From Methanoregula sp. (GTDB lineage: Archaea; Halobacteriota; Methanomicrobia; Methanomicrobiales; Methanospirillaceae), in contig JAJRBZ010000058.1 in NCBI GenBank assembly GCA_028679185.1, forward strand, positions 28,620-92,619: a stretch of DNA of 64,000 nt. Direction: 5' to 3'. Each line of letters begins with the position of its first letter. Position 1 is the stretch's first letter. Shown here piece by piece: positions 1 to 64,000 of this stretch. The notes under the pieces were generated by a model. That model did not search any database, was not told the DNA's origin, and worked only from the letters and a program-made list of their open reading frames with translations. The position numbers and the translations under genes were made by a program.

Positions 1-99
1 AAACCAACCCGGCAGGGTGCTGAAATCGCTGCCATCCAGGCTATCGCTGATAAAAATGCAGAAAAATATGCCATCGATATTAAACTTAAAAAAGAATAA
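1..99 (+). CDS. C-terminal fragment of an unidentified protein (ends ...QGAEIAAIQAIADKNAEKYAIDIKLKKE*)
   Basis: Open frame from window edge to TAA at 97-99. Confidence 0.5.
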   Translation, partial: KPTRQGAEIAAIQAIADKNAEKYAIDIKLKKE

Positions 100-214
100 A
101 TAATTATTGTCTTTTTTTTACCTGTAATGATCCCTGCTGCTTCCGGATACCAGGGAATTATCTGGCGGATATCAACAATGTTAATAGGGGGCAGGGAAAC
201 ATTAGTAAGAGACC

Positions 215-288
215 GGGCTCGTGGTCTAGTCGGTTATGACGTCGCCCTTACACGGCGGAGGTCGCCGGTTCGAATCCGGCCGGGCCCA
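215..288 (+). tRNA. tRNA-Val (anticodon TAC)
   Basis: Cloverleaf: acceptor GGGCTCG/CGGGCCC, anticodon loop CTTACAC, T-arm GCCGG-TTCGAAT-CCGGC. Confidence 0.95.
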
Positions 289-662
289 TGGTATTTTCAG
301 GTCCTCTGTTTTTTTTTAATCTGAAAAATCAGCGGCAGGGAAACTCAAAAATTAATGTTAGTCTGAATCTTACCTCAACACGACGATCAGGCTCGCATTT
401 ACGAAAGAAAAAAGGGTAAATATTGCCGGTCATTGTTAAATATTTTTGTCGCTCTGATTTCATGCAGGTTCTCATGCTCCATACGTCATAATGCAACCGG
501 AGAAATTAATATCGCAATTCGCACAGTATTAAAAGAAACAACATATGGGTCAGATTGCGATACAACGTCCCATTCAGACATCTGTAGCTGCTGGTCGAAT
601 CCAGTCATTCCACCAGGTAATTCCTGTGTATATTACAATAAAAAAGATTTGAAAATTACCGG

Positions 663-1229
663 TTATTTCTGGTTAATCGATACAAGCCTTATAGAGAAAG
701 TAAGGTTCTGCCCAGCCAGTTCATGATTCTCATCCAAAATAACCGTCGAAGCCGTAACATTAATGACTTTTACCGTACTGACTGTCCCCTCGGTTGTACT
801 TCGGATGGAATAGTACTGTCCTTCTAAAGGAGTTACGTTAACAGGGAATATTGACCGGTTCAGGACATGAACAAGTGAACTGTTGTACAATCCGTACGCT
901 TTTTCAGAAGGAATCCTGACTGTCTTTGACTCATTTACCGCCATTCCGGTGACGGCTTGTTCAAAACCCGAAATCACCATCCCCTCCCCAAGGGTAAACG
1001 TCAACAGTTTAGCATCCACGTTTGAGTCAAAAATGGTACCATTATCCAGTGTTCCCGTATAATAGACACTTACGGTATCACCAGTCTTTGCGACAAACGG
1101 ATTGAATAATGCAATTACGATAATAGCAATAATAACAATTCCCGTTGCCGCCAAAATTCCATATCGGACCTGCTTTTTTTTCCGGGCGACAACTGCTTCT
1201 TTACCCTTGATTTTTTCTGATTTCTTCAT
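663..1229 (-). CDS. FKBP-type peptidyl-prolyl cis-trans isomerase, membrane-anchored
   Basis: TGDTVSVYYTGTLDNGTIFDSN...GFEQAVTGMAVNESKTVRIP motif; N-terminal TM. Confidence 0.85.
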   Translation of the reverse strand: MKKSEKIKGKEAVVARKKKQVRYGILAATGIVIIAIIVIALFNPFVAKTGDTVSVYYTGTLDNGTIFDSNVDAKLLTFTLGEGMVISGFEQAVTGMAVNESKTVRIPSEKAYGLYNSSLVHVLNRSIFPVNVTPLEGQYYSIRSTTEGTVSTVKVINVTASTVILDENHELAGQNLTFSIRLVSINQK

Positions 1230-1470
1230 AGTGCTCGTATACACAATAATCCTGTACCCATATACTTGTTGACTCAGGAACACCTAATAGAAAAGCAAGC
1301 AAGAGGATTTTTCATTGCACCCACGTCAGATGAACTGGACCTGATATTCCTGTTGGATTAATGCTCCTGCCATTTTATCATTACTTCACAGGCATAGGTC
1401 AAAGATTTGATCAGCTCTATCACGATTGCACTGTATTTATACATTCACAACGCACGTAGTGATGTTGAAT

Positions 1471-2364
1471 ATGTCTGATGAGGTAAGAGTTGCAGATGTC
1501 GCCGGTAAGAAAGTCCAGTGGGACCCGGCACAGATGCGCAAAATCCAGGAACATCCCTGTTTTTCTGAAAAGGCATGCCACGCATTCGGGCGTTGTCATA
1601 TTCCGGTAGCACCCAAATGCAACATCCAGTGTAACTACTGTATTCGTGACTTTGACTGCGTGAATGAGAGCCGCCCCGGTGTCACCACAAAAGTTCTAAA
1701 TCCTGATGAATCCATGGATTTGGTCAAAAAAGTTGTGGACAAATACAATTATATCAAGGTCGTCGGTATTGCCGGGCCAGGAGAGCCGCTTGCAAATGAA
1801 GAGACGTTTGAAACGCTCCGCCGCCTTCATGAGCAGTACCCCAACGTCATTAAGTGTATCAGTACAAACGGTCTGTTGCTTCCGGAAAAGATCGACCTGC
1901 TCCAGAAATACGATGTTGGGAATATCACAGTAACCCTGAACGCTATTGACCCCGAGATTGGCGCTAAAATCTATCAGTTTATCGATTATAAGGGAAAGCG
2001 CTATACAGGGATAGAAGGTGCAAAAATACTCCTCTCCCAGCAGTTAAAAGGTATTGAAGAAGCTGTAAAGCGACACATGATTGTAAAAATCAACACGGTC
2101 TATATTCCGGGCATCAACGACGACCATATTCCGGAAATTGCAAAAAAAGTTGGCAAGATGGGGGTCTATACCTTTAACGTAATCCCCCTTATAGCACAAT
2201 ACAAATTTGCAGATATTACACCACCAACACCGGAAATGAAGCGCAAAATGCAGGATGTATGCGGGAAATATGTCAAACAGATGCGCCATTGCCAGCGGTG
2301 CCGGGCAGATGCAATCGGAAAGCTTGGGCACGATATTCAGGCGTGCCTGTATGAAAATAAATAA
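1471..2364 (+). CDS. nifB: NifB-type radical SAM protein (nitrogenase cofactor biosynthesis)
   Basis: HPCFSEKACHAFGRCHIPVAPKCNIQCNYC motif; short archaeal form without C-terminal NafY-like domain. Confidence 0.85.
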   Translation: MSDEVRVADVAGKKVQWDPAQMRKIQEHPCFSEKACHAFGRCHIPVAPKCNIQCNYCIRDFDCVNESRPGVTTKVLNPDESMDLVKKVVDKYNYIKVVGIAGPGEPLANEETFETLRRLHEQYPNVIKCISTNGLLLPEKIDLLQKYDVGNITVTLNAIDPEIGAKIYQFIDYKGKRYTGIEGAKILLSQQLKGIEEAVKRHMIVKINTVYIPGINDDHIPEIAKKVGKMGVYTFNVIPLIAQYKFADITPPTPEMKRKMQDVCGKYVKQMRHCQRCRADAIGKLGHDIQACLYENK

Positions 2365-2517
2365 TTCTTTTTTTTCTTATTTTCACTTCTTGCCCAAAAA
2401 GAGAGCGCTGTTCGCAAATTTATTCTGGCACAGTCTATCCTTTTCATAACAGTTTACCCATTGTATTAAATTCATATGAATTGGAAAAAAAGCCGGATAA
2501 AAGAGCAGGGATATAAT

Positions 2518-3000
2518 TTAGTTAAGAATAGTTGTGAATGGTTGGGGTGTTCTTTCAAACATGCTGCGTAATGTCATGATCCGGTTCAACTCATCGATAA
2601 CCGTTTGCAATGAGGGAGGTATCGCAGAGTCCTCAGCGTTTACTGTCTTGCTATGGTAACTTATAGAGTATTTTATCACATCGACACTGCCGTGTCGAGC
2701 CGAATAATTCCCTTCCAGCATCGAAAACTGTGATTTATTAAAAATCATGTTAATTCTATCAATATCCGACTGGTTCAGCTCAATCTCGCGATTAATGTCC
2801 TTTCCTGATACAACAGCGACACCGTTGTCAAAGATGACTAAACGATCATTAAAGCCGGCGAACCCCCCAGTACGGTAATAATCAACCAATACAGCAGGTA
2901 CCAGGGGGTGTGATACAGGAGGAGTTTTCGAACCAAGACAACCGGATACTATTATTATCGCAATAATTAAAAGTCCGAGCAACACCAGCCATTTCTTCAT
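2518..3000 (-). CDS. hypothetical lipoprotein
   Basis: MKKWLVLLGLLIIAIIIVSGCLG signal/lipobox. Confidence 0.65.
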   Translation of the reverse strand: MKKWLVLLGLLIIAIIIVSGCLGSKTPPVSHPLVPAVLVDYYRTGGFAGFNDRLVIFDNGVAVVSGKDINREIELNQSDIDRINMIFNKSQFSMLEGNYSARHGSVDVIKYSISYHSKTVNAEDSAIPPSLQTVIDELNRIMTLRSMFERTPQPFTTILN

Positions 3001-3038
3001 AAAATCCTTCTTTTTCCTTTAAGTCAAAATTTATCATG

Positions 3039-3368
3039 CTATATTTGAACAACATCGATTTTTGAAGATTTTGCTGCTGCCTTTCGTTCCGGAAGGACCT
3101 CTTCAAGGGCTTTGATCAGACTGTCAACTTTTTCATTTGCAAACACAGCTTTGAATGCAGCCAGCTCAGCGGCATTCATGATCATGATGCCCTTTTTCTT
3201 CATGGGAAGACCGTGTTCACCTATCGGATTGATGTCTATGGCAAGGGATGCAGCCCTGTTCTTTGTTGCAGGGAGTCTGATAATGGAAACACCTTTTACC
3301 GAAGTGTTTTTACGCTCCCAGTCCTGTCCCTCTTCAATAAATGTTTTGAGAGTTTGTGTTAATTCCAT
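3039..3368 (-). CDS. conserved hypothetical protein
   Basis: 109 aa ORF of protein-like composition. Confidence 0.6.
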   Translation of the reverse strand: MELTQTLKTFIEEGQDWERKNTSVKGVSIIRLPATKNRAASLAIDINPIGEHGLPMKKKGIMIMNAAELAAFKAVFANEKVDSLIKALEEVLPERKAAAKSSKIDVVQI

Positions 3369-3529
3369 AAAAAGAACTATTGATTTATATATTAAAAGGC
3401 TATTCGTTGTGATTCGAAAGTGCTTTCAATTCGTAAAACGTCTGACTGTTTGCCTTAACCGACTGCATTGATTACAAGACATGTCATACATGAAACAGTT
3501 ACAGTTGTTCACTGACTACGGGATTGATC

Positions 3530-4378
3530 ATGCCAGAAATAATCCTATCTCATAACCAGCAATTTTCGCTCGATCAGACACTCGGTTGCGGACAGGTGTT
3601 CAGATGGGATCGAACCGGGAATGGATGGTGGTATGGTGTCGTGGGGGAAAGGGTTATCAGAATACGAAAGGACGGTTCCCGGCTTATTTTTAAAGGCGCG
3701 CCATCATCATTGATTATCAAGTATTTTTCACTTGATCTGGATCTCCGCCCTATCCTGACATCCATTGACCAGGATCCTTTCATCCATGCTGCGATTAATC
3801 AATGTACCGGACTCCGTTTGATCCGGCAGCCAAAATGGGAGTGCCTCGTCTCTTACATATGTTCGACAAACTCCAATATTCCCATGATACGTCGTCGGAT
3901 TGCAACTATTGCACAACAGTTCGGGAAAGAAATTACTTTTGAAGAGAAGACCTATTTTTCCTTTCCCGATCCTTTTGCCATCTCATGTTCAGGAGGGTAT
4001 GCAATCTCCGACTGTAAACTGGGTTACCGTACCCCTTATGTCCTTGATACTGCCTGTAAGATTGCTGATGTCAGAAAGTGGGAGGATACCATCACTGCAT
4101 TGCCCTACGAGGATGCACGCCGCCAACTGATGAAACTGCCGGGAGTAGGACCCAAGGCTGCTGACTGCATACTCCTCTTTGCCTTCCAGAAATACGAGGC
4201 ATTCCCGGTAGATGTCTGGATTCGCCGGATAATGCAACACAACTATATAAAAACCCTGAGTACCAGTTCGGCGCTCACGACAAAGGAATACGAAACAATA
4301 CGACGTTTTGCAAAAAGTCACTTCGGTGAGTATTGCGGATACGCGCAGGAATACCTGTATGCTGCACGTGAAAGGTAA
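3530..4378 (+). CDS. ogg: 8-oxoguanine DNA glycosylase (HhH-GPD, Ogg1-type)
   Basis: LDQTLGCGQVFRW, LMKLPGVGPKAADCILLFAFQKYEAFPVDVWIRRIM (HhH-GPD). Confidence 0.88.
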   Translation: MPEIILSHNQQFSLDQTLGCGQVFRWDRTGNGWWYGVVGERVIRIRKDGSRLIFKGAPSSLIIKYFSLDLDLRPILTSIDQDPFIHAAINQCTGLRLIRQPKWECLVSYICSTNSNIPMIRRRIATIAQQFGKEITFEEKTYFSFPDPFAISCSGGYAISDCKLGYRTPYVLDTACKIADVRKWEDTITALPYEDARRQLMKLPGVGPKAADCILLFAFQKYEAFPVDVWIRRIMQHNYIKTLSTSSALTTKEYETIRRFAKSHFGEYCGYAQEYLYAARER

Positions 4379-4400
4379 CCAAAAGAGGTATGATGATAGA

Positions 4401-5627
4401 TTATGTTCCGATATCCCAGCTGCAGAGATATTTTTTCTGTTTTTCTGTCATCTTATCTATTGAGAGTCCAAGCGATGAGAGTTTAAGGTTGGCAACCTGT
4501 TCATCAATCTCCTGCGGGACTTCATAGACACCACCTTTGAGAGTCCCGCCGAACTTTGCGATATATTCGGTGCAGAGTGCCTGAAGAGCAAAACTCAGGT
4601 CCATCACTTCAATCGGGTGACCCATGCCTTTGGGAGTCGCGAGATTAACAAGTCGTCCTTCAGCAAGAACATGAACCGCTTTTCCTTTCAAAAAGAATGT
4701 CTCGATACCTTCACGTTGAATAACCTTTTCCGCATTCCTGTGAAGCCACTCGATATCAATCTCGACATTGAAATGCCCGGCATTTGATAAAATCGCGCCA
4801 TCTTTTAATATTTTGAAATGCCTCCCATTCATAACACCGATATTGCCGGTAGTAGTGATGAAGATATCACCACGTGCTGCAGCCTCGTCCATGGTCATGA
4901 CATGAAAACCATCCATATGTGCCTCAAGTGCCCGGCGCGGATCAATCTCGGTAATAATGACTTTTGCTCCAAGGCCATGGGCCTTTTTCGCAAGCCCGCG
5001 ACCACAATACCCATATCCGGCAACTACCACGTACTTTCCGGCTATCAGCGTATTTGTGGTAATCATTATCGATGCAAGCGCACTCTCCCCTGTCCCATGA
5101 ACATTATCAAAGAAACGCTTCATCGGAGTATCATTGACTGCGACAACGGGAAACCGGAGTTTTTTTTCAGCTGCCATCGAACGGAGTCGGTGTATACCAG
5201 TCGTCGTTTCCTCACAACCTCCTATAACTTTTTTGAGAAGATCGCGTCGTTTTGTATGAATATAGTGGATTAAATCCATGCCATCATCGATTGTTATGAC
5301 CGGCTTTGCATCGAGAACGAGGTTAATTGCTGCATAATATTCTTCGACAGTACAGGCACGTTTTGCGTAGCAGTGGACATTTTTTACTGTATTAAGAGCA
5401 TCTGCAACATCATCCTGCGTCGAGAGAGGATTACAGCCAGTTATGTGCACCTCAGCTCCCCCGGCAGCGAGTGTGGAGACAAGGTTTGCGGTTTTGGCCT
5501 CAACATGGAGTGCCATTCCGATAGTCATACCGGCAAACGGCTTCTCCTTCTCAAATCTTTTTCTTATAGCTGCAAGTACCGGCATATACTGCGCAGCCCA
5601 CTCTATCTTAAGCAGTCCTGTACTCAT
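4401..5627 (-). CDS. ahcY: adenosylhomocysteinase
   Basis: KPFAGMTIGMALHVEAKTA, VVAGYGYCGRGLAKKAHGLGAKVIITEIDP. Confidence 0.93.
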   Translation of the reverse strand: MSTGLLKIEWAAQYMPVLAAIRKRFEKEKPFAGMTIGMALHVEAKTANLVSTLAAGGAEVHITGCNPLSTQDDVADALNTVKNVHCYAKRACTVEEYYAAINLVLDAKPVITIDDGMDLIHYIHTKRRDLLKKVIGGCEETTTGIHRLRSMAAEKKLRFPVVAVNDTPMKRFFDNVHGTGESALASIMITTNTLIAGKYVVVAGYGYCGRGLAKKAHGLGAKVIITEIDPRRALEAHMDGFHVMTMDEAAARGDIFITTTGNIGVMNGRHFKILKDGAILSNAGHFNVEIDIEWLHRNAEKVIQREGIETFFLKGKAVHVLAEGRLVNLATPKGMGHPIEVMDLSFALQALCTEYIAKFGGTLKGGVYEVPQEIDEQVANLKLSSLGLSIDKMTEKQKKYLCSWDIGT

Positions 5628-5790
5628 GATACTCCTTGTCGGGGGTGCTTTACCTGAACCTTCCCGGTATTAATGTACCCTATGAGTACGCACGCCAAGT
5701 TACATAAAAACTCCCAAAAAATCCATTCCAGCAACACATTCCTGACGGTTTGGGGAAACGTAGATAGGGCTTGCACCCCAAGATTTATCT

Positions 5791-6597
5791 ATGGTGCTCA
5801 CACGACGGATAATCCCCTGCCTTGACCTCAAGGATGGCAGGGTTGTCAAAGGGACACATTTTGTTTCGCTCCGTGATGCCGGAGACCCTGTAAAGCTTGC
5901 ACAACGCTACAACGAGCAGGGTGCGGATGAAGTAGTCTTTTTGGATATCACCGCTTCCCAACAGAAACGCGGTACCATCGTCGAACTGATCAAGCGGGCA
6001 GCAGACGAGCTATTCCTGCCGCTGACTGTTGGCGGGGGCATCCGCTCACTTGACGATATCCAGCAGATCCTGCGTGCGGGTGCGGATAAGGTGAGTATTA
6101 ACACAAGTGCGGTGCACGATCCTACTCTTATCACCCGATCCGCTGAGTCGTTCGGCACCCAGTGCATCGTTGTTGCTATAGATGTGCGCAGGAACCTTTC
6201 ACATAATTCTGATGCTATACCAGTACAGCTTCCAAATGGGAATTCCTGTTGGTACGAAGTGGTTATTTATGGAGGGAGTAAACCAACCGGTATCGATGCA
6301 ATTGCCTGGGCGAAAGAGGCAGAAGGGCGGGGCGCCGGGGAAATCCTGCTCACCAGCATGGAGACTGATGGTACGAAGAATGGCTTTGATATCCCCATCA
6401 CAGCGGCAATATCTGACGCAATAGGAATTCCCCTCGTCGCAAGCGGTGGTGTAGGTACTCTGGAGCATTTCTATGAAGGTTTTACTGCAGGAAAGGCAGA
6501 CGCCTGTCTTGCCGCGAGTATCTTCCACTACGGCGAATTTACTGTCCGTGATGTAAAAGAGTATCTTAAAGGTCGGGGAATCCCGGTACGGCTCTGA
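5791..6597 (+). CDS. hisF: imidazole glycerol phosphate synthase subunit HisF
   Basis: [33 protein letters not shown]. Confidence 0.95.
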
Positions 6598-8197
6598 GAT
6601 CGAGCTCAAACGCTGCTACAGGATGCTCCAGTTCAAAGGCATTCAGGACGGCGGGGTGTATCTCTCCAAAAATCCCGGCTTTTTTTCCACTGATGTAAAT
6701 ATCCCCTCTTCTGCCATCAATGAATGCCGGATCTTCTGATTCCTGAATGGTATATCCAATGGAGAGTTCGTGTAAAACTGCATCTGCACATGCATATGCT
6801 TCGGAGAAATCGGCACCTGCATGGGTACTGATACCGGCTGCCTGCTGGTGGGTGATACAGGAATGCACAACATCACCAACGGAAAAGATCCGCTGAGGTA
6901 GTTCCCGGTGCCGGTTGATGGCCAGGAATTCGAGGAGCAGAGGAATAAGATCAGTTCTTACTTCAGTATTTTCGGTGCTGATAGGATGGAGAACACGGAG
7001 GACATCCCCACGTTCCGGCCGCTGCATCCTTTTAAACTGCGTCTCTCCGTTTGTCAGGGTAAATGGCATCACTTCAAGATATCCCAGCCCGCAGAAAACG
7101 CCCCGAACGAGACCCGCAAGAACCTGAACCGGATGCGGTTTCCCGACAGTAAAGGTCGCAGGAGGCTTTGCCTGGATATTTTCATAACCATATGCTATAG
7201 CGACATCCTCAAAGATATCCCAGTTATGCATGATATCTGCGCGAAAACAGGGTACCTGGACCCTTACCGTGTCCGCCCCTGCCTGCTGTGCACCAAATCG
7301 CATCTTCTCCAAAAGCGTTGCCATTTCCTGTGCAGAAAGGGTGAACCCGAGGAGATTGCTGCACTCCCTGACACTCACGATCCGTTCGACAGGAGCAAGG
7401 GTCGGTGTCTGGACATTGTTGATCTCAACACTTTCAATGGCACACCCTGCCTCTGCCATCGCCGTACAGATAATATTAACAGCGTCACTAACCGCTTTTC
7501 TATCAGTCCCTGTTGTGTCAAGAAGGATATTTTTTGTATCGATGGTCACCCGGGTCCGCTCGCCGTTAATGATCGGTGGAAATGAAAGGACATTGTCATC
7601 ATCATCAACGATGAGCGGAAAGAGCGGGAAGTCTTTTACAATCTTTGCATAATCCCTGCCTTTAGGATGTTTTTCAAGGATTTCATCCATTGACATCAGT
7701 TCGGAAAAGTCAAGCGGGACGAACTTTCGGCTGCGTGGCGATGCAATATAGTGGAACGGGGGCTTGACGGTATCGAGGTCATGGATACCGATAGCTACTT
7801 TACTCCTGCCCCTGCCCAGCGCCCAGTGCAGAGATTCCTGAAGGGCCATGATGCTCTGGATCGATTCATCATCGAATGCAATCCCGCGAATAACCGCAGC
7901 TCCAAGTACCGGGCGGATGAGAGCAAGAGCAGGATCGATAGTGAACGAAATACCTGATGGTTTGACAGTGTATACGGGAAGACCTGGCTCTATCCCGAGG
8001 AAACCCCGCATTGCCCGTGCGACTCCCTCGGGCGAGAAGAGATCCGGCCTATCCGGGAAAAATTCCACGTCCGCATGATCTTCTTCGATACGTTCGACAT
8101 CAGACCCGATCATTGCAATCTTTGCGAGGATGGTCTTCCTGTCAGCCCTTGTCAACCGTTCGAGATAGCGATAGGGAAGCGAGATGGTGGCCATCAC
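6566..8197 (-). CDS. pheT: phenylalanyl-tRNA synthetase beta subunit
   Basis: B3/B5-type sequence of archaeal Phe[23 protein letters not shown]. Confidence 0.93.
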
Positions 8198-9636
8198 TCA
8201 CCTCCCGTCATACGGTAGAGTGCCGGCGTATTACGCAGGAATGCAATATCACTGTGGTGCAAATGCCGTAAATCTTTGAGACCCAGACGGAGCATGGCAA
8301 TCCGGCTTACGCCTAGACCCCATGCGAGGACAGGGTAATTAATACCAAAAGGCGCTGTTACCTCCTCGCGGAAGACCCCGGCGCCACCCATTTCTATCCA
8401 GCCAATACCATCGGCATAAACCTCGGCGTCAAGACTGGGTTCGGTATAGGGGTAATAGGATGGTTTAAACCGTACACCCTCAAATCCCATGCGATGGTAG
8501 AATTCGCGGAGGATTCCCAGCAGATTGCCGAAATGAACTCCTTCATCCATAACGATTCCCTCGAGTTGTTCAAATTCAGCAAGGTGGGTTGTATCGATCG
8601 TTTCACGACGATATACCCTGCCAATACAAAATGCCTTGACCGGTGGATTTGGGTTCTGTACAAGATGCTGGATTGAAACGCTGGTCGTATGCGTGCGCAG
8701 CACGCACTGTTCTGCCTTCTCCTCCCTCCATATACCACCCCATCCGGTGGAGGACGTATCTCCACCATATTCATGCATAGCTTTGACTTTTTCATACCCT
8801 TTTGGCAGGGGAACGGTTTCCTTAAGATAAAAAGTATCCTGCATCTCCCGCGCAGGATGATCCTGGGGTTGGAAGAGGGCATCGAAATTCCAGTATGACT
8901 GCTGGACGATCCCACCATAGAGCTCGCAAAACCCCATTTCAAGCAGGATTTCGCGCATCTCGGAAATAATTCGCTGGTAGGGATGTATTTTTCCCGGATA
9001 TATCTTCCTTGGAAGTTTCGTCACATCATAACGACGGAGATTTGCATTTTTCCATGAACCTGAAATGATTTGTTCACTGGAGAGAGTCCCCGTCTCTTCA
9101 CGCAGGTCAAGACCCTTCTCTGCATGAGCAAGTCCAAGGGACGTTATAGATATTTCATACCTGACAGTCTCGGACTCCTGCAGGATTCCGCGTTTGATGA
9201 GATCCTTTGTACGCTGACCCCCTGTGATAGGATTTTTCAGAGCGGCTTCATCCTCATCAGTTGAGGGGTTCCCCACTTTAAAGATCATCCCATTATTCAC
9301 GCTGATAAGCCCCTTCTTGCGCAGCTGTCCAAAACCTATCCTGAACGCAGCGCGTTTCTGAAGATCAGCCAGCGAGATGTTATCATGGATAAATCTCAGG
9401 ATTTGCGTCTCGGGAAGTCCATTTTTGAGATATTCATTACCCTCATCTGTATAAAAAAATGCCTTTTCGATAAGCCGTTCAAGGCAGACCAGCCCTTTAT
9501 CCTCCGCAAGGTGTGCCCATTGTACTACAGCTTCCGGTGTCGTATCCAGCATAGTGGCAAGATGGGGGGCATCCGCTTTGTGTTCTTTTACAAGCACCGC
9601 AAGCAAACGTTTCTCATTCTGTGTCAGTTCTGCCAT
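8194..9636 (-). CDS. pheS: phenylalanyl-tRNA synthetase alpha subunit
   Basis: [64 protein letters not shown]. Confidence 0.95.
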
Positions 9637-9637
9637 T

Positions 9638-10894
9638 CTACACCTCGATATTTTCCGCTGCTGCGTCCATTTTCTCCTTAAAGTCTTTCAGAAATGCAAC
9701 CACACGATCTGCTGTCTCCTTCTTGCAGTTGCCACACATGATCTCACCCGACACACATTTCCTGCGGATTTCACCAAGTTCTGCATCATCTGTCACCATA
9801 TGGAAAAGGTTGAGCAGGTACAGGGAGCACTTGTCCGGTTCCCCGCCAAGGCGCTTCTGTTCCTCAAGCGTCATTCTCCCGCCGGTAATCCCGCTCATCA
9901 CTTTTTTTCTTACTATTGCTTCAGGCTCATAAAACGATATGATGCTTTCTGGGATACTGCTGGACATCTTGCCACCGGTAAGTCCTGGCATGAAAATATG
10001 ATATGTTGACGAAGGCGTGTAGAAGGCAAAACCCCCATGCGCCCGCTCGACCTCACGCACTTTGGTTGCAACGTCGGCGCACTGAGCCCCTTTTATATCC
10101 ACATGACCTTCGTACTTCTTTGCATGCGGAAACGCTGCTTTTACATCATCAAGCGCCTGTTCCGGTGCGTTCTTCGACCTGACGCTTATGTACCCATGTC
10201 GCTCTTCAACAGTAAACATGCGGAGTTTGTGGGCGACACCCCGTGTGAGCCGTATGTGCGGATCCTGGTCAATACCAACCGGCACAATCGTTGGAGCGGG
10301 TTCGCGATCGATCTGGGGGTATAAGATATCTGCGACCTGCATAATCACGCTGTCAGCATGGGCGAGATCAGTCTCGGGTGAGAACCCATAGATTGCTGTA
10401 AGTTCAGAAAAATTTACCTTTGTTGCCGCTTCAAAGGCAAGGTCTTTCAACCTTTCGTTTTTACTCTGGAAATACGTTTGTCCCACAAAATCCAGTGCAG
10501 AGAGACAAGCAAGGTATTCCCTGCCAAAGTCCCTGCATTTTTCCCATGATATCCCGCGGACCGCATGCGCTTCCCGGTCAGCGATCGTCACATACCCGTT
10601 ACCTCCCTGCTCCACATGCCAGACCACTTCTTTCATCACCATCAGGTGGCCGAGATGCGGGTGGCCACTTGGCATGAATCCAGTGAGGACATGAAAAGGT
10701 GTGCAGTTGCGTATTGCAGATGCGATTTGACGGTAGTCACGATGGCCGACAACAATTCCGCGGCGGATAAAATACGGAACGATCGGGAGTTCCGGAATTA
10801 ACGGGGCGATAGGCTCGATGCCAAAATCAGAAAATAGTTTTTCAACATCAACGGACTGGTTGTTTGACCAAGGATTAATCGGCATTTCCTGCAT
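9638..10894 (-). CDS. trpS: tryptophanyl-tRNA synthetase
   Basis: GFMPSGHPHLGHLMVMKE (HIGH-like), GKMSSSIPES (KMSKS). Confidence 0.93.
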   Translation of the reverse strand: MQEMPINPWSNNQSVDVEKLFSDFGIEPIAPLIPELPIVPYFIRRGIVVGHRDYRQIASAIRNCTPFHVLTGFMPSGHPHLGHLMVMKEVVWHVEQGGNGYVTIADREAHAVRGISWEKCRDFGREYLACLSALDFVGQTYFQSKNERLKDLAFEAATKVNFSELTAIYGFSPETDLAHADSVIMQVADILYPQIDREPAPTIVPVGIDQDPHIRLTRGVAHKLRMFTVEERHGYISVRSKNAPEQALDDVKAAFPHAKKYEGHVDIKGAQCADVATKVREVERAHGGFAFYTPSSTYHIFMPGLTGGKMSSSIPESIISFYEPEAIVRKKVMSGITGGRMTLEEQKRLGGEPDKCSLYLLNLFHMVTDDAELGEIRRKCVSGEIMCGNCKKETADRVVAFLKDFKEKMDAAAENIEV

Positions 10895-10903
10895 GATGGG
10901 CGC

Positions 10904-11914
10904 TCACAGTTTGATTCGGGAAAATTCGATGAACTGAATTCCGTTAGTATGTACAGCGCCAAACAACATCTTCTTTTTGACACTGTGCGCCATCCGGACC
11001 GAACGGGAAATCACGCTCATAGGGAGGGAGGTCTCTTTTTCGACGGCATGCACCAGCATGTCTGAATGAACATTCTTCCCGCAGTAGACGCGGAAATGGT
11101 GGCCGAACTTATAGCCTGTCCGCGGGGTGAAATTGTACCCCCTGAGTTCTGTATAGACTTTGTCCTTCGCCGCAAGTTCCCCATCGGTCTCGCCGGCAAG
11201 TGCAAAATATTCCTCTTTACAGACGGTTAAATTATCCTTTTTGAGTTCAATATTTCCTTTGCCCATAAGATATAGCAGTTCAACAGGGGCTAGCATAAGA
11301 CGTTCATCATCAAGCCGTTTGCCAAATCCTGATCGTTCAAGATCCGAATCGGGTGCCGCCAGCACCATCGCTGATAATCCTATCATCAATGCTTCATGAA
11401 TCATTCCATAAGGCGTATGATTGCAGGATTCAGCCAGTTTCTGGAGTTTAATCTCATAATAAGTCAGCTCTTCCTCGTCATCGACTACAGCGAGAATATA
11501 CTGCTTTCGCATGTTTTTTGAGACCACAACCTCCTCTATGAGCTTTACAAACCGGATCGGGTCACGTTCTGACAGGACCCGGACAAGGTAGAGCGATTCA
11601 CCAGTACCGGGTTTTTCACCACGTTTAAAAACCCGGAAATCGTGCGGCCCTGCCTGCACTACATACCCCCTTTCACGCAAATCCCGGTAAACCATAAAAC
11701 TGCGAAGAAACCCAGGCCGGTCTGCAAACTCAGAAAACAGTGAGTTGAAGGTGTACCCGGAAACTTCAATCTTCTGACGGTGGAATAGATACATGGCCTC
11801 TTGGTCTGAGAGTTTCACTCCGTCATATTCCAGACGCCCGTAACCACTTTGTTCATACAGTATGCGCCCCTCTTTTCCCACACGCACCACCGTGCCGTCA
11901 AACGTTGCCTTCAC
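10904..11914 (-). CDS. endA: tRNA-splicing endonuclease
   Basis: YRDLRERGYVVQAGPHDFRVF; second-repeat GYKFGHHFRVY. Confidence 0.9.
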   Translation of the reverse strand: MKATFDGTVVRVGKEGRILYEQSGYGRLEYDGVKLSDQEAMYLFHRQKIEVSGYTFNSLFSEFADRPGFLRSFMVYRDLRERGYVVQAGPHDFRVFKRGEKPGTGESLYLVRVLSERDPIRFVKLIEEVVVSKNMRKQYILAVVDDEEELTYYEIKLQKLAESCNHTPYGMIHEALMIGLSAMVLAAPDSDLERSGFGKRLDDERLMLAPVELLYLMGKGNIELKKDNLTVCKEEYFALAGETDGELAAKDKVYTELRGYNFTPRTGYKFGHHFRVYCGKNVHSDMLVHAVEKETSLPMSVISRSVRMAHSVKKKMLFGAVHTNGIQFIEFSRIKL

Positions 11915-12144
11915 TACAGGATCTATTGTCTGTTGATGATAATAAGAGCACGGGAAATAGTCGAAAAAGAACAGCGTTTAATTAAAAAAATTTCAGGTTA
12001 TCTTTGCACCCGGATTATTTTTTAATTAGAAAGTGCACGATCCAAATGCAGATATAAAATTTTACTCAAATCAGTGAATTTGGTATTCGTGCTATCCAAG
12101 ATTTACGGCAGGGATAGCCAATCGATGTATGAAGACAAAGTGAA

Positions 12145-12999
12145 TTATCCGGCAAGTTCCCGAACCTTTGCGATATTTCCGGCATCATCACGCCGGTTAT
12201 CAATAGGTGTCTCACAGACAAGCGGGATAGCAGAAATATCAGGATGGTGAAGGAGAAGCCGGAATCCGTTCTCCCCGATAAATCCCATGCCAATATGCTC
12301 ATGCCGGTCCAGGCTGCTCCCCAGGTGCCCCTTTGTATCATTCAGATGGATAATTTTGAGGCTGTTGATGCCAATATGCTCATCGAACTGCAGTAAGGTT
12401 TCCCTGATACCCGATTCAGTGCGGAGCTCATAGCCAGCAGCAAAAGCATGACATGTGTCGAAACAAACACCGATACGATTTTGATTTTCAAGTCCTTCCA
12501 TGATCCCCCTGATATGTTCGAAGCAGCTTCCTACACTGTTTTTCTCGCCAGCGGTGTTTTCAAGAAGCAGCATCACTGAATTATCAGACTCTTTCAGTGC
12601 TTTATTAATCGCCCTGATGACCCTGACCCTGCCTCCGGCAATCCCGTCTCCTAGGTGATGCCCGAGATGGGTAACAAGATAGGCAATGCCAAGATGTTCG
12701 CACCGGTCAAGTTCAGTAGTGAGAGCTGCAATCGATTTATTGTAAATATCCGATTTAGGGGATGCAAGGTTCGGAAGATAAGGCATATGATCAATGGGAA
12801 TGAGATTACTTGACCGGATTTTAGATCTGAACGTATCGCAGGATTCTTTGGAGAGGGGTATAAATCCCCACCCTCTTGGGTTGCGAGAGAACATCTGGAA
12901 GACATCGCACCCGGCTTTTTTTGCCCGGTCAACAGCGAGGTCAAGGGATCCGGCGATTGAGACATGGACTCCGACTTTTACCATGATGGATAACTCCAC
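12145..12999 (-). CDS. nfo: deoxyribonuclease IV (endonuclease IV)
   Basis: VHVSIAGSLDLAVDRAKKAGCDVFQMFSRNPRGW, GVCFDTCHAFAAGYEL, HLNDTKGHLGSSLDRHEHIGMG. Confidence 0.93.
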   Translation of the reverse strand: MELSIMVKVGVHVSIAGSLDLAVDRAKKAGCDVFQMFSRNPRGWGFIPLSKESCDTFRSKIRSSNLIPIDHMPYLPNLASPKSDIYNKSIAALTTELDRCEHLGIAYLVTHLGHHLGDGIAGGRVRVIRAINKALKESDNSVMLLLENTAGEKNSVGSCFEHIRGIMEGLENQNRIGVCFDTCHAFAAGYELRTESGIRETLLQFDEHIGINSLKIIHLNDTKGHLGSSLDRHEHIGMGFIGENGFRLLLHHPDISAIPLVCETPIDNRRDDAGNIAKVRELAG

Positions 13000-13226
13000 T
13001 GCACTATTATCATCTGATAATCATACAGGTGCGAAAGATATTAGGAGATTGTGTTTGGGGAATAAAATGAATCAATATCATCAGCAGATTACATTCCTCA
13101 TGCATTTAATGTAGAGGTTTACAGGACTCTTGATAATCGACGCGAAGTACAAAAACACTATGAAAAAAATGCCCGGGTATGATTATTGCAACAGACGACC
13201 TGCCCATCAATATCTGATATGAAAAT

Positions 13227-13802
13227 TTACTCCTGGATTTTTTTCATCAGCCATGCCATGTTGGCGCCCAGCGTCTTCATTGTCAAAATTCCCTCATAAT
13301 CACCATTTACATCACCGGGTGCGAGTCCGATGCCAATATTCCAGTAGGAAGAACCCGGAACCACCATCTGGTTTATGAAAAAGAAGTGGTTGATGGTATC
13401 AAATGCATGGATTGCACCGCCTCTTCGCACAGCGATAACCCCGGCACCAACTTTTCGTTTGAACATATCCTGGTTTGCCTTTGCCACAAAGCCTGACCTG
13501 TCAATCAAAGCCTTTATTTCCGGTGAGACATCCGCAAAATATGTTGGTGATGCAAGTATGATCCCGTCAGCTTCCAGCATCTTTTCGATACAGTCATTGG
13601 CGATATCCCCCTTGACCGCGCATCGCTTATCCTGATTCTCAAAACATTTTTCGCAGGCAGTACACCCCCGGATCTTTTTTCCTGCCAATTGCACGAGCTC
13701 AGTTTTTATACCCTCTTTTTTCAGCTCCTTTAATACCGTATTAACAAGAATCGCTGTGTTCCCATCTTTGCGCGCACTACCATTAAATGCAACAACTTTC
13801 AT
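13227..13802 (-). CDS. flavodoxin/NADPH-dependent FMN reductase family protein
   Basis: VVAFNGSARKDGNTAILVN; CTACEKCF; ASPTYFADVSPEIKALIDR. Confidence 0.85.
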   Translation of the reverse strand: MKVVAFNGSARKDGNTAILVNTVLKELKKEGIKTELVQLAGKKIRGCTACEKCFENQDKRCAVKGDIANDCIEKMLEADGIILASPTYFADVSPEIKALIDRSGFVAKANQDMFKRKVGAGVIAVRRGGAIHAFDTINHFFFINQMVVPGSSYWNIGIGLAPGDVNGDYEGILTMKTLGANMAWLMKKIQE

Positions 13803-13928
13803 TTCACACCATTACTAACCCATTCTTTTCGTCATAGATAAAAAAATCGTAGGAAAGCTCAGGGCAGGTGAAAATATACCTCCTCATAGCGCCATCTTAT
13901 GAACCCTCGCACCAAATGGTGGTGCGAT

Positions 13929-15527
13929 ATGAATACTCGTATGCAATTTTCCGATTTTCACCTCTCGCGTGAAATCGGTAAAGCAATAGAAGATATGGGT
14001 TTTGAAGAGCCCACACCTATCCAGGCACTCGCTATCCCCCTCATCCAGGCCGGGCGTGATGTAACTGCCCAGGCGCAGACAGGTACAGGTAAGACAGCCG
14101 CTTTCGGCATTCCTATTATTGAAAAGATTGATGCATCATACCGCACTGTCCAGGCAATCGTTCTCTGCCCAACGCGTGAACTTGCAATCCAGATAGCAGA
14201 AGAGTTCTCTGAACTCCTAATGCATCTCCCGCGTATTAACGTGCTTCCGGTATATGGCGGGCAACCAATCGACCGCCAGCTGCGTGCACTTCATTCTGGA
14301 GTCAATATCGTCATTGGCACGCCGGGCCGGGTTATGGATCATCTCAGACGCCGCACGCTCTCACTCGATGAAGTGTCAACGGTTGTACTCGATGAAGCCG
14401 ACCAGATGCTTGACATGGGATTCCGTGACGACATCGAACTGATCTTAAAAAAGGTACCGCAGAAGCGCCAGACACTTCTCTTCTCAGCAACACTCCCGCA
14501 GCCGATCATCGATATCTCCAAGCGGTTCATGAATAAACCTGAGTTTGTCAAGGTTGAGTATGATGATCTGATCGTTCCGCAGATCGAACAATCATATATT
14601 GAGGTTAAAGAGCGTGAAAAGCTCGATGTACTCTGCCGGCTAATCGATATCGCTGACCCGCACCTTTCGATTATCTTCTGTAATACCAAACGAAGGGCAG
14701 AGGAACTCGCCGGGAAGATCAAGGCGCGGGGGTACCGTGCGGAGGAGCTCCATGGTGATATGAAGCAGTCACAGCGTGACCGGGTGATGGGGGGGTTCCG
14801 GAAAGGTACGATTGAGATCCTGGTTGCAACCGATGTTGCAGCACGGGGTATTGATGTGGAAGATGTTGATATGATCATCAACTTCGATGTCCCTCAGGAT
14901 GTGGAATATTACGTCCACCGTATCGGAAGGACGGGCAGGGCTGGCAAGAGCGGCAGGGCAGTGACTTTTATCGCACCCAAGGATTTTACCAAACTCCGTG
15001 AGATACAGCATTACGCAAAAATCCAGATCCCCCGAATGCCTGTACCAACGCAGACTGATGTGGCAGAAACACGTACCCGCACAATGCTCGAAAAGGTGCG
15101 TGAGATTATTAAGGCGGGAGGAGTGGAGCCTTATATCCGTATCATCGAGAAGGAGACCGAAGGTGACCTTAGTACGGTTGATATTGCTGCCGCGCTGCTC
15201 AAAATGCAGATGGAACCGGTCAGTGAGGAAGATTCCGGTAAGCGCGAAGTAATGGATTTTGCTGACACAGGTGCAGAACCCGGTATGGTCCGGTTCTTTC
15301 TCTCTGTTGGCAGGATTCATCAAGTCGCACCAAAAGATATCGTGGGGGCAATTGCGGGTGAAACAGGGATACCAGGAAAGGCAATCGGGGCGATACGGAT
15401 CCTTGATTCATATTCGTTTGTTGAGATACCCCGCGATCACGCAACAGAAGTCTACACCATTATGAAAGACCGGACAATCCGAAACCAGCCAACCGGTATT
15501 GAGCCTGCTTCAGGAAAGCGGACGTAA
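13929..15527 (+). CDS. DEAD-box RNA helicase with C-terminal DbpA-like RNA-binding domain
   Basis: AQTGTGKTAAFGIP, LDEADQMLDMGF, HRIGRTGRAG; tail VRFFLSVGRIHQVAPKDIVGAIAGETGIPGKAIGAIRILDSYSFVEIP. Confidence 0.92.
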   Translation: MNTRMQFSDFHLSREIGKAIEDMGFEEPTPIQALAIPLIQAGRDVTAQAQTGTGKTAAFGIPIIEKIDASYRTVQAIVLCPTRELAIQIAEEFSELLMHLPRINVLPVYGGQPIDRQLRALHSGVNIVIGTPGRVMDHLRRRTLSLDEVSTVVLDEADQMLDMGFRDDIELILKKVPQKRQTLLFSATLPQPIIDISKRFMNKPEFVKVEYDDLIVPQIEQSYIEVKEREKLDVLCRLIDIADPHLSIIFCNTKRRAEELAGKIKARGYRAEELHGDMKQSQRDRVMGGFRKGTIEILVATDVAARGIDVEDVDMIINFDVPQDVEYYVHRIGRTGRAGKSGRAVTFIAPKDFTKLREIQHYAKIQIPRMPVPTQTDVAETRTRTMLEKVREIIKAGGVEPYIRIIEKETEGDLSTVDIAAALLKMQMEPVSEEDSGKREVMDFADTGAEPGMVRFFLSVGRIHQVAPKDIVGAIAGETGIPGKAIGAIRILDSYSFVEIPRDHATEVYTIMKDRTIRNQPTGIEPASGKRT

Positions 15528-15681
15528 TTCTCCTATCAGGTAATTTTTCATAGTGTGGTTTTTTTAAATAATAATTTAACAGTGGATAAATCAGATCATC
15601 CATATTTTTCCTGTGATCACATATAGAATCCCAGATTATGCCGGCACAATCATCAAATACCCTCCCGGGCAAAACTCCCGT

Positions 15682-16179
15682 ATGAAAAAGATCGTGATTG
15701 TTATATCAGCACTTGTGCTCTGCACGGTGCTTGTTCTGGTTGCCGGGTGCACACAACCCACAACACCAACTGTGACTCCAACACCGACACCTGTTCAGAC
15801 AACCGCTCCCCAGACACCAACATCATCACTGACACCTGTATCTCAGACCCCGGGACCGACCCAGACCCTTCCCGAAAACTGGAATATCGAGGTCCAGGTC
15901 CAGAGCAATGGTTTTGCCCCAGATCCGAAAATTTCAGCAACCGTCCGTGGCGGCAAAGGGCTCAACTTTATTCAGAAGATTGATCTCAGAGTCACAAGGT
16001 CTGATGGTATAGTCGAAGACGGAGTAATTCCCAAACCGCTGAAAGTCGGAGATTTCATAGAGTTGTCCAGCACTACCGCACCAGGGTATGCTGACCGGGC
16101 TGAAGTCTGGGCAACAACACCACAGGGAGAAAAAGTCAAGATTTTCGATGCATATATACCATTCAGGACGTACAACTAA
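15682..16179 (+). CDS. hypothetical lipoprotein with Thr/Pro-rich linker
   Basis: MKKIVIVISALVLCTVLVLVAGCTQPTTPTVTPTPTP. Confidence 0.7.
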   Translation: MKKIVIVISALVLCTVLVLVAGCTQPTTPTVTPTPTPVQTTAPQTPTSSLTPVSQTPGPTQTLPENWNIEVQVQSNGFAPDPKISATVRGGKGLNFIQKIDLRVTRSDGIVEDGVIPKPLKVGDFIELSSTTAPGYADRAEVWATTPQGEKVKIFDAYIPFRTYN

Positions 16180-16568
16180 CTCTCTTTTTTTATCTACCAG
16201 CCGATAGGATTCTGAAATTTCATTAACCCTAATAATCAGTCAAAATCATCAGGAGGATAACATAAATATAAGGTGCCACCGGCACAGATCGCAAACCCTG
16301 CTGATGTATGCACCATAGTGGAGGTGCCAGCTTTTCTGAAAATTTTTCTTTAAGGATAGAACGGGAAATGGATAACAAATATTTTCTGATCTCGCCCGCT
16401 GCTTCAATTTTCCACCTCTCCAGTTCCGCGCGGTACTTGTCTTCAATTACAACGATGTGAGCTTTACCGTAAAAATGCCTTAATTAACCTGTGACAAGCT
16501 ATATGATAATGGGAAGGAGAAGGTCTTCAAACGATATTAAGGAAGACGGGAACTTGTCTGGTTTGAGC

Positions 16569-17531
16569 TTATTTATCCGGTAATTTTTCTCTGCCAAGAT
16601 ACTGCTTTACTTTTTCCTTTACATTTTGTTCCAAACCGGCAATAGTGCGGATATCCCGTATCGCATCGACATGGTCAATCAGAATCTCCCCTTCAGGTTT
16701 AATACCAAGATTGCTCAAAAATGCTGAAATAACCTTGGTGGTGCAGTTGAAATTTCCCTCACCCTTCCTCCCCGCGACGGAAAAAATCAATCCGTGTTGT
16801 CCTGTCGGCCCACCAGATAATACCCTCTCTGCATGGTACGCCTGACATCTGTCGATTGCCAGCTTAAGCCCCCCAGGAACGGTATTCGTATAGACTGGTG
16901 AGCACACAACAAGAAGTGATGATCCTTTAATAGCACCTATAATGCCTGTCATATCATCATCAAAAACACAGGATCCGGTATTGTAACACTGGTAACATCC
17001 GATGCAGCACCGGATATCCATATCATGAGGGTAAATCACCTGAGCAGTCCTGCCGCGTTCATGCGCTGCATCCACCGCCCAGCTGGCAAGGATGCTGCAG
17101 TTACCATCCGCACGGGGACTTCCCTGGATTACAACAAGGTCTGATTCTGAAGCTGCCGGATGTACAGGTGATTTCTGCTGGTAATTATGCATAAATACCA
17201 AGGGATTATTCCGAATTTCACGCTCCCATTCTTCTGCTTTCTGTAATGCCACTTTTTCTGCAGCAAGAGGAACAAGGGGGGAGTACTCGAATGAATTGGT
17301 TCGGAACACTGCAATCATCCGTTCTCCATCGGTCACCATGAGCGTAAACCGGACCATGCCGGGATACATGGCTGAGAAGTCCTCGCTCTGCAGAGCAAGT
17401 GTGTACCTGGTCCCTCCCGCACTGATATCACTGGTGCGAATAAGATACCGGATGGGTTCCATCACGGGTACTCTAATAGCAGAGGAGAAAAATCCTGCGT
17501 TCAGGGAGATATTCTTGAGACATAGCAGCAT
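16569..17531 (-). CDS. flavodoxin-like NAD(P)H-dependent oxidoreductase with N-terminal extension
   Basis: VIQGSPRADGNCSILASWAVDAAHERG; CCIGCYQCYNTGSCVFDDDM. Confidence 0.75.
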   Translation of the reverse strand: MLLCLKNISLNAGFFSSAIRVPVMEPIRYLIRTSDISAGGTRYTLALQSEDFSAMYPGMVRFTLMVTDGERMIAVFRTNSFEYSPLVPLAAEKVALQKAEEWEREIRNNPLVFMHNYQQKSPVHPAASESDLVVIQGSPRADGNCSILASWAVDAAHERGRTAQVIYPHDMDIRCCIGCYQCYNTGSCVFDDDMTGIIGAIKGSSLLVVCSPVYTNTVPGGLKLAIDRCQAYHAERVLSGGPTGQHGLIFSVAGRKGEGNFNCTTKVISAFLSNLGIKPEGEILIDHVDAIRDIRTIAGLEQNVKEKVKQYLGREKLPDK

Positions 17532-17695
17532 TCACTGGCATGAGTTGGTTTTCCATGAGTTGGGTATTTCACCTGGCCACCTGCAGCCAGGGTCATGAGA
17601 TTTCAGAGTATAAAAATTACACTCTGATTCGCTGAAATCAATACCTCGCAAAAAACAATAAGGTGCGCCATCACATTTTCTGGTAAATCTGTGGG

Positions 17696-18406
17696 GTGAC
17701 ACCCGTTTCCTTAATCCCTATTCCTTTGCGCATCGCAGCACTGACACAGGAGCGCAACCGCCTTCTTGAGTATCCCATAGAACGCCTTTCGGGTATAATT
17801 AAAGAGATCGGATTCAGGTGCACATCTTGCGCGAAGTGCTGTACCCAGGTATTCAACGGGCATGTGTTTCTGCTTGATCGCGACGTAACCGTGGTAAAAG
17901 CAATTGATCCTGCTGCTCTCGAACCTGCCCCGGCTCCTGAATTCTGCGACCAGAACGGCATTTTCTACGTCTCCGGGTATGCATTACGGACACAGGATGA
18001 TAATGACGGATCCTGCTGGTTTTTGGAGAATGGCAGATGCCGGATTTATAACAGCCGTTTGACCATATGCCGCATCTACCCGTACATGCTTCACCGGGAA
18101 CCTGACGAAAATGGGGATGTCGACTGGCGACAGTTTTCCGGGCTTGATCAGCACGGGGAGTATGGCACCCTGCTCCCTGAAGATGAGAGTCTCGATCTCG
18201 CCCGCGAGACCAAGGAATATGAAAATGCGTTCCTCACTCAGGAAATCAAGTTTCTGGAATTCATGCAGGATTATTTCCCAGGTCACAATCTCCGTCACGT
18301 ACAAAAAATATATGATAATCAGATGAGGCGTTTTACTAGGGGGGATGAGATTATTGTCAGGGTCTATTATAATGGCCTGCTTGAAGAGTGCCGCATTAGG
18401 AAATAA
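17696..18406 (+). CDS. YkgJ-type cysteine cluster protein
   Basis: FRCTSCAKCCTQVF ... CRIYNSRLTICRIYPYM. Confidence 0.8.
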   Translation: MTPVSLIPIPLRIAALTQERNRLLEYPIERLSGIIKEIGFRCTSCAKCCTQVFNGHVFLLDRDVTVVKAIDPAALEPAPAPEFCDQNGIFYVSGYALRTQDDNDGSCWFLENGRCRIYNSRLTICRIYPYMLHREPDENGDVDWRQFSGLDQHGEYGTLLPEDESLDLARETKEYENAFLTQEIKFLEFMQDYFPGHNLRHVQKIYDNQMRRFTRGDEIIVRVYYNGLLEECRIRK

Positions 18407-18510
18407 AAATCATGGACTTCATCACCTGCACCCATCCGTCTTTTTACGCAGACTGGATCAGCCAGCGACGTAAAAGGCAATTTTTATAACGGATTATGGA
18501 TACCTGCCCG

Positions 18511-19314
18511 TTATGGGACACCGTTCCAGAAACCGGTTAAAACATTCCAGATCTTTTCTTTAAGCAGGATAGCGCGATCATGCGTGTCTTTATCAGGATG
18601 AGCAGAGATCTCCTCCGATTCATACAGCGCACGATTTATTTCAATCTGGATCCAGGGGACGCCCTTATGCCAGAAATGCGCGTTTGAAATAAAACCACCG
18701 GAGAAAGGATCATTGATCGCTACTTCATTATTGAACGAGAACTCCTCTTTAAAAGCATCTGCAAGGATCGTGATCCACTCCCTGGAACATGTTGTAATAC
18801 TGCCTTTTTTTGCCCTCCCCCGGAGGTCACCATTGTTTCCAAGGCAGATTAAAGGTCGTATCTTGCCGGAATCCTTCTGCGCTGCTGATCCTTGAGGGAG
18901 CATTGAATGGCAGTCGAATGCAATCCTGACTGGTCGCCGGTCGATGAGCTCATCAACTCGCTGGTGATAGGGGAAGTAGTAAGTCTTGAGAAGGTCATGG
19001 ATGATATGCATATCAGGTAACCGCCCTGGCCGGTAGACCGCTCTGCCATCGACTGTTGTTACCTTGATAATACCGTCAGCGTCTTTGAGGGGAAGCGGTA
19101 AGGGAGGACGGTTGAGATCGACAACCATCCTAGAAATGTGTGTATCGATATAAGCTGCAACGCGGTCTTTGTATCCGAATATAACACGAGTATAAGGATC
19201 GCAATAATACCTGAGTTCTTCATCTCCAAGCAGCAAAAGCGGGCGGATGCTTTCAGGAACATCTGTACCGCCATGGGGAACTGATATTAAGAAGGGGTAG
19301 TGTTTTTTTACCAT
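18511..19314 (-). CDS. N-formylglutamate amidohydrolase family protein
   Basis: LISVPHGGTDVPESIRP; DTHISRMVVDLNRPP; FDCHSM. Confidence 0.8.
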   Translation of the reverse strand: MVKKHYPFLISVPHGGTDVPESIRPLLLLGDEELRYYCDPYTRVIFGYKDRVAAYIDTHISRMVVDLNRPPLPLPLKDADGIIKVTTVDGRAVYRPGRLPDMHIIHDLLKTYYFPYHQRVDELIDRRPVRIAFDCHSMLPQGSAAQKDSGKIRPLICLGNNGDLRGRAKKGSITTCSREWITILADAFKEEFSFNNEVAINDPFSGGFISNAHFWHKGVPWIQIEINRALYESEEISAHPDKDTHDRAILLKEKIWNVLTGFWNGVP

Positions 19315-19570
19315 TTTTTAGCAAATGACCATTTGCCGTGAGATTTGTTAATATTTGGGTGCATCCGCTATCCATAAATAAAACAGACCCGGATCAAAAA
19401 AGGATCGGATACCCTGTAAATCGTCTGTGGCGCTATAATTTCTTGTTGCGCGATTATAGTCAAAAAATACATCACATAACCATTAAAAATTGACGAGGAT
19501 GAAAATGCCGGAATTTAGCAGTAAATGAGGACTATCGATACAATTTTTATTATGGTGAAGAATTACTTTC

Positions 19571-20065
19571 ATGATCATAATGGCCCAATCGAACGAAGAT
19601 CCATTTATTGGCAAAAAGGCAACCCCTTTTTGTCTTCCAAATGCAGAAGAAACCATTATCTGTCTGAATAGTTTTTTGGGAAGATGGGTGGTGCTGTATT
19701 TTTACCCCCGGGATAATACACCAGGTTGCACCATAGAGGCTATGCAGTTCAACGCTGCCCTTGAGAAATTTGCGGATCTCGGTGCACAGGTAATTGGCGT
19801 AAGTGCCGATTCACCGCAGAGCCACCAGAAGTTTGCAGAGTAACATGACCTTTCCATTCTGCTCCTGTCGGATACTGAACACACGGTGCTCAAAGCCTAT
19901 GATGCGTGGAAACCAAAGACTATGTTCGGCAAAGAATTTTTCGGTACCCAGCGGGATACGTTCCTGATCGCTCCCGATGCTACGGTTGTAGCAGTCTGGC
20001 GTAAGGTTAACCCGAAAGGGCATGCGGAGGAAGTGAAGGCAGTACTACTTGAAAAAAAGGAGTGA
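19571..20065 (+). pseudogene. Bcp-type peroxiredoxin interrupted by in-frame TAA at 19841-19843
   Basis: ...FYPRDNTPGCTIEAMQF...SHQKFAE*HDLSILLLSDTEHTVLKAYDAWKPKTMFGKEFFGTQRDTFLIAPDATVVAVWRKVNPKGHAEEVKAVLLEKKE*; frame stays open on both sides. Confidence 0.88.
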
Positions 20066-20145
20066 TGCATCAGGGCTCACTCCGTATTTAACAGATACCT
20101 GCACGGTTCTGACACAATCGGCAACTCCTGCCGGAATCTTTGTCA

Positions 20146-21093
20146 TTAACGATAATTTGTAATAATCAGTTCATTGATTTTCCCGCGACGTAAACTGTTA
20201 CAATTGATACTACGTGTCGCAGGAACATGTTCTATCGTGAAATCTGAATAGAGCTCATCAAAGAATGAATCATCCGGATTCTCATTCCTGGGGTCTGAAT
20301 TGCTGAGCATAATTTTTGCGCCTGTTTTATCAAGATCTTTAAAAAAATCAGCCAGTCTGCACTGGTCCTCCTCAGAAAATCCATTCCTGGAATATGAGGT
20401 GAAGGAAGAGGTAGTATTCAGGGGACGATATGGGGGATCTATATATACAAAGGTCTTATGATCAACAAATTTTTTACTTTCAGCAAAATCGCCCTGAACA
20501 ATGGTTGTCTTTTTGAGTACCTTGGCAACATCGTTCAGATTATCTTTATTAAAAATTTGAGGATTTTTGTATCTCCCGAACGGAACATTGAATTCGCCCT
20601 TCATATTTACTCTGAACAGCCCGTTATAGCAGGTATGGTTGAGAAAAATAGTCTGGGCGGCTCGTTCTATCCAGGCGGTATTGTATTTTTTATGGTTGAG
20701 ATTTGGTTTTTTCCGATTGAATTTATCCCGCACGTCATAATAAAAGAGTTTTCTGTTTTCATCATCTCTCAAAAGATATTCTGATTCGAGAGATTCTAAT
20801 GCATCGATGAGTTTTTTTATCGATTTTTTTATCACTCGATACGACAGGATCAGCTCTTCATTTATATCGAAAATGGCGCAATGGCTAAAATGATATCGCT
20901 CATTGAGATAGAAAAATACCGCTCCTCCGCCTACGAAAGGTTCAACATAATGTGTAATTTCGCCGTTATTCAGTTCTAAGGGAAGGCGTTTGCTAAACTG
21001 TGCGAGTAACTGAGTTTTACCTCCTGCCCATTTTAAGAAGGGTCGTGAACGCGATGCGAAATGCAAGTGTTTTACCATATTCGGGAGATTCAA
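20146..21093 (-). CDS. Dam/DpnIIA-type DNA adenine N6-methyltransferase
   Basis: FLKWAGGKTQLL, YVEPFVGGGAVFF, FVYIDPPYRPLN (DPPY). Confidence 0.92.
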   Translation of the reverse strand: MNLPNMVKHLHFASRSRPFLKWAGGKTQLLAQFSKRLPLELNNGEITHYVEPFVGGGAVFFYLNERYHFSHCAIFDINEELILSYRVIKKSIKKLIDALESLESEYLLRDDENRKLFYYDVRDKFNRKKPNLNHKKYNTAWIERAAQTIFLNHTCYNGLFRVNMKGEFNVPFGRYKNPQIFNKDNLNDVAKVLKKTTIVQGDFAESKKFVDHKTFVYIDPPYRPLNTTSSFTSYSRNGFSEEDQCRLADFFKDLDKTGAKIMLSNSDPRNENPDDSFFDELYSDFTIEHVPATRSINCNSLRRGKINELIITNYR

Positions 21094-22191
21094 TTACCCA
21101 TTTGGTTGTATAGAGTTATCTTTTCCATTATTGGTATAAAGCGAATTGCCAAAGAAATAAAAATTACACAAAAATCCCCGCAATACCTGAATAAATCCCA
21201 ACGTTGAAAACCTCACATCAGTTATGCCAACAGAAAATCTGGAAGATTTTTGGTTGAGCGATTTGAAAAAATACCAACAGAAGAAGAACTCTGTTTTCCT
21301 GATTTGCTTATGATAGGTATATCATATAGTGAAATATATAGTGAAATTTCAAAAACTCCACAACGCCATGAACAATCCCATCTTTTTTACTGGAGGTTTC
21401 GGTGTTTTTTCATAATTTTCCTTTTCAGGCTTAAATCAATACTCTAAACGTTTCGGTGGAATAGATTTCTTGTCCGTGTCCAATGCGTTATAATATAGTA
21501 AATCAACAGAAATAACAATCGTGAATAAGAGGCGTTTTAACCGATTGCACTTTATATATCGTCCGCTCCAGTGGAAGAAAAGGGGTATAAAAGTATTTTC
21601 AATTTGCCGGATTGTCTGACAAAACAAAATACTATGATAAAATCCCAAAAGCAGGATGCCGGCAGCAGAACTATTACCATTATTAACACCGGTATTCACC
21701 CCGATTTCAAGAAAAGAGCATCTCAGCTGATGGTATTCCAAAGGGAAGGTTACAGTTTCTTATATTCATGAATTTTTGAGGATTGTCATTCATTATAGGT
21801 ATAAGATACAGAATCGGTGAAGATCCGGTTCTTCTGAAACCGGAAGAAACAGAAAGCAATGGATGGCAGGATTATACACCAGGACCTTCCTCCTGCATCA
21901 GACAAAAAAAGGACTGTAACAGATCAATATAAATTCCCCGTTAAGTTTATACAATAAATGAATACTGTCGTACTTTTATCAGCACAAAAACCCGAATTTA
22001 TTGAATGATTTCAAAAATAACCAGATTTTCGTGGATCATGAACAGTTCCAAATGTACATACCGTTCTTTTCTGGCCTTATACCTCCACGCTTTCTTTCCG
22101 TTCGCTGCCAGTCGTCTCCATGAATACGATAGGGAGTTCAGGGTTTTTCTGTGTGGTTTACCGTTTATGATCTGACAAACCCCTGCAGAAA

Positions 22192-23718
22192 TTGCCAACA
22201 GATATGTATGATGTGGAACGAATCTCCTTTAAAACCACCATGAAAACCCGCCGCTTTGTTGATCTGAAAGTTATCGCTGTAAATGCGATGAGGAAATATG
22301 GTTTTGAACCAATGTTTCCGAATTCCGTAATCCAGGAAGTTAATGCAATAAAGGAAATACCGCATCCCGACAGCCAGAAAAATATCAAAGACCTGCGTAT
22401 GCTCCTCTGGTCATCAATAGACAATCATGACTCCATGGACCTTGACCAGATGGAATTTTGCGAAAACGGGAAAAACGGTGAGATTCAAATAAAGATTGCC
22501 ATCGCCGACGTTGATGTTTACGTCCAGAAAAAATCGTATACTGACCAGCATGCAGCCCATAACGGAACATCGGTCTACACCGGCATTGAAACCTTCCCCA
22601 TGCTGCCTGACAAGCTGTCGAAAGGGATTACATCCCTTCTGCCGGGTCATGACCATATTGCGATTGTTATTGAATTCGTGGTCCTTCCGAACGGCGATGT
22701 TCATCATGGTGATGTATTCAGGGCAATTGTGTCCAATAAAGCAAAACTCATTTATGAAGAAGTCGGAGACTGGCTTGAGGGGTCTTCACCCATACCCCAA
22801 GCTGTCCGGAACGTACCAGGGCTAACAGAACAACTTTACCTGCAAACCGAGGCAATCAAACGTCTGAAAAGAAGCCGGAGGGAGCAGGGGGCACTTGAAT
22901 TAAACACTATTGAAGCCGAGGCGGTTGCGGAGGAGGGTGTGGTGAGGGAACTTGTCATCCAGAGGCAGAACATGGCACGATGTCTGATTGAGGAGTTTAT
23001 GGTCGCAGCCAATGGAACCATGGTAAGCTATCTCGGTGAAGCCGGTATACCCATGATACAGCGTGTCGTTCGCGTACCAAAATATTGGGATGAGATCGTC
23101 ATTACTGCTGCAACATATGGTGAAACACTGCCTGCTGAACCGGATGCAAAAGCACTCGCAAAATTTCTCATCAGGCAAAAAGCAGCTGATCCCGATCGTT
23201 TTCCTGACCTGTCACTTACCGTAATCAAACTCCTGGGACCAGGAGAATATATGATGCTTGAACCAGGCAATGAGCCATACGGCCACTTCAGCCTCGCCGT
23301 TACTGATTACACACATGCCACTGCTCCGAACAGACGTTATGTTGATCTTATCAATCAACGGCTCATAAAGTCGGTCCTCGACCGGATGCCCAGTCCTTAC
23401 ACAAAGCAGGAACTGATTGACCTGTCTGCATGGCTTACAAGCCGGGAGAAGGGGTCAAAGAAAGTTGAACGCTTTATGCGCAAAGCCGCAGCCGCCGTGC
23501 TGCTTCAGGAAATGACAGGTAAAACCTTTGATGCACTGGTAACAGGTGCGTCAGAAAAGGGAACCTATGTCAGGCTCATCACACCACCTGCCGAGGGCAG
23601 GATCATGCAGGGTGAACATGGTCTCAGAGTTGGTCAGAAAGTTCGCGTCCGCCTGTTAAAGACGGATCCATATAATGGTTACATCGACTTTGCATGCATC
23701 GGGAGGGAAAAAAGATAA
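22192..23718 (+). CDS. RNB-domain exoribonuclease (RNase II/R family) with C-terminal S1-like region
   Basis: IAIADVDVYVQKKSYTDQHAAHNGTSVYTG...FPMLPDKLSKGITSLLPG; HFSLAVTDYTHATAPNRRYVDLINQRLIK. Confidence 0.9.
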   Translation: MPTDMYDVERISFKTTMKTRRFVDLKVIAVNAMRKYGFEPMFPNSVIQEVNAIKEIPHPDSQKNIKDLRMLLWSSIDNHDSMDLDQMEFCENGKNGEIQIKIAIADVDVYVQKKSYTDQHAAHNGTSVYTGIETFPMLPDKLSKGITSLLPGHDHIAIVIEFVVLPNGDVHHGDVFRAIVSNKAKLIYEEVGDWLEGSSPIPQAVRNVPGLTEQLYLQTEAIKRLKRSRREQGALELNTIEAEAVAEEGVVRELVIQRQNMARCLIEEFMVAANGTMVSYLGEAGIPMIQRVVRVPKYWDEIVITAATYGETLPAEPDAKALAKFLIRQKAADPDRFPDLSLTVIKLLGPGEYMMLEPGNEPYGHFSLAVTDYTHATAPNRRYVDLINQRLIKSVLDRMPSPYTKQELIDLSAWLTSREKGSKKVERFMRKAAAAVLLQEMTGKTFDALVTGASEKGTYVRLITPPAEGRIMQGEHGLRVGQKVRVRLLKTDPYNGYIDFACIGREKR

Positions 23719-23919
23719 AAATCTCCCTGTAGTAAATATTCGCGATCAGTAAGAAAGCGACGGAAAAGCTTTTCCGCGTTCACTATATTCATCCTGATTT
23801 CCTGCCTGTTTCCATTGTGGTTCCAGTTTCTGCAGCCAGGGAGAGTTCTGATGATACATTATTACAACAGGTAGGGCGCAAATACTCTTTACTATATTTG
23901 GCTGACCAGAATGTTCAGC

Positions 23920-24282
23920 ATGACCGGAAAGGCCGGAGACCAGCCCCAGTTATCATGGCTTTCAAAAGCGTATTCAGCAGGAACCACCTGAAGACCATAT
24001 ACAATTGGATCATATGTAGTCAATAATGGCAATGGCCGCACAATACGGGACGATATTGCACTTTCTACTCCCGAGCTGTCGAACACCAATTATTATGCTC
24101 TTGTTACTACAGATTCAGAAGGACGTGCAGTGGTTGCTTTCCAGACATCTTCCAGCACCTCAATCAGAACAGTCTCCTTCAAAGTTGAGTGTCCCCGGAC
24201 TGCTGCCAGGGTTGATTACAGGATTGTGCCCGGTATCGTTATTGAATCGGTAGAATATTATAAAAAAATTACGAGAAGATAG
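23920..24282 (+). pseudogene. decayed C-terminal fragment of an extracellular/Ig-like-domain protein, interrupted by TGA at 23989-23991
   Basis: Frame reads MTGKAGDQPQLSWLSKAYSAGTT*RPYTIGSYVVNNGNGRTIRDDIALSTPELSNTNYYALVTTDSEGRAVVAFQTSSSTSIRTVSFKVECPRTAARVDYRIVPGIVIESVEYYKKITRR*. Confidence 0.6.
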
Positions 24283-24724
24283 AGAAGTCGTTCTTGATTG
24301 CGATTACATCAATGATGGGTGCAAGTTTTGCCTCAGAGACACCAAACTTGTCCATGTACATCTGGAGGATTTTCTTTTCCTGACCAGCGAGCACGCCATC
24401 TGACATCGCAAGATCGCACAGGATAGCAAGAGTCGAGATCTTCTGCTTTTCATCAAGGACGTTTGCCACCAGATCGATAACACCGGGGAACGGATTTGCC
24501 TTCATGACCTGCATCGCAGTATCGATGGATTTACGGTCATTGCGGACTATCTTGGCAAGGTCGTTGAGTTCTGCTTCATCGATTACGCCATCGGCCGCAA
24601 TAACGGTAATAGCAGAGAGCACAAGCGCTGATTTTGGCGTAAGTGTTGCCGGTTTCCCGGTAAGTTTGTCAAAAATTCCCATAGATAAACCCCTTTTATG
24701 GATTTCTATACTATTTTCTGGCAT
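24269..24724 (-). CDS. TerB-like protein
   Basis: ALVLSAITVIAADGVIDEAELNDLAKIV; LAMSDGVLAGQEKKILQ. Confidence 0.75.
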   Translation of the reverse strand: MPENSIEIHKRGLSMGIFDKLTGKPATLTPKSALVLSAITVIAADGVIDEAELNDLAKIVRNDRKSIDTAMQVMKANPFPGVIDLVANVLDEKQKISTLAILCDLAMSDGVLAGQEKKILQMYMDKFGVSEAKLAPIIDVIAIKNDFSIFS

Positions 24725-24844
24725 GAGATAATTGAATTTTCGGTAAAGTTATTATTTGAGTGTTATTTTTTCGATTATCTTCTCTTATTAATATCAGACA
24801 GCCACATTATACTATATTAAAAAAATCCGGATCCTTTCACTCCC

Positions 24845-25354
24845 ATGTCCCTGAATGCAAACAATAATTATCCATGTGCCTGCGAAAAAGAGACCGATAC
24901 GATCCAGAGATTCTTCCGTCGCCCGTTTTTCCTGAGTGCCACTATAGGCATCCCTTTTTGTATATTTAAGCTCCTTTTTGGTTTCACCGCTATTCGAAAG
25001 GGTGAGCCGGACAATCTTGTATTATGGGTCTTTGGGGTACTGGTTATCTTCTGGGCAACTACCGATCTCCTTATGAATGCCGGGCGATCAGCACTTGACC
25101 TCCTTCACCGTACGGCTCGGTTCGAATATTGCATAATCGCCCAAGCCGGCCGTATTTTCCAGAAGCCAATGGTTTTTCTTGCGATCGATACTCTGCTCAC
25201 ATTCGTGATCGTCTGTGCCATGCTCTGGTCGGGATGGATCACACAACTCACCGCTTATGAATCATACCTATGGTATTCTGCCACAACCATGAACCTGATC
25301 AGTCTCTCGCTGGTAACTGTTTATAATGAGATAACGCTCTATAATAACGGGTAA
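24845..25354 (+). CDS. hypothetical membrane protein
   Basis: Multiple hydrophobic segments. Confidence 0.65.
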   Translation: MSLNANNNYPCACEKETDTIQRFFRRPFFLSATIGIPFCIFKLLFGFTAIRKGEPDNLVLWVFGVLVIFWATTDLLMNAGRSALDLLHRTARFEYCIIAQAGRIFQKPMVFLAIDTLLTFVIVCAMLWSGWITQLTAYESYLWYSATTMNLISLSLVTVYNEITLYNNG

Positions 25355-25477
25355 CAATAACAATGAACGGTTCTGCCATTTAACTCAATTACATAAAAAT
25401 TCGATCTCTTCAATACAACTCTTTTTCAGATCTTTCCTGACAATGATACGACATAATCCGTTTAGCTGAATCTTCCT

Positions 25478-25900
25478 GGAGCCGGCGTCTCATAGCTGCA
25501 CTGCTTAGCTGGCTTGTACCATTCTTTGCCTATTCTTCAAACCAATTATAATCGTTGTCGCAACTATGACCTTTGCGATTCTTATGTTTTTGGTTCTTCA
25601 GTCCGTTTTCGATCGTTTATTCCTGCAAAGCAATCATTTCCGTGCTTATATGGCTTGTCCTTACCGGGATACGTTATTCCACCGCGTCTGTCAGTCTGTT
25701 TGGATGGCTCTTTCGATTATGTAATCCATATTGGACTGCGCTATCTGATGATCCCGGTATTGGTGATTGCAGCAGGAATTATTACTTATGAAGCGGTTCT
25801 GCGACACAAACCTTCTCATACCAGCTGGGGAGAGTTCCTTGATTCCAAATACTATACCTGCTGCTATGGAGAGGTTCTTAAGCTGAAGCAGCGTATATAG
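25478..25900 (+). pseudogene. probable frameshifted multi-TM membrane protein remnant
   Basis: TM-like segments lie in different frames: RRLIAALLSWLVPFFA / KPIIIVVATMTFAILMFLVLQSVFD / AIISVLIWLVLTGIRYSTASVSLFGWLF / YVIHIGLRYLMIPVLVIAAGIITYEAVLR. Confidence 0.4.
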
Positions 25901-25919
25901 TGACACAGTTTTTGACTGT

Positions 25920-26120
25920 ATGAGTAATACTATGTTTGGATCAAACAATTTTGGCGGCTCCAGAAACTTTGGCGGCCCAAGGGACTCCGGTCCACGAGAA
26001 ATGACGAAAGTAACCTGTTCAGACTGCGGCAAAGAATGCGAAGTGCCATTCAAGCCAACCGAGGGCAGGCCAGTATATTGCAGGGATTGCCTGCCGAAAC
26101 ACCGGAAACCCCGGTTCTGA
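25920..26120 (+). CDS. small zinc-ribbon (CxxC...CxxC) protein with Gly/Asn/Phe-rich N-terminus
   Basis: NNFGGSRNFGGPRDSG...VTCSDCGKECEVPFKPTEGRPVYCRDC. Confidence 0.8.
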   Translation: MSNTMFGSNNFGGSRNFGGPRDSGPREMTKVTCSDCGKECEVPFKPTEGRPVYCRDCLPKHRKPRF

Positions 26121-26352
26121 TTTCATAATTTTTTTTATTTTTTCTCATTATCCTTCACTTCTTTGGCTGGCAGCATACTGCTATGTATAAAGTGTTTCAA
26201 TTTCCGTTTCCACCGCCAGATTCTGCTCAAAATCCCTGCGAGGTAAACCGGAAAAACAAAATGCGGGGAAATTACGATCCGGTTCAATTCACGTCTGTTC
26301 AACAACGCACTTATTTTGTATTATTGATCGCAACCTGTAAATTATTTTATTT

Positions 26353-26838
26353 TTACCTGGCATCATCCCCCAGTGCTTCCCTGCTCCGCATCTGGTAGAG
26401 AACCATTGGGTCCATTTCCTTATAAGCGTCCCGGGCAGTCCGCATGATAACATTGGCAACGCCACTGTTCACAATCATTTTCGAGCACAGGAAACACGGC
26501 CAGATCTGGGTCAGCTCATCTGTCTCAACTTCAAAACCGGCAAGGTAGAGCGTACATCCCCGTGCATTTTTACCTGCCTGGAGGAGAGCATTCATTTCCG
26601 CATGAACACTCCGGCACCGCTCGTAATTGGAGCCTGATGGAATATTATGATCCTTTCGCCAGCACGTATTAAGTTCTGTACAATCCATCTGCTTACGTGG
26701 GGCACCAGTATATCCGGTGGAAACGATCGTATTATACTCATCAACAATAATCGCACCGAAATTACGCCGAAGACAGGTGCCCTGATGTGCACACCGTATT
26801 GCCAGATCCAGAAAATAGTGATGCCTGTTGGTTCGCAT
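26353..26838 (-). CDS. dCMP/cytidine deaminase family protein
   Basis: CLRRNFGAIIVDEYNTIVSTGYTG; VHAEMNALLQAG; PCFLCSKMIVNSG. Confidence 0.88.
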   Translation of the reverse strand: MRTNRHHYFLDLAIRCAHQGTCLRRNFGAIIVDEYNTIVSTGYTGAPRKQMDCTELNTCWRKDHNIPSGSNYERCRSVHAEMNALLQAGKNARGCTLYLAGFEVETDELTQIWPCFLCSKMIVNSGVANVIMRTARDAYKEMDPMVLYQMRSREALGDDAR

Positions 26839-26959
26839 AAAAAGAGTGTATGGAAAAACCCGGTATTAAAGAAGCATGGTTTATCGTGTACTCTTACTTT
26901 CACACTCCACAAGGATTAATCCAATATATTCTATCATTTATGTAGGTATGGTGTAAGAT

Positions 26960-27430
26960 ATGGAAGGTATATCAATCGTAGAAGTCCCATCCCAGCAGGT
27001 GCTTGGGATAAAAATGACCGGAACCTATATGCTGATCCCTGAACTGCTGATGAAGATCTATGAATTCACGGTCAAAAAGAAGGTCGGGATCAGCGGACCT
27101 CCGGTCTTTCTTTGCCACGAGATTTCTCCCGAAGCAGTTATGGAGGCAAACGAGAAAGGAACCGCCACCGTTGAGGTAGCGTGGCCTGTTTTTGGGATCG
27201 TAAAGGGCACAAGGGAGATTAAAGTCTACAAGCTTCCCGGAGGTAAAATGGTACATACAGTTCATAAAGGACCGTACGAATCCTGTGAGCCAACGTATCT
27301 CAAGCTATTTGCCTGGATAAAAGAAAAAGGCCTCAAGATATCCGGTCCAATCCGTGAGGTGTATCCCAACGATCCACGGCAGGTGAAACCTGAAGAGATC
27401 ATCACCGAGATCTTTGTACCTGTCCAGTGA
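26960..27430 (+). CDS. GyrI-like/AraC effector-binding domain protein
   Basis: IVEVPSQQVLGIKMTGTY; GKMVHTVHKGPYESCEPTYLKLFAWIKEKG; EIITEIFVPVQ. Confidence 0.8.
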   Translation: MEGISIVEVPSQQVLGIKMTGTYMLIPELLMKIYEFTVKKKVGISGPPVFLCHEISPEAVMEANEKGTATVEVAWPVFGIVKGTREIKVYKLPGGKMVHTVHKGPYESCEPTYLKLFAWIKEKGLKISGPIREVYPNDPRQVKPEEIITEIFVPVQ

Positions 27431-27500
27431 ACTTTTTTCCCTTTTTCCCTTTCCTCTTGCATCACGATACTTTTGTATGGGAAATAAATATCCTTTTAAT

Positions 27501-27779
27501 TCATGCATACATGAGAAACCAGATAAACAGGACAATGTGCAGAATTGCAAATACCGGCACGAGATAAAATTTCAGTTGCCAGGTCTTATGCCGGAGCAGG
27601 TGCATTGCAGCACAGGCTCCAAAGGGCCCGAACAGGGCAAAAAAAAGTAACCGGCTTTTTGGAGTTCTCCAAGCGTTTTTCTGTGCCGCGATTTTATCTT
27701 GGACATAGAAGAACATTACCATTCCATTGAGAAATGCATAGATTGCTAGAATTAATACAGAATCCGAAATTTTTATCAT
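27501..27779 (-). CDS. DUF1294 family membrane protein
   Basis: MFFYVQDKIAAQKNAWRTPKSRLLFFALFGPFGACAAMHLLRHKT. Confidence 0.8.
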   Translation of the reverse strand: MIKISDSVLILAIYAFLNGMVMFFYVQDKIAAQKNAWRTPKSRLLFFALFGPFGACAAMHLLRHKTWQLKFYLVPVFAILHIVLFIWFLMYA

Positions 27780-27949
27780 TCCTGTTGAAAACGGCTTTTT
27801 CCCTATTCTGTGTATTTAAGCGCCTGGATTCTATAAGACTTCAGGAGAAAAGATAGACATAGTATCCCGTGGGTACAAGAAAATGGTCTGAACATTATGA
27901 AAAATTTCAGAACCTATGGGCAGGAACCTTATACCGTCCAATTGATTCA

Positions 27950-28474
27950 CTATTGCAGATAAAAACGCCATGTACAGAACATATCCTGTGGATGTGGATC
28001 TGGAGGAGCAAAGAGACATTCCACACAAATCCGGGGATCAATCTCATGAGCAAAACCGGTAAATTCAGCACGGTGCATTTCCCGACAGACATATTCTCCT
28101 AATCCCCGCCTGAGCCGGGCTTCCTGCGTCGGGCATGAAGGCACAGAAAGGAGTACCTCACCATCCCGTTCCTCAATATCATATCCCACTATAATCGCCC
28201 ATGGGAAATGACGGAGTGCCTTGACAAAACCCGAGAGGCCTTTTTCAGTAATATTGAATCGCTCCACAATATCTTTTGCCGCCATCCCGGCTACACGGCC
28301 CCATACCTGTTCATTGACTTTTTCTGCGACCGGCTGGCCAAACTGTTCGGCAATATAGATAAACCAGAATGCGTCAACAACCCGATAATGCCAGAGAAGA
28401 AATTCAAGATAACCGTGTTTATCTTCATCGGTCATCCCGTCGAATATTTCAAGATTCATAATACTCATATTCAA
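27950..28474 (-). CDS. conserved hypothetical protein (resembles DUF6125)
   Basis: 174 aa; C-terminal cysteines [21 protein letters not shown]...[10 protein letters not shown]. Confidence 0.6.
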
Positions 28475-28588
28475 TGTCTGTGAGAAATAGAATAAATCAA
28501 TATATAAAAGTAATTTGTTTGACTGCCAAAAAGTATAGTTTATAAGATTTAAACATGTATCAAATCAATCCTAATCAAGAGGACATTC

Positions 28589-29962
28589 ATGACCAATATT
28601 CAGAAAAAAAATATCAGCAGGAAAGAGAGTCCTGCACCATCTGCGAGCTGCGCCTCTCTGTGCAATAAAGCCTTCTTATATTTCAGCCTTGTTGCCATCG
28701 TAATTTCCGTCCTTGTTGTTTCTCCAGTACAGACAGCCGGCACCAAATATATGGCGGGAAGTCCGGAACTATCTGCATACATTTCCGGCACGAATGAAGT
28801 GAGCCCGGGCGATACAGTCACATTGAAAATTGTGATTGAAAACAAAGGCGTCAATGAATTCAAATTTATCCAGTCTGGAGTGATTGACCGGGATGATCTC
28901 CCGAACACGGCAAAATTCCTGACGGTTTCTCTTGCTTCCGGAGACGTTCCGGTCACTATCAAATCAGATCCTCAGATGCTTGGGGATCTCAAGGGCAGCA
29001 GCACAACAAGTTGCGTGATCAACATGAAAGTAAATGCGGATGCAGCTGCCGGATCATACACGCTTCCGTTGATTCTGAAATACACCTACCTTTATGAAGC
29101 GGAACAATACGGGACTGACACTATTCAATACTATTATCGGGAAAAAAATGAGACTTTCAGCCTCCCCATAAAAATCAAGCCGAAGCTGAAAATCAGCGTG
29201 CTTTCAGCAGAAGCCGAGCACCTGAACGCCGGCACTGAGGGCTACATCACCCTTACCGTGAAAAACACCGGTCATGAAAACGGGAAAAATACCATCATCA
29301 AGATTGTACGGAATGACAACAGCCCGATAGTACCAACAACCAGCAGCGTGTATATCGGTGACTTTTCAGTCAACCAGACTATAACCAGCCGGTTTAAAGT
29401 ATCGATTTCCAGTGACGCGGAAGACCAGACCTATCCGCTTGACGTGCTGGTGAATTACGAGAATATTGAAGGCGACCAGGTTACGTCCGATGTTGAAACC
29501 ATCGGTATGCAGGTCGGCAAAAAAATTATTTTCAGTATTAGTTCAGCTCCCAATGAAGTTTTTCCAGGGCAGAAGAAAGTGATCATAGTCCAGTACCTCA
29601 ACTCCGGTGGTGCTCCTGCATATAATGTTCAGGCCCGCATAAGTGCTGTCGATCCTTTTACCAGCAACGATGACACAGCATTTCTCGGCACTCTTACACC
29701 GGGAGAGATTCGGGAAGCTGTTTTTGAAATTTCAGTTGACAAGTCTGCGACAATAAAGGAATATGCACTTGATTCAGAGATCCGGTATCGTGATGCACTT
29801 GACAATACATTGATTTCAGACCCGTTGAAAGTCCGTGTTCAGGTAAGTGCAGATAAGGGAATTATTGCAAACATATTCAGCAACCCTCTGGCACTCGGTA
29901 TTATTGTTATCGTTATTATTGGGATAGGATTCTTTGTCTATCGTTGGCGCAGGGAAGCCTGA
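28589..29962 (+). CDS. COG1361-like secreted/membrane-anchored repeat protein
   Basis: N-terminal TM, repeated beta-rich domains (NEVSPGDTVTLKIVIENKG; LNAGTEGYITLTVKNTGHENG; NEVFPGQKKVIIVQYLNSGG), C-terminal TM. Confidence 0.75.
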   Translation: MTNIQKKNISRKESPAPSASCASLCNKAFLYFSLVAIVISVLVVSPVQTAGTKYMAGSPELSAYISGTNEVSPGDTVTLKIVIENKGVNEFKFIQSGVIDRDDLPNTAKFLTVSLASGDVPVTIKSDPQMLGDLKGSSTTSCVINMKVNADAAAGSYTLPLILKYTYLYEAEQYGTDTIQYYYREKNETFSLPIKIKPKLKISVLSAEAEHLNAGTEGYITLTVKNTGHENGKNTIIKIVRNDNSPIVPTTSSVYIGDFSVNQTITSRFKVSISSDAEDQTYPLDVLVNYENIEGDQVTSDVETIGMQVGKKIIFSISSAPNEVFPGQKKVIIVQYLNSGGAPAYNVQARISAVDPFTSNDDTAFLGTLTPGEIREAVFEISVDKSATIKEYALDSEIRYRDALDNTLISDPLKVRVQVSADKGIIANIFSNPLALGIIVIVIIGIGFFVYRWRREA

Positions 29963-30167
29963 TTAGGATTCTCATTAATGGGTGCGATCTTCGTAATGTC
30001 AGCAGTTCTCTCCCTGATGGGTAACCTGACAGAACGTCTGGAGGATAGGCAGAAGCAGTCTGGATAGGCTCAAGGGCATCCCTCTTAAATTTTTTTCAAG
30101 CACACAAAACCAAGATGTATTTACCCAAAGAGATTCGCACCTTAGAATAACAGACAGGAGCAGGGAA

Positions 30168-30893
30168 ATGCTAGTTGTGCTGGAAGCGAAAAATCTTACA
30201 AAAAGGTATGGAGAGGTAACCGCTGTCGACAACGTCTCCCTGACCGTCGAGAAGGGAGCACTGTTCGGGCTTCTCGGCCCGAATGGATCAGGAAAGACGA
30301 CGATGATTAAGATGCTGACCGGGCAGACACGCCCGGACAGCGGGTCGGCAGCTGTACTTGGCCTTGATGTCGTTCAGGATCCGGTCGGTGCCCGAGGGCA
30401 GGTGGGGATTATCCCCGAGCAGGAGACCCCGCCCAGTTTCCTCACTGCGATGGAGTATCTCGAGTTTGTTGCGGCGGTCCGGAAAATCCCGGACATTGAG
30501 ACGAAAGCGGACTGGTGGTTCGATTTCCTCGATTTTGCCGACAAGAAAAATGTACTCTGCAAGGACCTCTCGCGGGGCACCCGTCAGAAACTGATGTTCA
30601 CCCAGGCGTTCATCCACGAGCCGGCGCTAGCGTTGATCGATGAGCCGCTGATTAACTTCGACCCGATCATGCAGGACCTGGTCAAGGATTACCTCGCGGG
30701 ATATGTCAAAAAGGGCAAGACGATCTTCATCTCGACTCACATCCTCGAGGTTGCTGAGGAGATCTGCTCGGGGTTTGCTATCCTCCACAAGGGCAAACTG
30801 CTCCACGCAGGCCCCGTTGCCGAATTGACCAGCAGGAACGAGCATCTGCCCTCCTTCTTCCTCTCGCTCGTTCGGAAGGATCGCCATGTTTGA
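30168..30893 (+). CDS. ABC transporter ATP-binding protein
   Basis: LLGPNGSGKTTMIKML; LSRGTRQKLMFTQAFIHEPALALIDEP. Confidence 0.93.
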   Translation: MLVVLEAKNLTKRYGEVTAVDNVSLTVEKGALFGLLGPNGSGKTTMIKMLTGQTRPDSGSAAVLGLDVVQDPVGARGQVGIIPEQETPPSFLTAMEYLEFVAAVRKIPDIETKADWWFDFLDFADKKNVLCKDLSRGTRQKLMFTQAFIHEPALALIDEPLINFDPIMQDLVKDYLAGYVKKGKTIFISTHILEVAEEICSGFAILHKGKLLHAGPVAELTSRNEHLPSFFLSLVRKDRHV

Positions 30894-32292
30894 GCTGTTC
30901 ACAAATATGGTGAAAGAGGAGTGGCGGGTCCATTCCACGATGTTCGGCAACCTCTCTTTTGCCCTCTTCCCGGTCATGATTTTCGGGATCGCGTTTATGG
31001 GGTCGTTCCTGATTCCCCTGATGAAGACCACCCTCCCAGACGGCAACCTTACGCTGATTATCCATGCTAACTACCTGATGCTTGGGATTATGGTCGGCGG
31101 GTTCGGGTTGCTGGGTGATGAGGTGATGAACCGGCGGTTCGGCCAGGCAAGTCTGCTTGCCTACTCTGCCCGGAGCCTCCCGCTCTCCGAGAAGTTCATC
31201 TTCCTGAACTTTGTCATCAAGGACACAGTCTATTACTTCTTCCTCTGGGTCCTGCCCTTTGGTTTCGGGTATATCCTGGCATCGCCGTTTACCGGTGTCT
31301 CCCTTTCAGGCGCCTTGCTCCTGCTTCTCACCCTGACACTCTCATTCCTCTTTGGCCTCTGCGGCGTCTTCTTCCTCTCGGCAGTCTATGCCCGATCGCG
31401 ACTGGTACTCTGGCTTGTCCTGCTGGCCCTTGGTGTGGGAGTGGGCGGCCTTGCGGCCATGATTGGTACGAACCCTGTGCTCTTTTTCCCGCCGCTGCTA
31501 CTCAACAGCGCGTTCACGTGGGCGAACTTCCTGATCTCCTGCGCCATGCTCGCACTCCTCTTCGGGGTCGCGATCGTGCTGTTCAATCCTGAATCGGGGG
31601 GATCGGAGAAAACGTACGGCGACTCCTTTGCGCCCCTGGTGCGGAGGTTTTCGTTCCTGCCGAACCCCCCGCTCGCCGCTAAAGATACCCTCGACCTGTA
31701 CCGGAGCGGGAGCCTGGTCGGTCAGACAATCTTCTCGTTCCTCCTCCCCCTAGCGGTGATCTGGTTCTTCTTATCCCTGCTGGGCCCGTTCTTTCCGCCC
31801 CATGGCCTTCTCTTCATAGTTGCCGTTACCACCGGTGTAATCGCATCAACGATGTACACGTGGGTCACGATGTTCGATACCTTCGGACCGTACGCCTGCC
31901 TGCCCGTTGCAGTCAGTACGCTTATCGCGAGCAAACTCACCACATTTGCAGTCCTCCAGGTGATCCCGGCCGTCTTCATTGCGGCTGTTGCGTTCCTCTC
32001 CGGGGAGACCGCGTATCTCGTCCCTGCCGTGGTGCTTGGTATCTCCGTCTCGTTTTACGCCGTGGGTATCATGACCTGGCTCTGTGGGCTCTCCCCCAAC
32101 GTGCTGGTTTACGATGTCAAGGTACTCTTTGTATACCTCATCCTTGTCGGCATTGTTCTGACAATTTTCACCGCGGCTGCCTTTGCAAACCCGTACTTTG
32201 CCCTCACAGCAGTCATCCTCGCTATCCCGACGTGGCTGCTGTTTCAGAAGGCGAAGGTCCGCTGGGATTTGGTGGACCCGGCAGGATTCTGA
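30886..32292 (+). CDS. ABC transporter permease
   Basis: Multi-TM 468 aa, 8-bp overlap with upstream ATPase. Confidence 0.8.
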   Translation: MFELFTNMVKEEWRVHSTMFGNLSFALFPVMIFGIAFMGSFLIPLMKTTLPDGNLTLIIHANYLMLGIMVGGFGLLGDEVMNRRFGQASLLAYSARSLPLSEKFIFLNFVIKDTVYYFFLWVLPFGFGYILASPFTGVSLSGALLLLLTLTLSFLFGLCGVFFLSAVYARSRLVLWLVLLALGVGVGGLAAMIGTNPVLFFPPLLLNSAFTWANFLISCAMLALLFGVAIVLFNPESGGSEKTYGDSFAPLVRRFSFLPNPPLAAKDTLDLYRSGSLVGQTIFSFLLPLAVIWFFLSLLGPFFPPHGLLFIVAVTTGVIASTMYTWVTMFDTFGPYACLPVAVSTLIASKLTTFAVLQVIPAVFIAAVAFLSGETAYLVPAVVLGISVSFYAVGIMTWLCGLSPNVLVYDVKVLFVYLILVGIVLTIFTAAAFANPYFALTAVILAIPTWLLFQKAKVRWDLVDPAGF

Positions 32293-32444
32293 ATTTTGTT
32301 AAAAAAAGTGCTGAACCGGCGTGGGGGGAACTCCTCCCTGCAGGTTATGGCACTGGCGGCATTTTTGAGCAACTCTTCCCGGTGAACGAACTCTTGGCGC
32401 TCATCCAGAAAATGAATATTATAAAAACCCTTTCACCTGCACCA

Positions 32445-33143
32445 TCATCTCTCGACATGACTACCGTCACAGAACGGCTTATTGTACGATTCTCCGCAGC
32501 GGCACAGTGTCACGCGGTTCCGGATTTCATAGACATGACCATCGGACGATTCAACCGGAATACCGCCACGCACCCAGATCGGGCCGTGTTCATTGCGTGG
32601 GGGGTACTCAATGACCACTATAGATTTTTCAAATTCTGGTTCTAGTGCCTTTCCGGTCTTTTTATCCCAGACGACCAGACGCCCGGACGGACAGTTTCCT
32701 GCCTCTTCGATGGCATTGTCCCTCGCCTCACGAGTGCCAGATTGCCGCGTAAGGTTCCAGATCCCACCGGCACGCATGCAAAACCGGGCGTGGACACACA
32801 TACCATCGGCATCAGTCAGCGACAAGGTGGGCCCGTTAATTCTATCTGCCCGGTCGAGATACGGTTGATCCTCAGCCGTCTCGGTTCCGTCAAAATGGAT
32901 TTTTGCATGGGTACCATCGCAGAAGGGTTTATTTTTCGAATGCCCGCACCGGCACAGGGTGTACTGTTCCTGCAGGGGGTATGTTGTAACCTCATGCCAG
33001 GAAATGGAGTATCCCTCTGAATCGTTGCGGATCTCCTTTTTTATTAGGGGAATACTTCCTGAAACGATGTAGGGGCCGTTTTCCCTCACCCTTATACTCT
33101 TCGTATCTTCTTGCGGGAGGGAGGAGATTTTTTTTGAGAACAT
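32445..33143 (-). CDS. CDGSH iron-sulfur domain protein (two CDGSH motifs plus a 4Fe-4S mono-cluster-like segment)
   Basis: CRCGHSKNKPFCDGTH; CRCGESYNKPFCDGSH; FCMRAGG...EEAGNCPSGRLVVWD. Confidence 0.85.
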   Translation of the reverse strand: MFSKKISSLPQEDTKSIRVRENGPYIVSGSIPLIKKEIRNDSEGYSISWHEVTTYPLQEQYTLCRCGHSKNKPFCDGTHAKIHFDGTETAEDQPYLDRADRINGPTLSLTDADGMCVHARFCMRAGGIWNLTRQSGTREARDNAIEEAGNCPSGRLVVWDKKTGKALEPEFEKSIVVIEYPPRNEHGPIWVRGGIPVESSDGHVYEIRNRVTLCRCGESYNKPFCDGSHVER

Positions 33144-33253
33144 GTAATTCCTGATATCCTTTTTTCACTGGCTTATCTTAAACTGTTTCAGATCTGGTGT
33201 ATTTTGATCTTTTGAATCGTGCCAACAGGTGTTAAAAAATTTCCATTTTCAGA

Positions 33254-33880
33254 TCAGCTCTCTTCTGTCTGGTGAGCGGGGCAGAAATTGCAGATGGAAA
33301 AGAACACTTCTTTTTCCTTGTCCCGGATCAGGCAATAATAATCGCTGCCCCGCTGTTCGACGGAAAAGCCACCTGGAAACGGCATACCTGCCGGATGTCC
33401 CGGCTCGTCAAGCACAAACATGGAAAATGCGGCCATCAGGTAATAGAAAAGGCGGTTCTTCGGATTCCGGAAGTAAGGGTTGCGTTCGCTCGAATCGTCC
33501 CAAGCAAAACACCCTTCAGGAAGCATTTCACAGAATTTGCGGAATGTTTCCGGGTCGCGGATTGAATCAGTCATTTGTGTAAATGTTCTGGTACGGTGCA
33601 TGGTAAGGAGCTGGTGATGCTTGCCGAACAGCTGTTCACGGAAATAAGGGCGGATCCTTTCCCGGTAGGGTGAAGGCAGATTATCGATTTCGTTATTGAG
33701 CCTGCCTGCGATGATCTGGAGATCGAATATCGTGTAGCTCTGGATTTCATGGACCAGGATTAAGCCAAGTTCCCCTTTCGTATGGGCTGTGCTGAGTCGT
33801 AATGCGATTTCCTGAATCATGCTGCATGCCTGTGTGTGTTTATCAGGAAGTTGGAGTAATGTTCCCTTTTCCATCGACAC
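33254..33880 (-). CDS. DUF2115-like methanogen protein
   Basis: PEGCFAWDDSSERNPYFRNPKNRLFYYLMAAFSMFVLDEPGHPAGMPFPGGFSVE...YYCLIRDKEKEVFFSICNFCPA. Confidence 0.65.
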   Translation of the reverse strand: MSMEKGTLLQLPDKHTQACSMIQEIALRLSTAHTKGELGLILVHEIQSYTIFDLQIIAGRLNNEIDNLPSPYRERIRPYFREQLFGKHHQLLTMHRTRTFTQMTDSIRDPETFRKFCEMLPEGCFAWDDSSERNPYFRNPKNRLFYYLMAAFSMFVLDEPGHPAGMPFPGGFSVEQRGSDYYCLIRDKEKEVFFSICNFCPAHQTEES

Positions 33881-34083
33881 CGTATCTGGGTTGTTATTAG
33901 AGTGTCTCTCCAGTGCACAAGAAATAGATATGTGTACGGTTCTCAGTACTCCTCACTTGAGTCCAATTCATAAAACCTGCGTCAGACACGATCCCAAAGC
34001 AGCGATGAGCCCGTTGCCCTGTTTTTAACATGGTTTTTCCTGCAATTGCATCCTGTCAGAAAATAACCATTTATTGGTTGTCA

Positions 34084-34974
34084 TCAATAGAGAAGATACT
34101 CCCCCTCAATTCTCACCCGTGCATTTCCTCCGAAAAAAACGCTGCGCTGCACTTTTGACGCATCGCTTACCAGCCGGATTATATTCGGACGCTCCATGCT
34201 CCTGCCCTGCTCAATCCTGAGCATCTGGCCGTCCCATAATTCGGCATTCATGAGGTAATACCCCAGTGCAGCATTGCCTGAACCCGTTGCGGGATCTTCC
34301 AGGTACCCGTAAATAGGGGCAAATACCCGGGTGCGGTAATTATTCTCAGGTATTGAGACCTCCTCAGAAAAGACGAGGATAATTTCGATATCATGTGCAA
34401 GGCAGAACTCCCGCAGGTGCTTCTGGTCAGGACGGAGTGAGAGGAGAACATCAAGAGAGGTAAGGGGAACAATCAGGGTTGCAAGACCCGCATTGACCAA
34501 CTTAAACCGGTTCTTTTCCGTTATTTCACCGGGCGGGATTTTCAGGGCTGCTGCGATATCATCGCGGGTCAGGTCAGTATCGAGGAACTGAGGAGGCGGT
34601 GCACTGATGAAAACAGAATCTGTCGACGCAATCTCATTTCGTACGAGGAGTTCGCGTCCCTGCACGTGAATGCGTACTATGGGATCCCGTGCGAGCGCCT
34701 CATCGTTTTTTATGAGATCATACATGACGGCAATTGTCGCATGACCGCAGAATGCAACTTCACGTTCCGCGGAGAAATACCGGAGACCCATGTGCCCCTC
34801 ATCAGGATATACATAGACAACCTCGCTGACAAATCCGGCAAGTTCACGGGCGATCTGTTGCATCTCCTCAACTGACAGTGCATTCTGATCCGGCATGTAC
34901 ACACAACCTGCGGGATTCCCGGTCGATTCTCCCTCAACAAAGGCATCAATTTTTTTAAAACGGTATCGCTGCAT
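34084..34974 (-). CDS. PhzF family isomerase
   Basis: KIDAFVEGESTGNPAGCVYM; FCGHATIA; DPATGSGNAALGYYL. Confidence 0.9.
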   Translation of the reverse strand: MQRYRFKKIDAFVEGESTGNPAGCVYMPDQNALSVEEMQQIARELAGFVSEVVYVYPDEGHMGLRYFSAEREVAFCGHATIAVMYDLIKNDEALARDPIVRIHVQGRELLVRNEIASTDSVFISAPPPQFLDTDLTRDDIAAALKIPPGEITEKNRFKLVNAGLATLIVPLTSLDVLLSLRPDQKHLREFCLAHDIEIILVFSEEVSIPENNYRTRVFAPIYGYLEDPATGSGNAALGYYLMNAELWDGQMLRIEQGRSMERPNIIRLVSDASKVQRSVFFGGNARVRIEGEYLLY

Positions 34975-34984
34975 AAAAACCACA

Positions 34985-35404
34985 TCAAGACTTGTTTGGA
35001 ATTGCGCCCTTGACAATGAACCGGTCATGGCCGATATGAGCAGCCTGGCATATAATGATTGCAATCATTGGCAAACATCCTGTATTTTCCAGCTGGTGGA
35101 CTTCCCATTCCTTAACGGTAAAACAATCTCCGCTTCTCACATCGACAGATCTGTTCCATGCGACCACATTATCTGATGACGTGACACCAGTATGTATTTT
35201 TCCTTCTCCGTGAACAATCTGGTAGATCTCGCTGCCGGCCTGGTGGTAATGGGCAGTAACACTAAGGTGAGGCCCAAGCTCGGCCACATAAAGGCCCATA
35301 TGATTATCACCGGTCACCTTGACGATGCGTATTCCAACGGCCGGATCGGTCCGGGCCGTTTTAACGAGTTCAAAAAAATTTTTAACCTTCGTTTGGGCGC
35401 TCAT
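34985..35404 (-). CDS. cupin domain protein
   Basis: LSVTAHYHQAGSEIYQIVHGEGKIHTG; GDCFTVKEWEVHQLENTG. Confidence 0.85.
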   Translation of the reverse strand: MSAQTKVKNFFELVKTARTDPAVGIRIVKVTGDNHMGLYVAELGPHLSVTAHYHQAGSEIYQIVHGEGKIHTGVTSSDNVVAWNRSVDVRSGDCFTVKEWEVHQLENTGCLPMIAIIICQAAHIGHDRFIVKGAIPNKS

Positions 35405-35696
35405 AGAATATTCTATTGAGCATGTACATACCCTGTTGATGTGTCTTCCGGTTCTGGGGCAGAATTATGTTGAGCGGGGGTAAACCGGTTTGCAGTACAA
35501 TAACGGATATTTCGTGACCATTATCACTCACGTGGGGGATTCGGCGTTGTGGGTAATTTCTTTAAAGTCCACTGATGAACAAAATACCCGATTTCCTTTA
35601 AAAGGCTTGAATTTTCATGAGAATTGAGTAAAAATTAAAAATTGGAGTTTTTCATCAAAAGTAATAATTAAATACTATAACAAATAATTAACTTTT

Positions 35697-35850
35697 ACCA
35701 AAAATCGAAAGGAGGTTTTATTGTAGCCGGGTACGGTTTCTACGATGCGCACAGAATTCACCAAAAAACACTATCTGAGCCGGCCGACACGCGAGATCGG
35801 CTGGCCGTTTCCTCCTGCCATATGCATATAATCGATACTATACTTTTTTT
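35697..35850 (+). ncRNA. candidate structured RNA (three helices plus U-tract)
   Basis: Closing helix aggagg(710-715)/cctcct(811-816); hairpin GTAGCCG-GGTA-CGG(ttt)CTAC (723-743); hairpin gccggccga-9nt-tcggctggc (779-787/797-805); T7 at 35844-35850 (arms given as offsets from 35000). Confidence 0.35.
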
Positions 35851-35987
35851 GATTTGCCCTCATCATTCCGATTCCCGGATTATGGTTATAGTCGCAAGAA
35901 CAGTTGATCTCAGGATAACCGGACCCTGGAAAAAATCCGCCTTTTTCCCCAATAAACCCGGTAAATCTTAGCTGATGCGCTGGTCAT

Positions 35988-37079
35988 TTACACCGTAAGA
36001 GTCATCTGCCGGGCGTCGCATTTATCAAAAGACGAGAACCGGATACCGAGAAGACGGATCTTCCGGCCATCAAAAATGTCGCGGAGCAGGGTATGAGCAC
36101 ACATGTGCACAATTGCCGGATCACCCGTATAATGCGGGAGCGTCCGGGATTTCGTCTTTGTAACAAAACCCTGGTACCGCACCTTCACCGTAATAGTCCT
36201 GCAGTGCAGGGATTCATCAGAAAGAATCCGGCATACTTCTTCTGCCAGAGCATCTATCGTTGCAGCAATCAGCTGCTCGTCATCCGTATCGTGAGTAAAA
36301 GTTGTTTCACGGGATACAGATTTCACACATTCACGTTCTTTTACCTCGCTTGTATCAATACTGGTTGCAATACCCTGCAATGCAATCGAAGACCGCCCGA
36401 AGTGTGCAATCAACGCCTGGATGTCATACGCTGCAAGATCTTGGATGGTCCTGATGCCCATCCCGAAAAGATCCGCTTCGGATTTCTTACCAATACCGGG
36501 AATCTTCCGCACCGGCATCGGCGCAAGGAATGCGAACAGGTTCTCTGGCTCGACAATGGTAAGGCCATCGGGTTTGTTTACATCGGAAGCAATCTTTGCG
36601 ACCACTATTGTCGGTGCAATACCAATCGAACTGGTCAGTCCGAGTTGCGTGAGGATTGTTTCCTTTATCCGGACTGCGAGATCGATGGCCGCAGGGAATG
36701 TCCCCAGTCGGCTCACATCCAGGAACGCCTCATCGATACTCACCTGCCGGATAGAGAAACCATGGGATTTCAGGATTGCTATAACATCAGCTGAAGCCTT
36801 CACATACCGTGGAAAGTCCGGGGGGAGGAATATAGCATGAGGACAAAGTACGAAAGCCTGCGATATTGGCATTGCTGACCGGATACCAAATGCCCGGGCT
36901 TCATATGAGCATGTTGAGACAACTCCCCGCCCTTTCCCGTTCTTAGGATCGGCACCGATGACAACAGGTTTCCCCCGGAGATCAGGTCGTTCCCGCATCT
37001 CAACCGATGCATAAAAGCTGTCCATATCTAGGTGCAGGATAATCCGTTGTGATAATATCTGAGGGATATAAAGCCCCAT
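35988..37079 (-). CDS. dinB: DNA polymerase IV
   Basis: ILHLDMDSFYASVEMRERPDLRGKPVVIG; SIDEAFLDVS; GIAPTIVVAKIASDVNKPDGL. Confidence 0.95.
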   Translation of the reverse strand: MGLYIPQILSQRIILHLDMDSFYASVEMRERPDLRGKPVVIGADPKNGKGRGVVSTCSYEARAFGIRSAMPISQAFVLCPHAIFLPPDFPRYVKASADVIAILKSHGFSIRQVSIDEAFLDVSRLGTFPAAIDLAVRIKETILTQLGLTSSIGIAPTIVVAKIASDVNKPDGLTIVEPENLFAFLAPMPVRKIPGIGKKSEADLFGMGIRTIQDLAAYDIQALIAHFGRSSIALQGIATSIDTSEVKERECVKSVSRETTFTHDTDDEQLIAATIDALAEEVCRILSDESLHCRTITVKVRYQGFVTKTKSRTLPHYTGDPAIVHMCAHTLLRDIFDGRKIRLLGIRFSSFDKCDARQMTLTV

Positions 37080-37097
37080 TGTATACCTTCTCCTTTG

Positions 37098-38297
37098 TCA
37101 CATTCCAGTAATTCTGTCGTTGTGGCAGGGCGGGGATGCAAAGTCACGGAACGTGCACTGCCACTCGCGAAGGGTGTTCTTCAGCAGGTTACCCGCCTCT
37201 ATAAACCGCTGCACGGGGAGGGTGAATTTTTCTGAGATATGGGAGAGGGCTGAACGGATATCTTCAAATTCCTGCGGTGGTTGCCGCATTGCGCTCCTCA
37301 CGTTCTCCCGCACATTGAATACACCAAGGGGAATATACCCGTGGAGTGCCTCCCGCAGGATAATTGCCCCGGCCTGTCTCTGTTCCTGTGCGAGCGCCTC
37401 CAGCACTGCCATCTTGCAGGAATAGTAACACCCGCCCAGCAGTGAATATTCAGTCTTCTTTCTGGTTCCCTCATGGTCGGAGAAGACCAGTTCCTCATCT
37501 CCCAGGACGTGCAGAAACGCTTCAGACCACTCATACTGCCAGCCGGTTGGCATGAGTATTACGGCGTAGTTGTTGTTTAGGCTGGAGTATTCGTGCACCC
37601 TCCATGTATCAATAACCGCACATTTTTTGACATCATGGAGAAGCTTGTCACCGATCATGGTGTCGCAGGCCGTGATAGACCACCGGGTCGGAACGAGACG
37701 CCGTCCCCTGTCCCTACCCATAGTTCCCACAGAAAATGCTTTCTGGATGCTGGAGAAGGGCACACCTCGTTTATGCAGGTCAACGACAGCATCTGCAGAT
37801 TTCAGGTCGGTATCGTAAAACACTTTCTCAAGATTCCGGTCCCATCTCCCGCTCTCGATCTCAAAGCGCTCAATCGGAGCACTGGGCCCATAAGGGGTGT
37901 GTTCTTCGGAAAATGAAGTTCCGGTTGGGGCACTCTCGAACGCAGCTTCGCTTTCTATGGATGTGGATGATAGGGAGATTTCCTGGAGTTTTCCTACATA
38001 CTTATCATCGAATGCAGCTGCATTGACCATGCGTTTACCCCGTACAAGATTGAGACGGTAACCAATAATCTCCTCCTGCGTCTTGTGTCCCGGGATCCAT
38101 GATTCAGGCATATCCATAATTGCAGTATCACCATGCAAAGGGGCAATCATAGGACCAGCATAAATATCCGGATAATTCCAGCTCCCAATGAACACTGATG
38201 GCGGGGAGCTGCCCTCCAGTTCTTTTCCCACAGCAACCGATTTCATGTGCGTGGTCGCAGTTGTCAGTTGTCTGAGATAAGCACCCTTGCCAATCAT
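37098..38297 (-). CDS. archaeal DNA repair protein of the Nre family
   Basis: [44 protein letters not shown]. Confidence 0.85.
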
Positions 38298-38467
38298 CGT
38301 TACGTCTGAGAAGTGAGGAGATATTTATTAAGGGGGGAGGTATGCGGGTCGAAAGTGAAAGGCCCCGGTCTTGCAGAACATGGAGCGATACCAACAGCCC
38401 GGTTGCCTGCAAAGGGAAAGTAAACGGCCTTACCGGTGAACAATAGGAAGGGGGAAGAAAACCAGTA

Positions 38468-40312
38468 TTACTGTAGGGGATATCGTTTCATCGGGCAGAC
38501 ATCGGCGCCTTCCATATTACCCCCCGCCCAGGCATACCGCTCATGGATTGTTGGGGGAAGCTCACGTTCCTTGATCGGGACAAAGCCAAAATGGCTATAG
38601 AACCCGGTCAGGTTCTTCAATGAATGCATAAAGAGGGGTTCATGCCCGCATGCTTCAACCAGGCCCCACATTACCGCATGTGCATACCCATGACCGCGGT
38701 GAATGGCAGGTGTATAAACTGCATCAACCTCAAATCCGTCAGGATGCCTCCGGCACCGTGCAATAGAGACTGCTTCTCCATCGAGGAATCCCGCATATAT
38801 CCGGTCTGTCACCGGGTCGCCTTTTGTCTGGTGATAGTCTGTCCAGAGGCTTTCAGCAACCGGAAACTCCGCTGTACAAAGTTCCCTGACGATAGTACCG
38901 GAAGTGTGCCGTGCACCACGAAGACCCGCCGTTGCCTGGCTTACTAAAAGAGAGCGTGCCGGGGCATCCTCTCCAGTTCCCTCTATCCGGTAACCACGAG
39001 ATAGTACATGGATCACGAACCGGGCACCATTCTCTTCCGTTCCAATTTCTGTGATTGTCATTCCCGTTACGCCGAGGATCTCCCGGCAGATGAATAACCC
39101 GATCCCCGCATGCACCCCTGCATCATACCCGAATATGCGCTGTTTCTTATCTGCCGGGATCCCGATACCATCATCTTCGAAAATGAGATCGAGCCCTTCA
39201 GGGATCTCATGATACGTGACGATAAGGTTTCTAATTTTAATCCCATGACTTATCGCATTTTCGGCAATGTGAATGAGGACGTCCTTAAGGAGAGGATCGG
39301 CATAAATCTCGAGTCTTTCCGTCCAGAACCTGACAGAAACGGATCCGGGAGTAAGGGCAGTTATCCCGGATTCAAGTATCTGCTGGACACCGAGCCAGGC
39401 CGGGGGGGAGATCCCGAGGTTTTTATATGACTCAGTAAGGAAGATCTGGTGTGTTATATTTTTTGCAAGCACTCGCATCTGATCAATAAAACCACGTGCA
39501 ACAGTATCGTTGCAGTGTGCATCCGCATTTTTTACCGTTTCGACCATCTGGTCAACCGTACGCTGGATGTGATCTTTTGAGATGCGGGAAAGGAGGTTGA
39601 GTTTATCATTGGCAGCCTTCAATGCTTTCTCGGCATAAACACGGCGGGTAATTTCTACAAACGTGATGATTGTCCTTCCCGGGGGAAGTGATGCTGCTGA
39701 GACAAGAACGGTTTCAAAACTCCCATCCGGTAGTAAAAATACTGTCTCTATCGCGTAGACAGCACCTTCGGTGTTGAGCCGGGAGAACATATCCTGTTCA
39801 GAATCCCTGCTCCAGAACGTGGTGAGTGGCGCCCCAATAAGCTCAGATGCCATCCTGTGAAGGAGCGAGGAGGCTTTGTGATTCACTTCCTCAATGATCC
39901 TCCCTTGTTCTGTATTCCTGACGAGAATGCTTCCTGCCTCAGAATTGTAAAAGAGCCCCTGATACAGATCCTGGCGCTCACGGAGCCTGGAGGAGAGCAT
40001 TGCAATAAGCCCCCCGATAGCGATAATAACGATTGTACGGACCAGTGCTTCAACTAATGTGCTGAATGAGTTCCCTGCAACCAGAATAACCATCAGAAAA
40101 TACGTCCCGCTGATGCATCCTGCAAGGAATAGTCCCCGCTTTGGGTAACGATACGCAGCAATCACTACAGGGATGTAGAGAAGGTGGGGAATTACTACGG
40201 AAATGCCGTTGAGGAGCCCGATAAGATTTGCCACCAGAGCGGTAAAGGCAGATACAAAAATGAGAGCATGCCAGATGAGATCGCGTTTTGACAGATTATA
40301 AGGCAGGTTCAC
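38468..40312 (-). CDS. membrane PAS/histidine-kinase-type sensor fused to a C-terminal GNAT acetyltransferase domain
   Basis: Multi-TM N-terminus; ENAISHG, DDGIGIP, GIGLFICREI; tail FLDGEAVSIARCRRHPDGFEVDAVYTPAIHRGHGYAHAVMWGLVEACG...GFYSHFGFV. Confidence 0.85.
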   Translation of the reverse strand: MNLPYNLSKRDLIWHALIFVSAFTALVANLIGLLNGISVVIPHLLYIPVVIAAYRYPKRGLFLAGCISGTYFLMVILVAGNSFSTLVEALVRTIVIIAIGGLIAMLSSRLRERQDLYQGLFYNSEAGSILVRNTEQGRIIEEVNHKASSLLHRMASELIGAPLTTFWSRDSEQDMFSRLNTEGAVYAIETVFLLPDGSFETVLVSAASLPPGRTIITFVEITRRVYAEKALKAANDKLNLLSRISKDHIQRTVDQMVETVKNADAHCNDTVARGFIDQMRVLAKNITHQIFLTESYKNLGISPPAWLGVQQILESGITALTPGSVSVRFWTERLEIYADPLLKDVLIHIAENAISHGIKIRNLIVTYHEIPEGLDLIFEDDGIGIPADKKQRIFGYDAGVHAGIGLFICREILGVTGMTITEIGTEENGARFVIHVLSRGYRIEGTGEDAPARSLLVSQATAGLRGARHTSGTIVRELCTAEFPVAESLWTDYHQTKGDPVTDRIYAGFLDGEAVSIARCRRHPDGFEVDAVYTPAIHRGHGYAHAVMWGLVEACGHEPLFMHSLKNLTGFYSHFGFVPIKERELPPTIHERYAWAGGNMEGADVCPMKRYPLQ

Positions 40313-40578
40313 GGCAAGATTCTCTCCTTTTTCCTTTAAGAGCCAGTCTGGTTCCAGCCAAAGACCTTCTCATAAACGGAGTTTTAATTTCAGCCATTGA
40401 AGTGTCTCCTGCTGTATGCGGAATGCTGGTGAAGAATGGTTGCCGGGTGAATTTATTATAATTCCTCTCTGTTTTTTCATTCGGGGAGTCTTGCAATTAA
40501 AAGATCAGTAATTCAGATCAGCAATACATATGTTAATCGTCCCGGACACCATTTATATACCCCTACGGAGTTGTGTGA

Positions 40579-40917
40579 ATTAGGAATAATAACAATGGAA
40601 ATAATGATGGTATTGACCCTAATGCCGTAAATGCAGATGGGACTCCCGTTGTCCGATTGCGGTTACCCAAGAAATGGGCCAATGAACAATTCGCTTTTGC
40701 TGACCTGATGATGGGCGCAAATCATATTCGCGTCCGGTGCTATGATGGGATCACCCGCATGGGCCGGATTAAGGGTAAGATCAAAAAGCGTGTCTGGATT
40801 CGAGAAGGGGATATCCTGATAGTCACCCCCTGGAGTTTCCAGGATGAAAAGTGTGATATCATTTACCGCTATCTTCCCCCTCAGGCAGACTGGTTAAGAA
40901 AAAACCGGTACTTGTAA
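40579..40917 (+). CDS. translation initiation factor aIF-1A (start codon uncertain)
   Basis: VRLRLPKKWANEQFAFADLMMGANHIRVRCYDGITRMGRIKGKIKKRVWIREGDILIVTPW; upstream frame opens right after TGA at 40576-40578 and has no in-frame ATG. Confidence 0.88.
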   Translation: MRNNNNGNNDGIDPNAVNADGTPVVRLRLPKKWANEQFAFADLMMGANHIRVRCYDGITRMGRIKGKIKKRVWIREGDILIVTPWSFQDEKCDIIYRYLPPQADWLRKNRYL

Positions 40918-41113
40918 AAAATCTTTGAGTGTAATTTAGTGCGCGAATTGTATCTTATCAAAAATCTCTTTTATGTTTTTGAAGTTTTATTACGACACTA
41001 TAGTATTTGAATTCGTGATTATTTTTCCTCTAATCCAAAAAATAATCAAAAATACCTGCATTTGTTTCAGACATCTCTTTATCGTGTCTGAAGCGAGAAT
41101 ATGCTCTACACTT

Positions 41114-41275
41114 ATGCAGCACACAAAAAAGAATATCAGGATAATCCGGGACAAGTTGAGCCGGATTGGGATCGGGGAGAAGAAACTGGATGACGAAACA
41201 ATCCTGGAATCGTACAGTATTAATAAATTCGGGCAGTTGTGTGCTGTTCCAAAAGTAATTCCTCCTGTTCTATAA
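41114..41275 (+). CDS. small hypothetical protein
   Basis: MQHTKKNIRIIRDKLSRIGIGEKKLDDETILESYSINKFGQLCAVPKVIPPVL. Confidence 0.4.
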   Translation: MQHTKKNIRIIRDKLSRIGIGEKKLDDETILESYSINKFGQLCAVPKVIPPVL

Positions 41276-41290
41276 GGCGGGTATCCTTTT

Positions 41291-41773
41291 TTATTTTCTT
41301 ACAGTGTAACCTGCGTTGATAAGAATCCGGGTTATCTTCTTGTCCCACACCAAATCATCCGGCTCAACCAGGGGATCAATACATTCCTTCCAGAGCCGGG
41401 TCAGGTCAGTATCATCGGAAAAAAATGCACGCTGATACATGATTCTTCCGGCTCTTAATCCTCTTGAATTCACGATGAGAAGACGCCAGCACCCGTAATC
41501 CTTGCAGATCTCCGGGCGTGTCTGGTGGACAGTACAATAGGCTTTCCTGTCCCCCTTATGATACCTCAGGAAGGGACATGCCTCAGGATGATCCGAAAAA
41601 ATACTTTTATCTGAAAAGAGATCATGTTTGTCCGAGTCAATATTGACCTTCGTTTTCTCGCCCGTATATTGGTTATTGACCAGAAACTCAGATTCGCCAC
41701 AGTTTTTTTCTATCGTATGGACCTGCCCCATGTGGTGGCAGCATTCACCGCACTGCTGGCATTCGAATACCAT
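41291..41773 (-). CDS. YkgJ-type cysteine cluster protein
   Basis: FECQQCGECCHHMG; CPFLRYHKGDRKAYCTVHQTRPEICKDYGC. Confidence 0.85.
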   Translation of the reverse strand: MVFECQQCGECCHHMGQVHTIEKNCGESEFLVNNQYTGEKTKVNIDSDKHDLFSDKSIFSDHPEACPFLRYHKGDRKAYCTVHQTRPEICKDYGCWRLLIVNSRGLRAGRIMYQRAFFSDDTDLTRLWKECIDPLVEPDDLVWDKKITRILINAGYTVRK

Positions 41774-41997
41774 TATTCTAGCCTTCCTGAGCACTGGATA
41801 GCGGGCTCATACTGCGTACCAGCATGGCGCTGTCACGCAGACTGGAGCCCATTCGTACAAATGATAGGAAATACCGTTCTTCAGGCTTTTTTCATTCATA
41901 CCAGCGTTATTGTACATCTATTGGCAATACACCATGTATGATGGGAATATACATCCTGGCAACGGTCCTCAAATAATACCTATATTTATTTCAGGGC

Positions 41998-42981
41998 TTA
42001 TCTGAGAGCTCCTCCAGTCCGGGAAGTAGCTGGCGCAGCGGGTGTTGCTGACTCATCTTTTTCTATCTGCGCAACTTTGTTTTCGGATTTTTTATCCTCA
42101 CGACGTTCAGTTAGCATTTTTGCAAGAGAAACCGTACCGGTCATATCCCCAAGAGTCATCGTATCAAGAACGGTGGAAGGGACAATGACAAGGGTTGCAT
42201 TTTGTTTCAGTCCTTCATAGAGCATGTTCATCGCCCTGAGATGCAGGGCGACTGGATTGTTCTGGTAGGTTTTTGCAGCTTCTTCAAACTTCTGGGCAAC
42301 CTGCCGTTCCGAATCCCCAAGGATTACGCGTGCCTGCCTTTCCCGTTCTGCCTGTGCCTGCATTGACATCGCATCCTGAAGTTCACTGGGGATAAGAACG
42401 TCCCGTATTTCAACGGAACTGACATGAACCCCCCATTCACTTGTTCGTAGATCGATAATCTTCTGCAGTTCCTTATCGAGCTTCTCCCTCCCTTCCAGCA
42501 TATCGGAAAGAAACGATTTGCCAATGACTTCCCTCAGTGCTGTCTGGGATGCCCAGCTGATGGCCGACCGGTAATCTTCAACTTCAAGGGCTGCCTTCCG
42601 GGAGTCGAGTACCTTCCAGAAGAGCACCGCTTCAACGTCGACCGGTACTGTATCCTTAGTGAGGGTTTTTTCGGCCTTGAAAGAAGTGGTAATGATCCGG
42701 TTATCAATCCAATAGGCGATTTTTTCGAAAACCGGTATGATGAAGAATAATCCGGGTCCTTTCAGTTCAGTAAATTTTCCCAACCGTAATACGACAACTC
42801 TCTCCCACTGGTCAGCAATCTTCACCGAAGCTGCAAAGGCTGCTGCAAAGACAATCCAGACAGCCGCGACCACAAGGTACAGTGTCCTGCCATCAACGGC
42901 AAGACCTGCATAGACCAGCCAAAGCACGGGTATGAAGAGAATAACAAAAACGATATAGGGTAAAGGGTGCTGTTGTGCCAT
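41998..42981 (-). CDS. SPFH/band 7 (slipin-like) protein
   Basis: VVLRLGKFTELKGPGLFFIIPVFEKIAYWIDNRI; EIRDVLIPSELQDAMSMQAQAERERQARVI. Confidence 0.92.
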   Translation of the reverse strand: MAQQHPLPYIVFVILFIPVLWLVYAGLAVDGRTLYLVVAAVWIVFAAAFAASVKIADQWERVVVLRLGKFTELKGPGLFFIIPVFEKIAYWIDNRIITTSFKAEKTLTKDTVPVDVEAVLFWKVLDSRKAALEVEDYRSAISWASQTALREVIGKSFLSDMLEGREKLDKELQKIIDLRTSEWGVHVSSVEIRDVLIPSELQDAMSMQAQAERERQARVILGDSERQVAQKFEEAAKTYQNNPVALHLRAMNMLYEGLKQNATLVIVPSTVLDTMTLGDMTGTVSLAKMLTERREDKKSENKVAQIEKDESATPAAPATSRTGGALR

Positions 42982-43229
42982 AACAATCCATCACGCATTC
43001 TATACAATAAATATATAGTTAGTGCATACCACAATTCAGAAGAACTCAAAAGAGGACGGTGTACATCCCTGATATATGGTTACGATATAAGGTAATTATT
43101 TGCCTTACATGCATCCCGAAGAGGAGGGGCTGCCCTGCTTCCTTAAAATATCCTCATGAATGAGGTGTTTTTCGAGGTTGTCTTCCTCATTCTTCCCAGT
43201 GATGACCCGATAACAGGGTGATAACGATA

Positions 43230-44360
43230 TCACCGGGTGCTTTGCCAGATAGCGAGCCCAAACTCAAGGGCAATTAAGATGATAATCACCCACTCGAGGA
43301 AGTTTGAGTGCTGGATTCGGACTTCATCAGAGAGCATGGAATAGTTTTCCCGTATGACATCGATCTTCCGGGTTACACTCTCGCTCCACTGGTTGCTCCT
43401 GAGGACTTTCAAGGCAGTTGCATACACGCGGGCATAATAAATGTCTTCAGTGACTTTGATAAGGTTGTCCACTTTTTCAATTATTTCGGATATTTCTGCA
43501 TAGGTCTCCATCTGTTTTGCCATGATTGCATGGTACTGGCGACCCCGCCGGAACTGGGATAACCGGTCTGCATGCTCGATATCATCATACATCTTCTCCA
43601 TCTCACGGGTCAGTTCCCGGTCATAGTAGCGTAGTTCAAGCACCTGGACATTGGCAAATTCTATGAGGTCAATCAGGTCAGTCGGGCTTTCCGGGTTACA
43701 GAGGAGAGCTGAATCCCAGGAAAGTATCGCGAGATCATCAGTGGTATAGCTCAGGGAATTCCTGAGGATGTCCTCTCTTATCTGCGGTGCTATGTTGGTC
43801 TTCTCCCCGATTAAAAGGGGAACAGGGTCGACCAAATCATCACGGTGATCTGTCACATAGATGGTATAGTCTTCGTAAAAGTCAGGGTTGATCGCGAAGT
43901 TTTTGATATGGGGTTTGATGATCTCCCCGAGGGTCTTGAGATACTGGACATAGAATTCTGATAATCCTTCCTGGCCGGCAAACAGGAAAGCAATATCCTC
44001 AAGCGTAGAATAATGTGCATCCTTGTTTTCATATATAAAACAGAAACTGATTGCGCCGATATCATATACACGGGCAACCACCGAAAACTCGAATGGCTTC
44101 CCCTCCCGTTCCACCCGTATCGGGTGCATCTGGATCATGAGTGGGGGCTCTTCAATCATTATGGACTTTTGCTTGACCCGTACAAAACTTGTTCTTGCCG
44201 TAAAATAATTCCGGGCGAGGGCTTGTTCAAGCCAGTCAAGATCTATTTCCCTGCCGATATCAAAAATCCGGTAAAACCGGAGCGTAATCAAGGTGCTTTC
44301 CCTCCATGATGAATCGTGTTGGAGCAGCATTGTCGTTGATGACGGATAATTATTTTCCAC
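43230..44360 (-). CDS. RMD1/DUF155-like protein with C-terminal TM
   Basis: ISEIIEKVDNLIKVTEDIYYARVYATALKVLRSNQW...HSNFLEWVIIILIALEFGLAIWQ. Confidence 0.6.
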   Translation of the reverse strand: MENNYPSSTTMLLQHDSSWRESTLITLRFYRIFDIGREIDLDWLEQALARNYFTARTSFVRVKQKSIMIEEPPLMIQMHPIRVEREGKPFEFSVVARVYDIGAISFCFIYENKDAHYSTLEDIAFLFAGQEGLSEFYVQYLKTLGEIIKPHIKNFAINPDFYEDYTIYVTDHRDDLVDPVPLLIGEKTNIAPQIREDILRNSLSYTTDDLAILSWDSALLCNPESPTDLIDLIEFANVQVLELRYYDRELTREMEKMYDDIEHADRLSQFRRGRQYHAIMAKQMETYAEISEIIEKVDNLIKVTEDIYYARVYATALKVLRSNQWSESVTRKIDVIRENYSMLSDEVRIQHSNFLEWVIIILIALEFGLAIWQSTR

Positions 44361-44427
44361 CTTTTTTGCAATGCAACCGGAAGCAGAGATTAAGTACTAC
44401 CGCACCGAACCAAGAGATTAGAAATTT

Positions 44428-45504
44428 ATGAACATGCCTGCCGTTCAAGGTAAGCGAACACCCGAAGACGGGGAAAATACCATAAACAGTTGCAGCATTC
44501 TTTCTGACAATACCAGTATTATCAGAATTGACCATCTTACAAAAATCTTTCGCGAGAAGAACCGTACCGTAACTGCCGTTGACGACGTCACATTTGACGT
44601 CAGGCGAGGAGAGATCTTTGGTCTTTTAGGTCCCAACGGTGCGGGAAAGAGTACGCTTATACGGATGCTGACAACACTGCTCCACCCAACCAGCGGTACG
44701 GCATGCGTTGATACGTTTGATATAATCCGCGATCCTGAAAAGATCCGAAGCATAATTGGGGTCTGCCCGCAGAATAGTACACTGGACGTTGAACTTACTG
44801 CATACGACAATCTTGAATTTTACGGAAAACTGGTAAACGTCAGCGATGGCATCCTTGACAAACGGATATGGGAACTTCTCGAGATGACGGAACTGGCAGA
44901 CCGTGCTCACATGAAAGTCCAGACATTCTCCGGGGGTATGAGACGGAAACTTGAAATTGTCCGGGCCTTCATTCATCACCCGCTCATACTGTTTCTCGAT
45001 GAGCCGACCATTGGGCTCGATCCGGAAGCCCGGCACGAGGTCTGGCAGCAGATTTCACAACTGAATAAGGAAAAAACGACCATCATCCTGACCACGCACT
45101 ACATGGATGAGGCGGAAAAACTCTGTGACCGCATCGCCTTTGTGGATAAAGGACGGCTCATTGCCCTGGATATACTGGAAAACCTTAAGCAGTTAATTCC
45201 TGCAGGTGATCTGATCGAAATCGGTTTTGATTCAATCGATGAGAAGATGATTTCGGCCTTAAAAGAGAATACCACTCTCAATTCAGTTGAAGTCAAGGAC
45301 AAGAGGGTCATCATCTCTGCAAGGAATGGTAGCAAACTGTTACCAGAAATTGTAACTCTCTTTGAAAAATTTTCCACTCCCATGACTCACATATCGATAC
45401 GGTCACCTTCACTGGAAGATGTTTTCATTCACCTTACCGGCAAAAAACTGGATAATAATGTACACCATGAAATACAAACTTCAGGCAGGGGCAGGCCATC
45501 ATGA
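44428..45504 (+). CDS. ABC transporter ATP-binding protein (DrrA-like)
   Basis: GLLGPNGAGKSTLIRML; FSGGMRRKLEIVRAFIHHPLILFLDEPTIGLDPEAR. Confidence 0.93.
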   Translation: MNMPAVQGKRTPEDGENTINSCSILSDNTSIIRIDHLTKIFREKNRTVTAVDDVTFDVRRGEIFGLLGPNGAGKSTLIRMLTTLLHPTSGTACVDTFDIIRDPEKIRSIIGVCPQNSTLDVELTAYDNLEFYGKLVNVSDGILDKRIWELLEMTELADRAHMKVQTFSGGMRRKLEIVRAFIHHPLILFLDEPTIGLDPEARHEVWQQISQLNKEKTTIILTTHYMDEAEKLCDRIAFVDKGRLIALDILENLKQLIPAGDLIEIGFDSIDEKMISALKENTTLNSVEVKDKRVIISARNGSKLLPEIVTLFEKFSTPMTHISIRSPSLEDVFIHLTGKKLDNNVHHEIQTSGRGRPS

Positions 45505-46589
45505 TACGGGGTGCTGTTGCAATTTTCAAACGCGATTTCAAGAAATTTCTTAGTAACCCGTTTGTGGTCCTCATGACCCTTATGATGCCTGTCATGTACC
45601 TGGTGATTTTTGGCAATGCATTTGGCGGCACCATCAGTCATGTTCCTGTCGGAGTAGTACAGGAAGTACCGCCCAATAGTGATACACCACTTTTTACTGA
45701 CGCAGCAGCAGCTCTCAACCATATCCCCCAGAAAGACTATCCCAAGTTACTGGATGTTACAGTATATGTGGATGAAACTTCAGCTAAACGTGATCTTGCA
45801 AAGGGATTGATATCTGCAGTTATCGTTTTCCCGTCAGAAATATCCAATGATCATGCCGTTCGTCTGTATGTTGACAGTTCGAACTCCATCATTCCTGCTC
45901 TCGTAGAATCAGCAGTGCGTGGTATTCTTGCCACACTCGGGGCACATAATCCTTTAATTATCAATAAAATTTACGGTGATGTCAAATACATACAGTTCTT
46001 CGGCGTTGGCGTTATAATGATGGCAATTTTCACCTCCACTATGTTCGGGGGTGGTATTGCCCTGATACGGGATCGCGAGGCCGGGATCCACGAGGGTTAT
46101 CTTGTTACACCAGTACAGCGCACGAGCATCATCGCCGGGATTATTTCCAGCGGTACCATCCGGGCATTTATTGCGGGATTTACTATCTTCCTGATCGATA
46201 TTTTTATTACCGGCATTACGATTAAGAGTCTGGAAGATTTTCTCTTGGTGCTTCTCGTGATCCTGATTGCATGTGTCGGGGTTACGAGTCTTGTCGTATC
46301 CTTTGCGTCACGCTTCTCTGCCCAGCAGGAATATGCTTCAGTAGTCGCATTTCTTAACCTTATCCTGTTCATGACTTCAGGAGCGTTCTATCCTGTGCTC
46401 GGTATGCCGGAATGGTTGCGCTGGATTACAATCATAAATCCGGAGTATTATGGCGTGGATGCACTCAGGAGTATTATCCTCCGCGGACAAGGACTCGATG
46501 TCATTGGCATGGATCTCATTGCATTATTAATATTTTCAGGGGCAATGTTTATTCTCGGTATCGCCACGTACCGGCGTACACTGGAATGA
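45501..46589 (+). CDS. ABC-2 type permease (DrrB-like)
   Basis: FKKFLSNPFVVLMTLMMPVMYLVIFGNAFGG; ATG/TGA overlap with upstream ATPase. Confidence 0.9.
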   Translation: MIRGAVAIFKRDFKKFLSNPFVVLMTLMMPVMYLVIFGNAFGGTISHVPVGVVQEVPPNSDTPLFTDAAAALNHIPQKDYPKLLDVTVYVDETSAKRDLAKGLISAVIVFPSEISNDHAVRLYVDSSNSIIPALVESAVRGILATLGAHNPLIINKIYGDVKYIQFFGVGVIMMAIFTSTMFGGGIALIRDREAGIHEGYLVTPVQRTSIIAGIISSGTIRAFIAGFTIFLIDIFITGITIKSLEDFLLVLLVILIACVGVTSLVVSFASRFSAQQEYASVVAFLNLILFMTSGAFYPVLGMPEWLRWITIINPEYYGVDALRSIILRGQGLDVIGMDLIALLIFSGAMFILGIATYRRTLE

Positions 46590-46751
46590 AAGACTGCCCA
46601 TTCCTGTTTTCGGATTTTTTTTGCATATATCACAATGCCATTTGCACCGAACAACACCGCTCATCCGGTAATTTTCCGTAACAGGGTATGAATTCCGCCT
46701 GCATCCACAAGGTATTTTTATGTCCGATCAGCACCAATTTCGGAAATACCG

Positions 46752-47963
46752 ATGTCGCATACAAACAGTATGAACCGGTGGGTCTCTCCTGATCACCGGA
46801 TGATGTATTACCTGTTCCTTCTGGGTTTCTTTGCGATATTTTCTACCACCATATCAAAAAACCCGGTACTGCCCCTTTTCTCGCAGGCAATTGGTGCAAA
46901 TGATGTGATTATCGGCCTTATAGCTGCCATCTCCCCGTTAGCCGGGATCCTGTTCTCGTTTCCGGTCGGCGTACTCTCGGATTATATAGGGAGAAAGAGG
47001 CTCCTCATCATGTCGGGAGTGGTTTTTTTGTCTGCCCCGCTTCTTTACCTGCTCATCACCGACCCGCTCTGGCTTATCCCGGTCCGGTTCTTCCATGGCA
47101 CCGCCACTGCAATCCTCGGTCCTGTCATCTCCGCGGTTATCGCTGAAAGATTCCCAGAAACCAAAGGTGCAATGCTGGGACAGTACTCATCAGCGACACT
47201 TGTCGGTCGGACGATTGCTCCTCTGGCCGGAGGGGCCATTATTTCCACCTTTATGATGTACCCGGGGCTGCTTCCTTATCGCATGGTATACGTCGTTGCC
47301 GCGCTTGCTGCACTACCCGTTCTCATCATGACACTCATGTATCGCGAGAACCGTTCAGCCCCGCCAGACCGGCTCCCGCTCTCCCGCTTCCACTCAAGTT
47401 TTGTGACCTTCTTTTCCCATGCCGGGCTCCGTGCAACCGCCCTTGTCGATATGGCAACCTACTTTTCGTTCGGTGCATTCGAGACGTTTCTTCCTCTTTT
47501 TCTTGCTTTGCGGGGCATTGGCCCTTACCTGACGGGGATAATATTTGCTGTGCAGGTGCTGATCATCGCCGGGACCAAACCGTTCTTCGGGAACCTTGCT
47601 GACCGTTTCGACAAACGCGTCCAGATCATCACAGGGCTTATCATCCTTGGCAGTTCTGTAGCCTTACTTCCGTTCACCACCGGATTTTCCACTGTTCTTT
47701 TCGTCAGCGCCACGTTTGGCCTTGGTATGTCACTTTCCACCGTCGCAACCAGTGCGTACGCAGCTGATATTGCACAAAAAGAACAGATTGGTGCTTCGAT
47801 GGGAGCACTCTCCTCCGCCATGGATATCGGGCATTCGGCCGGGCCGCTCGTCACCGGAATCGTAATTGCCGGTATCGGCTATTCATCCGGGTTCTTTGTA
47901 AGTTTTCTTCTTGCTGTTGCAGTCACCGCTGCTTTTACTGTCTCGGTGCGGGACCGTGCATGA
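46752..47963 (+). CDS. MFS transporter
   Basis: 12-TM profile; PVGVLSDYIGRKRLLIMSGVV. Confidence 0.88.
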   Translation: MSHTNSMNRWVSPDHRMMYYLFLLGFFAIFSTTISKNPVLPLFSQAIGANDVIIGLIAAISPLAGILFSFPVGVLSDYIGRKRLLIMSGVVFLSAPLLYLLITDPLWLIPVRFFHGTATAILGPVISAVIAERFPETKGAMLGQYSSATLVGRTIAPLAGGAIISTFMMYPGLLPYRMVYVVAALAALPVLIMTLMYRENRSAPPDRLPLSRFHSSFVTFFSHAGLRATALVDMATYFSFGAFETFLPLFLALRGIGPYLTGIIFAVQVLIIAGTKPFFGNLADRFDKRVQIITGLIILGSSVALLPFTTGFSTVLFVSATFGLGMSLSTVATSAYAADIAQKEQIGASMGALSSAMDIGHSAGPLVTGIVIAGIGYSSGFFVSFLLAVAVTAAFTVSVRDRA

Positions 47964-47976
47964 AAAACAGGATCTG

Positions 47977-48627
47977 TTACCTTTTAAATGTCGTTATGAA
48001 CTCCGTCTGTGCAATTGTATGCCCGGTCAGTGCCCAGTCTATTGATTCCCTGTCTGCAGTCGGCTGGGTGATGTCCATATCAACCGCGTAGAGCCTGAAA
48101 ACATACCGGTGAGTTGATCCTATTGGCGGACAGGGTGCAAAATATCCCCGTGAGCCTGCACTGGTTTGACCCTGCTGTGCACCGTTGGCAAGCACTTTTA
48201 CATTCGGCTGTGCCGGTGAAAGTTCACCGGATATTGGTGGGATGTTAAAGACGAGCCAGTGGGTGAACCTGCCAGCCGGTGCATCGGGATCATCAAGGAT
48301 CAGGACGAGACTTTTCGTTCCGGACGGAATACCCTCCCACGATACTGCGGGAGATTCACCTGCACCTTTGCAGCTGTACACATCAGGAAGAACAGATCCT
48401 GCAGAAATGGAGTCTACCCTGATGGTAAATGCACCTGAAGGAGCAGATGACCGTGTCTGGATATAAGAGGGTTTTTCAGGTCCGGGAGAAACCGGAGGCG
48501 AGGGGGTATTTGATGTACATCCGGCGAAAAAAATTAAAACACTGATGACCATCACAGAGAACACGAACCAGCGAATATGCATAACCGGACAGAAGCATTC
48601 CGGATAATAAGCGTTCCGGCTGATCAT
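47977..48627 (-). CDS. PEBP (YbhB/YbcL) family lipoprotein
   Basis: VYSCKGAGESPAVSWEGIPSGTKSLVLILDDPDAP...THWLVFNIP; lipobox FAGCTS. Confidence 0.9.
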   Translation of the reverse strand: MISRNAYYPECFCPVMHIRWFVFSVMVISVLIFFAGCTSNTPSPPVSPGPEKPSYIQTRSSAPSGAFTIRVDSISAGSVLPDVYSCKGAGESPAVSWEGIPSGTKSLVLILDDPDAPAGRFTHWLVFNIPPISGELSPAQPNVKVLANGAQQGQTSAGSRGYFAPCPPIGSTHRYVFRLYAVDMDITQPTADRESIDWALTGHTIAQTEFITTFKR

Positions 48628-48734
48628 ACAAGGACCAAAAATACAATAAAGCAGCCACCTTTATACGCTCGCGGTATCAATAGCACGTATAGTACACGTC
48701 ATAAAATGCACACTGGATTTCGTGAGGCGAAATC

Positions 48735-49811
48735 ATGAAAATGCAGAGTACTCCCCAAATATCCCAGATGAATGGGCCAATCCCTTTAAGTTTCTGTATC
48801 GTCCTTTACCAGGATGGCAGGGTGGAACGACTGGTGGATCGCCCTCTCGAAGAATATTTTTCTGCCATCCGCACCGCGGGCGTTGCGTGGATCGATTGCA
48901 GTACGAAAGATGATAACAGGGAATTTGAACAAATTGCCCAGATTGCCGGATTTTCCAAAATCCCTGTCCCGAAACTGACGACAGGGTTCTATTCTGCATA
49001 TGAGGATTATGATACTGAACTGGGCATCATGCTGCCATCAGCAACGGTCAAGGCCGAAAAGTTGAAAGTCCACCCGCTTTTTGTTCTTATCCGTGACAAT
49101 TTTATCTTAACCGTTCATTCCGAGGAGATCAACCGGCTCCTCCGGTTCTCCCGGTATGCCCCCCCGTTTTTCAAAAGGATTTCTGCTGAGACCACAGTTG
49201 ACAAAATCACCTTGATGCTTGAACGCATCATCGATGAAAATAATGACCGTAATTTCGAGTATTTGCGCGAGATCGAAATGCATGGTGACGCAATCAGCAA
49301 ATCACTCATAGAGGAGAGGCTTGCCAAGAAGAAAATCGCACACGACATATACAATATGAAGCATGTCCTGATCGATTACCTGAATGTGCTCTGGGCTACA
49401 AAGGATGTAGTTGATTCGTTGCGGTACGGGGATGCCGATCTTGTAACCAATGATGAAAAACTTCTGGGCCGGATTGGCATTTTATCGGACAATATCGACC
49501 GCCATATAGAACTTTCGGAACAGATGTCCAATGTTTTGTCCTCCGGACTTGAAGTGATGCAAAGCATTTACAACAACCAGCTCCAGAACTTGAACAACCG
49601 GTTTGCTCTTGTAACCGCCTATCTCACCGTGCTCGGTACTGCATTCCTAGTACCAAATACGATTGCAACCATTGCAGGAAGCGGTGTTATGGGAGGTTCT
49701 ATGGGAGCACAGTGGTGGTACATTCCATTGCTTGGTATCTCCACCATCGGAGCGACAGCAGTATCATTGCTCTGGGTGATCCATGTCTGGAAAAAAAGGG
49801 AAGAAGAATAA
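48735..49811 (+). CDS. CorA-family divalent cation transporter-like protein with atypical signature
   Basis: Two C-terminal TMs; VTAYLTVLGTAFLVPNTIATIAGSGVMGGSMGAQWWY. Confidence 0.8.
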   Translation: MKMQSTPQISQMNGPIPLSFCIVLYQDGRVERLVDRPLEEYFSAIRTAGVAWIDCSTKDDNREFEQIAQIAGFSKIPVPKLTTGFYSAYEDYDTELGIMLPSATVKAEKLKVHPLFVLIRDNFILTVHSEEINRLLRFSRYAPPFFKRISAETTVDKITLMLERIIDENNDRNFEYLREIEMHGDAISKSLIEERLAKKKIAHDIYNMKHVLIDYLNVLWATKDVVDSLRYGDADLVTNDEKLLGRIGILSDNIDRHIELSEQMSNVLSSGLEVMQSIYNNQLQNLNNRFALVTAYLTVLGTAFLVPNTIATIAGSGVMGGSMGAQWWYIPLLGISTIGATAVSLLWVIHVWKKREEE

Positions 49812-50128
49812 TTGTTTGTGTTGTCCTTTTTTTACCATTTTTCCAAAAGTTACGTACCAACTGCCATGGCGATGATCGTTACCTGAGGTGACATGAGCAG
49901 GCGAATATTATAATGAACACATTCTATTCTATTCCCGGCCGAGTCGTATATCTTTTTTAAACCCTGCCTTCCGGGAAGTGTCTGCTTTCTTAATTCCGTG
50001 AAGAGCACTATGAAGGTATGATCAACCAAAAATATGACTTTTTTGACGCGATTCTTTCCGTTTATGGCAAAACCAATGTTCTTATATATAGTAATTGGTA
50101 ATAATTTACAAGATATAGGAGGAAAGAA

Positions 50129-50584
50129 ATGAAAACTGATGATGCAAAGAAGATCATTTCAACCGCCATCGACAGGGAAGTCGAAGCGTACACCTTTTAC
50201 CGCACGATATCAGAAAAGGTAAAGGACCCGGCACTGAAGAAACTCTTTACCGAACTTGCCGGTGAGGAGAAACAACACAGGGAGTTTTTGCAGGGAATGC
50301 TCACAAAGGACGTCTCCAAGATGCACTTTGATGCAAAGCAGGATTATAAGGTAGTAAATGCAATGCCCAGCCCTCCGCTGTCCGCTGATATGAAACCACT
50401 TGATGGCATTGTTGTTTCAATCAAGAAGGAACTTGAAGCGATGCAGATGTACACCCAGCTTGCGAATCTCTCGACTGACACAGAACAGAAGTTCCTGTTT
50501 TCCCAGCTCGCAAACATGGAGAGTGGCCACAAAGCCCGGCTCGAGGACCTGTACACCAACATGGCCTTCCCAGAGGTCTGGTAA
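50129..50584 (+). CDS. rubrerythrin/ferritin-like diiron protein
   Basis: AIDREVEAYTFYRTISEKV...ELAGEEKQHREFL; MESGHKARLEDLY; ATG preceded by aggagg. Confidence 0.85.
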   Translation: MKTDDAKKIISTAIDREVEAYTFYRTISEKVKDPALKKLFTELAGEEKQHREFLQGMLTKDVSKMHFDAKQDYKVVNAMPSPPLSADMKPLDGIVVSIKKELEAMQMYTQLANLSTDTEQKFLFSQLANMESGHKARLEDLYTNMAFPEVW

Positions 50585-50711
50585 GTATCCAAAAGATCAG
50601 AGAACGTTTCGGATGCCTCATGCATCCACCCTTATTTTCCCGGAGCGATTAGGAACCTGTATTTTTATGGTTTTCCTGTGAATCAGGTTTTCACCACGCT
50701 ACCCGATCCAT

Positions 50712-51317
50712 TCATCCAGTCATGTGCTCAAAGAGAATTCTGATACCGATCAGGATCAGAATAAGACCTCCCGCAATCTCCGTTTTATTGCCAAGGATAT
50801 CTTCCAGTTGCTCACCGAGTAAAACACCCGCAAAGGAAATTCCCAGGCAGATAGTTCCGACAATCAGCGCAGGAACGACAACTGCGTTCCGAAGAAGGCC
50901 GGTACTGACGCCAACGGCAAGAGCGTCTATGCTGGTTGCAAGGGAGAGAACGATCACCGGGATTATCCGGATTACCTCAAAACGAGGTTCCACTTCCCCG
51001 TCCCCCCGTACACCTTCCCATATCATTTTCCCGCCAACAATCGCCAGCAGGAAGAAAGCCGTCCAGTGATCGAAAGCAGATACGATCCTGAGCAATGACA
51101 GCCCGGCTGCCCAGCCGGTCACCATCATTCCGGTCTGGAACGCACCAAAGCACAGCGCAATGATGGCAGCAGCGTAGATACGCCGTGACTTGGTTGTCGA
51201 ACCGATGGCAAGCGAAACGGCAAAACAGTCCATCGAGAGACCAATACCAAGAAGCGCAGACGTCATGAGATCCATGGTGTCATTTGAATTGTGGGTGGGC
51301 GTACCTGATAATTTCAC
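50712..51317 (-). CDS. mntP: manganese efflux pump MntP family
   Basis: MDCFAVSLAIGS; LSLATSIDALAVGVS. Confidence 0.9.
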   Translation of the reverse strand: MKLSGTPTHNSNDTMDLMTSALLGIGLSMDCFAVSLAIGSTTKSRRIYAAAIIALCFGAFQTGMMVTGWAAGLSLLRIVSAFDHWTAFFLLAIVGGKMIWEGVRGDGEVEPRFEVIRIIPVIVLSLATSIDALAVGVSTGLLRNAVVVPALIVGTICLGISFAGVLLGEQLEDILGNKTEIAGGLILILIGIRILFEHMTG

Positions 51318-52225
51318 GTATCGCCCGGATTACCAGTAACAAGCCGGGGATCATCGTGGACGAGAGTGAGTGCAGCAAGAGCACTTTTTTCCTTATCTTT
51401 GATCTCAAGCATTATATCAATGTCAAACGGGACCGTTGATTGCAGGAAAGTTCGGAAATCTTTCAGGTCTATACATTCTGCATGTGAACCTGCCCGCTTT
51501 TTCGGTTGCTGCGAACTGTAATCAACCATCGGGATACCATCATCTCTCTTCCATGTGTTATTGAGCGGGGCGAGCAGGTCAACAGTTTGTTCACCGTTGT
51601 TGTTGATGGCATGGTGAAAGACATCAAAAAGCACGGGTATTCTTGTGCGTTCATGGATGACAAGGCAGTCTGAAATCGTATAGAGCCGTTCATCATTCTC
51701 AATGACAAGCCGCCCTTTGATGGAATCATCAAGCCGTTCATAATTTTTTATAAACCGTTCCATGCTGGATGTTTTATCGCCGTAAACACCCCCCACATGG
51801 ATCTGGATTTTCGCAGAATTATCAAGGCCAAGTAAATCAAGTATTTGCACCTGATAAATAAGGTCGCCAATGCTCCGGTCGAGAATACCGGCATCAGGAG
51901 CGTTAAGAAGGACAAACTGGTCCGGGTGCATGGATATTCGGAACCGGTGAAATCGTAAAAATTCCCCGATTGTCCGGAATTCATCTGCAAAGTGCTTCTG
52001 CCATGGAAACGTGCAGACCGGGTGCGATGCAAACGGGACCATATCTGATGTGATCCGGAAAAAGAGGATGCCATGGGCTACATTATACGACAGAATTTTC
52101 ATGAGGCACGCCAGGTTTGCCTTCACGGTTTCCCTCAGCCGCTCGTCAGAATATGAGGGAAGGCGAAAAGTACGGGAAGGCGTGCATCCGATCGAACGGT
52201 TAATGCAGGGGTATCCGATGCGCAT
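51314..52225 (-). CDS. uvsE: UV DNA damage endonuclease
   Basis: MRIGYPCIN; FRISMHPDQFVLLNAPD; IENDERLYTISDCL; VLFDVFHHAIN. Confidence 0.92.
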   Translation of the reverse strand: MRIGYPCINRSIGCTPSRTFRLPSYSDERLRETVKANLACLMKILSYNVAHGILFFRITSDMVPFASHPVCTFPWQKHFADEFRTIGEFLRFHRFRISMHPDQFVLLNAPDAGILDRSIGDLIYQVQILDLLGLDNSAKIQIHVGGVYGDKTSSMERFIKNYERLDDSIKGRLVIENDERLYTISDCLVIHERTRIPVLFDVFHHAINNNGEQTVDLLAPLNNTWKRDDGIPMVDYSSQQPKKRAGSHAECIDLKDFRTFLQSTVPFDIDIMLEIKDKEKSALAALTLVHDDPRLVTGNPGDT

Positions 52226-52249
52226 ACAAGAAAAAGGCTCTCCATTGCC

Positions 52250-52894
52250 TCATTTCGTTTTCAGCGTCTTTCCTATATCCCAGGCATCACCGGCATAATC
52301 CCCGACCCTCCAGTACCGGTTATCCGGCATGGTGAGCAGGAGCGGATTGATCTTCCGAATATCCAGTTTATGATTGGTGAGATACTTCTCTTCAGTGTAG
52401 GATGCGATTATTTCACCGATATAAAAATTGTTGGTGGGATTTTCTACCGTAATCTCCAGCCGGCATTCAAGGGAAAGCGGACATTCAGCTATCATCGGCG
52501 CAGTACCAAGTTCCCCGTAATACACATCAAAGAGAGCTGCCTTGTCAGCATCCTTTCCCGAGACCAGCCCGCAATAATCTGTTTTCTCTATCATTTCTGC
52601 TGAAGGGAAATTGATACTGAAGGTACGATTCATCTCAATACCCAGAACCGAGTGGTGGTGCCGTCCGACACCGCAGCCAATCGTCGGAGGGTTTGCATTG
52701 ACGCGGGTAATCCATCCAAGCGCCATGAAATCGGGTTTACCTTCCACCAGGGTGCCGAGCAGGGTAACCGGCATGGGATACATGAATACATTCCTGCCTG
52801 CTGAAATTTTCCCCATATATCCATTCACCTGCTCTGTTATGGGAAGGACATTATTAAAAAGGGTTGTTACCAGGCATTCCAGCCTTTTTATCAC
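52250..52894 (-). CDS. flavin reductase-like domain protein
   Basis: [37 protein letters not shown]. Confidence 0.85.
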
Positions 52895-53355
52895 GGGGTT
52901 TTATGGAAATCCAGCGCAGCTGAGTTCATGCAGTAGCGTTTGCCGGTCGGGGGCGGGCCGTCATCAAAGACATGCCCGAGATGTGCCCCGCAGCGGGTGC
53001 AGAGCACTTCAGTGCGAACCATACCGCCCGAAGTGTCATTATGGGTCCGTATATTCAGTGGCGAAACAGGTGCATAGAAACTAGGCCAGCCGGTACCGGA
53101 ATCAAATTTGGTATCTGATAAAAAGAGGTCAGTGCCGCAGCAGATGCAGGAGTATATTCCCTTCTCCTTCCAGTTATGGTATTTACCGGTGAAAGCATAT
53201 TCAGTTCCCTGTTTTCGTGCCACGTTGAACTGTTCGGGGGTGAGTTGTTTCCTCCATTCCGCATCAGACCTGGTAATAGGGTATGCTTTTTCAATCTTCC
53301 CGGTCCGGGCATTAAAAAGCGACAGGGGGATTCCTTGTTTTCCTGAGGTATCCAT
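52891..53355 (-). CDS. msrB: peptide-methionine (R)-S-oxide reductase
   Basis: [59 protein letters not shown]. Confidence 0.95.
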
Positions 53356-53438
53356 GATGTGTGCTCCTGGCTGAGTGATGGGACAGCAGGAACATAGAAC
53401 TTGTGATCAGGACACAGGGAGCCCGTGATTTGCGAAGA

Positions 53439-54032
53439 TTATAATCCGAAGAAACCCAGTATCCTGCTTTTGGTATCCCTGTGAAAGATCTTTGCACCTT
53501 CCTTGAGGTTGCGTACATCTTCTACCGTATAGAGAATGTCAGGATGGCATGTTGAAAGTACACCCAGCAAACGTCCGAGTTCTGTACGTGGAACGATCAT
53601 GAAGATGATGGTAACGGTGTTTGAAAAACTTCCCGATCCCTCGATCCTGGTCATCCCGTACCCGAGTGCAGAAAGCTCAGTGATGAGCGGTTGGGGATCT
53701 GCAGGAGTGATGAGCCGGACAATCACGTGGCCGAGGGAGATCATGTTCTCAATCTGCATGCCAAGCAGGGTTCCGATACCATAACCGCCAAGATAGGCAA
53801 ACAGATTCCAGTAATCCCCAAGGTTGGTGATGACAATGCCTGTTGAGAGCAGCCAGATGCCGGTTTTTGTAATGCCTATCCAGCCGGCAAGATTTGCATG
53901 CCCCCTGTTGATATAGATAGTCCTGACCGTTTCAAGACTAATTTCAACAATCCGTGCGATGAGGATAATGATGGGTAAAGCTGCTGCCCCCAAGAATTGC
54001 CCCCATGATTCCACACCAACACTCCTGATCAT
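53439..54032 (-). CDS. UPF0316/DUF5698-type membrane protein
   Basis: ARIVEISLETVRTIYINRGHANLAGWIGITKTGIWLLSTGIVITNLGDYWN. Confidence 0.8.
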   Translation of the reverse strand: MIRSVGVESWGQFLGAAALPIIILIARIVEISLETVRTIYINRGHANLAGWIGITKTGIWLLSTGIVITNLGDYWNLFAYLGGYGIGTLLGMQIENMISLGHVIVRLITPADPQPLITELSALGYGMTRIEGSGSFSNTVTIIFMIVPRTELGRLLGVLSTCHPDILYTVEDVRNLKEGAKIFHRDTKSRILGFFGL

Positions 54033-54451
54033 AATAGTCGTACCGGCTGTCTTGAATAGCTTATGGAATGATTCGGGATCATGAGATACCGGAAGTTGCA
54101 CGACCTGCCAGAGCGGTGAATGCAAAGAAAAAGGGATCTGCCCTGGTGAGGGGTGACGGGACGTCCCCTTTTGGATGGACAATCGTCTTTTAGATGGGCG
54201 GGTGGGCCAATAGTTAAAAATTTTTACGCAATCTCTCGGAGGCTTTCGCCTTAAGATTTATTTCACCATTCTTTTGAAATCTCTCTTTTATTTGTGGGAA
54301 GTTTTTCCTATCTGCTCCAGCTTTTTCCGCATCGTATTGCCTCCCAATCTTCGGTTGTCCTCTTTCTTTTTTGTGAAAACCTGAACATTCCCCACACCGA
54401 TGAAGCATTTATTACCCAGGCAGATTATCCAGAGTGTAGGGTGATATTTGG

Positions 54452-54721
54452 ATGGTAAACATTGGAGACCAGTTGAAAACGAAAAGAAAGACCGAACGGC
54501 TCATTTCGGGCAGCTGCAGGCTCCCGGTCTATCGCATCGAAAAAGTGCTTGCCGACATTGGATTTACACAGTTAGGTGCAGATCCAATGTCTATCGCCAT
54601 GCAACACCGGCTCCACGAACTCTACCTGGAAATCAGGCTGGATGAAGACCAATGCGTGCACAGCTACCTGCTCGTAACTTTTGAGGAGAAAAATAAGAAA
54701 CAGCGGAAATTCCGCTGGTGA
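54452..54721 (+). CDS. small hypothetical protein
   Basis: 89 aa ORF of protein-like composition. Confidence 0.5.
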   Translation: MVNIGDQLKTKRKTERLISGSCRLPVYRIEKVLADIGFTQLGADPMSIAMQHRLHELYLEIRLDEDQCVHSYLLVTFEEKNKKQRKFRW

Positions 54722-54782
54722 CCGGGTTTATGCTGAGTGGGCGATTATCCGATTGAACGTTGCGTTCCTTTATCCTGTATTC

Positions 54783-55781
54783 TTACAGGGATACTGCACC
54801 TGTATCTGGTTGCCTGAGTATGTGGAGTACGGCCTCACCGAACTCCCGTGTCCCGGCCGATCCCCCAAGATCACGGGTCCGGATTCCCTGTGCAAGCACA
54901 GACTGAACCGCCGCTTCTATGCGGTCCGAACCCGATTCATCCAGAAAATAGGCAAGGAGCATCCCGGCACTCCGCAGGGTAGCGATCGGGTTGGCGATAT
55001 TTTTCCCGGCAATATCCGGAGCACTTCCGTGCACCGGCTCAAAAAGAGCATAACGGTCACCAATATTGGCACTTGGCACCAGTCCCAATCCCCCGACAAG
55101 ATAGGATGCCATGTCCGACAGGATATCTCCGAAGATATTTGTTGTGACAATGACATCATACGATGCGGGGTGCTGGAGAATGTCCAGAGCAAGTGCATCG
55201 ATGAACCTGTCATTACAGGACACACCTGCAGCTTTTGCTTCTGCAAGACAGATATCACGGAACAAAACATCGGACTTGAGCACATTTGCCTTGTGCCCGA
55301 TAGTAAGTTTCCCCCTGCGCTGTTGTGCAAGACGGATTGCTGAGCGGACGATCCGTTCGGTCCCTTTCCTTGTCACGACCCGGAGTGTTGTCGCCCGGTC
55401 AGGACTGAGCTCTTCGATTCCTGAATACAGTCCTTCAGTATTCTCCCGCACTATCATGATATCAAAACCGTTCCCTATGACCGGGCGTAGGTTTGCGTAG
55501 AGGTCAAGCGCTTTTCTTAGCCGCAGCACCACGCTCTGGTAATCCTTCATAGGGGGTGTCGTTATCGCCCCGAACAGGATCGCATCTGAAGTCTTCAGTT
55601 CCGCAATATCGCGATCAGCACAGGGACATCCCGTCTCTTCCCATCGGTGGTACCCGACATCAACAGAGAAGAATTCGAATTCCGGATGGAGCAGTTCTAA
55701 AACATTTCTTGCCACCGGGATCACCTCATGACCGATACCGTCTCCTTCAACAACCGCAATCCGGGTCATTTTGATCGCCAT
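54783..55781 (-). CDS. aksF: isopropylmalate/isohomocitrate dehydrogenase family (AksF-like)
   Basis: VVEGDGIGHEVIP; IVRENTEGLYSGIEE; NIFGDILSDMASYLVGGLGLVPSANIG; operon context. Confidence 0.8.
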   Translation of the reverse strand: MAIKMTRIAVVEGDGIGHEVIPVARNVLELLHPEFEFFSVDVGYHRWEETGCPCADRDIAELKTSDAILFGAITTPPMKDYQSVVLRLRKALDLYANLRPVIGNGFDIMIVRENTEGLYSGIEELSPDRATTLRVVTRKGTERIVRSAIRLAQQRRGKLTIGHKANVLKSDVLFRDICLAEAKAAGVSCNDRFIDALALDILQHPASYDVIVTTNIFGDILSDMASYLVGGLGLVPSANIGDRYALFEPVHGSAPDIAGKNIANPIATLRSAGMLLAYFLDESGSDRIEAAVQSVLAQGIRTRDLGGSAGTREFGEAVLHILRQPDTGAVSL

Positions 55782-56566
55782 TGCACCACAAGATCATTCA
55801 CTGCACGGGCGATGAGGGCCGGGCTGGCACCCCAGTGGACGATGGCTCCATACCTTCCCTTGTAGATTTTGGTCCCCTCACGTTCTGAACGGCAACAGCG
55901 GGTAATGAACGGCTCCTCATGCACGGATTCCAGCGGGCAGATATTCTCAACCACAAAGTCCTTACCGTAGCACTCGGTCAAGAACTGCGAGCCGGTCAGG
56001 CAGCCGGCTACCCGTTCACCACCCTGCATCGGGTCCGTGTCGAGCGTGCAGGTATACCCTGCGGCACGGCAGGGGTAGACATCAGCCCGCACCTGCGTGA
56101 TATCGCGTGTATGATGGCAGAACATGACGGAAAGTTCCCCGAAGAGCCCGGCGGACTCCAGCTCGCGGATACAGGATGACAGGCTCGGGAGGGGAGGTGT
56201 TAGATCATAGACATGCACCCTGAGCAATCCGGACATATCGGGATCGAGCACGAATGTCAAGTGTTCGTCGAACCCCGTAAAGATTGTGCAGCGGTATCCT
56301 GTATCAAGTGCAAGGCTGATGAGTCGCGTTCGGTCATGGATCTGCACCTTTTCGGGGTAGTGATAGGTTTCCTTGGCCGATGCAATCACCTTTGACGTGA
56401 TAACTGGACGCATCATGCCGCTTCCTGCGGGATCCGTCGTGATTTCCAGCACCTCATACCCTGTACTGGTATCATGCATAAGGTAGCGGCTCAGGAAATA
56501 TACCTTATCGCCGCAGGGTTTTGTCGAGGCATATCCAACCTCCTTGCACTGCACAGGAAAGATCAT
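55766..56566 (-). CDS. conserved hypothetical protein (resembles DUF7714)
   Basis: 266 aa, overlapping aks-type neighbours on both sides. Confidence 0.65.
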   Translation of the reverse strand: MIFPVQCKEVGYASTKPCGDKVYFLSRYLMHDTSTGYEVLEITTDPAGSGMMRPVITSKVIASAKETYHYPEKVQIHDRTRLISLALDTGYRCTIFTGFDEHLTFVLDPDMSGLLRVHVYDLTPPLPSLSSCIRELESAGLFGELSVMFCHHTRDITQVRADVYPCRAAGYTCTLDTDPMQGGERVAGCLTGSQFLTECYGKDFVVENICPLESVHEEPFITRCCRSEREGTKIYKGRYGAIVHWGASPALIARAVNDLVVQWRSK

Positions 56567-57033
56567 CAGTGGTTTCTCCGGTAATTCACAAGGCCACCTG
56601 CTGCAAGGATCTCCTGCATCTTTGCGGAGAGCGGGAGGCTGGGATACTTCTTTTTCTCTGCCTCAACCCATCCTTCTGTAAGGTCAAACGTTACGGGGCT
56701 TCCCTCAGAACAGGGAATGTCGCATTCGATGAGCGGGAGACCGACATTAATCGCATTCCGGAAAAATATCCGGGCAAATGACGGCGCAACAACTGCAATA
56801 ACCCCGGCCTCCCGGATAGCAATCGCCGCCTGTTCCCGTGATGACCCGCAGCCGAAATTTTTTCCTGCGACGACCACGGCACCGTTCAATCGGCTGGCAA
56901 GCGATGGATCGAGATCTTCGAATACATGTGCAACCCAGACACTGTGGTCCTTTGTCCGCAGGTATCGCCCTGCAATCACAAGGTCGGTGTCAATATCCGC
57001 ACCAATGCAGACTGCACGCCCTTTCCCCCTCAT
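56566..57033 (-). CDS. hacB: homoaconitase small subunit (LeuD/AksE-like)
   Basis: GRYLRTKD loop; GKNFGCGSSREQA. Confidence 0.85.
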   Translation of the reverse strand: MRGKGRAVCIGADIDTDLVIAGRYLRTKDHSVWVAHVFEDLDPSLASRLNGAVVVAGKNFGCGSSREQAAIAIREAGVIAVVAPSFARIFFRNAINVGLPLIECDIPCSEGSPVTFDLTEGWVEAEKKKYPSLPLSAKMQEILAAGGLVNYRRNH

Positions 57034-58244
57034 CAGGACACCTCAGGCTCGGTTATTTCTCCTTCAAGAGCACTGGCTGCAGCCGTTGCAACAGAGGAGA
57101 GGTAAATTTCCCCGCCCACACCCATGCGGTTCCTGAAGTTCCGGTTTGCTGTGGAAAGACAAACCTCCCCTTCACCGAGAACACCCATGTGAGCTCCCAG
57201 GCAGGGGCCGCAGCCTGGAACCCCGATGGAGCATCCGGCCTCCACGAGATCCATCAGCACGCCGGTCCTGATCGCTGTATCCAGCACAGCCCGGGAAGCG
57301 GGGACAACGATGGTGCGGACTGCAACTTTTCTTCCTTTCACGACCCGTGCAAACCGTGCAAGATCGGAATACCGCCCGTTCGTGCAGGTTCCTAAAAATA
57401 CCTGATCTATAGGCAGCCCGGTGAGATCAGACACCGGTTTTACCGTATCCACCCGGGGAGGCACGGCTATGACCGGGACAATGTCCGTAAGGTCGAAATC
57501 GATCTCCCGGATATACCTGCAGGGTTCCGGTTCCTGCATCTGGACCGTGTGACCTGCCGCTGCGAGGTACTGCACGGTTATGTGATCTGCATAGAACATG
57601 CCTGCTTTTGCCCCTGTCTCCACAGCAAGGTTGCAGATGGTAAGACGGTCGTCCATCGGTAGCACGGCAGCGCCTTCACCGATAAATTCCAGCGACTGGT
57701 AGGATGCGCCGTCCATGCCGAATCTGCAGACGTATGTGAGAGCGAGATCTTTTGCCTCCGCCGCACCCATGAAAGTTCCTGACAGGTGGATGGCTGTCGA
57801 TTCCGGGACCCGGAACCATGTCTCACCGGTCATCCAGATCGCTGCCATATCGGTCGCCCCGACTCCTGTCGCAAATGCCCCGAATGCCCCAAGCGTGCAA
57901 CTGTGGGAGTCAGCGCCAACCACAATGTCATTGGGCAGGACGACACCTTCACTCATCAGCTGGTGACAGATGCCCCCGCCGATATCAGAAAACTGGAAAA
58001 ATGATCCGCATGCAAAATCGCGGATTTCATGCTGGAGGTCAGCTGTAGTACTGTTATTCGCCGGGACGATATGGTCAAAGAAAACATGGAGATGTGCCGC
58101 ATCCTGTATCCTTTTGGCACCCATACTCTTCCATGCTTCAAGCGTAAGGACTCCGGTACCGTCATGGACATAGGCACAGTCCACTTTTCTGTCAACATAT
58201 TCACCGGCCGCACCCTGAAGAATTCTTTCGCATAACGTACTCAT
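57033..58244 (-). CDS. hacA: homoaconitase large subunit (LeuC/AksD-like)
   Basis: VVGADSHSCTLGAFGAFATGVGATDMA; FLGTCTNGRYSDL; GCGPCLGAHMGVLGEGE. Confidence 0.9.
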   Translation of the reverse strand: MSTLCERILQGAAGEYVDRKVDCAYVHDGTGVLTLEAWKSMGAKRIQDAAHLHVFFDHIVPANNSTTADLQHEIRDFACGSFFQFSDIGGGICHQLMSEGVVLPNDIVVGADSHSCTLGAFGAFATGVGATDMAAIWMTGETWFRVPESTAIHLSGTFMGAAEAKDLALTYVCRFGMDGASYQSLEFIGEGAAVLPMDDRLTICNLAVETGAKAGMFYADHITVQYLAAAGHTVQMQEPEPCRYIREIDFDLTDIVPVIAVPPRVDTVKPVSDLTGLPIDQVFLGTCTNGRYSDLARFARVVKGRKVAVRTIVVPASRAVLDTAIRTGVLMDLVEAGCSIGVPGCGPCLGAHMGVLGEGEVCLSTANRNFRNRMGVGGEIYLSSVATAAASALEGEITEPEVS

Positions 58245-59368
58245 TTCGCGTTCTCCTTTGCCTTCCTGATCAGTTTTTTTAACACCGCCGGTGTGATGTT
58301 GCATTTATGCTCGGAATGGTCCTTCACGAGGTCTAGTACGCGGCAGATCTGCTTTTCAGACAGCTCGCAGCCCATGGATGCAACAACATGCTCCAGCGCC
58401 TTTTTGCCGGTATGTTTTCCCAGGATGAAGTGCCGTTCACTGCCTACCAGTTCGGGAGAGAAATACTCATAGGTTGCCGGATCGTCAAGGATTGCCGCGA
58501 TATGGATCCCGCTTTCATGGGAAAATGCAAGGTCCCCGGTAACGGGCTTGTTTTTTGGCAGACAGATCCCGGAATATTTCTCAACGGTATGAGACAGCCC
58601 GGTCAGGTAGCTGAGATCATACCTGTCCACACCCCCTTTCATCCGGAGAGCAACGAGCACTTCTTCGAGAGAAGCATTTCCCGAACGTTCACCGATCCCG
58701 TTTATTGTTGTGTGGAGCTGGAAAGCCCCGGCCTCGGCAGCAGTGATTGTGTTTGCCACTGCACATCCCATATCATTATGACAGTGGGCGCAGAACGGGC
58801 GGTTCACAGAACTGACAAGCTCGGACATGATGCGGTACATTTCGGTCGGGATCAGGCATCCGACCGTATCGGCAAAGCTGAGCAGTACCGCCCCGTGATC
58901 TGCAGCACGCTGGTACACCTCTTTTAAAAATGACAACTCGGTCCTTGATGCATCCTCGGCCGCAAACCTTACCGGTAAACCATGATCACGGGCAAAATCG
59001 ATCATACCGAGTGCATCCTCGAGCACCGAAAGAGGGGGTTTTCTAAATTTCACCCTGACGTGAAGGTCAGACGTGGGAATGAAAATACTGACCATGTCGA
59101 CATCGCAGTCAATGGCTGCCTGGATGTCAGGTATCCTTGCCCTGGAAAAGCCGCAGACACGGGCATCAAGTCCAAGGTTGGCAATGGTCTTCACGCACTG
59201 CTTCTCATTGGGGGAAACCGCAGGGAAACCGGCCTCGATGACTTCGATGCCAATGGCATCAAGCTGCTGCGCAATCTCTACTTTTTCCTGGCAGGAGAAC
59301 GAGACTCCCGGTGTCTGTTCCCCGTCCCTCAGTGTCACATCACAGATCTCAATATTCCACGGTTTCAT
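58241..59368 (-). CDS. aksA: homocitrate synthase/isopropylmalate synthase family (AksA-like)
   Basis: CDVTLRDGEQTPGVSFS; FCAHCHNDMGCAVANTI; GIGERSGNASLEEV; ESGIHIAAIL. Confidence 0.85.
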   Translation of the reverse strand: MKPWNIEICDVTLRDGEQTPGVSFSCQEKVEIAQQLDAIGIEVIEAGFPAVSPNEKQCVKTIANLGLDARVCGFSRARIPDIQAAIDCDVDMVSIFIPTSDLHVRVKFRKPPLSVLEDALGMIDFARDHGLPVRFAAEDASRTELSFLKEVYQRAADHGAVLLSFADTVGCLIPTEMYRIMSELVSSVNRPFCAHCHNDMGCAVANTITAAEAGAFQLHTTINGIGERSGNASLEEVLVALRMKGGVDRYDLSYLTGLSHTVEKYSGICLPKNKPVTGDLAFSHESGIHIAAILDDPATYEYFSPELVGSERHFILGKHTGKKALEHVVASMGCELSEKQICRVLDLVKDHSEHKCNITPAVLKKLIRKAKENAK

Positions 59369-60620
59369 GGCTGCACCCTTCCGGACATGTCCCTTCGACA
59401 ACAAGCGTGTGTGGCCTGTCCGTTACCACAATCTCCTCACGCAGCGTATGTTCATCATCAGCACGGCAGACAACCGGTTCTGCAAAGGCAAGGTACCTCA
59501 CCGGATCATAGACCGGCTGCATCCCGGTCATGGCCGTGCAGTCGTTCTTCATGACAACACACAGGAGCGGGAGCTCCTTTTCATATACATCGATCAGGGC
59601 ATTCAGGCCGGAATGGAGCAGGGCATAATCCCCGATAATTGCGATACGGGTGCTCCGTGCGGCTACGGCAATGCTTGCACCCATACCGTAACTTGCCAGA
59701 CCCAGTTCATAGGGTGGTGTCATTGTAAGGACTGAACAACCCGCATCGCAGATCACCTTCTGGTCCAGGTCCTTCAGGATGTCCATCGCAGGTTTGAACG
59801 GGCATTCCCTGCAGAACGTACGGTAATATCCACGGTCTTCCATAGACTGTGGGCGTTTCTGCGGGACCGGCGGCTGCAGCCCCCGGTGATCGCGGACGAA
59901 GGTCCTGCCGTATTCCTGCACGGTATGGAGAACCGCTGCATGCTTTGGAAGGGGATATACGGTAATAATCCGGGTCCGGCCCGGTGCTGCGCCTGCACCG
60001 GCAGGTTCTCCGGCCCACGTATTCAGTGGTGAGGTGTCCGCCCAGGAAAACATCGTTCTGTATAATTCTTCTGCTGCCGTTACCCGTCCGTACATGGTCC
60101 ATGTCCGGTCCGACAGCCGCCCTCTGCCGTTTATCCGCGGAACCAGATTGTGATCCACCTTGGCATCAAGGAGCTGGGGCGTGAGCCGGAGCAGCGCAAC
60201 GCGTGAGAACATTTCAGAGGCCCGCAGGGCTGTTTCCACGCCACTATAACAGCTGGTTGTATCAGGTTCAATGACAGGGAGTTCTGCAAGTTCCCCGTAA
60301 TACCGCGAGTCCTGCGCAGTCTGTGACGCAATGGCATAAGGATCATCACCAGCAACGAGGACGACACCGGAAACCAGTCCCTGCTCAACCGCCTGTAAAA
60401 GAGGATCTGCACAAGCATTTATGCCAACATTCTTGATGATAACTGCAGCCCTCCTCCCGGACAGGGAATCCCCAAGTGCATATTCGAGCGCAGTCTTTTC
60501 GTTGATTACCAGTTCTGCTTTTGTCAGTTTCCCAAGTTCGGTGATAGGGAATCCCGGAATGGTATACTGCCGGTCAGTATACAAACAGAGAGCTTCCGCA
60601 ATAGCTTCAAATCCCTTCAT
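59349..60620 (-). CDS. TPP-dependent enzyme, IorA-like without the C-terminal ferredoxin domain
   Basis: YYRTFCRECPFKPAM...VICDAGCSVLTM...IIGDYALLHSGLNALIDVYEKELPLLCVVMKNDCTAMTGMQP. Confidence 0.8.
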   Translation of the reverse strand: MKGFEAIAEALCLYTDRQYTIPGFPITELGKLTKAELVINEKTALEYALGDSLSGRRAAVIIKNVGINACADPLLQAVEQGLVSGVVLVAGDDPYAIASQTAQDSRYYGELAELPVIEPDTTSCYSGVETALRASEMFSRVALLRLTPQLLDAKVDHNLVPRINGRGRLSDRTWTMYGRVTAAEELYRTMFSWADTSPLNTWAGEPAGAGAAPGRTRIITVYPLPKHAAVLHTVQEYGRTFVRDHRGLQPPVPQKRPQSMEDRGYYRTFCRECPFKPAMDILKDLDQKVICDAGCSVLTMTPPYELGLASYGMGASIAVAARSTRIAIIGDYALLHSGLNALIDVYEKELPLLCVVMKNDCTAMTGMQPVYDPVRYLAFAEPVVCRADDEHTLREEIVVTDRPHTLVVEGTCPEGCSHETVEY

Positions 60621-61585
60621 GCATCCCTCCCGGGTACAAGGTCGCAACCCGTACAGTTCGTGCACATCGTAACTGCAAGCCTTGGGTCAAGACCGGCAGC
60701 GGCCAGAGCCCGTTCATGGATCGCAAAGATTTTCTTTAACCGTTCCGCAGACGGCCGGGGCATTCCAGCAAGCCCGGCGACCGGGTTGAGCGGGCGCAGT
60801 ACGGGAATCACCCCGAGCGATGTCAGTTTTTTTATGCAGGTTTCCAGCTCCGCATCGGTCTCTCCAAGCCCCACGATGACATTGGAAAAGACACGGTTTT
60901 TTCCGAACAGATGCACGGAGCGATCAAGTACCTTCCAGAGCAACCCGTAATCCAGGCCAGGGCACATCTGGGAAAAGAGTTCCGGGGTTGCAGCTTCAAG
61001 ATTGAATTTCACCTCTGCTACTCCAAGTTCCTTTAATCGATCTGGTGTCATTGCGGTCGGGTATATGGAAGCACCGAGGGGGAGGTTATATGAGGAAAGG
61101 TGTTTTATCACTTCGAGCACATAGGCCTCTTCTTCTTCAATATCTGTGAGAACACCGCTTGTTATGGAGATCGCATGGATGCGGTCGCGCACCGATTCCA
61201 CCATCTCCATAATCTCTTCGATAGTCTTTCGTTTTCCCCCGATGCGGGGAACTGAACAGTATTTGCATGAAAAAATGCAGCCTCCTGTCACCGTGATGAA
61301 AGCCTGGTCAGGGCAGTGGAACCCGGGTTCCAGCAGGTGCCCGGAGATACGCTCCCCTTCAAAGAACAGATCGGCAGTCCCGTTACCGCGGTGTGCAATC
61401 TCAATGCTGCTTACGTGACTTATCGCAAGTTTGACCCGGTGGCTTCCCATGGCAAAAAAAACTGCGCCGATGCCACCGGCACCCGGTCCTGCGGCGGAGC
61501 GGGCGATATACTGTTCTGCCGGTTCACCGGTCAGCCTTGCCTGGCCAACAGCCAGAAGCCGGGCTTTCAGGTCTTTCCACTGCAT
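60617..61585 (-). CDS. radical SAM protein (BioB-like) with extra C-terminal cysteine motif
   Basis: TGGCIFSCKYCSVPRIGGKRK (CxxxCxxC); C-terminal MCTNCTGCDLVPG. Confidence 0.88.
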   Translation of the reverse strand: MQWKDLKARLLAVGQARLTGEPAEQYIARSAAGPGAGGIGAVFFAMGSHRVKLAISHVSSIEIAHRGNGTADLFFEGERISGHLLEPGFHCPDQAFITVTGGCIFSCKYCSVPRIGGKRKTIEEIMEMVESVRDRIHAISITSGVLTDIEEEEAYVLEVIKHLSSYNLPLGASIYPTAMTPDRLKELGVAEVKFNLEAATPELFSQMCPGLDYGLLWKVLDRSVHLFGKNRVFSNVIVGLGETDAELETCIKKLTSLGVIPVLRPLNPVAGLAGMPRPSAERLKKIFAIHERALAAAGLDPRLAVTMCTNCTGCDLVPGRDA

Positions 61586-62463
61586 AGTTCCAAAGCCTCC
61601 GTATAGTTCGTGTAAAAAGGAAGTGCAGCAACAGCGCCAACGATACCACGCCCGTCCATGATAATCCTGAGGTCCGGATCCCGAAGGGTTTCCAGCAGGC
61701 CCGGATCTATCTCACCCCTCTTCACCTTCCACCCGAATGCAAGCAAATCGCTGGAGGGTGTAAAACCGGTGTACACAACCATCCCGGTTTTTTTGGACAG
61801 GGTATACTGTTCCAGGAGCTGGTGGAACCTGGTTACAAGCCCCGCGGGATCTGTTGTCGCGAATTCTGCCACAAGCCCGACGCAGTTCTTGGTCCTGTAC
61901 GGTACCGGGAACAGCTGGACAATCGTGTGCGACAGGTAGACGGAGTATTCATCCTCGACTGCCTTTGCAATATTATGGACAAGTGTCCACGTAGCACCCG
62001 CTTCAGGTGTATCAGTGTCGTCGACTCCAATCAGGACTCGTTGCATGCGGGGCAGCCATATTGTGGAACCGGCAACTTTTCCACCCCCGGATTCATCGCT
62101 CCTGCTCCGCAGAACACCTGCTGCGTCCGATCGGCATGCAGCAGCGCCTACCCCGCCCCCACCCATACCGATATAGCTTATGGCGATTTCAGACTTATCA
62201 ACCGTACAGGAAGATATTCCTGCCGGGAACCGGGAGCCTTCGAGAGCGAGATCAACTGATCCGGTCTTCAACAGGTACCTCATCGTGGATCCCACGCATC
62301 GAACCTGTTCAACAATCGGGCTGCGGGCATAGTGACATTTCGACCACATTGCACCGCCAACGCACTCAAAGAATTCAATGAGCTCGACCCTCCTGCCATC
62401 CTTTTGTGCTACTGCCACTATCCGTGGGTAATGGATCACGTAGGGTTCAGAGAGGTCCACCAT
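61567..62463 (-). CDS. methanogenesis marker protein 11
   Basis: VELIEFFECVGGAMWSKCHYA; SYIGMGGGGVGAAACR; WLPRMQRVLIGVDDTDTPEAGATWTLVHNIA; FPVPYRTKNC. Confidence 0.9.
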   Translation of the reverse strand: MVDLSEPYVIHYPRIVAVAQKDGRRVELIEFFECVGGAMWSKCHYARSPIVEQVRCVGSTMRYLLKTGSVDLALEGSRFPAGISSCTVDKSEIAISYIGMGGGGVGAAACRSDAAGVLRSRSDESGGGKVAGSTIWLPRMQRVLIGVDDTDTPEAGATWTLVHNIAKAVEDEYSVYLSHTIVQLFPVPYRTKNCVGLVAEFATTDPAGLVTRFHQLLEQYTLSKKTGMVVYTGFTPSSDLLAFGWKVKRGEIDPGLLETLRDPDLRIIMDGRGIVGAVAALPFYTNYTEALELCSGKT

Positions 62464-62635
62464 AGTTTCCCGCCGTACAATCCCCCGGTTGCCCCATAAC
62501 GCAGGACCGGGCGCCCGATCCCCGGCCCGGTGCCGGTTCATTGCATCCTATTCAATGGTATCCCGTGCATGGTATCATTCCATGATCTCTGCGATACTGG
62601 CACGATCATCCACCATAACAATAAATTTCTCTGCA

Positions 62636-62657
62636 AAAAGCGGACCAAACCGCTTTT
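62636..62657 (-). terminator. terminator/attenuator-like hairpin in the leader of the mmp11-aks operon
   Basis: Perfect 8-bp inverted repeat aaaagcgg-accaaa-ccgctttt; minus strand continues TTTTTGCAG. Confidence 0.5.
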
Positions 62658-62688
62658 CACAGCATGAAGTGAAAGGAGGATCATATTA

Positions 62689-62707
62689 TTAACGAAATTT
62701 TCGTTAA
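62689..62707. promoter_or_regulatory. 19-bp perfect palindrome TTAACGAAA-T-TTTCGTTAA, operator candidate
   Basis: 9-bp arms with 1-nt centre; about 30 bp downstream of a minus-strand TATA-like motif (tatttata) near 62735. Confidence 0.5.
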
Positions 62708-62771
62708 CAAAGGAATCGGTAATAACAGTATAAATACAGTTCGATATGCACAAGGGAAAAAAGAAGAGATT

Positions 62772-63656
62772 TTAGAGTACTTTATGGAGTTCCATCTTGA
62801 AGGGGCCGAGGGTTCCGCCGAAGTTACCGGCAGAAATGAATTTGACACCTGGTACTTTTACCGCTGCCCTGATACCGGCTGCCATTGCTGCTGCAACGCT
62901 CTTTTCATCTACTCCATCAATCACAATCTCATAGACCGCCTTGATTCCTGCCGGGATCTTGCTGTCAGGTACTTTCTCCCTTAATGTAGGGCAGTATTTT
63001 TCGTTTGTGGATGCTGGCATAAATTTGTACTTGAGACTGCCAACCTTTGAGCCACTGGCAACAATACCTCCCGGGAAACTCGTTATTGTTCCGGGAACCT
63101 TATCAATTGCTTCTACTGCTGCCTGTGCACCGATGAGGGCAGACATCTGGTTCTCTCCCATGACAAAAAAGTTACCCCCGGCGACGCCTTTTACAATACC
63201 GAACTCTTCTTCTCCGATGTATTCACCCTGCATAATAGGAATAACCCAGCATTTTCTTCCACCCACTTCCTTCTGATATTCATGACCATCCCCAAAGAAG
63301 TGAAGTTTTACCTGTATCTTTTCCTCTGCATTGGTAATTCCGTTAAAGACCGCCGTCGTCGGTGCAGTGAGGACGCATTCCGCAAGACGTTCAACAACCT
63401 GTTCTTTTAGTTTTTTCTTACCTGCGCAAATCAGGATTGCGACACCCGGTCGTCCATCCGGAGTATCACTTGCCGGAATATCTCCCTCTATACCAGCTTC
63501 ACAGGGACAGCCGATTGCCGATGTTGCAAACCCTGTCGCTTCTGTTGCCGCTTTCTTTGCCCATTCCTTTGTTACTGCCGTGATGATTACACGACAGACC
63601 CATGTTGGGAACGCCTCTGCGTACGTGTTATCAATTGTAACCCCGTTGATTTCCAT
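62772..63656 (-). CDS. ftr: formylmethanofuran-tetrahydromethanopterin N-formyltransferase
   Basis: [27 protein letters not shown]...[10 protein letters not shown]...[13 protein letters not shown]. Confidence 0.96.
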
Positions 63657-63882
63657 TTCATAACCTCCGGTACCACAATTGTACTATGATATGTGTTGAA
63701 TAAATTTTCTAATTTGATCGAGCTTTAACAAAGCGCATGGAAAATAGTCAATAAAGTAAACTCTTTTTAATTAATATACCGTAATAGTTAAAATTCATAA
63801 TTTAAAAGTCTTTTATAAATTGTCCCTTATTAGGGGGTAATTTCAGAACATTTATCTATATTCTTCGACCACTTTTTGATAG

Positions 63883-63899
63883 TCGATTTTTGAAATCGA
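63883..63899. repeat. inverted repeat TCGATTT-ttg-AAATCGA upstream of the ferredoxin-type gene
   Basis: 7-bp perfect arms in the ftr/polyferredoxin divergent intergenic region. Confidence 0.45.
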
Positions 63900-63923
63900 T
63901 CATAGCTGGTGCGTGAAAAAAAA

Positions 63924-64000
63924 ATGGCATTTGCAGTGCACATAAACATGGAAAATTGTACCGGCTGTAACAATTGTGTCGTCGCGTGCCCTGTGGACGC
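63924..64000 (+). CDS. N-terminal fragment of a 4Fe-4S (poly)ferredoxin, possibly of the formylmethanofuran dehydrogenase locus
   Basis: MAFAVHINMENCTGCNNCVVACPVDA (CxxCxxCxxxC). Confidence 0.75.
   Translation, partial: MAFAVHINMENCTGCNNCVVACPVD

Follow-up and report, generated by a model that had tools for sequence, protein, structure and literature searches.

Near-cognate start codons of the initiation factor gene aIF1A in Methanoregula and other euryarchaea, and their possible role in feedback

The stretch of Methanoregula sp. DNA analysed here (the window, 64,000 nucleotides in length) carries a gene for translation initiation factor aIF1A whose reading frame opens directly after a stop codon and does not contain an ATG ahead of its conserved core. 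The locus raises the question of which codon starts the synthesis of this factor, and whether a poor start could serve in its regulation. The infC gene of Escherichia coli uses an AUU start codon for autoregulation, and an earlier note on this DNA had proposed AUU initiation and an analogous feedback for the archaeal gene. The features of the region are as follows.

40522 to 40543, + strand: conserved upstream box CAATACATATGTTAATCGTCCC (family form CAATACATACCTTCATCGT) in the MAFFT alignment of 35 orthologs; putative promoter element
40552 to 40559, + strand: TATA-like, AT-rich tttatata; several orthologs (L041, L019, L036) lack it or have a degenerate form
40567 to 40573, + strand: Shine-Dalgarno (SD) sequence GGAGTTG (GGAGGTG with one mismatch), its first G 12 nt before the start
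40576 to 40578, + strand: in-frame stop TGA, adjoining the start and ruling out any in-frame start further upstream
40579 to 40581, + strand: predicted near-cognate start codon ATT, from sequence and ortholog comparison
40582 to 40650, + strand: coding N-terminal linker RNNNNGNNDGIDPNAVNADGTPV, Asn-rich, with synonymous-biased divergence between near relatives
40595 to 40630, + strand: out-of-frame ATG mini-ORF, not conserved
40651 to 40917, + strand: aIF1A OB-fold core and C-terminus, with TAA at 40915 to 40917; over the cut-offs of TIGR00523 and PF01176, dN/dS 0.01-0.06

Read from the ATT, the ORF spans positions 40579 to 40917 of the + strand and comprises 112 residues. The frame is closed by the TGA and, as had been described, the only start-like codons up to the start of the core are ATT at 40579-40581, ATT at 40612 and TTG at 40657, the first of these having GGAG (40567-40570) 8 nt upstream. 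TTG-40657 is the next in-frame ATG, GTG or TTG after the TGA and lies two residues into the OB-fold core. It was rejected as a start codon, being inside the core and replaced by GTT, GTC or GTA in many orthologs. An out-of-frame ATG had also been pointed out: its peptide, MEIMMVLTLMP followed by a stop, was given correctly, but the codon is located at 40595 rather than 40594. This mini-ORF was dropped as a functional candidate for lack of conservation.

The identity of the product as aIF-1A was confirmed by profile searches (TIGR00523, 120.4 bits against a cut-off of 102.9; PF01176, 72.7 against 30.2), and the closest solved structure is aIF1A of M. jannaschii (1jt8, E 4.8e-30). The OB-fold core is intact and under strong purifying selection. 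Differences in the linker between closely related pairs fall almost entirely at synonymous sites, which indicates that the linker is translated. As no ATG, GTG or TTG precedes the core, a start outside this set is therefore forced. The linker and its orthologs are rich in Asn, Asp and Lys and highly variable in length and sequence, with partial conservation only at the motif NAVNxDGTP.

Orthologous starts were compared among the 35 nearest orthologs (Methanoregula and kin), which were picked by core identity alone and aligned with MAFFT. None of these begins with ATG: the codon is ATT in 32, ATC in two and ATA in one. Upstream, 29 orthologs with gap-free anchoring show little or no variation in the GGAG and TTG of the SD, while flanking positions mostly hold less than 1 bit; as this set had been prefiltered on ATT or ATC, its invariant ATT carries no weight, and the argument rests on the unfiltered 35. 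The start ATT is not conserved in the manner of an ordinary Ile codon, because synonymous sites of the core are near saturation and its Ile codons are mostly ATC (182, against 66 ATT and 32 ATA); comparison with this usage gave p ~1e-17, the sequences not being independent.

The survey was extended to 60 loci fetched from the order, 40 from the rest of the phylum and further loci returned by searches, all within a single phylum, leaving 169 distinct non-haloarchaeal euryarchaeal aIF1A loci after removal of duplicates. When the start was placed at the best SD with the choice made among start-like codons, 150 of the 169 were non-ATG (ATT 63, CTG 60, ATG 19, TTG 13, ATC 8, ATA 6, GTG 0); the unbiased figure is that of codon-blind placement, by SD register only, which found ATG or a one-base neighbour in 72% of the loci versus 11-25% at other offsets or frames. 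The register from SD to start is 12 nt in 141 of the 169, with many of the remainder at 13 or 14 nt from the first SD position. An in-frame stop is found no more than three codons upstream of the start in 40 of 137 non-canonical loci. Furthermore, in 54 of the order's 114 non-canonical loci the first canonical codon comes no earlier than core residue 8 and is mostly Met20, inside the OB fold.

The CTG form occurs in Methanoculleus-like and Methanocorpusculum-like families, in Methanocella, in second copies of Methanosarcinaceae and in Archaeoglobus-like and Thermococcus-like genomes, and TTG in first copies of Methanosarcina and some others; many of these lineage names are our tentative assignments. 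In families where the sole copy starts with CTG (L180-L183, L023), the non-AUG gene is therefore the cell's only aIF1A. A tree of the core, built from few columns and with many forks unresolved, requires at least 17 start-codon changes, only three of them to or from ATG. Near-cognate codons are exchanged among themselves while ATG is avoided, a pattern that is hard to explain by drift. Judged from these comparisons, ATG is almost never the start of aIF1A in methanogens and their relatives; weak codons, ATT or CTG for example, take its place at a constant spacing from the SD. Among the Methanolinea loci (L112-L119, L122, L125), the ATT is spaced 14 nt from the SD in place of 12 nt, and a conserved stretch peculiar to these loci, CACGGGGATGA...TGTTCCCAGTGGAGTTGC, lies upstream, unlike the Methanoregula form.

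The other genes tested in the relatives do not share this feature. The start codon is ATG in 28 of 28 for aIF1 and 25 of 25 for aIF2-beta, and ATG or GTG in 27 of 27 for uS11 (26 ATG and one GTG); across the phylum, 30 aIF2-beta genes gave 26 ATG, three TTG and one ambiguous placement. The genome under study contains 31 sites of the form GGAGKTG-N5-ATH/CTG, and at just one of them, that of aIF1A, does an ORF of more than 110 codons with a closed upstream frame begin; this exact pattern misses variant SDs, the CTG paralog having one of them. The idea that such starts form a genome-wide class was considered and rejected, with 23 SD+ATH sites against 19 for the reversed-pattern control; beside aIF1A, L323 and L333 are weaker cases. 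Among the genes tested, the predicted near-cognate start is specific to aIF1A. The earlier proposal of AUU initiation is strongly supported by the comparison: the note had named ATG at this position in relatives as a refutation, and the relatives carry ATT, ATC, ATA or CTG instead. We regard a near-cognate start codon for aIF1A as highly probable.

The mechanism that fits best is near-cognate initiation serving an autoregulation like that of infC or eIF1. From the ORF, the conserved near-cognate start, the SD register, the purifying selection and the ATG of other initiation-factor genes, we infer that initiation takes place at the AUU at 40579, which would be read with Met-tRNAi by a ribosome placed by the GGAGUUG SD. 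In non-haloarchaeal euryarchaea, selection would retain a poor start (AUU, AUC, AUA, CUG or UUG) behind a good SD. Both aIF1A and aIF1 belong to the 30S apparatus for start-codon checking. When abundant, aIF1A would cause near-cognate initiation to be rejected and its own synthesis to fall; when scarce, stringency would drop and synthesis rise. Under this proposal, output falls as the factor accumulates because initiation at AUU or CUG succeeds in proportion to the laxity of start selection; both the dependence on the level of aIF1A and aIF1 and the sign of the feedback are presumed.

The analogy to infC that had been drawn for this locus fits, in that an initiation-factor gene carries a near-cognate start that is deeply conserved and not general to other genes; the feedback itself is a proposal. 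Archaeal aIF1 has been described as promoting the rejection of non-canonical start codons (PMC6237735; PMC8211752). Codon discrimination has been published for aIF1 and not clearly for aIF1A, which counts against feedback, as does the ordinary ATG of aIF1 in these organisms, aIF1 being functionally closer to IF3 and eIF1 than aIF1A is. Haloarchaea use ATG, and the ATG paralogs of Methanoregulaceae, with their weak SD, look like simple tuning of output. Taken by itself, start-codon feedback on aIF1A is evenly balanced between being right and wrong. For the reading as a whole, namely aIF1A made from AUU-40579 behind GGAGUUG, with the poor start kept by selection and likely for feedback, the balance tips slightly in favour.

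The main rival to this reading is a constitutively low dosage, in which the poor start only sets a low output and does not respond to anything. On this view, pairing ATG with a weak SD, as the second Methanoregulaceae copy does, achieves the same. The genome under study holds three copies of aIF1A, that described here (ATT, GGAGTTGTG), one on C97 (ATG, GAAGTTGGT) and one on C99 (CTG, GGAGAGGTT), and the same trio is present in other Methanoregula genomes. In the tree, the ATG copies, all of them second Methanoregulaceae copies, fall together in a poorly resolved group (L031, L068, L076, L079-L087, L132-L141), and their SD is degraded: the 4-nt core GGAG is kept in none of 19 ATG loci versus 109 of 115 others, an association that is largely confined to one clade, so that the loci behind its p-value are not independent. 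Different members carry A, T or C in place of the second G of GGAG (GAAG, GTAG, GCAG), and output seems to be capped there too, as if ATG together with a good SD were not tolerated in this paralog. Loss of the SD would be an easy route to low output, yet single-copy taxa keep a good SD and a near-cognate start, and one would expect the demand for an initiation factor to be high. Low dosage is a serious but clearly less probable explanation than selection for feedback.

The same architecture would react to any shift in initiation stringency, and the non-AUG start could sense something other than aIF1A, such as the supply of aIF2/Met-tRNAi, Mg2+, temperature or aIF1. A near-cognate start that is responsive to the growth medium has been published for a bacterium (PMC13009471). 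The leader offers no specific feature for such sensing: RNA structure around the aIF1A start gave no signal beyond shuffled sequences, and no upstream ORF is conserved. We consider this reading improbable. An upstream ORF of 18 codons does exist at 40530-40583 (+ strand, ATG TTA ATC ... AAT TAG; MLIVPDTIYIPLRSCVN followed by a stop), its TAG at 40581-40583 overlapping the ATT start. L002 and L033 share this open frame. Its ATG is confined to boxes of the ATATGTTAAT form, whereas ATACCTTCAT, found in most orthologs, leaves no such ORF, and the ORF was rejected as a conserved element.

A leaderless transcript from the TATA-like element, with its 5' end near 40580 and the ATT either irrelevant or a leaderless start, had been raised as a complication for the SD. 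The tttatata is present at 40552-40559 as reported, its spacing to 40580 is about right for an archaeal TATA box and transcription start, and haloarchaeal aIF1A looks leaderless. Leaderless mRNAs have no SD before the start and no need of one, whereas here GGAGTTG is conserved 12 nt upstream as the best-conserved upstream element, with GGAG invariant in the 29 anchored orthologs. The AT-rich tract near -25 is weaker than the CAATACATACCTTCATCGT box, which the alignment places at about -60 to -38, and Methanoculleus-like loci have a TATA-like sequence about 60 nt upstream of the CTG. The box CAATACATATGTTAATCGTCCC is probably the promoter element, and the SD would then lie in a short leader of about 30 nt. 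Since the SD is invariant, a leader starting between the box and the AT-rich tract is more likely than a leaderless transcript, for which the chance appears very small. In the six haloarchaeal loci (L219-L224), the orthologous gene differs in having ATG without an SD and is probably leaderless; this lineage seems to have abandoned the near-cognate design when it shifted to leaderless mRNAs. Finally, an assembly error, a decayed gene or a true start farther upstream can be practically dismissed: the genome is a draft of 104 contigs with two further aIF1A copies, but the same ATT in dozens of independent assemblies rules out a lone sequencing error, the core dN/dS is that of a constrained gene, and stops close the frame just upstream both here and in the 40 loci mentioned.

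The favoured reading, a poor start retained for feedback, has parallels in the other two domains. Like bacterial infC (IF3, AUU or AUA), aIF1A is an initiation-factor gene with a good SD and a near-cognate start that is widely conserved phylogenetically. Unlike infC, it encodes the ortholog of IF1 and not an IF3 analogue, CUG is as common as AUU, and its autoregulation is proposed here from sequence comparison. In Staphylococcus aureus, infC starts with AUA and is among the non-canonical starts with an extended SD seen there, which gave about 10% of AUG output in reporters (PMC13009471). The AUU of cvfC1 and the AUA of ccpN and citZ in S. aureus are likewise conserved non-canonical starts with a strong SD and reduced output; these are metabolic or virulence genes of a bacterium, without initiation-factor feedback (PMC13009471). 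Eukaryotic eIF1 limits itself through an AUG in poor context, as do eIF5 and BZW1/2 (PMC5823381). As with eIF1, a start-selection factor would limit its own synthesis through a suboptimal start site; aIF1A differs in being the ortholog of eIF1A and in using a non-AUG codon behind an SD, not a poor Kozak AUG reached by scanning.

The literature searched, mostly without subscription papers and preprints, contained no report of a non-AUG start in archaeal aIF1A. Regulation of an initiation factor through its own start codon is already known as such, and its occurrence on archaeal aIF1A would be a novel case. The archaeal circuit may date back to an ancestor of much of Euryarchaeota and have arisen separately from those of bacterial infC and eukaryotic eIF1, a suggestion that we make tentatively and with slightly more doubt than belief. 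Gene finders limited to ATG, GTG and TTG are bound to give aIF1A a wrong start or a shortened form in many euryarchaea, and archaeal initiation at AUU or CUG would be more than a laboratory curiosity. The genetic systems of Thermococcus and Methanosarcina make the prediction directly testable. If it is true, a start-selection factor regulated by its own poor start codon would be known from all three domains, in archaea on a different factor, the ortholog of IF1 and eIF1A. This would amount to an archaeal homeostatic circuit for start-codon stringency comparable to those of infC and eIF1, and would suggest that stringency is set by aIF1A too and not by aIF1 alone.
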